A DNA stretch of 64,000 nucleotides from Sipunculus nudus (lineage: Eukaryota > Annelida > Sipuncula > Golfingiida > Sipunculidae), in assembly GCA_026874595.1 (NCBI GenBank), contig CM049311.1, positions 68,427,453 to 68,491,452 on the forward strand. Reading direction: 5' to 3'. The position numbers and the translations under genes are program-made. The notes beneath the pieces are model-generated. The model searched no databases. It was not told the DNA's origin and saw only the letters and a program-made list of their open reading frames with translations. Within the stretch, counting starts at the first letter, position 1; each line of letters opens with the position of its first letter. Positions 1-64,000 of this stretch are shown one piece after another.

Positions 1-136
1 GACTGAAACTTTTATATGATGGTAGGATGCATCTTCAGCGGAAAGGCCAAATTTTCTGCGGAAAGGCAAACCTGCATGTATTAATGCCTTTCCGTTGGAA
101 GGGTGAAAAGGGTGAAAAGTTGTACGACCCTGTATA

Positions 137-137
137 C

Positions 138-180
<43 letters not shown>

Positions 181-208
181 ATATAATATATATATTATAT
201 ATAGAATT
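137..208. repeat. (TA)n microsatellite
   Basis: An almost pure TA run to about 175, then imperfect TATATT units. The window's first 790 bases otherwise contain only a C-run (about 428-443) and no recognised gene. Confidence 0.9.
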
Positions 209-792
209 AGCCTCCTTCAATATCCTTGTACCATTTTAAAACTAAAAACAACAGAAAAAGTTAGTTACCTGCATATGAAAGTGAAAAGTAAAGAAACTTG
301 AGGTAAACATGACTGATGACTGATATTTCATATCCACTTTTATGCTTTAATTTTCTTAGTAGATATTACAGTCTGGAATGTTTTCCCTCAATATTACATG
401 CTCCGTCGGGTAGATGGGATGATGAACCCCCCCCCCCCCCCCGCGGCACCAACAAGGATACACCCCTGCCATTTCAGTTTTTTTTCCATATGGTCCATTA
501 TTCGGAATTCTTGTGTAAGTCGTTGATCATGGTTAACTTAAGTGAACTTAGAGCATTATTTTAACCTTGCAACGAAAGTATCAGTTATAAGTATTATTCA
601 TCCATTTGTCCTACACTTGTAGTATTTAAACGAATCGTTTATTGTTAGTATTTCAGTCAGTTTTTCATCAGTACTTGTGTCCTATTCACGGGGAGGGATG
701 CTCTTTACTTGATCGCCACTGACATGTGTTAATAACAATAATTCGGGTTTCATTTAAAAAGGGTTTTGGAAACTAGAGAGGTCAAACCTTAC

Positions 793-1581
793 CTTGTCAA
801 ATATAGGCATGTACCTAGGTAACACGGTCTCCTTAATCTCCTTCAACTGCGCATCTTCGTCGCCAAATCCAACGAATGGGAATTTGGCCTGATAGTCAGC
901 TGCTCCTTCGGCCAGCATGTCCACTCTGCCAAATATTCAATTCCAAACAAGAGCTTAGGACATTATAATAAATTCTTAACTTTAAGTTTCGCTTGATCTC
1001 TGTATTTTTATTTTGAAATTTTATCGTGTTTGCATAATAATATATATGCATGGATGGTAAACCTAAAATTATATTATATATGCGAAACCAGTAATGATAT
1101 AGAGGACTTTAATACCTTACTCAAAGGGCAATATAATAAAGAAAATCTCGTAAAATTATGGATCTAACAGAATTGTGTGATACCTTACCTCTCCTTTTAT
1201 TTCAATAACAAATTTAGCATCTATTCGCTATAACCTCGCAAAGTTTATAAAGCAACGTTGAAAGAATTTAATCGATTATCAAGGATATATCACGCCACCT
1301 ACCTGACCGTTTCTATGTCGTTCGTTCCCAGCATGCCCGCTTTTCGCGCAAGATATCGTATGATGGCCCTGGTCTGAACGAGCTTCAGACCGTCAATGTA
1401 TAGAACAGGGACTTGTTTAAACAAAAATTCATCGGCTGAAAAGCAAATACATGTATAATGGTCAATCTTTTGCATGTTGAAAATGTCGATGATTGATACT
1501 TTTAAAATTAAAAACTGAAATAATTTTCGTTCAATTTTGATAACTACGTCAGGGAACACACACAAACACACACACTCTCAT

Positions 1582-1616
<35 letters not shown>

Positions 1617-1938
1617 CAAAAAGTATACGTTTAACAGAATACAATACCAAGGTCTTATTATGTGGAATAGTAAGAATGTCATTCGAATAATATATTTTAC
1701 ATGGTCCAGCGCGAGACAAACTGTGTCCATACATAATATAGGCATCATTTTCAAGACCCAGTTTACATGACTTGACAAAAAGGCTGATTGACACAGAAGA
1801 TATATTCGAGTCAGACTAGGTAAGAATAATAAATATACAAACCTGATTGAAGCTCAAGAAAATGAGTTCGGTCTCGAAGGAATTCATCTTCAAACTAAAA
1901 CATATATGTTATAAATATAGTATCCATATGTTTTATAC

Positions 1939-1990
<52 letters not shown>

Positions 1991-2823
1991 GTCCATGAGT
2001 AATCTTTGTAAAATTTTATACTGGGCATTTTATATGTATTCAGTGACAGGGAACTGGGTTTGTTTTAAGTCAGACAATCACTTGACCGCTAAAAGCACTA
2101 TAGCTCGGTCACTACAGATGTCAGGACCACGACGACAACATTTTTTTATCATAACGACCGTATAACAAAGGACCACGCGCAGCTCCGACAGCTGTATTTC
2201 ACATAACTGTCTGAAACTAGTTCGGCATACGTTGGGGTCTACAGCATCATTTTGTCTGGGAGATATGTCCTGTTTTAGAGATCATAACCAGGTCCAGGAT
2301 GCACGGGCGACAAACATACAAGTCTCTGAGTTGATGTATATACTATTCTTTATTGTAACTATAGAGCAGAGGGGGCTGCCCATGCTTAGTGGCTGGCCCC
2401 CGGTTACATAACTGAATCTAAACACCTCTCATGTATCCCAGCAAGATTCATAAAATATAGAGTTACCAATCAGAGATTTTTCTGACGTGTCACAATAGAT
2501 ACAATTAAAGAAAGGTCTGCACAGGAGCTGAATGCAAGTGAAATTAGACTGAATAGAGTTGCCATGTAAACAAGTCATTATGTACATACCTGGCAACTCA
2601 GGTCTGACACTTGAATACACTAAGTCCCAATTTACTTAAACACCTGCACCTTACATATTATATAATCATAGTGATTTATAGAGAGTGAGAATTGCAGGTA
2701 AATATACTGGCCGTTAGTACAGTACACTGTTACCTCGATGCTAGCTGCACACAACATCATACGAATTGTCTCCGCCAGTCCCCGCCCGCTGGTGTACAGT
2801 AATCTGACTTTTTGCTCAGCCAT
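793..2823 (-). CDS. Alpha-type glutathione S-transferase, copy 1 (3' end outside window)
   Basis: Cytosolic GST that would conjugate glutathione to electrophiles. Four coding exons can be joined in frame on the minus strand: 2823-2734 (ATG, 30 residues, starting MAEQKVRLLYTSGRGLAETI), 1894-1843, 1435-1303 and 925-793, with phases 0, 1 and 2 and canonical GT/AG at each junction. The product reads through a thioredoxin-fold N-terminal domain with the GST signatures QVPVLYIDG and KLVQTRAIIRYLA (glutathione-site loop and helix) and enters the all-helical C-terminal domain (VDMLAEGAADYQ, ending RYMPIFDK). Y10 in LLYTSGRG sits where the catalytic tyrosine of alpha-class GSTs lies. About 136 residues are seen of an expected 215-225; the last one or two exons lie beyond the window start. 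A second copy with the same exon plan lies upstream at 13934-24925. Family assignment is by motif; alpha rather than sigma or mu is the best fit. Confidence 0.88.
1558..1617. repeat. (CA)n(TA)n microsatellite
   Basis: CA repeats passing into TA repeats, in the GST copy-1 intron between exons 1843 and 1435. Confidence 0.9.
1942..1987. repeat. (TA)n microsatellite
   Basis: Pure TA run in the first GST copy-1 intron. Confidence 0.9.
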
Positions 2824-4376
2824 GGTGTATCTGACTCCGGCCACTTGGAATGCGCCGCCCAATATCGGTACGTACCTGAACCTCCGTCACCGCATGCTAT
2901 CCAGACCACCGGACTCGTTCAGCAAGATCAACGAATTATGTGTACTGTTATCTTTACAAATTGCTTCACGGGTTTAAAGTCCAGGGATTTCTAACGAGGC
3001 AATGATAAGCTGTATACAAACAGAGCAAGAAAAAACTTCAAGCAAGCACGTGTCATGATGTAACGAAAGAGCAAGGCCATAATCCATGAACTTGATACGT
3101 GTGATGTATGGATGCCACAAGACGTGATCACATAAAAAAATAAAATGGCTCGTTTGTTGCACCTCCGCCAGGTGGCGCAGGTATTACAGGTTTCCCGACT
3201 TGTAACTCCTCGGTCGCATTCGTCTTCTTACCTCGAAAGTATCATGGGCGCAGCCATATTGCCCATGAAAGTAGTAAGGCAGAGAACGTGAAAGACGCGT
3301 CATGGGTTGATTGTCAACAGAAGACTGTTGTTACATTGCACGTTCATGTAAGGAGTATAACCAGATGATTGTTTTGATAATTTACTTTACATTAATATAG
3401 AGTATTGTGCTTAGATAGAGCGTGAGGACGTTCGACAGAGAGCACACATTTCTCTTTTGATGTTAATTTCAGTACAGTTAAATTTTCGTTGGTGCCGGTT
3501 CTGTTTGGCGGTCTCTCAAGTAACGATTGTTTGTCGGAGGTTTTAAAGGATGAGCACCTGTTTAGTTCGGTTTTCTAAAAATTTTGTCTCTGGAGGCGTG
3601 TCAATTGCAAAATTCATGTAATTATTGGCAGTCGGCATAACAGGGAGTGGTGATTGGCCAGAAGACGGTCTTAATTGATTGACAGGCGTGCAGAGGCCGC
3701 TGGTCAGTCAGCCGGGACTGTGATTATCTTTATTACCGGCACTTGATAATTAATTGACACTTATTAGTGCAAATTCCCCCCCCCGTACTCTTACCCTGAA
3801 TTATTAAGTAGATCGTAGAATTTTCTTTAGGTCTGTGTCACTGCCCAAAATTACGTCAGTGCAATCCTATAAAGGTCGTGGTATCAAGAATATGTCATGA
3901 AATTTGAAAATGCCGCTTGTTATTTCAGTAAACTTTACCTTGCTAGGGCTTATAACTATTTCACCCATGTTATTATCTTGTCTTATTTTATGTTAAATAT
4001 TAAATAGGTCTATTTATGGCAGTTTTTTTATTTATTTTCGTTTCATAACGTAGCCCAATACTACAAACCGATAAAACGTTGCATTGCTTGGCACTCGCTG
4101 CTTCTTATTTATAATTATTACGCTCGTTGTCCTGTGAGCGTGCGTGTCTCCGTGTATATCTCTAACAAAGCCAGCAAACAGCGTCGACATTCACTGAAAT
4201 CGTTCACATTTTAGGCGGTATATACAGCACCTTGTGAAAAAAAAAGTTACCCTTGATTTAATATTCATTTTACGTGCTGCTGGATAGCTTATAGAGGAAC
4301 CTTGCAATTTGTGTGTATTCTTCATTACTTCTGGGATGCTTAAACATACCCCAAAACTCTAAGAATATAGGTCAGA
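2824..4376. other. Upstream region of GST copy 1, no gene recognised
   Basis: About 1.5 kb upstream of the GST-1 ATG. On the minus strand CAG|GTACGT near 2870 and GAG|GTAAGA near 3233 look like splice donors and could end untranslated first exons, but this is not decided. A C-run is at about 3776. No other gene seen. Confidence 0.4.
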
Positions 4377-6178
4377 GTGACCCAATTTCAGGTTTTTGAG
4401 GGGAGAACTTTTGAGGAATTCTCAGGATGCCAAGTGAGAAGATTCTTGGTCCAATGGTCACATTTGTGCTCTACTTTGGTAGGTATCCAATTTTCAAACA
4501 TTCTTGGGTGTGCTTATAATCCCCATTGCTCAAAGATTATGGTTAACAGAGACCTAATTTTTTATGTTTTCGACCTCCCTGGATTTTAAGTTAGAGGTTT
4601 CTAGGTCCAATGGTTATAATTTGTGCCCTGCTTTGGTATCAAATTTTCAGTATGCTAGGGGTGCTTATAAGCCCCATAGCTCAAAGAATATTGGTAACAT
4701 AGACCTAATTTCAGGATTTCAAGGATATTTTTCATTGATCTCCCTGCCCTGATAACAGACGGCCGCATCTTTGAAGGTGTCAAAAATAGAGAGAACATGC
4801 ATAAAAATTGAAAAAAAATCCAGTTGACGCCACCAGTCTGCAAGAACTGATGACACACTCCATGATGAAATGCATGCAAAGAATCATGGCAATCAATGCA
4901 CAATTTGTTGAGATACTAGAGCTTTTGTATCAAATTTTAAGTTATTCTTTGGGGTCTACTGAGCCCCATAGCTCAGAGGATATGAGTAACAGCGACCAAA
5001 TTTTAGGTTTCCACGGAGATATTTTTATTGACCTCCCAGCATGTCGAGACAGAAGATTCTAGGTCCAGTGGTTACGATTTGTGCCCTGTTTACAGATGAC
5101 CACATCTTTTAAGGTCTCAAAAATAGAGAAAAATAATCATAAACAAACTGAAAAAATACAGATGGCGCCACCAGTCAGCAGGAATTGATGAAACACTCCA
5201 TGATTTATATGCATGCAAAGAATCATGGCAATCAATGAAATATTTGTTGAGATACTAGAGCTTTTGTATCAAATTTTTAGTTGTTCTTTGGGGTCTACTG
5301 AGCCCCATAGCTCAGAGGATATGAGTAACAGCGACCAAATTTTAGGTTTCCACAGAGATATTTTTATTGACCTCCCAGCATGTCGAGATAGAAGATTCTA
5401 GGTCCAGTGGTTACGATTTGTGCCCTGTTTACAGATGACCACATCTTTTAAGGTCTCAAAAATAGAGAAAAATAATCATAAACAAACTGAAAAAATACAG
5501 ATGGCGCCACCAGTCAGCAGGAATTGATGAAACACTCCATGATTAATATGCATGCAAAGAATCATGGCAATCAATGAAATATTTGTTGAGATACTAGAGC
5601 TTTTGTATCAAATTTTTAGTTGTTCTTTGGGGTCTACTGAGCCCCATAACTCAAAGGATATGAGTAACAGCGACCTAATTCCAGGTTTCCACAGAGACTT
5701 TTCATGGGCCTCCCTGCATGTCAAGAGAAAAAGACTCTAGGTCCAGTCCTTAGTATGTGTGCCATGTTAACATATGACCGCATCTTTTAAGGTCTGAAAA
5801 AATAGAGAAAAAAATTCGTAAAGATAAAAAAATGCAGGTGGCGCCACCAGTCTGCAGAAACTGATGAAAAATTCCATGACCAATATCCATGCAAAAAATC
5901 ATGGTTATCAATGCATTAGTTGTTCAGATACTGGAGCTTTTGTATCAAATTTTCCATTATTCTTGGGGGTACTTCGGAGCCCCATAGCTCAAGAATATGG
6001 GTAACATAGACCTTATTTTTGGTTTCCAAGGAGACTTTTCATGGACCTCCCTGCATATAAAGAGAGAAGGTTTTAGGTCCAGTTGTTATGATTTGTGCCC
6101 TGTTAATAGATGACCGCATCTTTTAAGGTCTAAAAAATTGAGAAAAAAAAGTAAAAAAATACAGGTAGCGCCACAAAT
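4377..6178 (+). repeat. Family R tandem array, about 339-base units
   Basis: The phrase TGCATGCAAAGAATCATGGC recurs at 4871, 5210 and 5549 (spacing exactly 339 bases each), and a diverged version starts at about 5886. Each unit contains AGCCCCATAGCTCA, the phrase CTAGGTCCAGTGGTTACGAT and a GGCGCCACCAG motif. The middle units are almost identical, so the duplication is recent; the outer ones are diverged. Short ORFs of about 62 codons recur once per unit but show no coding features. The hairpin terminus seen in other copies is absent at the right end. Confidence 0.85.
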
Positions 6179-8329
6179 CAGTTGTTTAAATATGCAACTG
6201 CAATACACCGGTTCATAAAGCCGAAAATTTTTTTTTGTTGAATTCAGTAATTAGTTATGATGTTTACACCCGTTTGGAAGTTCCAAATTCTCGTTCTGTG
6301 TATCATCTCGTCATCCTAACTTATAATACCAAGCAAAGTGAATGATCAGCATATCACACAACAGCGCTGCTGACACAGCTTGCCCTGCAGTCATTGGTGA
6401 ATATTGTAAACAGAACTGGAAATAACACACAAGCCTTTCATATGATTTGTTAATTCGAAGTAGAAGTGAAAGTGCGCACTATAAGTATATATGTTTTACC
6501 CTAATTGTTGCAAGGGTATACATATTGTATTATTTTTAAGCGACATATTAGCTTATTTTATTTGGATAAAGAAATGTTTCCTATGCAAATTCGTTCTGTA
6601 GTGATCACAGTTGTACAGAGCCATTAAATATAGTACTTGTGAAAAATAAAAAAGAACAGGAAATCAAATGGATTGTTTAACTATGAAAGGGTTTATGTAT
6701 TTTTGATAAATAAGGATAATTTCGAGCCAGCAGGGGCATGCTCAAAGGTAGTTATGCAAATAAATTCACATCTGACTGGGAGACAGTTTTTATTTACTTT
6801 CAGCAAAACATCACCAAAACATCATCAATTAGGCAATATCACCAAAACTCCTAATACAGCTTATTTATGCTTTTAATTTAACCTTTAATTAAAATATTAC
6901 TTAAATTGACAGAAAGCACATATAGGACACTCAGTTTTGTCTTTTACGTGAATTCCTCGGCTTCAGAGTCCTAAGGATGCATGTGCTGCACGCTTGCTCA
7001 TTTAGCACAAAAATATACGATAATCATGATAATTATATATGTATTAGAGTACCAGAGGGTAGGCAAACCGTTCTATCAACACTGCACTGACTATATGTTA
7101 TAAAACAGCATTTTTTTATATTTTCCAATCAGTATTGTGTTTCGTATTGAAGGTATGCACAGTAACATATGCAAATTAGTAAAATGACGCAAATAAGTAA
7201 ATTATAGTGTATAATGAAGAGAAAATACATGCTATAAGCTAAGTAAGTAAAATGATCAGTATTTCTTTGTAATTGTGTACTTATGACAAATAAGTTCTTG
7301 GTTTGCCCTACTTTACCTATTTCTTTATCTATTGTGGTGAACTGCACATTTAACATATCTTACAAAATAAAAATACATTTCCTTTCTCAAACACTGAACT
7401 ATATATATAATACAGGAACAGGGCATTTGTAGAGGCCGTCACGACTATTAAACATTTTATTGGATTTGCATAACCCAAGGGGCAGTCAAATATAATATCG
7501 ACCCTATCAATGGGCTTAAATGTGGGCAACGAGGTCAATTTATCCGCCGAAACGTTTCTTTTATGTAGAAGTCCGCATTGGAAGACCAAACGAGTCAATT
7601 AACACATGAAAAACGTTTTCGGCATTTACAAATTACTTTCACTGAATAACACTGTCAAAACAAAAATACGAAACAAATCAATAAGTCACTGTTGTCTTTT
7701 AACAAAAAAAATAATTTTGCAGTACGCAGTAGGTTATTTGATTTAGGAATGTTCATGTGCCCCTACCCCCTAGGCCGGGCAACTTCACCAAAAAAGCCCT
7801 CTACTTTTAACATGGGTATCAGACAGATTATTTACTTATGAACCACACGAATATTTTACACCCATTAACCTTTCAATATATTAGTGTGCCATTATCTAAA
7901 CAAGGGCTACAGGCCTAATGCGAACCTGTGCATTGGGAAATACACCAGGTATAATGCTTCAATGCTGGACCATTACTTCTCATGTATATGAACATACAAG
8001 TACTAAGCATTTTGAATAAGAAACAATCACACAAACATCACTGCTGAAATTCTGGCATGGGTGCACACCACACAAAAATGATTTTAGCTGGCACAACGGT
8101 CTTGTATACAACAAAAATTTCAGAGATATATACATATGCCCAATGTCAGACTGATATATCAAATTCCTCTGTAGAAATAAGCAGGCAAATACACTGTGCA
8201 AAAGTCATTGTAGGTGGCGACACCTGTCTTGTGAACGAGCCATCAAAGACACATAGACAGGTCCAAATATCAGGCCAATACATCAAACTTACCTTGAGTC
8301 TGATGCATCGGGCTGACCAGGCTTAGGTG
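6179..8329. other. Gene-free AT-rich sequence
   Basis: No exon, RNA gene or clear repeat structure seen, apart from an AGGTGGCGACACC motif near 8213 that resembles the core of the flanking repeats. Confidence 0.4.
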
Positions 8330-8960
8330 AGAAAGACAGTTGCCCCAAGTGAACTGTGACAAATTTGCTGGCTCAGGCTACTGCACTAAGTGAACTCATG
8401 ACCTGCACCTGGCTAGACCGAGTGAACTTTTGACCTGTACCTGGCTGCACTGAGTGAACTCTTGACTTGTTGCATAATCTGACACAGTTGGCACTCTGCC
8501 AAAGCTATAAATAGATCCAGGTTGAACTTTGGTGCTAAATCTATTTATGCAGTCTGCCAATGCTATACATAGAATGTAGCTACTGCACTGAGTGAACTCC
8601 TGACCCATACCTGGCTGCACTGAGTGAACTCTTGACCTGTTGCCTAATCAAATACAGTTGGCAGTCTGACAGAGCTACAAATAGATCCAGACTGACCTCT
8701 TGCCTGTTGCCAAATCTGAAATAGTAGCCACACCATTGCATAAGCTCATGCAGGGGCCTTACCCTGAGGGGAATGACACCCATGAGGTGATCACATGGTG
8801 CTCATGAGGTGTTCACATGTCACCCATGAGGTGATCACATGCCTTGTGCTTGGCTGCACTGATTGAACTCTTGACCTATATCTGGCTGCACTGAATAAAC
8901 TCCCTGATCTATTGACAAACCTGAAACAGTTGGCAGTTTCTTAACCTATTTAAATATACA
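8330..8960. repeat. Tandem repeats rich in GGCTGCACTGAGTGAACTC
   Basis: The phrase CTGCACTGAGTGAACTC(T/C)TGAC recurs at about 8446, 8583, 8612 and, diverged, 8853, with interleaved copies of CAGTTGGCAGTCTG and AAATAGATCCAG. A short run of CACCCATGAGGTGATCACATG follows at about 8778-8840. Irregular, old tandem repeats with no coding signal. Confidence 0.7.
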
Positions 8961-9394
8961 GACACAATCTTGGCCTGTTGGCAAATCTGTTTACACATAC
9001 TGAAAGACTTTGACTAAAATGCTTTTTTTTCAAGCTGACATATTCATAAATTTTTTATCAAAATATCAAGAAAAATAAAAGATGCAGTCCTTTCATTGTT
9101 AAAGAAATAATTCTGCCAAAAATCATTCGAGTAAACTTGAAGAAAGGCCACCTAAGAATAATTTTTGTGCCATGTTATAACTGAAACAATAATTTTGTAG
9201 AAGAACAGTTTTGCAGTCCTCAGTGTGAGTTAGACATAATAATGGCCATAAGACCAACTTAAGCTTTTCTGATGTGATTGAAAGAACCATGTCCTAGGAA
9301 AATTCTTTTGAAAAATTGAACGATTCAACTTGACAGTTTCATCATAAACATTTTAAGCTGAAAGAGGCTAAAATAATGAGGTTTTTTCACATAA

Positions 9395-11485
9395 AAAACA
9401 GGTCAATGTAGGTTGCACCACAAAATCTGCAACTTAAAATATGAGTCATGTGACCAACATATGCACAATACTTGGTAATGCTAGCTTCTGTCATTTCTGA
9501 GATAACTATGTCAGTATGTTTACTTGGCCAAACGACTGTTTAAATTCGTTTAACTCCACTAAAATTCATAAAATGCAAACCATTGCCTCTAGGATCATTT
9601 CTGTAAAATATTGAACAATTTTGCTGTACCGTTTACAAGAAAACTTTTAAAAGGTTTTTCAGCTTTTCCCCTATAAAATCTAAGTACAAGCAGATAGCAA
9701 AAAATAAGCCGAATTCCACAACATTTGATATGTGACAGATTATTGCATAAAACCTGGGGATGGTAGCTCCTGCTATTACTCAGAAATAATGGGTTGATAT
9801 ACAGATGAACAATGACCCCCGTACAAAAAAAGGTCAATGCAGGTGGCGAGACCAAAACCTGAATTTCATATATGACTCATGTGATCAACACTGGCATAAA
9901 ATTTGGTGATGATAGCTCCGGCCATTTCTGAGATTGTCATTTTATTATGCTTTTTTTGGACAGATGACTAAGTTCAACTTCCTGTAATTCGGCCAAAATT
10001 CTCCTAACATAAACCATTAGAACAAACTTGGGAGAGATGGTATAAAAGATTATTTCTGTGAAATATTGAACAAATTGGCTTGACCATTTCGGAGGAGAAG
10101 ATTTTTAAAGTTTTTTTTAGCTTTTTCGCTATAAAATCTGAGAAAATGCCGATCTTTTCAGATGGCTACTTTTTTGCATTAAATTTCATGATGCTAGCTC
10201 CAGTCGCTTTCCAAATTGTATGGGTTAACGTATACCTGTGACTGTATACATTGCCTGGCATGAGGAATATCTAAAATCATAAATCTACATTTTTTAAAAA
10301 GTTTAAAAAAAAAACCATTTTTGTCAATATTAACCATAGATAAACTGAAATTTAAATGTCTAGAGGCATGATGTAACGGATGCTGAAAAACTGGTTCTAG
10401 GCTAGATGTATCTGCTTCACACAGCTAACATATATGGTATAATGACTCAATTCAATCTTTATATTTCAGCCAAAATTCATTCTTTGGAACCATAAAAGAT
10501 AATTATTGTAAGAATTATTCAGGGGATTATTTTTGTAAAATATTAAACAAATTGGCCTCAGTGGCATCAGTCAAGTGACTCAGTCAAGTCAGACGTGTTG
10601 CTGGTTTATAACTCATATGGGAAAATATGGCAAAATGGATAAGTTAAGCTTCCCATAACTAAGCCAAAAATCACTGAACCAAAACCATTTGAACAAACTT
10701 GAATTATCAACATCTAAGTATAATTATTGTGTGAGATTTAAGAATTTGGACAAGTGGTTTTTGAGAAGAAGATCTTTGTAGCCACTGGGCTAAAATGGGC
10801 TGTTATGCATATGACTAAATTCAGCTTCCCATAACTCAGCCAAAAGTCACTGAACTGAGACCATTTGAACAAACTTCAGAAAGCACTACCCTAGGATCAT
10901 TTCTGTGCGATATTAAACAGTTTGGCCATATGGTTTCAGAGAAGAAGTTTTTTTTGTAGTTGTAAGTGTGATACGGGCACTGATGACCCCTGTACAAAAA
11001 AAGGCCGATGCAGGTGGCGCCACCAATACCTCAATTTCAGATATGACTCATGTGACCATCATTGGCATAAAATTTGGTGATGATAGCTCCAGCCGTTTCT
11101 GAGATTGCAAGTTTAGTATGCTTTTTTAGACAGATGACTAGCTGTAACTCAGCCAAAAATCACCGAACTTAAACCATTCAAACAAACTTGAGAGAGATTG
11201 TTCCAGGGATCATTTCTGTGAAATATTGGACAATTTGGCTGAACAGTTTCGGAGAAGACGATTTTTACAGCTTTTTTAGCTTTTTCCCTATAAAATCTAA
11301 GAGGTGCAGTTAGCAAAAAAAAAAAGAAGCAAAATCCGATAGAGTTTTTCAGATGACTTATTTTTTGCATAAAATTTTGTGATGCTAACTCTTGCCGTTT
11401 TCAAGATAGTATGGATTAACGTACAGACGACGGACGCCGGACGACGCCACACCATCGCACAAGCTCACAGGTTCGCTAAAAATAT
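9395..11485 (+). repeat. Dispersed/tandem repeat, about 3 major units, ending CGCTAAAAA
   Basis: Three related blocks (about 9395-9680, 9810-10150 and 10980-11310), plus partial copies between, share TATGACTCATGTGACCA, AAATTTGGTGATGATAGCTC, ATCATTTCTGTGAAATATTG and CCCTATAAAATCTAAG. Two carry a (C)AGGTGGCG motif, perfect GGTGGCGCCACC at 11013-11024. The right end is GACGGACGCCGGACGACGCC then CAAGCTCAC and CGCTAAAAA, the typical terminus of such invertebrate repeats. No reading frame. Confidence 0.75.
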
Positions 11486-12627
11486 AGCCCTTTTTTACGG
11501 TCTCCAAGAGCACTTGCACAGTAGACATAGGAGCGAAGACCACTGAGAGGTTTGTGGGTAAAGTCGCTGATAGGATAAATTTATTGCATTCAATGTATAA
11601 AGCAACAGTAAAAGAAACTATTGAACACAATGTATAAACAGAACTTTATTTCATCTGCTATCTCTTCCATTACACCTACTTCACGGAAATATTTCGTGGA
11701 ATACTTCTAGGATAACGTATCCGTACATTACACGGCTTTGGTTAATTTGCGTGCAGAGAAAGCCTCCTTTATCATCGAATTCTTTCCGGAATCGAATTGT
11801 AACCAAGACATGATCAGGTCTATAATATTTCAAGTAACCTACATCACGCTGTCAAATATTTTTGGTATCAAACATATAAAGCAATATTGATAACTCCTCC
11901 TGTCTAGGTAATTTAGCAAATTTCATATTGACTTTATCGGTACCTGTTCGACGTATAGCTGAACCGCATGAATATGTTCACAAAAAAAGTAACCCAGATG
12001 GATTATGTCTGTCCTTTTTTTATAATAACTGAAGTTGACAGTATGCACTATTTACTGTTAACATTCAAAATGTATGTTGACATTTCATTATCTTTATATT
12101 AAGTCTTATAAACAACAAAAATAATGTAAAATTGGATACCAGACATTTGGATTATCATAACGAGGATACATGAAGGTAGTTAATCCGAAGGGGCACTTAT
12201 TAGTGCCATCTGGTGGTCAGTTCAGTAACAATTATTTGTGTTTAATATATAGAGCCTGAATCGTACTCGTATTATAACGTCTTTAAGATCTTTATATCTT
12301 TTACTTAGCTTTAGAAAGGTATACTCTTGAAGAATGACTTCCAGGCGTAACTGATCAATAATGTTTCGAGTGTAATATATGTTTCATAGCCAATTTGTCC
12401 TATTAAACACTTTATTTACGTAATCCACGTTGGCTTTGTCATGCTTCGGGTTCCGTATATTTTGTACATAATGTTGTATTCTTTTATCCTCAAGCATGGT
12501 TGTATGGAATTTCTGAAAAGGAATAACAAGAATTATAGAGAAAACACATTCAACCTAGGGGGCAAATATACATTTTTAAATATAAGAAATAAATGGTTAA
12601 AAAGAACAATTATATACTGGAATATGT
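11486..12627. other. Gene-free sequence between repeat blocks
   Basis: Searched on the minus strand for the missing last exon of GST copy 2 without success. No other feature recognised. Confidence 0.35.
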
Positions 12628-12821
12628 GTAGTCGGCAAGCGACTACGTGTATCCGCCGAAATCAGAGTGGTATGGGTGAAGTGAGGGATCAATTGAGGAG
12701 TAATGGGAAATAGAGTGAGATGTGCTGCATTATTGACTGGGCGGGGAAGGCGACAAATTAAATACTAGATATATATGAATGGTCGGTGAGGCATTGTCAT
12801 GATGTAAAGTCCGTATTATGT

Positions 12822-12875
<54 letters not shown>

Positions 12876-13731
12876 GGGTTTCTTAAATTATAATTCTGTT
12901 GGCATGTTTAAGTGACGTGCCAACACATGCACAATTTCGGTCCTATAAAACAAACCAGTCCTGAGGTATCAGCATGGATGTCTGGAGCGTAAACGCGACT
13001 GTGGGTGGCGTCACCTGTCACATAAACCAGAAAACTTATCCATGATGTCTATATGTGCAAACTTTCTGGCGAATAAGTCAAACCACTGCAGAGATATGAG
13101 TGATTTTAACCCTTGATAAAAAAATCAAGAAGTTGCAGGTGGCGCCAACATTGTTGTGTATGATAAGAGCTATGTAAGATCTAAACACATGTAAAATTTC
13201 AGGCCGATACATCCAACCATACCTGGGATATAAGGATGGATGTTTGCAGCGTAACGTGATTGGTGGTGGCTTCAACTGTCATATAAAACGAAAAACCTTA
13301 CCATGCTGTCTATATGTGCAACATTTTCGGTGAATAAGTCCAACCAATGCAGAGATTTGAATGATTTTTAACCCAAGGCAGAAAAACAGTTGGCCGCTGT
13401 TAAAAAAAAAAATTTAGATGGCGCGACCAGTTTTGTGTATGATATAAAACCATCCAAGAGCTAAGCTCATGCAAAATTTCAGCCCGATTGGTCAAACGAT
13501 TCCCAAGATACGCGGGTATATGTGTGAAAACAGAAGTACAGATATACGCTCTGCAGAGAAGAAAAGTCAGAGGTCAAACAGAAATGAGAGAGCAGCAGTT
13601 CACATGTGACCCGATCATAATTCCGAGATTCATAAAATTCTGTCCACTGGTTACGGAGGTTCTCCGTGAACCTATGCGGTGGTGTCCAGCTGAAAACATA
13701 GTATCCGCAAAACTTTGTTTTGTGCGGATTA
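12628..13731 (+). mobile_element. Hairpin-bounded repeat element, long copy
   Basis: Starts with the stem-loop GTAGTCGGCAAGCGACTAC (12628-12646, 7 bp stem) and ends with ATCCGCAAAACTTTGTTTTG then TGCGGAT (13703-13729), an 11 bp stem with a small bulge. A (TA)n run (12824-12871) and two to three copies of a sub-unit with GGTGGCG(C/T)CA and CCACTGCAGAGAT(A/T)TGA(G/A)TG lie between. The same ends bound 48552-49083. No coding capacity; mechanism unknown. Confidence 0.72.
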
Positions 13732-13933
13732 AATAACTAAGTGAAGACATACATGGTGTTAGGCATGGAAGCTGTGATCACTGTATACACTTCATACAAG
13801 CTGACAGCCTTACAGTGTAATTCTATTTTTTTTTTCGAGGGTTTGTGTAATTCTTATATCTAACGTCAGAAAAAAATATTTATTTTAAATGAATAAACAA
13901 TTAACGCTTGTTGTATATGGTTAAGTTTTTAAC

Positions 13934-16900
13934 CTGAATCCAATGATACTTTTCCAAAGCCTCCATTCCAAAGTGGTCCACAGTATCCAGTACCGGCTCA
14001 AACAACCGGATGTCTGCCATGGTCATTGTTTTTCCAAACAGAAAGCCATTTCCATTCTCAGACAGAATCTGAAATACAGTAATTAAAGTAACGTGTCTAA
14101 ATACATTCTTTCGAGGATGCACATTTAGATAATACGTGAACAGCGGTGTTGTTTTCTTCAGTCCAAGTCAACCGAGTCCAAGTCCGGGTCCCTGAGGTTT
14201 GTTCATCACCTATTAAACTTAAAAATGGCTCTCTTTACTTTCATATTGAAATCATATTTGGCGGAATAATTGTTATTTTTAAATTTTAAATTTTTTAAAA
14301 TTTAATATCATTTGTGTTTGTGAAAGTGAAAACTAGTCAGGGAAGAACTGCTGTAATTACCACATCTATTGTGTTATTGTTAGTACTAGGTCTCAGTAAC
14401 TAACAGATGTAGACACCTGTTGACATTTCCTAGGACCTCCCTGGATGTACAATTAGAAGTTTCCGGATCTATAACGGTTATACGACCTGTGCCCTGTAAA
14501 CGGCCGGTTGGCCGACGGTAAAAGGATGATCGTTTTTGATCGGGTGACTAACAATCAGCAGAGCTTAAAATTAAGCTGATAGTTAGAGCTATTTCTGGGA
14601 CATCTGATATCACATTCCATTTTGTCTGCATGCACACACTAACTAGAGCCCTGCGCGGGCGTAATCCCGCCCCGCGGGCTGTGAGGCCCGCAACCGCTCG
14701 CGTGCACCCGCGGGCTGACTTTTATGATTTTTGGGGGGCGGGCAAAACAAAATTACCTGCAGGGCAGGGCGGGTCCACGCTGAGAATGGGATATGCGGGG
14801 CGGGGAAGGGGCGGGCTACATGATATGTTTATGCGGGTTTCTGCGGGCCAAAAACATGGTTACAGCGAGGAGATGATTACATTTACTTAAGTACTGCTGT
14901 TTATTTTCCTTCGGTTATTCCCTTTTCTGAAGTAGTATACTGCACTTGTGAAATATAACATTCCTGAGTTTGAGACAGATTCATCTTTGCAGGGACCACT
15001 GGTCATAATATTGTACAAATGTATCTGGCAATAGTGTTGTATATTCAGACAGCTCGGTAGGCCTGTTCTTGTGGCCAGTCTAAGATTTTACATAACATGG
15101 CTGATGGAAGAGCACCAGAAGTATTACCTGCACATGTGATCTTCTGATAAACACTGCATATGTTGCATCAGGATCTGTCAACAGCTGGGTATAGCTTAAT
15201 TTCATAACTCACAAAGACTGAGGTGTGCTCATCATGGATGAGCCAAAGATCACTGGTTAGTTTAAATGAATGCATAAGAAAAGTAGAACGTGATAAAGAG
15301 CATGATGCTCATTTGAGACCACAGGGGCGGAACCAGGATTTAGGGAAAGGGGGGTCCAACCCTGTCTTAATCAGAAAATGATATATGGAGACAAATGTTC
15401 ATACAAGGTCTCAAGATATCTGATGAGTCATTCAGGTGCAATCTACATAGAAATGACCTCTTAGAGATATTTGTAAAACCATCCATTTATATTAGAAATC
15501 AAATCATCAGGTTCAATTCTCACATTAAAAGAGGAAATAAAGTTATATTTCTCAGATCATTATATGTGGCAGGGTTAAAATATATCTCTGACATAATTAA
15601 AACAGATGGTGCAAAGAATGTTTGGTTAAACCATAATGAGCTATGTCATAAATTTAATGTTAAAATAGATATTGTAACATATAATGGAATAATTATTGCC
15701 ATCCCAAAACTTTGGAAAAGCTTGTTTGAAAGTGAAAAACCAGAAATTGTTACCACGCCTTATAATTTAACTTTGATAGAATAATAAGAACTAAATATCT
15801 GACTAAAAGTGTATATACCAAGGTGATTCAGAAGAACCTCGAGAAGCCAACTTCTGCAATCCAGAATTGGGAATCTGACCTACAAAACAAGGGACCCATG
15901 GGTCACGGCGCTCAGCTATTATATATGATAAAAAAATATGATTTGGGAATGAGGCACATGCTGATTTTGTGTGCTAATAAATATAAGCTTTATAATGAGT
16001 TGTTGGTGTTTAGCTTATGTATGATTTTGATAGTATCTTTGGAGACAGGGAGGAGGATTGATTTCATTTTTTTTATTAACAAATTGAGTGCTATTTTCAC
16101 ATAGATTATGACTTGGCCATATACTTTATAAGCAGCACATATAATAAAAGAGTATAACTATTTATTAAAATTTAATAACAAATATTGTGCCAATATAATT
16201 TTTATTTAAAAAAAAGTAATAAGAAAATCATATGATTTTTTAAAATAAAATATAACTGAAATGATTTTAAAATAATATTATAGAATATATTCATGAATGC
16301 ATTCATGAATACATTCTGAAACTATCAGCACTGGCATTCAAATACTTTCATTTTTACCTGAATTCCCATTGTGATGCAATATTCATATTCGTATTCTAAT
16401 ACATTTGCAAAGCATTCGCACCATGTCTAGTATTTATTCAGTTGTAGCCAAACAATGATGTTGAGATAAAGAAAATACAAAATTCACAAATTTAAATAAT
16501 GATCATAAGTACCTGGTTTTATGGTTTTATTTATATATAAAAAATAAATGTAATATATTTACTTTGGACTACTTTCACATCAATCTACACACTAGACTCT
16601 GTAGGAATCTAGATTAATATTATCAACTGCATCTTTGTCTATCATTAATTTCCTTCATATGATCCCTAATGATTAGTAATGAATAATATGATTTTTTTTT
16701 ATCATTAAAATTGAACTGAAAAATACCATATGTGACTGCATGGTGTTATTTAGAATAACATTGACATTGACATTCTATCCATCCATACATGATTCTTACA
16801 TCATCAGTAACTGGAAGTTAATTTCCTTTTACTCATTTACTAACAAATTCCTTTTCTATTAATTTTTTTTTTAAATTTGTTATTAAAAACCAATTAAAAT

Positions 16901-19900
16901 GTATTAATTTATTGATTATTGTTATGTTGCTTTTCAAAACAACAACTAGATGAGTTGGGTTGGACACCTGGATCAACTGTGGCTGGGCATTAGCTGCCTG
17001 GCCGCCCCAGTGGATGCCTCGCCTCAAGCGTGCGTAATTTGGTGAAAGGTCAACAAGGTCAACATACAGGTGATTGAAGAGGGACTGGGTACAGCCTGGG
17101 TCTGACATGGTCTCATAAAAACATTAATAAAAGCTACAATTTTTGGACAATTTCTTTCAGCTTTCTAAACTACAAAGCTGAAATCCTTATGTGTGCATGC
17201 TATGAAAATTACATCAACAGTGCTCTCAGGAAACAAACGTGCCAAGGTCAAATTTGGGCAAAATTTAAGGTACTAATTTTATATTTATACTAATAACTTA
17301 TAAAATTAGAAAAATTCAGAACTAATTTTTGGTATTCAACTGAATCTTGATTAATAACAGTTATATTACTGTGCTTAGCTTTAACAAGTTTTGTGTTAAG
17401 TGATCAAATTTCTTTCCTGATTATTTACAAAATGCATTATGTTTGGGTCCATAACTTTTTAAAATTATATAATACAGACCTAATTTCTGGCATGTACATA
17501 GGAACTATACAGAGGATTATTTATGGTAAATATGAGGAAAAAATATGAGTGGTTTTGATATAAGACAGTCCCGAAGTGTGAAAATAAGTTTTTAAAAAAA
17601 AATTGAGATTTTTCCTTAATTTCTCAAAGGAACGAAGTCACAAAGACCCAGTTTTCGGCTTGGTAGGAGATCTTAAGGACATCTAACATTATGCCAAATT
17701 TTGGATTCCTAGGTCATACGGTTTCAAAACGTGCCACATCTACGGACGGACGGACGGACAGACGGACGGACGACGGAAAATGGACCACGACTATAGCTCA
17801 GATGACTTACAGTCAGCTGAGCTAAAAAATCTGAAGAGAAATTATATAAAGGTTTCAGTAATATGTTTAACTGTACTATATCTGTAAAATTAAGGATGTT
17901 CCAATTTTATATACTACACCACAGAATTACTTTAAAACCCTTTTCTTTATAGGAAAAATATAATTAACACTGCAGAATGTAGTTTTTGCAAAAAAAAAGG
18001 ATGAAACCATTTTACACTTATTTTTGGAGTGTTGCTTTTTCAGATTAATTTGGAGTGATATTCTTTCTATATTAAAATCATATGGAGCAGTTCAAACAAC
18101 ATTTATATGGTCAGCTGATAATGTTATCTTAGGATGTTACAATACAAGATGGTTGAATTTCTTTACTTTACTTATCAAAAGGTACTTATAAATAAGTAGA
18201 TGTAGAAGAGAACAACCAAAAACTAGGAAGTGTAAAATATAAATGAAAGAAATACATAATATTGAAAAATATATCGCTCTCAAAAGAGAAAATTGGCAAC
18301 ATTTCATTTGAACAAATTGCTCATGGCATGGATCTGTATAGATACTGAGATAAAAATAACGGTATTCATACAAAGTTGTTGAAATTTTCTGATATTATTA
18401 CAGTTGGAGATTTGTCAGTATGTATGCATTCTTTTTTCCTGTCTGTTTTGTTCATTTATAGCAGGGTATAGAGAAACGTATGTATAGATACATACATATA
18501 TTCTACAGTCGGACTAACCTAATGTTGTTTGCCTTGTATGTATTTTGCTGTATACTTTTATGTTTTGTTCTTTTGTCAATAAATATTAAAAAAGGGGGAT
18601 CCAATTAACCCAGGAGGACCAATGAAAACCCTTAAAACAAGGTCCCCTGGTCGGGAAAAGGGGGGTCTAGGCCACAAGATTCTGCCTGAAACCCTTAAGA
18701 AGAGGTTGCAATGGATGAAAAAGGGGGGTTCAGACCCCCTGGACCTCCCCCCCCCCCCCGCCCCCCCCCCCCGATCCGCTTCTCGACCATGACACAGAGT
18801 CCCTCTGCAGGTCCATAGCCCCTCCCTTTGAGTAAATTAGCTGATCTTCACTGAATAGGATTAATCTCCTTTTCAAATAAAAGGTGTGAACTGTGTTGAG
18901 CAAACACTGAAGGTTTGTTTTGCGGGGCGGGGTCGGGCTCTAAAACACACACATACTCGTCAAACATTGCTTATCAGTCGTAATTCGAATTCGAAGAACG
19001 TTGGATTGATACTGCTTAAACTTTGCATACTTATAGCCTTACAGGAATAAGTATGCAGCAATATTTCATTGTTATGATTCAATGCAAAATTTTTGTTAAG
19101 CAACCTGGAACATTGGTAAAAGTTTGGCTTTAGAGTGTTCACAATCAATTTGTTTTGTCCATAGCTCAAGGAATACAGGTCAGTGTGGCCTAATTGTGGG
19201 TTTCCGAGGAGCGTGTCCTAAGACCTTCCCAGACTCGTGCTAATGATATCAGGTTTCAACGTCAGGCGATTTCGCTTAGAGGCCTGTCAACGGACGACCA
19301 GACGATGGACAAAGGTCCATTCGTTTAAGCTCAGATGACCTTCATTCATTTTCTCAACCAAGTATCTCCAAATACTACTAAAGAGGATACACATCTTAAC
19401 CCGAAGTCAGGTGCCTTAACAGAGCGGACGGAACCGGATTCAAGGACGGTCGTGTTCGTTCACTCCCGGTTCGACCAGTGTGGAGGCAAGCTTTATTGCA
19501 ATTGACCCTTTATGATTTTCCTAATTACCACGCAGTGTTTGTTCTCATTGGTTTAAACAATATTTAATTGCAAAGCAAAGCAATGAGGATCGGAAAACAG
19601 GGCACAGCTCTATATCAATTCCTCTCCATAATCAATATGTTTGTTCTCATTCAGAAAATGTGTCTTAATATAAGAATTTTAACGTAACGTGATTCAAAAG
19701 TGTTTAGAATTTTGAAAAAATATGACAATACTGGTCACTGATTTCCTTTAAATACCTTTTTAAAGACTACTTTGCACCTAAATTTTAAAGAAAGAAAACT
19801 GAACATTTAATTGTATACACCAGTGTTGTAGTCGTGTCCTCACCACTAGAGTTCAAGTCCAAGCCGAAGTGACTGAAGAGTTGAAGTCAGAGTCCTCGAC

Positions 19901-20920
19901 TATAGCGTACAGTCCGCCTTCTTCTAGTCCGAGTCTTTAAGAAATGGAGTCCGAGTTCAACAAGATATGTTTTTTATTGAAAACACTTAAATATGGAAAT
20001 CTGATATTATCAGGCGTACTTTTGTTTGTTTACTTTATCATCAGCTCCAAGGGAAGTCCTAATGCTCAGTACAATATAAACATGGCTTGTAACATTTTGT
20101 CAATGGTTCGCACATCATAATTGCCTTTATAATTCATTTTCTTATTTGTACCCCGGCCTTGTGAAAAATTTTAAAATTACCTAAAGGGCTTATTTTCATT
20201 TACAAAAGCAATGACGACGAGACTAATTCTAAAAGTTATAAAGTAAAAGCATTTCCTGACATAATAATGTCACAAATCTGTACGCGGAAAATATAGAAAC
20301 TGCTGTCATTTATTTTTATATGTAAGGCACGGTGACACCTCATGAGAAGACGACACACTGACCTTGTCAAAGATGGGTAGGTACCTAGGTAGAACATTAT
20401 CTCTGATGTCATGTAGTTCAACTCCAAACTCGAGGTATGGGAATTTCTGATGGTAGTCTGCGGCTCCCTCTGTCAGCATGTCGATCCTTCAGAAAGAGTT
20501 TGAAAATTTCTTAATTTTACTTCAGTTTTATAATTAGATAAATCTGATTTCACCATCCTGTGTCAATTAGCATTTTTGACAAAAGCTTATTTTACGCGCG
20601 AAGCAAAAGCGGAGTCATTTTTTTCCGGTCGATTCTGTGCGTGCGCGTGGGATTGATATCTGCACGAAGAACGCACTTTTGATTTTGTTTATAAAGCGTG
20701 ACATGTTTGTGGACCCATGTAAGTGTATAACTTAGTGTCAATCACCACGTGAATACCTCAAGGATTGGCTTTTTATGATGTTTTCAGTATCGGTTACCTT
20801 TTCAAAATACAAGATGTGATCTCACAACCACTTTGAACACAAGGGCGTGCATCATTATACTCGCCAAATGTTTGTTAAAATTAACTAAATGGCATGATAT
20901 CCCCCAGTGTTATATAATAT

Positions 20921-20956
<36 letters not shown>

Positions 20957-23900
20957 TGTATAAACCTGCTATAATGAATATAAACTATTACTGAGTATAT
21001 TATTAGTTGAGATAAGGTTATAAAGTTTATAGGTATGTATTGCAGTAATTATATTACCACCATAATAAATGGGATCCATATGTAAGGATTCATTCAAGGA
21101 TCAAGAATTGGCAGTTTAAGGATTTCAGCGCCCGTGCTTTGAAGTTGGAGTGAATCGTGTATAATGACGTCACACGCTTTGTAATAGTCAGTAAAGAGTA
21201 GCTGTGGATCTGTCAGCATACTGATGGGCATTGCTTTTTGTTTATCTAAAACTCTGGTAAGAACGCGCAGAGTTTGCGTTTCAAGATTTTTTTTATATTC
21301 AATACACTTCACAAAAGAGATACAACAGCCTAAAATCACATACATGAATAAACTGTAAAATGTATCTTACACTTGTCTGATTATCTGTAAGGTTGAATGT
21401 CTCCCTGCAGTTATTTCTTTTGGGTTATTATGCTTTTAAAATGTGTGCACGACATCGATCAATCAACATTACATAATTATTGGTAAGTTCATATCCTACA
21501 ATATTTTTGGACTCTGTCTGAGAATCTGGGAGGTTGAACGTCTCCCTACAGTTATTCTTTGGTTTGTCATGCGTTTACAATGTTTACAAGAACTCAGCCA
21601 ATCAACAGCCGGTAATTGTATATAAAATGTTGCACGCAAGTAGTAATCTAACCTTCATCACTGGTGATAAGATGATATGCTAAAATTATGTGGTAACCTT
21701 GACAAACATTCCAAATATGGTTGTCGGCGCACATCCTGAAACAACGGTTCTAGCGCTGTTTGTATGCCATAATTCAGTCGCTCCGCTCACATGTCACAGA
21801 CATTATGCATTAAACAACTACATCTGCCATTCAATTGTTCCGATACCGGACAGGTTTCCTGACTAGTTAATTACAGGGCTGATATATGGGAGCACATTTT
21901 TTTTTATTGTCAGGACCGTTCACTCGCCGTCTTTTGTCTAAACTCTTATTGTGATCATCCGGACTGTCAGTTCTGTCAACTTTCAGTTCGTGAGCTTGTT
22001 GCGCACGTTTTATGAGTTCCCGTTCCATATATCCTGCACATTGCACACCACTGATTAGCGGTCTGAGCGTAAAAACCACTTGCAGGTATCGTTGACAGCA
22101 TGTACGTAGGTATGCTGTTGTCATACATCTCTGTTTATTAGTCCTACCAGTGGCTATACCAGCAGCAGTTTCTCTCCTCGATTACAAGAGATCAACGATT
22201 TCTGAAACCCCGTATTACTGACTCTCGTGTTAAACTGCAATTTGAAACCCCTGTAAACTATTTTACAGATTACTCAGTATAACTGCGTGTTAAATATTTA
22301 TGTTATGTTTTAAATATTTATTTATATTTTATGCATCATTATGTTAAGGAGAAATTGATTTGAATTGACATGTTCCATAAGAATTATTGTAATTGTTTTC
22401 ATGAGTCTGTGTAATTATTGAATAAATATATATATTATTGCATATTCGTATCCTGGTAACATATCATTTCTTTCTACTATGTATATAAGCCCTAATCTTG
22501 TGAACAAAACACGGTTTTAGGCTGGATGCATGTACCCATGAACGTTAAACGAGCTATAGAATTTAGTTACCCTCAAGAGTCTCTATAGTATCATCCTTAT
22601 TCTCACAGGGAAAGGTTTGTCATTACTATAGCGTATTTAAAATTCCTACGATATTCACGTAGTTCTGAGACACGGCGTTGCAATAACCCCTGTTGGGTGA
22701 ATATATTGGAAATTACCTCTCTTAGGGCACACTTGGCATCGTTCCGGACAGCTGTAGAGCAACTAACGGACATTACAGAGGCGTGACCACAAAGGAGTTG
22801 AGTGACAGTCAGGTAGTACCACCGTCAATTGTAATATAGGTTAAATAACAAGCCGGAAACTTGTTTCAGAACCTCCTCGTTAAGGAAAGGTGTACGCCTT
22901 TAGTTTATATTTTGAAATAAAACAAATCATGACCGTTGTATCCATAGAAAGGACCACCTTTCGTTGGTCGCCAAGGGCAGGTGCCACTTGTGATATTGGA
23001 AGGTCTATAGATTAGAATTACCTGACTCTCTCGTGTTCGTTCGATCCAAACATTCCAGATTTTTCCGCCAAGTACCGGATGATGGCTCTCGTCTGGACCA
23101 GCTTCAAACCGTCAATGTACAGCAGGGGTACTTGGTTAAACAGAAGCTCACCATCTAGCAATATACACTATTATATAAAAAGACTTTTTTGACTGTATGA
23201 TAATACAAAGAATGTTACAAGGTGTGAAGTAGAATGAATCATAAATGTCATCCCCGATAGTGATACCAAGTCCTTTTTGTACTAAAATCTTTAATGACAA
23301 TATTTACAATAAAAAATTCGTCGCCGATTACTTTTCTTTTTGTGATAATGAAACTTTTTGTACAAAAACTAGATTTTCAATACTTTATGTTAGCCGTTCT
23401 CACAAAAAAATGCACAACCCGTCTGTTCCACTGTACTCCTTACGCAGTCGTTACACCCTGCAGTTTCATTTCGCTAAACCACTGCTTGATGTAGCGAGTT
23501 TCTGCCGGGTTGCATCAGTTCCTGTGGTTGAGTGGTTATCGTGTCTAACCACTGAGCCGTTCAACTAGGAGGGGAGAGTTGGAAACAGGCAGTCTTCAAT
23601 TAAGCGGGAAGGTGTCGGGGAGCTCTGCTTTTCTAAGGGTGTGGGCACTTATGCCATTTCGGGCACAGAAAAGTACGGTCATTCTCTTCGGGAAGATCTG
23701 ATGGCTGTCCAGTGTTTGAAACCAGCTGCTGTCTATCTCAGGACCACACCTGATGGTGCGCTGGGCTCATTTTTTTTTTCATGTGCCCCCCCCCCGGACT
23801 TACACACCTCTTAAGGGAGCCAGCAAAAAGACCACTAAAAACATTCCTTACAATGAGAGTTTCCAAGTTTTTGCCAATGGCCGCCGGTTACAAAGCCAGT

Positions 23901-24925
23901 GGCGGATCCAGGATTTAAGAAAGCTAGGGGTCAAACCCAGGCGGACAAATGATAAAACTTGACAAAAAAGTTTCCAGTTCCGGAAAAGGAGGCTTCTTTT
24001 TGGCAACTGGGCGTGTGTCAAGCCCTTACCAGGTCAATATACTTAAAATCGTTATTATTGGTTGGATTACGTCTTAGTCACGTTCAATAGAGTAATCACC
24101 CATAGGGTGAAAGATCAGGTTTAATATGACAATATGCAGATAAGTAAATAAAACTTAATCGTAAATTAGCCAGTTAAAATGGTCAAATGAAACGACTTCC
24201 CCCTACTGGACTTTTTGGGACTTTTGATGTGTTATTCTCCAGTTTTTTTCTGAGTAAAATTCAGTTGGTTCATTTGTGTTGCAAATTGTTCTCGGTTGGC
24301 TTAAAAATCAAGTAAATTGACAAGATTGTACATTACTTGTAGTTATGGTAAATATCAACCTGCGATTAACTCGGCAAAGTGTGCATTATCCTGAAGGTTT
24401 TCTTCTTCATACTGAAACGACAGATAAAGAAAGTATACCTGGTATCTATAATGTTACGTCCAATCCTCGTACATGTTCTCAAGGCGTTTATAAGTATTTA
24501 AAGTGGATGCCTGATTGCTACTTTTATTTCTCTAGAATGTCTAAAGAGATGAAGTGAGACCGTTTAATGCGACGAAAAGAGGAAATTAAAAATGGCTAAA
24601 TGAAGCGAGACCCTTATTGTAGGTCTGACTGACACTAAAAAAAGTAATAAGTTAATTTTATGCAAAGTCAATTATAACACTCCTGCCATGAAAATATCAA
24701 TGAAGTTTTTAATCTTTAAATAGCGTTATATGTAAAATGTACGCATTATCAATCTATCTCTTTCCGTTAAGTCACCGTCCATTATAATGTAGAAAACATT
24801 TGAGTACCATTTGAATATGGCTTTGTAGGCCCTACCTGGATTCCCGCTGCACATAACATGATGCGGACCGACTCGCCGAGTCCTCGGCCCCTAGTGTAGA
24901 CAAGCTTCGCCTTTGCCTCTGTCAT
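13934..24925 (-). CDS. Alpha-type glutathione S-transferase, copy 2 (terminal exon and one short exon not found)
   Basis: Tandem paralogue of the GST at 793-2823, same strand and exon plan. Exons seen: 24925-24836 (ATG; MTEAKAKLVYTRGRGLGESV and on to GIQ, 30 residues), 23154-23022 (QVPLLYIDG, KLVQTRAIIRYLAEKSG), 20486-20363 (IDMLTEGAADYHQKFP to YLPIFDK) and 14068-13934 (ILSENGNGFLFGKTMTMADI to EKYHWIQ, the conserved C-terminal-domain helix with the buried aspartate of GSTs). All have GT/AG borders and phases matching copy 1. The third exon is 9 bases shorter than in copy 1, removing three residues. The 52-base second exon of copy 1 should lie between 23155 and 24835, but I could not find it, and without it exon 1 does not join in frame to the next. 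The final coding exon, expected below 13934, was also not recognised. The 6.3 kb intron at 14069-20362 is filled with nested transposons. It may be functional with divergent exons or may be damaged. Confidence 0.82.
14384..14576 (+). repeat. Family R fragment with degenerate hairpin end
   Basis: Contains CCTAGGACCTCCCTGGATGT, ACAATTAGAAGTTTCCGG, GTGCCCTGTAAACGG and the degenerate terminus GACTAACAATCAGCAGAGCT. It lies just outside the left end of the element at 14644. Confidence 0.6.
15363..18593 (+). mobile_element. L1/Tx1-type LINE, 5'-truncated, interrupted by a repeat
   Basis: This is the C-terminal part of a non-LTR retrotransposon ORF2. The open segment 15395-15784 translates with the conserved region after the reverse transcriptase (PSIYIRNQIIRFNSHI, FLRSLYVAGLKYISDI, IIIAIPKLWKSL). 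It continues to about 15890 (KPTSAIQNWESDLQ) and resumes at about 17830 (LYKGF, FQFYILHHRI), then a zinc-knuckle-like AECSFCKKKDETILHLFLEC at roughly 17970-18045 and a degenerate C-terminal tail with stops. The 3' end is A-rich (AATAAATATTAAAAAA, ending about 18592). Stops and frame breaks make it inactive. It sits inside the hAT-like element at 15322-18784. Confidence 0.82.
15891..17829 (+). mobile_element. Hairpin-ended dispersed repeat (family R) inserted in the LINE
   Basis: The LINE reading frame stops at 15890 and resumes at about 17830. The 1.9 kb between starts near GGGACCCATGGGTCACGGCG and ends with a 29-base imperfect hairpin (17795-17823: AGCTCAG paired with CTGAGCT, TGACT with AGTCA) followed by AAAAAA. 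A run of GGAC/GGACA units (about 17745-17775) precedes the hairpin. A second copy with the same left border (GTGACCCATG, about 61671) and the same hairpin end sits in the element at 61594-63583. No open reading frame of note. Confidence 0.7.
19145..19370 (+). repeat. Family R fragment
   Basis: Contains CCATAGCTCAAGGAATACAG, GGCCTAATTGTGGGTTTCCG and a degenerate end AAGCTCAGATGACCTTCATT. It matches phrases of the 4.4-6.2 kb array. No coding signal. Confidence 0.55.
20917..20956. repeat. (CA)n(TA)n microsatellite
   Basis: CA then TA units in the GST copy-2 intron between 20486 and 23022. Confidence 0.9.
23518..23580 (+). repeat. Possible tRNA-derived SINE fragment
   Basis: TGGTTGAGTGGTTATCGTGT resembles a tRNA A-box region and D-arm, followed by TAACCACTGAGCCG, but a good B-box (GGTTCGANTCC) is not found downstream. 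A decayed SINE head is possible; it is not a tRNA gene. Confidence 0.2.
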
Positions 24926-25551
24926 TGTTGATCTTCCAGAATAAAGCAATGATATACACGGTGTTTGTGGTAAACCCTAGCGACTCGGTAGACGATTGCT
25001 CACCTCCCATTAATAGACCGGCTAAAATGTAATCAATATTACGTTAATGGGACAAATGTGCCGGTAACAGATGTGAAAATTCAACAACTGTGTATGATTG
25101 GTGTAAATGAACGGTTGGTAATTAAGTAGATCCAGGGTAGTGCATTCATTTTTGTAGCGGGCGGGTCAGACTGTCCTGTCTGACGAAGATATTACGCTAC
25201 ATCTACTTACTATTTCTAGGCCTTCCTTGGTTTATGTTGATTATGCACCCATCAGCCAAAAAAAAATCTGAACTGTCGATTTGAACATGTTACTGGGTAA
25301 ATACCACCTGTGAGTACTAGATGTACTAAAACGTGTCCCTCACCTTGACCTTGGCCTCTTCACACGACAGCTCTCGTTATAGGACGCGGGAACCAGTCTA
25401 TCTTCCAATATTACTTCCCCCATGGCGCCCATTGTTTTGTGTCCTTTTATTCCCAGCAGCCGGCTCTGCCGTGGTAGGTAGGCAAAGCATACCGCAAGCT
25501 AAACGAGTGACAAAAGGGTGTGTTATGGTCAAAGCTCTCATTCTCTCTCTG

Positions 25552-25616
<65 letters not shown>

Positions 25617-28600
25617 CAAGTCGCTCGCCTCAAAATAAATTTTAAAGATAACCTAATGTACTCGAAAGAGGAGAAACAGATTCGTCCATGAATAAGAAAG
25701 TAATGCCGTGGAATTAACCTGATTTACCATGATTACTCCTATTCCTACAGGAAAGAAGCGCAGTGCATTGGAAAACAATTCTGGAGGTACCACAATTCTT
25801 TATATATCTACTGATATTCCTTAATTTTGAATATTCCATATGATCGAGAAATGCATATAATTTCATTGATAGAATAAAGGACTCTTAAAAAACACACAGC
25901 ACTTAAATTATTAGTTAATGAATATACTGGTGATAAAATTCTATATATGAACAGTTATATAAGCACCAGACATTTAAGTGTTTATATAAGTATGCATATG
26001 AAAATATATGTATGTAACAACATAATTGTCAATGTATAAAATCAATCAGTTCATGAATAGCATAAATTTTCCAGTGAATTTACTAGTCATATTTAAAATA
26101 GTTTATTCAATAACTTTAGTGGATATTCGAGTAATATATCACTTAATTTGTGTATCAGCACACTTTCCATGAAATTGTCATGTTGACACAAATTGCGACT
26201 TTTCTTCAAACTGTAAACTGAATTTTAATACAATGATTTGAAATTATTTGGAATCAATAGTTTTCCCAACACTCTTAACTGAATTAGAATTCAAGTTTCA
26301 TACAGGGGTCATATTAATGTTGATTAATAAGAGCAGAGTGTGACACCATCACCTTAACAGACTGACCAAGGTGGTTCATCTAGATTTAATAAAAACACTG
26401 AAACACTCTGTAATTGGGTTAACCAAATGAGACATAGTACAATATTTGTCAACCAGGGGGATCAGACAAACTAACAATACTTAGGTGTTATCTAATGTAC
26501 AGAAATTTAATTTTACAATATATATATACGAATATACAAATCGATACAGATGCGGCGTCCGTGTCTTGATAATGGCACAAATGTATCTGTATATCAAACA
26601 TGTATATGCGAATTATATCATGCATGTCCCTTAAGCAGCCCAATATTTCAGAAAGCCTTACTATATATTTAAATTAGCACAATTAATGGCAACGAGTACT
26701 GCTGCATTGGTATATATAAATAATTTATATACAAAACTACAATGTAAACACACATTTATTAACCGTCACCTTTTTGTACCAGAGTGTGCAAGTGGCAAAA
26801 TGCCCGCAATTTTCAATGGTCTGACATTTATTTCGGGCCGTGTATATACATTTTTATTTAATTTCAGCTCATTTTATTGCCACAAGAAAATAATCATTAT
26901 ATAAGAAACAGTTCATTTATATATAACTATACCTGTGACAAATGGGACTGACTACTAGGCTAAAAGTCCTCTCAGTATTAACATCAAATATAATAGGTTA
27001 TATGGTGCAGACAATGTGCAATAAGAAAACTAAAAGTACACGTTTCACAATATAGATAAAATAAAACAATAAACATATCATGATAAAAAATGAATTTAAA
27101 TATAATTCTTAAGTAGAAGAACATTATTCTTTTAGAGGACGTTTAAATGTTGATACTGCACAATGAGAATCATTTTTTTAATAATATTGTACAAAATTCC
27201 AACCCCTTTAAACTGTAAAGTTTTGCTGTAGACTAGTTTTAATCACTGGCACATAAAAAAATTTCATACTTCTTGTTCCGTTATGATGTAAATCTAAATT
27301 TCTGCAAATAATGCAGATATAATTATAGTTAAAATTTCATAATTAACTTTAAACATAAATAAACCAACACTATAATTGTTGATTTTTCCTAAAGTTAATA
27401 ACTTGAGGTATAAATTTGTACGTGATCATTTGTCTCTTGTTTACTTACCTGTACACAATAAATGAGGTGTCGCTGTTCTCGTCATTGGCGCAATTTTGGA
27501 GGAGGTCAACCCCCCCCCCCCTTCACTTTCGCAACCGGGGAGGGGCATGCCATTTTTATACCCCATATTTTTTTAAATTAATTAAATGTAAATTTTTCAT
27601 AAAATAGGCTTACATTTAAATCTGCAATAATATGAGTTATTAACAATAATGTTTCGCAGATACTCAAACGTCAATGGAACTGTTTTCTTTAATAACTTAA
27701 ATATCAAAGTGAGTGATAAAATGACATTATTCACACATTTTCATGCTTGCATTATATTGTGGAAATTAGCAATTAAATACATAAATTCAATAAATCCCGC
27801 AGTTTTTAAGGATTAAACTAGTATTAAGGAAGTCACGGTCCAATTTATGACCATCACAACTTATCCGATTTTCCTCAGCCGCAAACCTGGAACTTTTACA
27901 CGGTTTGATAAAAGGGCCATTTTTTTCGGAAAATCAACCTTGTGTCAATCACAAACATTCATTTTCATAATAAAGGGGCAATAGGTAACAATCAGATAAA
28001 TGCAGATTACGAAGAATTGCCGACAAAATTGAATACAAAGGTTACGCAGCCCGTCCTTTCTTTTTTGATGCCTGTGCGCCTAAATCTAAGACATCCGAAC
28101 CTTGGTTGATGGGTTTTTTTGTGAAATGTTTAGGACAGATTTGCCACGGAAGTTTCGGCTATATATTAAAGTTGGACATGATTAATTTTCGGGTAGAATA
28201 TTTTATTGCTTTAATACGTGATGTTATCTCAAAATGATTATTAATGGAATATAAAAAGTATACATTCGCAGAAAGGTTATACTGGGAGCAGTGAAAGACT
28301 TTTTTTTATCTTGAATTTGATCAAGACACTATTTTAATATTCGTTTTTGTACACAGACAAATATAAGATCATTGAGAAGTTTAACCATACCCGAAGCGAG
28401 GATACGTAATACCTGGGTATTTTTGGTCGGATATATGTCTGAATCAGCGTGTGCGCAAGATACCAGAAGGAAAGCTTCATGGATTTTAATTAAAGTATTA
28501 TCTTAAAGGTATTGACATTTGAGGCAAATGACCGCGCAATTAAAACTGGGACGGGTATTTTAATGATTTTGGTAGCATTGTTTACCTCATACAATCATCA

Positions 28601-29590
28601 ATAAAGCGCACCCCGTGACGTGTCGTCACTGACCGAGCGTAATGACGTAACATGCCATGGGAAACTGTTTGCCAGTCAGGCTTCCGTTTGATGCTGTGTG
28701 TTGATTTAGTCTACATAACTGGGGAGGGGCATTTTCGTTGAGTTTTGTTGATGCATGGAACTTGAGGGGGGGGGGGGGGTCGAAAAAGTTTTAATTCTCT
28801 GTTGTTAGGACTTTTGTGTTATAATGTTGGATGAATGCACTTGTGATCAGTTCTCCTTCCTAACTTTATGCCAAGCTGCAAGAAGTACGAGAAGAATGGT
28901 ATATCATTAGTGCTTTTTGTTCCAGACAGGTATATATGAGCACAAATTAAACCGGTTCTCAGAGCTCTCTAGGGAAACATCTATAATGTTCCGAGAAGGG
29001 ATAACTCTTCATTGGCAGAGGTAAGAACGATATAACTTGTCCGAGTGTCTGAAAATTACCTATTCCTCAAATATAAATCAGGCATAATAGTTAGAGATGG
29101 CGGAACACCTCAATAATATAGGTGGACTTGTATCTAACTTGGAAACTTCCATTATAGTTGCAGCACTTTTATATGGGATCGAATGGGATTTTTTTCATCG
29201 AGGACATCATTGAAATCTTGTTCGTTGATTAAAATACCGACAAACAACATTTTTAAACTGGACTTAATTTGTGATCTACCACCTTTCTTCTCATAAATGA
29301 TTGATCAGACTCTTATAAACGAAATTTTTACATATATTTAATACTATTTCATGCTCTTCATTTTATATTAACGTTTACAAATATATTGCATGTGATAAGA
29401 ATATCATTAAAAATAACATTTAAACATGTGAAATTAAACTACTGCCAAATACTACGGATTTTACAACATATTACACATCTCTTCTTGACACAACATCAAC
29501 GTAAATATATCTTGATTATATAAATGTATAAATATAAAAATGCTGTTATAAAAAAAATATGAATAGATATGCAAGAAAATCTCGAGAATT
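24926..29590. other. Intergenic region between GST copy 2 and the 3' end of SLC7
   Basis: Contains the upstream region of GST copy 2 (GAG|GTGAGC near 25003, minus strand, is a possible untranslated-exon donor), a TA microsatellite, C-run at about 27509-27521 and G-run at about 28767-28779. It must also hold the SLC7 3' untranslated region just below 29591. No further gene recognised. Confidence 0.4.
25554..25613. repeat. (TA)n microsatellite
   Basis: Sixty bases of TA upstream of GST copy 2. It is bordered on the left by CTCTCTCTGT. Confidence 0.9.
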
Positions 29591-30325
29591 TCATTTTGTA
29601 TGCGGCATCTGCTTCATTTGTGTATTTCTGTTTGTGGCATGTTTTTCGACAGGTTTATTACAACTCCTTTTCTCTGGAACCAGCAACCATAACCGCTGAA
29701 GGAACATTGTTACTGCATCTGTGTATATGAAAATGGGAGAAACAATGCATTTCCGAATTATCCAACAGAAACATTCAAAATTAAATGAGCTATCTACAAA
29801 TCAATAAAGACGAAATATGAAATCTAGTTTTTTTTTTAAGTTTTAGATGACATTGCAAGGGAAGGCAATATAGCAACTTCTTCGTTTACTATTGAAATTG
29901 TAAAATTTTCATACTTCTTATGCCTATTTTTTCTCCTAGATCCTCAAGATATCTTGATATGTATTAATAATTCATATTTAAACAAATACCCCTCCAAACC
30001 AGTACACCTAAGTAAATGAAAGAGTTGAACACGTGTTTGAAGACAAAAACATAGAAAGAAGCTAACAAGCTAACAACATAACAGATAGGACTTACCCATA
30101 GGTATTCTTATAAATTGGGAACGGCTTAGCAGATAATGGTTGAGCAGATACACCGGATATGACGACAAATAAACGGCCAAGCCGAGGCCATAAACCAGAG
30201 GGGACCGAGCAAAAGCCAGCACCATCATGGCGACCAAGAGTAGAAACACTATCACCGGTATCACTAAGGGAACCTGTGATAGTCGAAAAAGGGAGGTTAA
30301 GATGGAGAATACGTAAATAGGAGGC

Positions 30326-30380
<55 letters not shown>

Positions 30381-33300
30381 GGTGGGGGGGGGGGGGGGGG
30401 GAGAGAGAGAAAGAGGCGTCCATCCATTTAAATTACATCAGAGAATTAGGGAAAAAGTATGAGAAGTTTACCGTAAATACTCCATTGAACAATATTCAAT
30501 AAATACTCTAATTAACAATTTTACACATCATGGGCACATATCTACAGGTATTTTTGTAGGTATATGTCTGTTTTTTTATATATGCCTGTTTGTATTTTGC
30601 TTTAAGGTATCGTTTTGGTGTATTAAACCAATAAAAAGTTTACCGTAAATATTCCAAAGCAGTCTGGTTATATTTTCACATAAATGTTCCATATTAAATC
30701 CTTTAACATGTATATAACAATCACTCGAGTTAATGAGTTTGTTTGAATAGATATAACTAGAGTTTTTTTTAATTCAAAATATATGCAGCTATATGCCATT
30801 CAAAATACAATACGCGGATATTAACTGCACCTTGAATTGTCGGTGCATTTCAGGTCTCTTCCATCGAAAGTAGAACCAACAAGAAATGGTTAGAATACTC
30901 GTCAATTGTGATATGAATGATGAAAATGATATGATGTCGTAGACGTTTGGCGCAGGAAGATAGAAGGATCCAATAGTGACCTGAAAAAAATAAAACAACG
31001 AAAGTGAAACTCATCCATGAAGCAAATACTATATTCCTTTGTTAATCAAACGACAATTATAGTTTTTTTTATTGCAAACCCATTATTTCTCTAGCGCATA
31101 TAATTTACATTTACATGAAAATTCAAATACAAAATACCATAAATGAAAATCTATCTAACATAATATATTATGCTTTTATTATATGCATCAGACCTGCTTA
31201 TTCCATGGCATTTTACAGCACTTAAACCAAATATTTAATACTGTTGGAACAAATCTTCGTGTACAAGAGACTTCAACGACATATGCATGTGTATACAAAT
31301 AACGCATGTGCCTGTTAACTTGCCTTAGACTATACCCTCAACTGACTACACGGAATAGACACTACAATGGGCTTCAAATAATACAAAGCATCTTTCGTAT
31401 AATTTCATGGTATAGAATGCTTCTTTATACAATATTCATTGCTATGATATTTTCCAAGCAATGAAGCTGACGGACCTAAGTTGTTTATCGGAAAAAACTT
31501 CTCACTTAAAAATTCGTACACCCAGAATATGCATCACGTCTCCTTCCAAAATTAATTTTTATGGGATTTATGGAAAAGAATAATTTTTCTTTCTTTATTG
31601 ATTTTTTGGAGGAGGGTGTTCCTGGAGAATTCTAACAGAATTTATCTTGATATCATATAAGTGAAACACATGACAAAAGTTCCTGCAAAACCCTTAGGAT
31701 TAAAATATTACAAAAAATATGCATCAGATAGAGTTGTGGATTTTCCACGGGTGCAGCTAGTATTTATATATTATACCGTTAATAAATATAATAAAGCTAT
31801 CATTGAAAATAATGCATTTGCTGGCAACGTCAGCCTGTTGACATAAGAAAAAAGTATTTATTGCGCAGAACTAACGATGTTACTCCGCATGCGTATCATG
31901 CTAAAATTTTAAAATGGCTGGTCAACCTGCTGAACGCGACTTCCATACAGGCATCAGCAAACTATGAAGTTGCTGATGGTTGGTTAAGCTGCTGTCAGGA
32001 CAGCCTTGGTGTCACCGAGTTACTTTTTATATTAATGTCGAAGTTAGTCGAGGGATCTATGTAGCCTTAAGCTCTGAACACACTCCCCTGACTTGTAACA
32101 GTGTGGCCACTCGTTAAATTCATCATGTCAGTCAGAGGTGCAGTTATGCGCTCTGGGAGTGCTCTTTGCTTATTCTTGTGGCGACAAACAGGTAAAATAG
32201 ACAACAGCTTTAATTATTTACTTTCACTCTTCTGTCATGTATCAAACTAGCCTTGATTCAGCATCTAGTCAATTACATGTTTGGCTACATTGCTGACTGA
32301 TACTTGCCAATAATATGATCGCCGGAATGGGACTGTTGCTGTCAGCATGCAACATGCTGAACACCCGTGGTAGCGACCCCTCGCGGCTGATACTGAAGAT
32401 AACCCTGGAATTAACGATATGTACTTCAAACAGAGCTGAATAAACAAAAAACTGAATTATAAAGAATGGTAAATCAATTGAATACTTCAAAACATAAATA
32501 TTGTGCACGCGTAAAAGATGCTACTTTCACAGAAGAGGATATAATACAATTTAAACGATAAAACGCATAAATTAACCAATATCACTCTCATTTGGAAATA
32601 CAAGAAGAGAGAGAGATTTTCTGACCTTGAACCATTCATCAGGTATGTGTTAACGAAACCAATTGTCGAAATTGAAACGAATACAGATATAATCCATGAT
32701 GCAGTCCCTAGACTTCGTTCTCCGAATGTCTACAAAAAAATATCATTAAAAGATTATCTCGGACGCAAGGTTTGCTTCTAGCATTTCACCGACAAGCTCC
32801 ATTTTTACAGACTTGTTTTTCGTGAATTATCCAAACCAATCGCACAAAACGATTACTTATTTTGAAAAAGACCGATAACAAACATTGAAAGCGTAGTTTA
32901 TTCTGATGGATATAACAAGGAAGGCCCTCATGATCGATATCACCCTAATTACTAATGAACATTGTGTTTCAGACTATGGTGTTCTTTAATTGAATAAAAA
33001 TTTCAAATATATTAATTTACCAATGCTACGGCAGGGGACGCCACCAGCTCGTCGACATTCATGACTGTGAAGTAAGCAACATTGGCCATGACGTAAACGG
33101 ATGTAATCAACAGCAGAGACGACAAACAAACCAGCGGCAGTGTCCTGTCCATAAAACATTCACACTAACGGCCGTTATTTATCTTAAATTGATAAAACTA
33201 GATAATATTGTTATGGTGTTGGTCTAGTTATGTACATAAATGATAATGAAATGCTGCCTTTAATTTAACTTATTTTCAAAACTGAGGAATCAACATTAAC

Positions 33301-36300
33301 AATAATCTCGCATCCTTCACAACATATTTATTTAATTGCAGTCCTTAACTGAAAAAAAAAATCCCCATGAAAAACTCAGGGGCGTTCTGAATTACGCGTT
33401 CACGAAGTGAAGGTGTCCTAGCATGTAGGTCCAGATATCGTATACCAAACCCAGTGTATTCTCAAATAATACATTTGGATATAATAAAAAAAAGTATTGC
33501 ATAAACAGAATACTGATTCATTTTCCACAAGTAATATGGCTCCCATGAGGCAATGTGTTAAAAATTGTCAGCGCATCTGTTTGCACTTTCATCTCTGCGG
33601 TGACTTCAGCATCAAGTGGCCCATGGACCATGTTGCTCAGCTGAATTTGACTGAGTGCTTATTTCTTTTATTAATGTTATATATGGTCTGTGAGAAAAGC
33701 CAATAACACGTTACTTTGCTTTATAACGGACGGATAATAAAAGATTTAAGATTCAAAGGAGACTTGCTAAAGACCCCACCCCCTGGATTTTACAATATAA
33801 GGTTCCAAGGAAAATAGATACAATGAGTACCCTGTCTGCCTGGATGCTCAAAATCATGTTTCTGGTCACTTTCATCTCTGCGGTGACTTCAGCATCAAAT
33901 GGCCATGGGCCATGTTGCTCAGCTGAATTTGACCGGGTGCTCATTTCTTTTATTAATGTTTTATATCGTCTGTGGGAAAAGCCAATAACACATGTTACTA
34001 TGCTGTATAAAGGACGGATAATAAAACATTTAAGATTCAAAGAAGACTTGCTGAGGACTCCCCCCCCCCCTGGATTTTACAATAAAGGGTTCCAAGGAAA
34101 ATAGATATAATGAGTACCCTGTCTGCCTGGGTGCTCAAAATCATGTTTCTGGTCCATAGCCCACAGAATTTAGGTCACAATGACCTAATTTCAGGTTTAA
34201 AGGAGATTTGCAAAGGGCCTCCCTGAATGCAATGTTAGAACTGACTGCTTAAAAGCATGCTTCTGGCCAGTAGCTTGTAGAATGTTGGTCACCATTAGCT
34301 AATTTTAAATTTTAATGGAGATGTGCCAAGGACCTAGGCCTTATGCAAACAATTTGTACCAATCTGGCCGTAAATGTACTTAAATTATGTTTTTGGTCCG
34401 TAACGTAAAGGTTTTCAGTGGGATAAGGCCCTAGATGTTATGTTAGAAGAATTTAGGGCTTTAGGACACAATTTGTGCCCTATCTGACTGTACTTGACAT
34501 GTATTATAAGAGTTAAGTTACCTGATTTCAGGATTCAAAGAAGAATTGCCATTGACGTCCCTTGACTTTACAATAGGAGATTCCAAGGAAAATAACAATT
34601 TGTATCGTGTCTCTCTTGGTGCTCATATTTATATTTTTGGCTCATAGCTCACAGAATACAGCCTATTTGGTCACAATGACCTAATTTCAGGTTTCCAAAG
34701 AACCTCTCTGGATGTTGCATTAGAAGATTCTAGGCCTAATGCATACTATTTGTGCCAAATTGACATTCATGGTTCTCATGCGACATCCTTTTTCCTTTAT
34801 ATAGGATATAGGTCACAGTGACCTACTTTGAGGTTACAAAGGACGTGGCACAAAATGTATCCATTACGTCTTGAATCCTGAGATTTGCCTAGGACCTCCC
34901 TGGATGTACAGTTTGAAGATTCTAGGTCTAACGGTTACGATTTGTGCCCTGTTAACGACAGCCTGACAATAGTTATCACTATAGCTTAGATGACTAACAG
35001 TCAGCTGAGCTAAAAATTGGTTAGTTAAAGCATAGCTTACCTTGTCGGCTTCTTCACTTCTTCTTGCACATTAAACAAGCTTTCCCTTAAATGAGAAAAG
35101 TACGATTCACGGACATTATATACACAAGTAAATCAATAACAGCTTGATTCAGTTACTTAACAGAAAAAAGATTATGTTATGAATCACGTGTGCACTTAAC
35201 ACATAATAAATTATGCGAATGCAATCATTGACTTTTCATTATTAAGAGTGCATAAGTCTGATACAAATACCATTATTACTTTCATCCCACGAATTGGCGA
35301 ATATACTCACTGTATGAAAAGACCATGCTGATTGCGTCCCTTATTTTTATAACACAATTTTGCATTATATTACAAAAATTGCATTCTTGGCAAACACTCT
35401 ATGTAAGCAAATATTCCAGATGATTAGTTTTCAAAAACATTTTTACGAAAAGAAACAGTTAACCAGGGTCTCCTCAAATAATCATGTCATTTTTTTCAGG
35501 ATTGTTTAAATGACCCACAGGTTTATTGTCCTGCCGTTTTCAAGCACGTGACTTATGAAGTGTTGCGTAATACTCACCATCCACTGAAAGAGAAGAAACC
35601 AAACAGTACCGCAACAGCTATTGAGCCCGGGTCTGATCTTGTGTTCCGGAAAGCAACACTAGGATGGAAGTTCTGAATGCGACCTGAGATATAAGTAGAT
35701 ATACAGTTTGATGTGCATGTACTGCAGACATAATTCCTTTTCTTTTATACAAGTGTGACGCAAAATCTTTCACACTGTATTCTTTTGAAAATGTTAGAGT
35801 TACATATTATATTATTTTAAGTACATCGTACGAAAAAACTGCAATTTGTTTAAATGTACGGTCTCAATACCAAACGTGCAGTATGATCTAGTGTGGTATT
35901 ATATTAATATTAAAATCATAATAAAAATGTCCACGCCTAAAATGTTAGCATATTATTGTACAAGTATAGGTTAGTTAGTTAATTGTTCCAGTATTATCTT
36001 GGCTTCTGAATATTCGTATATCGTAGTGATGGTTTTGCGTCTAAAGTAAAGATGAGCCAGCAAACTAAACTTACCTTGTGCAAGCATAATAATACCAGTA
36101 ACAGATATAATCACGAGAGCCAGGATCTTCACCATGGAGAAGATCGTCTGTATCCGCGAAGCAAGGTAGATATTTCTGCAGTTAAGATAAGCCAGCGTCA
36201 CTGAAATGATAAAGAGTGATCTATGAAATTATAACTTTTGTAACAAGAATTGCTGATTCTGATTTCCCGTATTTCATCTTCTTAAACTTGCCTTTCATGG

Positions 36301-37038
36301 CAATATTACAGCTATTTGGGACTGGGATGATTTGGTTTAATAAGAAACATTCTATTCACATCGCTTATTTGTTAAATGCCATATCTAGAGCATGTGTCTT
36401 CCCTTGAGAAATGCTTTTACCAGTGTTGAAACAAATGCGTGTGTGTGAACCAAATATTTATAACATTTGATAATTATTTGCTCTTTAGTAGAGGGTTTGT
36501 TATTACACGAGTGCGCGTAGATATAGTAGAACATTTCGTAAATCCATTAGTACTTACGGGCCACAACAGGTACCGTTAACTGTTGAATGAGAAACGGAAC
36601 AACGCATTGTGGGAAGACCAGCCTGAACAGGTACTGTGCTGTCACTCTGCCCATGACGACCAACATGGCCGGGCCGGAAATGACGTAAGGTCCCCACACC
36701 ACAGAAAACGCTATAAGTGGTCCGTAGGATTCAAGAATGAACGCGTAAGCACCTCCGGCTTTTGGCATCATTGCGCCCAACTCAATATACACCAGGCCCC
36801 TGAACATGTTGATAAGGCCACAAAACAGCCATATGAGAAGGGTGGCTCCGACCGAACCCACAGTCCTAGCTATGCCTGTCGGACTTAAAAATATCCCTGT
36901 TCCTATAACGGCGTTGACCACAACGCCAGTTGCTCGCAGGAAACCCATGTGTCTGTCCATGTACACGTAGCTCTCATCAACCGCATCATTCCCATCAGAT
37001 GGAATCGCATCTTTCTCACTTTTCCGTGATTTCGCCAT
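29591..37038 (-). CDS. SLC7-family amino-acid transporter light chain (LAT / b(0,+)AT-like)
   Basis: A 12-transmembrane APC-fold amino-acid exchanger of the plasma membrane, expected to pair with an SLC3 heavy chain. Ten coding exons join in frame: 37038-36558, 36200-36075, 35683-35578, 35085-35041, 33144-33021, 32729-32626, 32404-32308, 30980-30831, 30273-30096, 29718-29591. Total 1539 bases, 512 residues, ending CCG CAT ACA AAA TGA. Landmarks: TM1 substrate loop VIGTGIF (residues 44-50; IGSGIF is common in relatives), ELGAMMPKAGGAYAF after TM2, Cys145 in FPQC where light chains form the disulphide to the heavy chain, GFFSFSGWESLFNVQEEVKK in TM6, and a C-terminal DAVTMFLQRLWLLVPEK typical of LATs. 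The annotated ATG is the first in frame; a GTG immediately precedes it. A pyrimidine-rich AG acceptor about 20 bases upstream of the ATG implies a separate 5' untranslated exon not located here. The intron after the 32404-32308 exon appears to use a GC donor. The aromatic at the usual gate is Phe, as in LAT1, so substrate range is not predicted. Confidence 0.93.
30328..30416. repeat. (AG)n plus G-run
   Basis: About 50 bases of AG, then a run of about 20 G, then AG again, in the SLC7 intron just upstream of the exon at 30273. On the coding strand this is a CT-rich tract about 55 bases before the acceptor. Confidence 0.9.
33587..35016 (+). repeat. Family R copy inside an SLC7 intron, with a 283-base tandem duplication
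   Basis: TTTCATCTCTGCGGTGACTT occurs at 33587 and 33870 (283-base tandem pair, including AAGCCAATAACAC and a CCCC(N)CCTGGATTTTACAAT segment). The rest repeats CACAATGACCTAATTTCAGG and ends with the hairpin AGCTTAGATGACTAACAGTC (34983-35011) plus AAAAA. It lies in the intron between the SLC7 coding exons at 33144 and 35041, ending only 25 bases before the latter's donor side. Confidence 0.75.
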
Positions 37039-38382
37039 CACTTCTGTCTCTGGTCTGAAAAAAAAATGAAATTTACTACTACTGCCGTTACTACTACTAC
37101 AAAAACTACAACTTCAACTACTTCTACTTGTTATGATTTTTTATTTCCATTATCATCACTATTATTTTTATTGCTATTGTTATTATAAGTTTGTATTACT
37201 ATTATTATAAACAGTAGTTGAGGACTCTTAGTATTGATAGTAGAAGTGGTAGTAGTAACAGTTGCTGTACAATTAGTATAATTATAAAAAGATTTATAAT
37301 TTTGAGCACTGCTATCATGATCGAGATTAATAATATTAATTTTATTATCATAATCATTTTAGACACTTTATTTCTCTTACTTAGATTGTACCATTACTTA
37401 TAGTCTGTAAGCCTGTTAGTTCTCTAGCCTGTAATGTTTGAGGAAACCGGAGTGTTCACAGAAAACAACCCACTTCAGACGGGCCAATACATGCAACCAA
37501 CTATCATAATCATTGTAAAGTTAATATTTTATTCATTTATTTATTTAGTAAGACCCTGAATATTCTCCATTCGTTATCAGGTATCGCGTGTAGCAGCTCG
37601 TGGCCAGACTTGACATCTCTGTATATTAGGATAACAATGCGAACATCTGTTATCAAAGCCGGGTCACATGTAAACTGCTGGTTGGGGCTGGCATGCGCCC
37701 TCGAACGTGAGGCTTACGACACCGATGATTCTTAACACTAAGCTTATTGTCCTTAACATTACATACTCAATGCATAGATCACGTAATCTCAGTTTAAGTG
37801 AACTGTTTATTACTCATTTTTGTATAGAATGAACTAGACATCTATGGTTGTCATACTGACCAATGCGTTGAAAATCGCAACTGAAGATTTAGGATCTAAT
37901 CAAAGTAAAAAAAAAACAAAAAAAAACCAAAATCTTTGTTATATACTGTAAATTCAAGACTACAGTTTAAACTTTTTTCTATTATGGACTTTGAAGTGAA
38001 GGATTTATTATCATATATAAGCTTGAAACATGTACATGCTTCTTTAGTCAATTAGCTTTTTTACAATTCATTCTTATATTCTCATTAAGTTTCATAAGAA
38101 TAATTGATAATATTTTCCATTTTTTGGTGAATTTTACAATATCCGTCCTTTTCAAGTATTAAAAGCAAGTCAAATATTAAATTTTGTATGCTTTATTCAA
38201 ATAACCTTCTTATATTTATGAATTAATATCTGTTTCAGTTAGTTGGTAAGTAAGCTTCAGGTATAATATATGTGAATATATTAAACCCAATATATAAAAC
38301 CCCTTAAATAGAATGTCCTATTTGTGTCGAAGTTTCTTGTTTGAAGCACGAATTACGTATCGACGTTTATACTCTCTCTCCC

Positions 38383-38393
38383 TCTCTCTCTAT

Positions 38394-38437
<44 letters not shown>

Positions 38438-38466
38438 TATATACACATGTATAATAAACATAAACA

Positions 38467-38516
<50 letters not shown>
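38383..38516. repeat. (CT)n(TA)n microsatellite
   Basis: CT run followed by two long TA runs, about 1.4 kb upstream of the SLC7 start codon. Confidence 0.9.
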
Positions 38517-38518
<2 letters not shown>

Positions 38519-39780
38519 TCTGGCACTCCTTAATAGGCGAGAATTTCAGGACCCGAAGTTAGTTGTTCGCATCCCATAACAAATAATTCGTTCACTGCAC
38601 AACTGAGATATATTGAGAACTTTCACTGGACGAGTATTGTTTACGCGTTATCACGATTGAACTATACAATTGAACAATTTATGGAGCGAGTTATAAATGC
38701 TGATGGAAAAATAAAGGAAAAATTAAACTGCATAATTCTTATAAAAACAGTATATCAGTCCTGATGGTCCCCCATACCTTTTTGATGATATTTGTGCACA
38801 GCTCTCAGATAACCTGCATCCTTCGTCAAGCCCGGATTAGAAATGATCAAGTACACCCGGACTAGCTTTTCTGATCACCGCTGTATCGATCAGGAGCTTT
38901 ATTGAGATCCAAGAGCCGCGCATGTACCTGATAACTGTGACACCTGCACCGACGGTGATGTTAGGTACCTCTTGGGTAATTGGTTGGGTATGATTCAGGT
39001 TATACAAACCTTTCCGCACGTGTTTTTGTTAGCGCATGTAGAACAGCGTGAGGATGCTGCTGTAAGGCTGCAATTCGGGAATTATGGTCTATCTTAGCAT
39101 GTAGAGGAACACGGCTTGTTTATTTTATATTTCATCTACTTTGCATAATAGTAATATAATGCAAATTATTTATTGAAATCCAGTTCTAGAATTTCTGGAA
39201 ATACTGCTTTTGTACTGTAACTTGCACCACGGGATCCGACCCAAATCCCCCCCCCCCCCAGATCATGCCCCTCACTCGATCACCAGTTTAAAATTATACC
39301 TGTCAAGTATGTTAAAAGAATTTGACTGCGTAAATTAAAAAAAAAATACATTATGCAAGATACTCTGTTTTAAATATTTTCATTATTTAATTAGTTAATT
39401 TGAATTTTAAAATGATTGAATTGATTTAACTTTTTTTATTTTTCATAATTTTATAGGTTACTTTAATTTTAAAAATTGAAATTAATTTAAACAGTTAGAT
39501 CAAACTTTCCTTGTGGACTCATCCCAAAGCAAATTATATACCTATAACTATTAAAGTAGCCATGGAACTACTCTGCTTCATCCACCTATCATAGTGTTAT
39601 CTTATAAGCACTAGCGATCAAGACTATTATTTTTTTAAATTTAGTCTTTTTTTCTTTTTACGTATATTTATACATACGGGTTATACACATATTAATTGCC
39701 TAGAGAGCCTCAGGGTCTGCGCCAGCTGCCGTAGCGATTCGTTCTTATTGGGGATCCGTACCGGTGTAAAGACTTCAGTT

Positions 39781-42006
39781 TACCCCCCCCCCCCCCTCAG
39801 GTTACCCCCCGGTAATCTGAAGTCGATTTCAGATTACCCCCGGGGACAGCCTGAACCTGATTTCAGGTTACCCCTCTACATTTCAGATTACCCCCCACAC
39901 TGATCAAGCTGATATGATTACTTTTTGTGTAAGTAGGAGCTCACCGCTCCAGATATATTTATTTATGCTCTGTCACTCCAACATGCACACACCCGAACCT
40001 GCTCACATTTATCCCATAATTAATCAAAACTTGATAATATCATTCATACCCATCCAGTCACTTGCTCTGTTCTCGGAAGTGCTGAAAGAAGCGCACAAGA
40101 CATGGAATTGTGGGAAAAATTGGCCGAGGTTTATTAAAAATAACATTAAAATTTCCATATTCAACATATTCAGCAATTATCCCTTCTTTCCCATTGACGG
40201 GAAGGTGGGGTACAACACGCCATATAAATCGTATAGGTCATATTAAAAGTAAAAGTAGTAGTAGTAAAAGTAAATAGTTTACACCTCGACAAATATACTG
40301 TTTAGAAACAATAAACTTTAAAATTTTAACATTAACAAGTAGAACACAGAGTGCTTGAGTCGGTGGCGAAGGGGATGGTGGTGGGTTTTTCTTCCAGATA
40401 TTACGTTGCTGGTTGTCATTTTTCCTGACAGATGAATTCACTGGTCGTCGTTTCTCCTTGTACTAGTGGTAGATGGTTGCCGAGTCCTGGTTGACGAGTG
40501 ATCTTGTCCCAGCGCGGGCATGTCTTCTCAAACAATGACCTGGACTGCTATTGGCCGGTACTTACTTCCGGTTTGCAGTGCATTATGGTTGCCCCAAATC
40601 TTTCTTTATATAATATTTAATGGAGTTTTTAGTCCAGTTAGAATACGAATGGGGATGTATGTAACATATATTTACTAATCGTGACCCTTCTTGTCAAAGT
40701 GAGGTCCTCTGTAATCATTATTCAAAATCTAGCGACCTTGAACTTCCGCCCTCTTGTAAGCAGTGCCGCCATATTGGATATTCGCCCTTTCCCAGTTAAT
40801 TCCGCGTCTTCCTGAACTGGTTATACTGCAGATAAAATTAAACTACTTCTTTCAAATAAATCTGCTTATTTAGCAAGGTCCTCACGCTGCCGGCTATCGG
40901 TTTCCATACGTTAAGAGTACCAGATTTACCAGAACACAGTGTTACCTTAATTATCGCCCAGCGCCGCCTTACTAATAACGATGTCCGCCCTCCAAGTATT
41001 CTCACTATTTGTCGGGACAGTTTTTAACTCTGATTTTGGTTATCATTACATTCTTTTCAACCAGGCAGGTCTTGGGCTTTAAATATTTGTGTATATACTA
41101 GTACTGTCCCCCCCCCCCCCTGTATCATTTCCTTTTATTGGCGCCCAACACACAAAACACTGATGGTATGGCGAGCATAAAATTATTATCTGCTTGGGGC
41201 AGAGTAATTGTATTTACAACATCCTCAGCTGGCTGGTGATATAGTGGTCAGCTCCGTCGGGCCGTACATGGGTCTCTCTGTCCGTAACCTCTTCATAACA
41301 CGTATTATCTCAAAAACGTTACTCACATCCCATTTTTATTAACTTGGCAGGTGTATCTTATGGATCTCCTCACTTGACCAGGTTTTGGTCACACTTACTT
41401 GATTTTTTTACTTTTTAAGATTTTTTAACGCCCGTCCTACAGACGGAACGTATTATAGTACTAGCATATATGTCGGTCCGTCCAATAACCATTGGCATCG
41501 CAACTATAACTTACCATATTTTGATTGATTTTCAGGAAACTCACTAATAGTATGGACCAATAAAGTATCTCGCTTGAGTTCGATTCTCTGCAATATCCGA
41601 GCATATTTAATGAGGTCAGAGGTCATCACGAGACTACTGGGTGGTGTCAATATGACGAAGACAATATGACGAAGTTGCAGTTGTATAAAACATTTTTTAT
41701 GTATTAAAAACAATGAATACAGTCAATCACGAATGCAGGTATAATGAACGATTTCAGGATTTTAAAGAATTTTAATGGATTTCTTGATATCAAATATATA
41801 CTATATAATTCTTATTGCATTATGTGTGGATTTTAACATTTAACAAGTAAATTTAAATATTTAAACATCAATATACTTTACGATTACAGTGTAAATGATT
41901 ATAATTAATTCAGGAAACGCAGAATACTAAAAACGTGTCAAAACCAGTGTAATTCGTTTATTCGATTTCAGATTACCCCCCGGCAATCTGAAAGGGGGGT
42001 AATCTG
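39781..42006. repeat. Dispersed TTCAGATTACCCCC palindromic motifs
   Basis: Motifs (A)TTTCAGATTACCCCC(C) and their inverse (GGGGGTAATCTGAAAT) cluster at 39781-39898 (about five copies, one arrangement TTCAGGTTACC / GGTAATCTGAAGTC forming a hairpin) and at 41966-42006 (a near-perfect inverted pair around GGCAATCTGAAAGG). Between them the sequence is unremarkable AT-rich DNA with no recognised gene. The two clusters could be the ends of one element, about 2.2 kb. Confidence 0.5.
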
Positions 42007-42173
42007 AAATCGGTACACCTGGATAAGATTTAATGTGCGTTTCCTACAAAGGATTTTCGATAAACTATCGATATTTAACGATAAGAGTCTGTCACATTTC
42101 CTTAAATACGCCTGGCAGCAACGTGGCTCCCGGTAAATATGCGACAGTACTACATGGAGTATGACCTTGCTTA

Positions 42174-44673
42174 CCGTATTTCCTTAAATAGACGCCAGGG
42201 CTTTTATTTTGGTCAGACGCTGCTTTCACCCGGCGTCGAAACAAGACCGGCTTCTATTTAAGGCTGGCGTTTATTAAAAAAAGACCGTATCAGGCTCATC
42301 AGACAAAAGTTAAATAAAAGAACACGTCAAAACAATAAACCCGTCAGTCACTACTCAGGGACATAAATTAAATCATCGCCGGTACAAGAATTGTGTTTAT
42401 TAAATTTCCTTAGATGCCATAGGGATATGTACGGTGGCTCGTATAGGATATGCACAAAATTATTTTTATCTCGTTCCCACGCGTTAGTATCTCGTGGCCA
42501 CGCGATAATTATCTCGTTCCCACGCGTTAGTATCGCGTGGCCACGCGAAAATTATCGCGTGGAAATGAGATAAATTTAGATAGACAGTACAGTAAATCCT
42601 CAAAGCATGTTTCTCTACACTGGATGAAGACTATTGTTAATTATTCGCATGAATTTAGTTCGGGTAAAATTTGTGTCATAAAAAGTTTTCATAATATGAA
42701 ATAAATAACTGTAATAATATAGTGGAAAGAAAGTTGTGAGGGGAAAAAATGAGCAAATTTCTCGTGAAAAGGTGTCCTTCAAAAGTAAGGGGCATGTCTC
42801 CCTGCCCCCCCCCCCCAACCCCCCCCCCCCCCAAGGCATTATGAAGTGGCATGGCTGACACCTTATGTTGTAAGCTTCTCCCTTGAGACATAACATAATA
42901 TCGACGGTATACCCCAAATTATATAACCCTAACCCTATCCCTACAGGTTTTCTTGGAAGGTAAAATACAAACAAGTGTTTCAGTTTAATTCATGTTTGGT
43001 ACATCAGGATTTATAACACCCTTATCCTAAAACAAACTCAATACAGTTTTCCATGAACAAATAAAAATGGGCTCGTTGAACCAACGCAATGAAATGTTGA
43101 ACCAACGCAATGAAAACTGCTGAAAATTTACCTCGAAGCGTTCGGCGAAAACACACATATAACGAAATATATACAAACAATTTAAGCTGCCTCAACGCTC
43201 GGCATACAACAGACCATAGACATTCTTGTCCAAATGAGGCCTTTAGCTAGAATGGCATACTAATGCGTGGCCACGAAATACTAACGCGTGGGAACGAGAT
43301 AATTATCGCGTGGGAACGAGATACTATCGTGTGGGAACGAGATAATTATCGCGTGGGAACGAGATACAATCGCGTGGGAACAACATAATTATCGCGTGGC
43401 CACGAGATACTATTATCATCGCGTTGGAACGAGATAAAAAAAAAGTTCTGGGTGTCCTATAGGAGCCATCGTAGATTTAGGACGCGCAATCCTTAATAAG
43501 AATTTACGAGGAATCACGGCAAGAGATTGCAGTTGCCAACAAAAATCTGTGTACGCCGGCCTCTCGAAACCCCGGTGTTCATGTAGCTGTTCCATTTATT
43601 TTACACCACGTACAACTGGTAACATTGATTCCATCGATATAAAGGGGGATGGTACTTGTAACGGCACAGCGTAATTCATTTTTACACACTTTCCTCCCAT
43701 CTTTTAAACTATTCAGCTTAACACAGCGTATTCAAGCGTTTACGACCTTCTATAAACTAAACACGGGTGGCTATTCCATTAACTGTACACCGCGTACAAC
43801 TGGTAATATTGGTTCCATCGAAATGTGGGGGTTGGTACGTATAACGGCAGTGCATTGTTTGTTTCCATGAAATTTTCTTTCCGACTTTGATTGAGTCAGC
43901 TTGACACAGCGTATTCTAGTGATTTCGACCTGGTAAATACTAGTGTTTCACATTTACTGCCCAGAATATTCTACTGAATTTATAGTTGCCGACAAGAGTA
44001 AATGCCTTATAACAATTAAGATTAACTCAGAAGCGTGGTTTTGGTAACATTGGGGACGCATTTAAAAGCCCTTCAAAAATGAAAGCGAGGAGCGTTTTTT
44101 TGCTTGACAAATCATTATCTTCAAACTGTACTCTTTCACACCAGTGGTGCTTTGATGCTACACAAGAATTATTTCCCAAAACGTATTTCAACAGTTGTGT
44201 TCAACTAGAGGTAGACTCTCACCATACCTTGTACTGTGGCTAGCGGTTCTATTTTTACGTAGCTTGACAGCACTGATAGTGTTAGCCTTTATAGTGATAG
44301 TGTAGCGTTTATCAGCATCAGCGATCGGCTTTAATCATAATGGACAAATCGGTAATATTTAGTGTCTCTTATGGAAACAGGCATAAACAAAATAAAAAAA
44401 GAAAGATTATAAAGGAATTTAACATATTATCAACACAATCACAAACCGAAATTCATACAATCTCCGGTCAATTTGACTGGTAAATGCACCAATTATAGTG
44501 ACGGGAAAAGACATCTCGCGGGAAACATGGGAATTACTCTGACACCAGGCCTTTGAACAAGACCAGCGTCTATTTAAGGCCGGCGTTTATTTTTTTAAGG
44601 ACATTGTTTTACTCCGGCGACTAAAAAAGGCAGGCGACTATTTAAGACCAAGCGTCTGTTCAAGGTAATTCGG
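42174..44673. mobile_element. Inverted-repeat element with CCGTATTTCCTTAAATAGACGC ends
   Basis: The left end CCGTATTTCCTTAAATAGAC and the inverted right end (44650-44673, reading CCGAATTACCTTGAACAGAC on the minus strand) agree at about 17 of 22 positions. Sub-terminal phrases (ACAAGACC, CTATTTAAGGC(T/C)GGCGTTTATT) occur near both ends. The centre is occupied by another inverted-repeat element (42432-43471). No transposase frame. Confidence 0.6.
42432..43471. mobile_element. Inverted-repeat element with TCTCGTTCCCACGCG sub-terminal repeats, TA duplication
   Basis: The outer ends, CGGTGGCTCGTATAGGATAT on the left and CGATGGCTCCTATAGGACAC (minus strand) on the right, are inverted repeats, each flanked by TA (42430-42431, 43472-43473), suggesting a TA target duplication. 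Inside each end is a cluster of 20-25 base repeats (TATCTCGTTCCCACGCG, CGTGGCCACGCGATAATTAT) at about 42468-42572 and, inverted, at about 43264-43438. The central part has a C-run at 42806-42832 and no reading frame. Confidence 0.75.
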
Positions 44674-46504
44674 CAGTTGTAAGATACAACAAGGCTCGTT
44701 CCAATGCACATGAGTTTAATTATTTGTTGAAACAGGGGCGTAGCTAAATTAAAGGTAAACATGCTGAGGTTATATATATATAGACAAATTTGAGTGTCGG
44801 CTAAATTTACGGACATAAGCGAAGCAAGGGGAGGTGGTCCTGGTGGGGCAGGGTTCTACATCACTTGAAAGCACTTGCCCAGTCGGGCAAATACTATCTA
44901 TCTTTTACTTTACCTTACTGATTTGCACTAAAGAAATTATTGTTCGCAGCCACGAACGCAAGGTGTGTTCACATTAGTGTACTGGTATTGCATATTTCAT
45001 TGCATCTTTTTTTCAGAAATCAGTGCGGGCGGGCGGTATTTTATTTTTGACCTTTTTTTAAGTGTCTCCATAAAAATGTCATATGATCAGGGAAAAGTAA
45101 GAAAATAACAATTTTTTTTGCAAAACAGGGAAAAGCACTACATAAATTGTAATATTCATCTTCTTGAAAGATAAAAATCAAAATAAAAATTGTTGATGCG
45201 GGGGGTAAACATTGACGCGGGCGGTGCCTGAGAACCGTACCTTTTATTTTTTTTGGCCTAAAGATTTTTTTTTTAAAGTCTGATGCTACTGATGCCTTTT
45301 GAATTGGTTCTGAAATCAGTCATAAAATAATTGTTGTTGCCTTGAGCTGGGAATATTGTAGTTGCGTGAATATAGAAAGAATATTAGTAATTAAAATTAT
45401 TTCCCAGGAAGGTTGTGTGAAAGTCTATTCTCTTCGTAACGTGACAATGTAGTTTACTTATTGTTGGCTACCATTTGTTTCCTAAAATTATAAGTTTCTG
45501 TAGATTTTTTTCCTACTCCAGAATTATTTACAATTTACAAGAACATTCACATGAGAGCCCTGTCAGGGCCAGGCGGAATATGGCGATAATAAGGGAACTT
45601 TGTAAAAACACCAGACAGGCAAATGCTTACAACGTAAAATAAAACGTTTTTACAGGGGGGTGGGGGACAATAAAAACTTCCGGAGAAGGCTAGTAAAAAA
45701 TGCTTAAAAAAGTTTGTTTTTGTGGATATGTACGTTTGCCAACGTCCTCCGTGAGTGATATCGTGCGTAGCTCGGATTAACTCTCTTCCCGCCAAAATAA
45801 GATGTCACATGACAACCGGCAGATGTTTCAGTAAAAACACCGCAGGTTCCCCTCGAAAGAGTAAAGCCATTTGAGGAGGATTGACGGCTTTGAATGCGCA
45901 GAAACATTTGAGGATATACGTTTGGATAAATTTCGAAGTAAATTCACATTGTTTTCACTGCGCGGACAAAAATATGACGTGACTACCAAAGTGACTAGAG
46001 GGTAAAGTATTCACGTCAAAATGATTTACTAGATTTTCGTGCATGTTTAAGGGGCTCTACTCGTATTCTCCGACTTGAAACAGACCCGTTAAACTGGATT
46101 TTTCTGCATTTGCATAGTGACCTTAACTCAATTAGGCAATCACAGAGGGGATCCGGGGTATCCAAAATTTCACCACGCATATATTATGATGATGTCAGGT
46201 ATTTAAACCAGGAGCATAGACTCGATTTCAAAATATGTAAGCTTCATTTTTGTGTTGTTCTGTGTTATAACTATTTTTTAATGGTTGTTTCGCCTCTCGG
46301 TTGATTCATTTTTGAAAACATACTTATGAGGTACAAATGTAATGGAGTTTGGGGAAATATTAACCAAATTTTCATTGCCGGTAGCTTGTTTTTGACGATT
46401 ATTAAGATATTTTGTGCGGGTCGGTGGGTAGCGAATGTTAGCTTAGGGCCGGGCGGCAGAAGCCCGTCCCGGCTATACCCCAGACAGTTATGGCGATTAC
46501 CATG

Positions 46505-46506
<2 letters not shown>
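44674..46506. other. Gene-free sequence
   Basis: No exon or recognisable element found. A short ORF of about 80 codons on the minus strand near 45547-45795 has no recognisable motif. Confidence 0.35.
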
Positions 46507-46560
<54 letters not shown>

Positions 46561-46610
46561 TATATATATATGTTTATAAATATATATATGTGTGTATATA
46601 TATATATATA
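46507..46610. repeat. (TA)n microsatellite
   Basis: Long TA run with minor interruptions. It ends directly at the CAGTTAAACC terminus of the element at 46611. Confidence 0.9.
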
Positions 46611-47720
46611 CAGTTAAACCCCGCTAACGCGACCACCTGCGGGACTCGGCAAAGTGGTCGTGTTAGCAGGGTGGTCGTGTTAGCGGGATGCTTGTCAATT
46701 AGTCTGCCAATATTAACGCAGGCGTTAATATGGGTATTTCAAGTAATTATTAAGTTGTCCTCTCTGTTTAATTTAAAATCCAAAACTAAATTGCTCATTT
46801 TCCTTGAGTTGTACCGGGCTTAGTCTATGTGGTCTTGACGAGTTCTGTCTTCGCCTTGAGGCTGAGCTCTTTATGTTTTCCATGAGTTGGCGATGAAGTC
46901 ATTCTTATAGCATTGGTCTTAACACGATGATAGTCTGATGTCGAACATGTTATAAGAACAGAATGAACACATTAAATTCTAAGTGTTATTTATAGGGTTC
47001 CTTCTCGATAATTGAAATGTGATCTGTCACAGTAACTTTATTCACCTGAATGTATGGGTTTGGTGGCAGTTGTTTGCTAATCTTCTTATCTGATCAGTAT
47101 GTTTAATGCTAAATCTAACGGCCGTACTCAACAATGTAACGAACCATGGTGTCCAATATCTAATGATACGTATGGTTTGGCTCACAGGTTGGGCGGCATT
47201 ATAAACAAAACTAGCTATGGCCAGGCAGATGAAAGCAGGCTTTCCCACGTGCTATGATAATTAATCCCGGCGAATAAATCTAAGTCCAAGCTTGGCGATG
47301 AGCGTGTCATCTGCTCATCGAGCCGCGGTCGCTACGGGCCAGCGGTCGTGAAACGGGGAATCATCTGAAGGTCGGGACCAAAAAAGGTAGTCGTTGGTGG
47401 TGAAAGCGGGGTGGTCGTGTAACCGAAATTTTTTTATATGATAATTTATACAGGGGCGTAATCATAAGGGGCGCAGAGGGGCGCGCGCCCCCCTAAAATT
47501 CTGCTAACACTGAACCCAGTCAACTACTGGCAAGTAGTATGTTTGTTAACTCAAATTTATTTTATTTTATTTTAATTGAGTATGCATACACATAGATATA
47601 AAATATGGCGTTTTAAGTAAAAAAAATATTTTCATGCATGTTTCTCTATGCGCGGTAACGGTAATGTAATTCCCATATGAAAAAGAAAGAAGAAAAACAA
47701 GAAAGATCTTGTCTGTCATG

Positions 47721-47722
<2 letters not shown>

Positions 47723-47773
<51 letters not shown>
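47723..47773. repeat. (TA)n microsatellite
   Basis: Pure TA run within the hAT-like element 47451-49361. Confidence 0.9.
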
Positions 47774-47775
<2 letters not shown>

Positions 47776-48452
47776 TATATAATAATGTACATATTCATTA
47801 TCAGTTCTAAAGCTTCCTTTTGACCGAAAGAGAAACTAGTTTTGTTGTCACGGTATTTGTTGAAATTTTGTGAAGAAAGAACAAAAGCTTAGCAAGATAT
47901 TGTCTGTAATGTAAATGTAAAGAGTGTCAGACTTTGAAAATTTCTAAAATAAATCTAAACTGTAGAGGGGTTATATACTTACACATTTCTCCATGTTTTT
48001 TACTATCTCTCTTTTCTATTTTGTTTGTCTGCAGAAGTGAAGTCTCCAAACCCTGTGATTTTTCTGTAACATGATGGTGGATGACCAAAAACTGTTAAAC
48101 AATCCATGCAAGCTATTTGTACTTTCACTAAACGCTTGCTATGCCTCATTTTAAAAATTTACCTTGGAATACACCACGAGACTATATGAAAGCTTCCGGT
48201 TTCTTGATTCTTGGGAAATTAAAATCACCTCTAAATACCAAGCTACTGTCACTGGAGCCAGATGGGCAGGCTTTATAGATGTAGTATCCTTTGACAGATT
48301 AAGTTACATATAATAGTTCAACCATTTCAGTTCTTTTACATGTGAGCTGACCACTTAAAAGTAACAATTAAGTTACAACACTACACTTATTGATGCATGT
48401 ATTTTGTTGTTGTTCAAATAATGCATTATATATATATATATATATAATATAT

Positions 48453-48485
<33 letters not shown>

Positions 48486-48551
48486 GATGTGGCTCCCACG
48501 GTTAACATAATAAACAACTTGAACTAGATACCTTACAAAACTAGAATACAG

Positions 48552-49083
48552 GTAGTCGACAAGCGACTACGTGTATCTGCCAAAATCAGAGTAGGACGGG
48601 TAAAGTGAGACATAAAATCAAGAAAGCTATCTAGGATGTATACGCATACCGAATTTCAGGTGAATTAGTCAAACCACTGCAGAGATATGAGTGAATTTAA
48701 CCCAAGGCAGATGAACAGATGGACACTGTGCAAAAATGGCTGCAGGTGGCGCCACCATTTTTGTGTATGTTAAAAAGCTATCCAAGGGCTATATTTGTAC
48801 AAAAATGTTTTCCTGATCGGTCAAACGGTTCCCGAGATTGTGGGTTTATGTGTGGAAACAGACGCACAAACGGACGCCTGACAGAGAGGAAAGGTCAGAG
48901 GTCAAGGCCAATTGGTTAAACACCAGTTCACATGTGACCCGATAATTGGTGTAAGTTTCGGAAAAATCCGTCCAGTAGTCTCAGAGGAGTTCTCCGGAAA
49001 CGAACACGGCGGCGGCGGCGGCGGCGGCGGAGGCGAAACCCGGTCAAAAACATAGTATCCGCAAAACTTCGTTTTTTCGGATA
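48552..49083 (+). mobile_element. Hairpin-bounded repeat element, short copy
   Basis: Starts GTAGTCGACAAGCGACTAC (48552-48570) and ends GTATCCGCAAAACTTCGTTT then TTCGGATAC (49055-49083), matching the ends of 12628-13731. It holds a single internal sub-unit with CCACTGCAGAGATATGAGTG and a perfect GGTGGCGCCACC at 48745-48756, and a (CGG)8 run at 49007-49030. It lies inside the hAT-like element 47451-49361. Confidence 0.72.
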
Positions 49084-49240
49084 CAATTACATATAATAAT
49101 CATTATAATTATGCACGAACTAACAATATTTGATATGTTTAGTAGTAGACAATTTAACAGCCACGCAGTGTGTTTAAACAAGTTTAAATATGCTTGCTTC
49201 CTACTAACAGGGCTTTGTGGAACATCAATATAATTTAAAA

Positions 49241-49281
<41 letters not shown>

Positions 49282-49444
49282 GTCTAAAAGACACAGAACA
49301 GCCCTTTTTCCCGACTTTAGGGCTGCGCCCCCTCTGTTTTCAAAACCTTGATACGCCACTGTAATATTAGACTATTCTGGGACCAAGAAAAGTGGTTATG
49401 TTAGCGGGGTGGTCATGATGACGGGATGGTCGTCATGCGAGAGT

Positions 49445-49546
<102 letters not shown>

Positions 49547-50158
49547 CAAACAGACAGATAGAGAGAGGACCTCAATAAGTCTTTTTCACTCTTTTTTATA
49601 AAATATACTGTTTCGACAGTATGGTTTCTATTGCTGTTACAAATTGATATACGGAATATGCTAAATATTTAAATATTTCGGCAAAATCTGGTCATTTTGA
49701 ATTGGAAGTCTACAGCAATATTGATTATAAAATTCTTTAAATTAGCATTCATTAGTATAGATATTTATGCCTTACGAATGATTATACCAAGAATGCCGGT
49801 TATTGAATCCTGAAAAGAACAACTGCGCAGTTATAAATTTCTTCATATATTGACGCTCATGCATGTAACCTAAAAAATATATAAATGCTAGAATTTTCTG
49901 ATATAGCACCCCCTCTTCCTCCCCTCCCCCCAAAGAAAAATATGATCATATATATCCTCTAAGAAATTCCATCGGATGTGATGTAATATGATGTATAATT
50001 TACCCTGCCCATTCGTTGAAAGAAATCATTACTATCCAATGGTACTGATTTGACAATACGCCAACGGTGCATGTAGAGTCGGACATTTTAATTACAGCAA
50101 TGCTTTGGTATTTTTTTTGGAAAAATTTGCCCAAATTATGTACGGAATTTCAGATTGT

Positions 50159-50556
50159 TACCTCCTGCCAAGCCTAGCGGCGGGGGTTAGTTTTTGGGCG
50201 CGTATGTTTGTCTATCTGTTTGTCTGTTAGCACGATAACACAAAAAGCCCTGGACGGAGTTTGATAAAATGTTCAGGATAGCTCGGCAATTGTACAAGGA
50301 ACAATTGATTAAATTCTGTGGGCGATCCATGCGTAAATAACCCCGAAATAGGTTATTTTGTTTGGGGGTGAGGGTGGGGTGGGGTGGTTGAAAATTTGCA
50401 TGTATATATGGCCATATTTGGAAAGAGTCGTGACGTCATATAGCACAATGACGTCATTGCACGTGTACGTGCCGTTTCCATAAAAAATGGGCAACAACTT
50501 CCCCAGAGATCAGACACTTTCAATTTTTCAACCACCTGTTAGGCGGCAGGTTTTGT
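50159..50556. repeat. Short dispersed repeat with GCGGCGGGGGTTAGTTTTTG head
   Basis: The left part ACCTCCTGCCAAGCCTAGCG, then GTTTGTCTATCTGTTTGTCT, TTAGCACGATAACACAAAAA and GGAGTTTGATAAAATGTTCA, ends on the right with GTTAGGCGGCAGG. CCTGCC near the left and GGCAGG at the right are inverted. The layout resembles a very widespread animal repeat type that I recognise by its TGTTTGTTAGCA-GATAAC phrase. No gene. Confidence 0.55.
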
Positions 50557-51066
50557 TTTAAGAATAAGCTAGTGCATACATATGTTTGTACTTTTGTACA
50601 CACTGCATATATTATACACCAAGAATTATACTTTACATATTTCATAATGATTGATGTTTTGTACTCAGTTTTTATAGTGACGTAATTTAGGTTTTATTCT
50701 GTATATTTGACGCGTGTCATAAATCCTACACCTTCGCTGATACTTCAGTGATTTGGCAACTTTCACTTTTTATTTAATTTTACTTCATAAAATACGATAA
50801 TTTGCTGTATGAATGACTTGAATAAAAGCACCAATAGAGAGCAAAAAATATTTCCCCATAAGCCAGTCTTGTCTTGTTAGTAATAATCAGTTCTCAGCCT
50901 TATATATATTATAGGGTAACTCTGAGACAGTTTCTTTCTTTTCAGTTATTGCAAATTGCTTCGTAATAAACGCTTTAACTATCACTATGACTTTCTGACC
51001 GCCTATAGCTGAGCTCTGCTTTGTATAAGTAATCGTGAATTCCAAGTAAGTTTTATTTCCAAACTA

Positions 51067-54000
51067 TCAAATCCCTCTTTTTAATGTGGTCAGGTCTAGG
51101 ATGACGAAGAAAATGACAAATATAACAAACACCGCTGCTGTTATGGTTCCGATACTCTTGGCATATTGAGCTTCGGTTGGAGGTATTGGGTCAGTTCCCG
51201 TAGAAACTTCTGTAGAACAGTTATATTTAAAACAAAATGAATAAAATGAATGTTAAATTAATAAATTTCAAATGATATTAAAATCAGTGTATAATAAACT
51301 TAGTTAAGTGAACATATGTTAACTATAATAAAATCGATAAATCGTAAAATTTCGCGAAGAAAATTTTTTTCGCTATTAAATACAGTAAAGCATAACAGAT
51401 GAATGTATTAACAGAAGACAAAAACAACAAATAGTATCAAATGTTGTCAAAGCTTAGTAAGGATCTTATCGCAGGATCTAAACAATTTTCATTAAGTGAA
51501 AAAACTATAATACCTTGACAAGAGTAAAGGGAAGGCTCCCGTGACCCTAACGTTCCACAGCGAGAAATACTGTACATTTCCTCGGTGTTTACAAACTTGT
51601 ATCCCTCGTCACATGAATTATTCATAACAGCCGCGTAATTAGTATCGGTACTGTTTGCAACTTTGTTTGCCCAGATTGGAAACGGGGGACATTGCCGCAC
51701 TAAAAGAAAATACTTAGTTGATCTACATTAGTTGTTGTGGAAATCCTATACTAATACTAATGCAAATACTAATACTACTTCTTATAATAATACTAATAAT
51801 AATAATTCCATACTATGGCATGTTAATGTCAATAAAACTGATTACTCCAGTGCATTATTAAAAAATTGTAACGCAATTGTCTGTTGGTTGAATGTTTGTT
51901 TTCACAAATAAACACCAACCCTAAAAGATTAATACTTTTGCATGTGTTTACTTAAGACCCATTAAAATTTGAAATTATTCATACTTTCACACTGAAGCAC
52001 TTCCGGTTGCCACTGTCCACCTGGTCCACACCTTACGTGTGTTTAATCTCGTCCGTCAGGGAAGACAAAGCCCGGCTGACACCTGACGTGGGCCGTATAA
52101 TTAAAACCAGTGTCTTTCACGCTGGCGGCGCCATACAGCACAATAAATTGAAAGGAACAATGCACGGCTAAAAAATATGTAAAGATATACAAAGTTATCT
52201 AATATATGGCAGGAAATACTTATATATGGATATTTTAATGTGTAAGAAACAAAGAATTGTGGTTAAAACACATAAAGGTCAAATATGAACAGTATGACAG
52301 TGACGATTTCAACCTATCATTACTTTATGCAACATTTGCTCGGAATTCAGGTAAAATAAGGAAATAAATACCCCTCTATGTGCGACGGGGGAGTGTTTGT
52401 GTAGACATTAAAACAAAACCACATTTGTTACAAAGCTGTCTGTAATGTCAATAGAGGTTTACAGGATGAGACGTTAGACCTAATTATCAATAATATCTCG
52501 TACAAGTATTAAGTATTTATTGTCTGTATGTAAAATCGCAAAACATTCGATGAAGCAAACCTTTCAATCATTTTTCCAACCATTAGAGTGCCTATTTTGT
52601 ATAATTCCGAATTTGCAACAAATATTAAAGACTAAATGTGGGAACGTTAAATATATTTATCATCATTAATCATCATTTTAATTATGTATTTCCTTTAGAT
52701 ATGAAAAGCTTCAGTCATACTTAATGCTACAAGCTAATCGGAACCAGAGTGGAAGTATGTGTATATATAAATGAAATGTATATATTTACGAATATATGTC
52801 ATACGCTGATCATTAACCGTAAAGACTCTTCATGGTGAGTGATGGAAAATGAGTATATGTCAAGATGACACGTACGTTGACAAGAATTTAACACAGAGTC
52901 TAAATCAATCCACGTTTCATTAACACCACATGTGACCTGTCGCCAGAATGGTCCGTCTTCAAAGAGATAGCCCGTGTGACATGTTATGTTTGCTGTGTCT
53001 CCTTGAAAATTCTCCATCAATGTGACGTCAGCTTGTGGCAGTGGTAGGAGCTCCCTGCACTGGCGCTCTAGATTTCATTAGAAGTATACAAATGAACAAA
53101 AATGGTACCGATCGCAATATTAAGAAAATCGATACTTCTATTGACACGCTTAGGAAGGACAACACACTGCAGTATTTTAGCAGAGAAGAGATCCTTACGC
53201 GTACAATTTGGTAGTGGACCAGTCCATTCTTTTGATGAGGAGCATGTAATACTTCCAGAGCCCTGCATCTTAAAATTATTGAAGCAACTGTATCTAACAA
53301 CGGTACCCACAGTGGCATTGCTTGTATTGGTAGTGGCGTTTTCAACAACGGGGACTGGGGGACACAGACCAGCTGAAACGTATAAAGCATAACATTACAA
53401 TAAAAAAAAACGCAATATGCAGAACATCTGTTTCTTTCATGTCTAGATCTAACGGAACAATGGTAGATAGGTCAGGTTAAGCTGCATATTTAGAAGAATT
53501 GTGCAAAAACAAAGAGGCATGAAACTTGGCATAGTAGTTCCCTATAGATCAAGCTGAACATTTTCTAATATAGGGCCACGCTGAATAACTCTATATTGGT
53601 CAAAATCCAAGATGGCCGCCGAAAAAATATCAATTTACCTGATTATACATGTCTTAGAATGCATTGCAAGTGCACTTTTTCTGTTTTTGGGTGTTTTATC
53701 GTACTTTTGTAATATGGTCCAGGATCTTTACCAATGTCCTGACATTGACCTTTACTAGAATCGCGCAGGAGAACCCATGTCCTACGAAATCCAAAGGAAA
53801 ATGTTCTGGCATTGGTTTCAATGATGCAAGAAACTGTTTTATTCCATTAATATGTGTTCACTTCATGAAGGGAGACATGTTTCTCGAGAATGCTGCATGC
53901 TGACATAAAGAGAAATTTTAATTGTACATGGGTTTCCAGAGCACAAAACTGAAATCACCGATACATTTAAACCCCTAATCCAGTCAATGGAAACTCTAAC

Positions 54001-54242
54001 CTTACATTATACTTAACGTTGAGGTAGTCAAAATGAACCACCTTCGGATATTCTTCAGCTTAGAAGCAGATTACTTTAAAAGGATGATAAATAGATACCT
54101 TTCTGAATACATTTGAATGAAAATCGCTGTAAAACTCAGGTGAAATTTTACCTGCTGTATATCCTACACTAATCAAAATTTAACTGCGTGAATAAACATA
54201 AAACTAAATATGATTATGTAAACTTCCCATTAAACATGCTAA

Positions 54243-54298
<56 letters not shown>

Positions 54299-55362
54299 CA
54301 AACCATTGAAAAAGTACATTTCAATATGGCGGGTGGCGGCCATTTTGAATTTCGGGCTCTCACGAATTTCGCCCACTTTTTCACGAGGGTCACCCTCGCT
54401 AATGTTTTTCATTTACCCTCATAGAAGACAAATCCACGGAGAAACCAACCTTCGCTCTCCACGGTCACGGGTTTGCTCCAGATGACCCAACTAACAGGCA
54501 TTCATTGTACATTTTGTAGCATTATTAATAACAGAAGTTGTGCTTGATGCTTTGATATGAATTTTTCATGTTTAATTTTTTTTAAAGTTTGACTTTTTCT
54601 ACCCCCCCCCCCCCAGTGTTAATTGATAAAGTTAAACGTATTAAACGTATTGTGTACATCAAAATGTTCTGTCGTGTTATGTAGATGGGTTGAAACCATA
54701 ATCAGTAATTTAAAAATATAATGAATAGCTACGTGTACGTCACAGAGCACTCAGAATTACCAATGTACGGCCAGACAGGCCGTTGCAAGACTGCTAATAG
54801 TCAAACCTCGCTTAGCCGTCAACCTAGGAAATGCGACGCGTTTATCCTGGTGCCGTTGGTTGTCGTAATTCCAAGGTGTTACATTGGATTAAATTTCAGT
54901 ACAACTAGAATTTATGTAATTAAAATTTTCCAGTCGCACTAACAGATGTTTACTGGAAAGTTAAGACAGTAACATTTAACATAATGTATTTAGATTTTTA
55001 AAAATATAACTTCTCCTTTTTCAGGGATATATTTAGCTCCAAATTTAGTGCAAGATATAATAGCAATCAACTGGCAAAATAAGGGTCGCCAGCGGAGAGA
55101 GAGGAGGTTGTTTCAGCTCGATAGATTGCTTTGCCATCCGTAATTGAGATGTTACATGTACTAATTAACTTACTGTCACATCGTATAAGAGGTCGCCAAA
55201 CATTTTGACCGACACATTAAACGGTCCAATGAGTGTGGCCATCTTTAAACCGTTTTCCTGGCAGGCAGGTGGCATTTACATAATCCCCATACACATAAGT
55301 TTCTTTTTCCATCATAGACACTGTAGCATTGACTGCGACAGGAAACACATCACAGTGCATTT
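51067..55362 (-). CDS. Membrane-anchored multi-CCP (sushi) domain protein, two exons with in-frame stops
   Basis: Six minus-strand exons form a run of CCP/sushi modules plus a membrane anchor. Order: 55362-55174 (CCP-a), 53372-53199 (CCP-b), 53067-52876 (CCP-c), 52167-51985 (CCP-d), 51699-51514 (CCP-e) and 51209-51067 (linker, hydrophobic span ITAAVFVIFVIFFVIL, short tail LKRGI, TGA). Each CCP exon has the four-cysteine pattern and is phase 1 at both ends, so any can be skipped without a frame change. CCP-b is the clearest, with SITCSSSKEWTGPLPNC. CCP-a contains a TAA at 55217-55219 and CCP-d a TAA at 52043-52045, both a few residues before the third cysteine; splice sites and flanking codons look intact. 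An AATAAA (tttatt at 51052-51057 on the plus strand) follows the TGA. No signal-peptide exon was found; upstream exons may lie beyond the transposon at 56-61 kb. CCP proteins act in complement-like regulation or adhesion, but nothing here shows which. It may be a decaying gene. Confidence 0.78.
54247..54295. repeat. (TA)n microsatellite
   Basis: Pure TA run in the CCP gene intron between exons 53372 and 55174. The rest of that intron holds no recognised gene; a C-run lies at about 54602-54614. Confidence 0.9.
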
Positions 55363-55701
55363 CTTGAAAATTTCAATATCAATGAAAAAAAATCATAAGT
55401 AAAAATGCAGGAAAAAATCAGTAATTTTAGTTTTTTTATATATATACTTAAAAATTTGAAATTGTGAAGTGAATTTGATTTGCAAAGGCCATATCGGCAG
55501 TGTTTCATATAACTACATTGATTGTATCTTACTGATCTGTACCTGGATTTGCAATACCTCAATGGTGCTGGTACTAGATCAAATACAAATTTAGTAAGCA
55601 TTTTGAACTTAAAGGGAAATAATCGAATCAAAATTATACCTATTCTTTCACGCTATCAGTTCAGGTTTGCTTTATACAATAGTTTCCCCTGTAAACACAA
55701 T

Positions 55702-56106
55702 CTAGGGCTGTAGTTCTTTAGCTTATCATAACCTACTCACCTAGATAGAGGTGTAGTTCTGAAGGCTTAACATAAACTGCACACCCATACAGGGCTGTAG
55801 TTCTTTAGCTTAACATAACCTACTCACCTAGACAGGGCTGTAGTTCTGTAGCTTAAAATAACCTGCTCACCCAAACAGGGCTGTAGTTCTGTAGCTGAAC
55901 TTAACCTACTCACCAAGACAGGGCTATATTTCTGAAGGCTTAACATAAACTGCTCACCCAGACAGGACTATAGTTCTGTAGATTAAGATAACCTGTCCAA
56001 CTAGGCAGGGTTTTTGTTCTCTAGGTAAACAGAACCTGCTCATCTATACACGTCTGTAGTTCTGTAGGTAAATATAACCTCACCTAGACAAGGTTTTAGT
56101 TCTGGT
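55702..56106 (+). repeat. Minisatellite, about 44-base units, about 9 copies
   Basis: Tandem imperfect units of the form GGGCTGTAGTTCTGTAGCTT + AACATAACCTGCTCACCTAGACA. Copies toward the right are more diverged. It lies 280 bases upstream of the YqaJ-gene ATG and on the far side of CCP-a, so it may lie just outside, or be the left sub-terminal part of, the two-gene transposon. Confidence 0.85.
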
Positions 56107-56383
56107 GTCAATGTTCAGCCCACACGCATGATCGTATGCTGTATATCTCCGCTTGACAGTTGGTATCCATGCCGACACGCGAAAGTTGCTAGGGAACCCT
56201 CATCAGCAGCGGTATAGGAGCAATCACTGTTATTGTTTACATACCCTAACTCCCACGCATGCGCACTGGCTGGGAGACAAAAGCCGACCCTGCCCAGCAG
56301 TGGTCAGTGCTTTGTGTATGGCTGGGCCAGCTTTGATTGCTGTGTATACACTCTGTATTTTCCCCCTGTTTGCATAAGTTAAT

Positions 56384-56982
56384 ATGACTACAGGTTCACA
56401 AGACTATGTGGACACTTTAGATAAGGCATCAAGAGAGAGGTATTTATCCAAATTACACATAAGTGATGGATCAGTAGCTTTGCCTGATCCGTACAGACTT
56501 GAAGAGGGCTGGTGTGATGATGTTAAAGCATGGCCGGCCACAAACAATGGCCACATTTACCAGTACCTTATTGACCAGCCAAATCCTTTTACCAATGAGC
56601 CAAACAAGGCATACAAGTCCTTGGAGGGGTATAATTACTTCAGTTCAGGAAATGTTCAGGCTGTTTTGTACAAGAGTATTGAAGAAACAAGCCCTGTATG
56701 CTTCCTCAAGACAAAGGTCATACCATCACAAAGTGTGAATGAGAAGCCTCATGAACCATGGGTTTGTTTGGACAAGCGCCAGGGCTACGTAGTTGCTGCT
56801 CACTGTACATGCATGGCTGGGTAAGTCATTACCTAAAACATCTAATTAATTCAGTGTTCCATGATACTTTTGATTTTTATTAAAATTTGTAAATCACAGT
56901 AATTGCATTTATTAATAAGGCTACAATAACAAGCCTCTAAATAGAACATGCTTAAAAGGCTAAAACAACCATATATATATAT

Positions 56983-57031
<49 letters not shown>

Positions 57032-58855
57032 TTAGATATCATTATATGTAATAAATATTATTGAATAATTTTAATATGATGTTTTTTATAATTAAGATAT
57101 AATTTTTATGCTTTTAAAATTAATTGGAAATGTATAAATTACTGATAAGACAGAAAGTGAACTATTAAACATCATTAATATTTTTCATACAAAGGCAATG
57201 ACTTATTTGTTTGGTTCAATCTACAGGTTGGGAGAAGCATGTAGTCATATTGCAGCACTTCTATTCAAAATAGAGGCAGCTGTCTCACTTGGACTTAACA
57301 AAGAGTCGTGTACCGGCAAACTTGCAGTGTGGAATCAATTCTATAGATCTAAGGTGTTTTTTTATTAATATTTCCATTTTCAATGTGTAAAACATTTATG
57401 TCCAGTCGTTAAATAATTTGATTGTCTTTATTTATTTATTGTCTATTTATTCTTAAATTTAGGTTTTCCATTATATCCTGCAAAAAGTGTTCTAAACACT
57501 TGAATTGTTATGCTCTTTATGATATTAATTGTATTTTACAACTAACATAGGGATGTGACTATAACAGAAGTTCCCTTCTGTCGGCTGTTTCCTTAATAAT
57601 GTTATAATAAATAAATAAATGTTAAAATAAATAACACGGCTAAAATAATTTTTTACAGGTTCAGCCAGCATCTATCAAAGATATTGATTTCTCACATCCT
57701 AGGAAAGGTAAACGACAGAGAACAACTAAACATCATGTGCCTGAAGTCCAACCTCTCTCAGCTTCGGAGCAGGAGAAAGCACTTGCTGACTTAAGGAAAA
57801 TACTTCCAAATGCTGCTGTGCTGACAAAGGGTGATTCTGACACAGACTCAGCATCTGAGGATGAAGACAGCGACATGCCACAGCCACTTGGACAGTTATT
57901 TGATCCTAGTCTTCGTTCCAGGAATAATGACCTGATTCAGCTGGAAGTAAACAGAGTGTTTAAGACTTATCAAGTGTCACCTCAGCAAGCTGAAAACCTG
58001 GAGGAGAGAACACGGGGCCAGGTAGAGAGTCCTCTCTGGCATGCGCACCGGGTAGGTCGCATCACTGCAACCATGGCTCATTCTGTTAATTCATTACGGG
58101 GAGATTCAACACCCGACAGTGTTCTACGCAATATTATGAAGTACAGGGACTCTGACCTGAGAAATGTAGCTGCTTGTAAATGGGGGATTGAGCATGAGAA
58201 GGAGGCTAGAGAGGCATACAGCAAAGAGCAGTCCATTTCCCATAAATATTTCACTTATCAGCCAGTGGGTTTAGTGGTGTCACCTGGCAATCAATTCACA
58301 GGTGCGTCTCCTGATGGCTTGCGAAAATGTGATTGTCATGGCAAGGGCGTATTAGAAATAAAATGTCCGTTCAAATATAGGCATTTGACCCCTGATCATG
58401 AAATTGCTTTGTATGACTCAAGCTACTGTTTGGACAGGAACGGGCAACTCAAAACATCACATCGTTATTTCACACAGGTGCAGCATCAGATGATGGTATG
58501 TTATGTACAGTTCTGTGATTTTGTGGTTTGGACACCACATGGCGTTAAGATTCAGGTAATTGAGAGAAACAATGGATTTTGTGAATCACTCAATAACAAA
58601 ATGACAGAGTTCATAAAAAAATGTTTAATTGAGGAATTGCTGTTAAAAAGGTTAGAAAGTACAGATTATTCAGAAACTGTCGTAAGTCCACAACCAGGGG
58701 TACCTATCTGTGTATGTAAAAGGCCAACCTTTGGCAGAGTTCTCTGTTGTGGGAATACAGAATGCAACGTTCAGTGGTATCACTATACTTGTGTTGGTAT
58801 TAAAAGAAAGCCAAGAGGTTCTTGGTACTGTGCTGAGTGCAAAGAATCTAAATAA
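56384..58855 (+). CDS. Transposon-encoded SWIM - YqaJ nuclease - PHD finger protein (ISL2EU-type accessory protein)
   Basis: Three exons, 56384-56820, 57227-57353 and 57659-58855, join in frame (GT/AG) to 586 residues. The ATG follows an in-frame TAA nine bases upstream. A SWIM zinc finger straddles the first junction: C141-T-C143 then C151-S-H153. An acidic Asp/Ser/Glu stretch lies near 247-260. A YqaJ-type viral recombinase/lambda-exonuclease domain runs about 312-485: W-H-A-H-R-VGRITAT, WGIEHEKEA, GASPDG (D407) and LEIKCP (E421, K423), the D-ExK metal site of this nuclease fold. A PHD finger closes the protein (about 539-584): C-x-C, CC, C, WYH, C, then SWYCAEC. The stop codon lies within an AATAAA (58851-58856). 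Proteins of this layout are carried by ISL2EU-type eukaryotic DNA transposons beside a THAP/DDE transposase, which is exactly what lies convergently at 58903-61054. All key residues are present and there is no frameshift, so this gene looks potentially active. Its role in transposition is not established. Confidence 0.92.
56969..57026. repeat. (TA)n microsatellite inside the YqaJ-gene intron
   Basis: TA run in the first intron (56821-57226) of the transposon's YqaJ gene. Confidence 0.9.
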
Positions 58856-58902
58856 AAACTGATCATCTATATAGTTTATTCTATCAGCTCTTGATAACAA
58901 AA

Positions 58903-61054
58903 TTACTTTACAAGTTTTGGTTGTAGATTTGAGAGTGCACTACAGATAATGACAATATCATCTGCATATTTGATGAGAGAAACAGGTAAATTATTTGATA
59001 ATATTCTGAAGTTCTTAATACGTTCAAATGCCCTTTCAACATGAATGCGCACAGCTGACAAATGCCGAGCCTCAGTGACTGTCTTTCCTGAAAGCTGTTT
59101 GCGGCCACGGGTAAAGGCTGGTATTGCAAGGGTTGCTCCTTTCACAGCCAAGTCATCTGCAATAAGGAAGCCTCTGTCTGCCATTACCATGTCTCCAAAC
59201 TGAATGTTATCAAAAAATCCAGAGCGAATTGTAAGTTCCTTGTCAGAAACACGACCTCCCCAACATGTTGATATAAATGACACGCTTCCGTAAGGTGTTA
59301 TGCCAAGCAAAACTTTCATGGTGTTGTGATGTTTATAGTTGCTCCATGTTTGGGCTCTTGCAGTCAAATTGAATGGTCGCTCAATAAAAAATTCAGAACA
59401 GTCAATGATTACACAGCATTTTCTATATGTAGGTTTAAAGCATTTAGGCATATTGCGCTTTAGTTCTTCTGTAGATGGCCATCGTATCAAAAATTTGAGC
59501 TTGCCTGCCATTTTAGGAATTGCATCCATTACAACCTTTGACACGGTACTCCTAGACACATTGAACCTGTAGGCTAAATCTTGATGGGTAAGACCAAGTC
59601 TCAGTTTCATCAATGTAATCAACAGTTGATCTGGCTTGCAAATGCACTGGAATGGTTTCAAACAATCACACACAAGGTTAACTAGCCAGATGAACACAGC
59701 AAAGGATGGAAGTCCTGTAAAAAATTGAACTTTGGCATCATCAAGTGCAGTGTGTGAGACAGTTGCTTTCTGTAGCTGCTCTTTTTGGTCCTGCTTCTCT
59801 TTTTGAAGTGCCTGTAGTTACGTCAGGAGCTGCTGGTTCTCTCTCTTTAAGCGTAGGTTTTCTTGTAGGACAGGATCCACATCAGTGTTGATGCCTGAAA
59901 AAATATGTGTATATAACACCATATAGTATATTCAATTGTGGTTACTTTGATTTCATTGACAAGTAGATGAGTAGTTGAAATTTATATATAATTGTACTTT
60001 GTTTAAATATTTTAACTTTTATAAAAAAAAATGTCACCTTCCCAGTAAATCTTCTTAGTAGTGTATACTTATAGGTAATATTTGTGACACAAATCACTAG
60101 TGTGAAATTACCAGTTGGTGGAGCTGTGTTTCAGCTCGGCTCAGTATAATATATCAGAGTGTAAATTTATACCTTTATCTTCTATCTTAGGTGCAGAAGC
60201 TGACAATTCTAGCAATGCTTCAGCTCCAAGTACTGCAGATTGTCTCTCTAGCTCAGCCTTTTGTTTCTTTCTGTACTCTATGTCATCTTTCTCAAGGTTT
60301 CTCTTCTTCGCTCTGGCATGGCGAGCCATTTTGTCTGGGGTGGAAGCGGCCAAAGGTTGGGAAAGAAATACAAACTTTGTTGGGTAGTAATCAACATGAC
60401 AGGGGTCATCACTGGGTTTACCTGAAAATAAATGTAAAATATGATATTTTTTATTTTAGTATTATTTTAGCACTTGTTTATTATATACATGTATGAACCT
60501 GTAACAAAGTTGTGTATTCAGTACCAGCAGAGTACAGTGTACATATGTTATTAAAAACATCAAGATGTTATTACTCTGGCATCCATGTTTACAATGGTTT
60601 ACTCAACTTCAATAAAATAATAACCACTGTATATGTTTGTACTGTTTGAATATTTTTCAAAGTAAAATGTTCACACAATCAAACTAAATTTCTTTCAGAT
60701 TTATCTGTCTGCACTACTGCCTGTCTAGAATGGATCTGTTTGTTTTCTAAGGTCATTACTTGTCAGTTGTCAATATGATGCAGCTGTTGGTCATACCAAC
60801 CAATGATAATTAAGTGTCTGGCACTGATGCCCTAATTTACACAGATAATATACAAAGTAGACAAGCCTTGAAATACCTGTAACAAAGTGATCACTGCAGA
60901 CCCTCTCATGTCCAGCTGGGGTGAAATCAGCACGCTTGATAGCTCTGATCCAGGCATCCCTTTGTTTGGCCTCAGCGGGAATCCCGTAGAAGCTAATTCC
61001 TGACCCCTTCTTTTGTCTGTTAGTACACCCAATGGCCACACAGCTTGTGGGCAT
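58903..61054 (-). CDS. THAP - DDE_Tnp_4 transposase (ISL2EU/HARBI1-like), one in-frame stop
   Basis: Three minus-strand exons join in frame: 61054-60877, 60421-60173 and 59894-58903, 472 residues plus stop. Residues 1-80 are a THAP zinc-finger DNA-binding domain (C5, C10, then C53-S-D-H56, and the following GKPSDDPCHVDYYPTKF). Residues about 88-190 are charged and coiled-coil-like (RAKKRNLEKDDIEYRKKQKA). A helix-turn-helix (HTH_Tnp_4 type: LTHQDLAYRFNVSRSTVSKV) precedes the DDE core, with D307 in IIDCSEFF, D382 in VMADRGF and E429 in HVERAFERIK. These are the hallmarks of DDE_Tnp_4 cut-and-paste transposases of the Harbinger/ISL2EU group. A TAA at 59818-59820 interrupts the coiled coil at residue 168, between QQLLT and LQALQKEK; reading is otherwise open. 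The copy therefore cannot make a full-length transposase unless the stop is an allele or sequence error. The stop is 47 bases from that of the convergent YqaJ gene. AATAAA for this gene reads as tttatt at 58875-58880. Confidence 0.9.
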
Positions 61055-61593
61055 TCTTAATGTTTAGTTAAATACTATACAATTGGAAATTTACCATAAA
61101 ACATGAAATAACAAAGATAAACGCGCAAGCAATGAGGGCTAGGACACAGTGTAACACTATACAGCAAAGGTGGCAGGCTGGGTCAGCAGGACATAGTTTT
61201 GCCTACCAGCCCCGCAGCTGTCAGCAGGCAGTGGGGGCTGTGACGTCACTGTGGAAGCTCCTATATGCCACCTGTGTTGTCAAGAAGGGGTAGTGGGGGA
61301 CATCTGTTTTCTGGGGATCAAAATACGTCTGCTTTATCAGGGTAGAGTACAAAATATAGTAAAATGTTTCAGCTTCAGCCATCTAAGCACTTTACTACTC
61401 GATGAGAACGCTTCCTGAGAATTTCCTCAAATACACTGTGCACACGAGCTTTTGACCATGTTTACTTTCTTATAGGCAGGAAGTTACATTGCTACTTTCA
61501 AGTACAAGTTATTTCAGTAAAATGATCAACGCGAACAGTTCAAGAATCTAAACTTTTTACACAAGAAGCAGCGTCACAACCATCCGAGAAAAT

Positions 61594-63583
61594 CAGGGGC
61601 GGATCCAGGATTTAGGAAAAGGAGGGGTCCAACCCAGGAGGACTAATGACAGTACTTAAACAAGTACAAAGTGACCCATGATTCAAGACGCTCAGCTGTT
61701 ATAATTATTAATGTTATTATCGGATGAAAAATATTTTATAAAAAATATAATCTTATTTAAGGTTTCCAGGAATTTCCCTGGGTAATCCCTAGATGCTAAG
61801 TAACATATTATTTAAGGTTTCTAAGAAGATTTTCCTTGGAACTCCCTAGATGCTATGTAAGACATTTGTTTACAATGTGTGCCCTGTCTGACAGTTTGGT
61901 TGCTCAAAATCCTTTTATTTGGCCAGTAGCTCACAGGATAGAGGTGCCCATGACCTAATTTCACATTTCTAAGGATATTTGGACAAGGCTTTCCTACATA
62001 TTATGTTAAAATTTTCTAGGGCTAATGGACACAATATGTGTCCTCTCTGACTGATTGGGTGCTCAAAATCATGTTTTTAGCCAGTCGCTCGCAAGTATAG
62101 GTCATCATGATATAGTTTCAGGTTTCCAAGGAGATTTGCCTATGACCTACCTGGATGTACAGTAAGAAATTTCTAGGTCTACCGATTATCATTTGTGCCC
62201 TGTTAACGCCCGAACTGCTTCATTTGAAGGTCTGAAAAAGAGATACGAAAATGGGTAAAAAAATTGAAAAAGTTAAGGTGGTACCTCCACCCTAAAGGAA
62301 CTGATGAAACTGTAGGTGTTGCATACGCTTGGGAAGAATCATGACAATCGATTCATTAGTTATAAAGATACCGGAGTTTTTGGTATCAATTTTTTAATTA
62401 TTCTTAAATTATTATAATTCTAAACAGGCCCCATGACTCAAAGAATATATCTCCCAGTGACATAATTTCATGTGTCCAAGGAGATTAAACAAGGTCTCTT
62501 AGATGTAAAATTAGAAGATTCAAGGTCAAATTTTTATGATTTTTGCCTTGTTAATTGACACAGCTATAAATGGTACAAAAATAGAAAAAAATTTGCAGGT
62601 GGCGCCACTACTCTTCGAAAGTAATAAAACTAGTCTAGATCAATAAACATATTGGGTTTGAGGAGACCAGATGAACCCACAGATAAGAAAATGACACCTT
62701 GCTGTTATTTGGCTGTCTTAAAATAAAGGGAGAAAATGGATGAAAAATAAAAAAAAAGTCAGGTGGCGCCACCTATCTTTCGGGAACAGATATTACTAGT
62801 CATGATCAATAAACGTATTAAGTTTCAGGACATAAGAATATCCGACAGATTGAGAAACTGACACCTTGCTGTGTCTAAAAGTCTAAAAATACAGGAAAAA
62901 TGTATTTAAAAATAAAAAAAAATATAGGTGGCGCCTCCGGAAATTGATAAAAACCAGTCATAATCAATAAATATTTCAGGACAGTAGGTGAAACCACAGA
63001 TGAGACACTGATACCTTGCTTTAATTTGGCAGTCTTATAATATAGGGAGAAAAATGCATGAACAATCGAAAACAATACAGTTTGAGCCACCAATCTTCGG
63101 GAAGTGATGCAACTAGTCATGATCAATATTCAAGCCAAAATTGACAACAAAGACATTAGTTATTGAGATACAGGAGATTTTGTATCAAATTTATAATTAT
63201 TCTGGGGTGCCGAAACATGCCCCATAACTCGGATAATATAGGCCGCAGTGACCTTATTGTAGGTTTACAATGAGAATTTATAAGGACCTACCTGGATATA
63301 AAATAAGAAGCTCCTATAGCTAACGGTTACGATTTGTACCCTGTTAACGGACAGACGGTACCGATAGACGGACGGGCGGCGGACAAAGAGTGATTGATAT
63401 AACTCGGATGACTTTCAGTCAGCAGAGCTAAAAAGGTCCCTGGGTCCGAAAAAGGAGAGGGGGGGGGGGGGGGGGGGGGTCTCGGCCGCCAAAAATGGCC
63501 TGAAACCCTTTAAAAAGTTTGCGGCAGCTGGAAAGGGGTGGGGGGGGGGGGAGAGATCCGGTTCCTCCCCTTATCCACTTCTG
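61594..63583. mobile_element. CAGGGGCGGA-type hAT-like element with a family R repeat inside
   Basis: The left end is CAGGGGCGGATCCAGGATTT and the right end GGTTCCTCCCCTTATCCACT followed by TCTG, imperfect inverted repeats as in the copy at 15322-18784. Most of its length (about 61668-63434) is an inserted family R repeat: the host sequence breaks at TTAAACAAG (about 61664) and resumes at GGTCCCTGG (63435), and these match the uninterrupted stretch at 18630-18650. Long G runs at about 63460-63478 and 63538-63551 border the right part. No coding capacity. Confidence 0.6.
61668..63434 (+). repeat. Family R repeat copy with tandem sub-units
   Basis: Begins near GTGACCCATG as in the LINE insertion and ends at an AACTCGGATGACTTTCAGTC hairpin (63401-63429) plus AAAA. 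Internally it repeats the phrases 'cctaatttcaggtttccaag', 'cctacctggatgtacag' and 'gtgccctgttaac', and three closely spaced copies of the AGGTGGCGCC motif (about 62597, 62761 and 62927), about 165 bases apart. Confidence 0.65.
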
Positions 63584-64000
63584 CAAAAATGTACAAGATT
63601 CTGGTTCTTCGAATCCAGTTTCATTCTAGTGAATGGTTAGGAATAATTCAAATGTATCCAATTCAGAATATCCACCAGTATAGCGATTTATGGAGAATAT
63701 GTACCTAAACACACACAACAGAAGAATGATCGGTTATTTGATTTGTGCAAAACATAAATATTTACTTTCCTACAGTGTAAATAAGACGCATTGCATTCAT
63801 TATACCATATAATATTAATAAAACATCAGCATAAATTTACTGACTTCAGACTTAACATATAAACATATTCAAAGGTCATGGTAAGTTTTTATATGTAATT
63901 GGAATATCCATATTGAAACAATACCGCTGTATTCGCCAGCATCCTTATCAAACTTCCCCATTGCACTGCATGTCGAAAATGTTGTCCTTGAACCATCGTT
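63584..64000. other. Right edge, no gene assigned
   Basis: On the minus strand 64000-63890 is open in one frame (reading ...TFSTCSAMGKFDKDAGEYSG) and could be part of an exon of a gene continuing outside. I see no clear splice sites or family, so it is left unassigned. Confidence 0.25.

Follow-up and report, generated by a model that had tools for sequence, protein, structure and literature searches.

A YqaJ-type nuclease gene converges on a THAP/DDE transposase gene within a 64,000-nucleotide stretch of the 1.43-Gb genome of Sipunculus nudus (hereafter the window). This arrangement raises the question of whether the two genes form a single mobile unit and, if so, what a lambda-exonuclease-like protein would contribute to cut-and-paste transposition. 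The two-gene plan is already known from ISL2EU transposons; the additions made here are a PHD finger on the nuclease partner and data on the co-inheritance of the two genes. According to the accessible part of PMC4482050, ISL2EU elements occur only in animals, average ~4.8 kb, pair a THAP, HTH and DDE transposase with a YqaJ second gene, duplicate AT within an A|AT|T target and have termini usually starting with GG. The function of the second gene is stated as unknown in the same text, which acknowledges the role of the YqaJ partner as an open question.

A decayed two-gene element of the ISL2EU group

Positions 56384-61054 of the window hold two convergent three-exon genes with GT-AG introns, the YqaJ gene on the forward strand and the transposase gene on the reverse strand, as the initial annotation had described. 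The transposase (472 codons) begins with a THAP domain in exon 1 (60877-61054; Pfam PF05485, E 6.2e-13), continues through exon 2 of the gene model (60173-60421) and ends in an exon supported by both gene model and Pfam (58903-59894), which encodes a coiled-coil-like stretch, an HTH_Tnp_4 domain (59494-59643; PF13613, E 1.4e-17) and the DDE_Tnp_4 catalytic domain (58927-59406; PF13359, E 3.6e-47). All three previously proposed domains score above the Pfam cut-offs, and the DDE triad falls on the same residues, D307, D382 and E429. The DDE profile has no further match in the 64-kb window. The copy had been called nearly intact, which holds for the element as a whole but not for its transposase, which is broken by an in-frame TAA at codon 168 (59819-59821, reverse strand). 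The two frames are thus not both open, as they would be in an active autonomous element.

The YqaJ gene encodes an intact product of 586 aa with zero internal stops, from modelled forward-strand exons at 56384-56820, 57227-57353 and 57659-58855, the last including the stop codon. Exon 1 encodes the N-terminal part and the first half of a SWIM-like motif (CTCMAGLGEACSH, 56804-57248), which is split by intron 1 and also found in relatives. The C-x-C...C-x-H pattern behind the proposed SWIM module is present, but Pfam finds no SWIM domain in the spliced protein at E up to 1. The YqaJ module is recognized with confidence (58037-58498, forward strand; PF09588, E 1.7e-19 in the spliced protein), and the C-terminal PHD finger (58709-58840, forward strand) is of the ING type, matching ING PHD chains of the PDB with a best E of 2.7e-15 and scoring 17.3-18.8 bits by Pfam, under the 24-bit cut-off. 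The structure model is good over the nuclease domain (block means 64-96) and matches ING PHD structures over the finger, where it reaches only 48-65, so that the PHD assignment rests on the sequence search.

The THAP/HTH/DDE transposase, the YqaJ second gene, AT at the ends and a size of ~5 kb support the earlier assignment to ISL2EU, within the PHIS superfamily, and as a member of that class the element appears ordinary. Its termini start with AG rather than the usual GG, which we do not treat as excluding ISL2EU because GG is given only as the usual start (PMC4482050, accessible part), and its site reads TATA as against AATT. It adds a C-terminal ING-like PHD finger and the SWIM-like motif, which go unmentioned for ISL2EU in the accessible part of PMC4482050, and an ING-like PHD finger was absent from the ISL2EU descriptions found in a limited literature search.

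Several known systems resemble the element in part. In the sister group Spy, the majority of elements carry the transposase gene alone (PMC9179366, accessible part), and Spy makes no target duplication; the window element has two genes and so departs from the single-gene plan of Spy. KolobokE, as described in the available text of PMC9587614, is likewise a DNA transposon with a lambda-exonuclease-like PD-(D/E)xK nuclease, but it belongs to another transposase superfamily, makes TTAA duplications and carries the nuclease downstream of the transposase domain rather than in a separate convergent gene. PIF/Harbinger elements have a related DDE transposase, a needed second protein and published congruent two-gene trees, but that protein is Myb/SANT-like rather than a nuclease and the duplications are 3-bp TWA (PMC9179366, accessible part). 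PHD fingers occur in a recombinase and in transposons too, namely RAG1/RAG2 (PMC11844651) and the Ginger1 transposases (PMC2836005); these belong to other superfamilies, and a YqaJ gene is unmentioned in the available parts of both sources.

Ends of the element

The interval initially annotated, 56384-61054, contains both genes but covers only the coding region, and the element most likely extends over 56216-61262 (5,047 bp) between short inverted termini starting AGGAGC. The left terminal inverted repeat (56216-56235, forward strand) is degenerate and lacks the TGACGTCAC block, while the right one (AGGAGCTTCCACAGTGACGTCACAGC, 61237-61262, reverse strand) is recognized by its likeness to the termini of the families L015, L010 and L023. 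The termini of relatives begin with AC, AG or TC. The 9-bp terminal match of the window copy is weak alone: a shared 9-mer of any kind turns up in 50% of 300 simulated flank pairs, and one starting with TAT or AAT in 2.3%. Terminus and coding sequence are separated by 168 bp on the left and 208 bp on the right, and in L010, L012, L015, L019 and L023 the distance from a terminus to the closest coding match is about 125-200 bp. Because these distances in five relatives match those of the window copy, the 43-bp tandem array found at 55704-56104, with ~110 bp between it and the left terminus, was judged not to belong to the element.

The dinucleotide AT adjoins the window copy on the left (56214-56215, in the context T-AT) and on the right (61263-61264), and it lies directly outside all 22 ends of this copy and L010, L012, L015, L023, L025, L026, L029, L030, L031 and L040. 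In L019, L021 and L022 it lies one base further out at five of six ends. Six copies of the L025/L040 type have AAT at all 12 ends, as expected from an AATT target; the window copy, L010 and L012 have TAT at their ends, and L015 and L023 have one TAT and one AAT each. Since AT is its own reverse complement and no copy of the site without the insertion was seen, a duplication and a part of the terminus are not separable in these copies, and we regard the flanking AT as a putative target site duplication.

The nuclease and transposase genes are inherited as a unit

At least 130 YqaJ matches are present in the genome. We examined 42 loci, comprising 32 of the 33 best-scoring matches (C6:23081462 was omitted) and ten hand-picked lower-scoring ones, all free of stops inside the match; these loci are not independent, because many are copies of one family. 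A DDE transposase lies on the convergent strand at 37 of the 42, in five cases as a remnant only. Within the downstream sequence read, which for 18 of the 42 loci was 2.2-2.6 kb, no DDE match was found at L017, L020, L034, L042 and L048. At L020, ~3.2 kb separate YqaJ from its PHD, and comparison with L011 places the expected transposase beyond the stretch read. Joint travel of the two genes thus holds for most of the loci examined but fails for a 2.66-kb derivative, present in five copies, which keeps the YqaJ gene and has lost the transposase save for a 33-aa remnant. The transposase of L012 contains an inverted piece of 0.4 kb, and THAP was undetected in L040 and L014. Near copies at the DNA level were absent from the 20 loci compared, three of which match within the element (67-78% over 107-246 bp). 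Young multi-copy families were also observed, namely L019/L021/L022, and L040 with its derivatives.

Across 12 families, the YqaJ distances are correlated with the DDE distances (Mantel r 0.81, a value reached in 0 of 20,000 permutations). Both trees group L014-L016-L018 and L010-L023, and place L019 with L009, L015, L010 and L023. The L040 family (F35, represented by the YqaJ row of L026 and the DDE row of L035, two loci of one family) and L011/L024 are placed differently, with weak support. A host YqaJ gene that merely neighbours a transposase by chance is exceedingly improbable and was rejected for the family: the YqaJ matches are far from the single-copy host gene that the initial annotation had held out as the contrary case, the transposase is convergent at 37 of the 42 loci examined, the trees are similar, and nothing was found in its favour.

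The best PDB matches of the predicted structure are lambda and LHK exonucleases, with which the YqaJ domain shares its fold and its catalytic residues, whereas their solved chains (~200-230 residues) are too short for a SWIM or PHD module. Residues E368, D407, E421 and K423 are among 14 invariant columns in 15 aligned proteins of the 12 families, and D407, E421 and K423 align with D119, E129 and K131 of lambda exonuclease. Between the YqaJ sequences of L010 and L023, dN is 0.37 and dS 2.2 (saturated), a ratio of ~0.17. Co-occurrence, correlated distances and invariant catalytic residues together lead us to conclude that the YqaJ and transposase genes are passed on as one unit and that the nuclease is maintained. 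Co-inheritance and the invariant active site further suggest that nuclease activity is needed.

A proposed role for the nuclease partner

The whole is probably explained by a decayed, formerly autonomous cut-and-paste transposon of the ISL2EU group (PHIS) whose partner nuclease acts on DNA ends made by transposition. The transposase would bind the element termini through its THAP domain and HTH, and the DDE site would excise the element and join it into an AT target. The lambda-exonuclease-type partner, tethered by its SWIM-like zinc module and PHD, would then act on the ends, most likely by resecting the 5' strand at the donor break or in a transposition intermediate, which would let recombination restore or finish the site. 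End processing or donor-site repair, as first proposed, is plausible, and both nuclease activity and chromatin tethering are predictions.

SWIM-like and PHD modules serve in binding, as would suit a partner that resembles the Myb-like protein of Harbinger, binding transposase and termini and importing the transposase into the nucleus, with the nuclease fold as a DNA-binding scaffold. Related Harbinger elements do need both genes, and their second protein has such a binding and import role (PMC9179366, accessible part). We consider this possible but not likely, as a pure scaffold would not require catalytic residues that are invariant in all 15 aligned proteins, and the window transposase has a THAP domain of its own. 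Against our preferred reading, a role in processing the resulting ends, native Spy transposases are reported to be active and most Spy elements have no second gene, so that PHIS chemistry as such does not require a YqaJ-type nuclease. The partner's role can be tested in S. nudus because one genome offers 12 diverged families with both domains, young multi-copy families and a natural nuclease-only derivative.

The PHD finger and chromatin

The PHD finger is found in six of the 12 families; none was detected, even at E up to 10, in those of L009, L014, L016, L018, L023 and L026. The L019 family retains Y, M, W and D at positions that we take to be histone-binding, and the window copy has I, V and G in place of the Y, M and D of L019. 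The ING-like finger makes a concrete binding prediction. Tentatively, and with rather less expectation than the resection role itself, PHD-bearing ISL2EU partners may be chromatin-reading resection nucleases, the ING-type PHD anchoring the lambda-exonuclease domain, next to the transposase, to nucleosomes that carry H3K4me3. If so, excision and repair would be coupled to open chromatin, in parallel to RAG2 but with the nuclease attached.

A partner that is chiefly a regulator, its PHD reading H3K4me3 and directing or restraining transposition by chromatin state, would have a precedent in the RAG2 PHD for RAG1/2 (PMC11844651, accessible part). The ING type of the finger and the residues kept in the L019 family agree with such a role; its restriction to half of the families, the substitutions in the window copy and the invariant nuclease site, which regulation would leave unexplained, make it improbable. 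A SAP-like stretch, under the Pfam cut-off, was observed in L026.

Architecture of the two-gene element

The window carries two convergent genes, as the initial annotation had proposed, within an ISL2EU-type element that most likely spans 56216-61262. The YqaJ gene (56384-58855, + strand) has three exons and encodes 586 aa with no stop inside. The transposase gene (61054-58903, - strand) has three exons and 472 codons, with a single in-frame TAA at codon 168. GT-AG borders are found at all four introns. In Pfam searches, the transposase contains THAP, HTH_Tnp_4 and DDE_Tnp_4 domains, and the catalytic residues predicted for it, D307, D382 and E429, are present at exactly those positions.

The SWIM, YqaJ and PHD modules claimed for the partner, the YqaJ-gene protein, are supported to different degrees. 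The YqaJ domain is clear (Pfam E 1.7e-19), and SWIM-like C-x-C...C-x-H is assigned by motif only. The C-terminal zinc finger lies under the Pfam PHD cut-off but matches ING PHD fingers in the PDB (up to 2.7e-15), and the PHD of the related locus L011 scores above the cut-off (34.6 bits vs 24). The SWIM-like motif is interrupted by an intron at a closely similar position, following C-x-C-x-A-G, in the families of the window copy, L011, L019 and L024, and is uninterrupted, in one frame, in L010, L014, L015, L016 and L018. At L020, about 3.2 kb (1371-4601 of that stretch) separate the YqaJ domain from the PHD finger, an interval absent from its near twin L011.

ISL2EU elements with a THAP/DDE gene and a YqaJ gene have been published, and the functions of the second gene were called unknown (PMC4482050). 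Within the open-access literature searched, we found no paper pairing a SWIM domain with YqaJ and no relevant paper on YqaJ, SWIM and PHD combined.

Co-inheritance of the nuclease and transposase genes

A search of the genome (1.43 Gb, 153 contigs), which its THAP domains, spliceosomal introns and ISL2EU elements suggest to be that of an animal, yields at least 130 YqaJ matches at E up to 0.001 (150 candidates scored of 171). Counting from YqaJ, we read 42 of these places with profiles made from the domains of the window and of related copies, and a DDE match lies downstream on the convergent strand at 29 places in a first set of 32 and at 8 in a second set of 10. These 37 include five in which the match is a 33-residue remnant, and one, L012, with an inverted piece. 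Over the 64-kb window, the element is the sole match to the DDE profile. THAP was not detected in the two-gene elements L040 and L014; most other families have it.

Pairwise distances of the YqaJ and DDE domains correlate across the 12 families with both (r 0.81), a value reached in none of 20,000 permutations (largest 0.71). Maximum-likelihood trees of the two domains share the groups L014-L016-L018, L010-L023, and L019 with L009, L015, L010 and L023; they disagree, at weakly supported forks, on the placement of L011, L024 and F35, the family of L026 and L040. The partner diverges more than the transposase; L010 and L023 are 82% identical in the transposase (109 residues) and 53% in the partner (395 residues).

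The idea that both genes always travel together describes most of the YqaJ places read and fails for one derivative with YqaJ and a transposase remnant only. This element of about 2.66 kb has clear inverted ends and occurs in five copies (L025, L026, L029, L030 and L031), 99.6-99.9% identical with L026 as reference. Each copy keeps only the last ~33 transposase codons, and the YqaJ domain is uninterrupted in all but L031, where it is broken. The two-gene relative L040 shares these ends and is 98.9% and 97.5% identical to the derivative on either side of a deletion of about 1.2 kb, so the derivative originated through an internal deletion. The derivative presumably moves using transposase supplied elsewhere. 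Since the copies are young, their open YqaJ frame alone is no proof of selection.

A maintained nuclease active site and its possible role

E368, D407, E421 and K423 (numbering of the window's spliced protein) are invariant over 15 aligned YqaJ proteins from 12 families, three of the rows being near-duplicates. By profile alignment, D407, E421 and K423 match D119, E129 and K131 of lambda exonuclease. A structure model of exon 3 (mean pLDDT 75.6) has lambda and LHK exonucleases as its best PDB matches, with ING PHD fingers lower down.

We infer that the transposase would cut the element out and join DNA, and that the YqaJ nuclease would process DNA ends arising during transposition. KolobokE, from another transposon superfamily, also carries a lambda-exonuclease-like nuclease (PMC9587614); this analogy suggests that such an enzyme benefits a cut-and-paste element. 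A nuclease role in the transposition chemistry itself is disfavoured by the sister group, Spy (PMC11304231): most Spy elements reportedly have the transposase gene alone (PMC9179366), and activity has been reported for native transposases of this group (PMC11304231). Alternatively, the partner may deliver the transposase to the nucleus and bind the termini, as described for the second protein of Harbinger (PMC9179366).

Variable presence of the PHD finger

PHD fingers are present in six of the 12 families (the window copy, L010, L015, L019, L011 and L024) and, even at E up to 10, were not detected in the L014, L016, L018, L009, L023 and L026/L040 families. L042 and L050, both outside the twelve families, give weak matches. 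The positions that hold H3K4me3 in ING PHD fingers are kept in L019 as Y, M, W and D. In the window copy they read I, V, W and G, so histone binding by its own PHD is doubtful.

In the open-access literature searched, with Repbase reports outside its scope, we found no mention of a PHD finger for ISL2EU; the string 'phd' occurs zero times in PMC4482050 and once in PMC9179366. Among DNA transposons, Ginger1 provides a precedent for PHD fingers (PMC2836005), and the RAG2 PHD is described as restraining transposition (PMC11844651).

Termini and flanking DNA

AGGAGC from 56216 onward and its inverted copy up to 61262 mark the likely ends of the window element, and AT adjoins both. A 9-mer shared between two such flanks is not rare: in 300 simulations it arose 50% of the time, and 2.3% of the time when it had to begin with TAT or AAT. 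The extent of the element is supported instead by the termini of its relatives: its right end, AGGAGCTTCCACAGTGACGTCACAG, is similar to those of L015 (AGAGGGTTCCCAC-TGACGTCACAGG), L010 and L023. In these three relatives the termini form clear inverted repeats 35-71 bp long. The left end is without the TGACGTCAC block, which makes that boundary less sure.

AT lies just outside 22 of 22 ends (the window copy and 10 relatives), and AAT at all 12 ends of six L025/L040-type copies, which fits the A|AT|T target published for ISL2EU (PMC4482050). The target duplication is putative, as AT is its own reverse complement and no empty site was seen. In L010, L015, L023, L019 and at the window element's right end, a block containing ACGTCA starts some 15-17 bp in from the terminus and is perhaps a site recognised by THAP or HTH.

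A tandem array at 55704-56104, with a unit of 43 bp (87 or 173 bp also readable), lies about 110 bp beyond the element's left end. To the right is a dispersed repeat (61871-62592), with copies 67-87% alike, that has matches near 4.6-6.2, 14.4 and 34.1-35.0 kb of the window and at positions 1579-1880 of L015. About two tandem 166-bp units containing GGTGGCGCCACC occupy 62577-62935.
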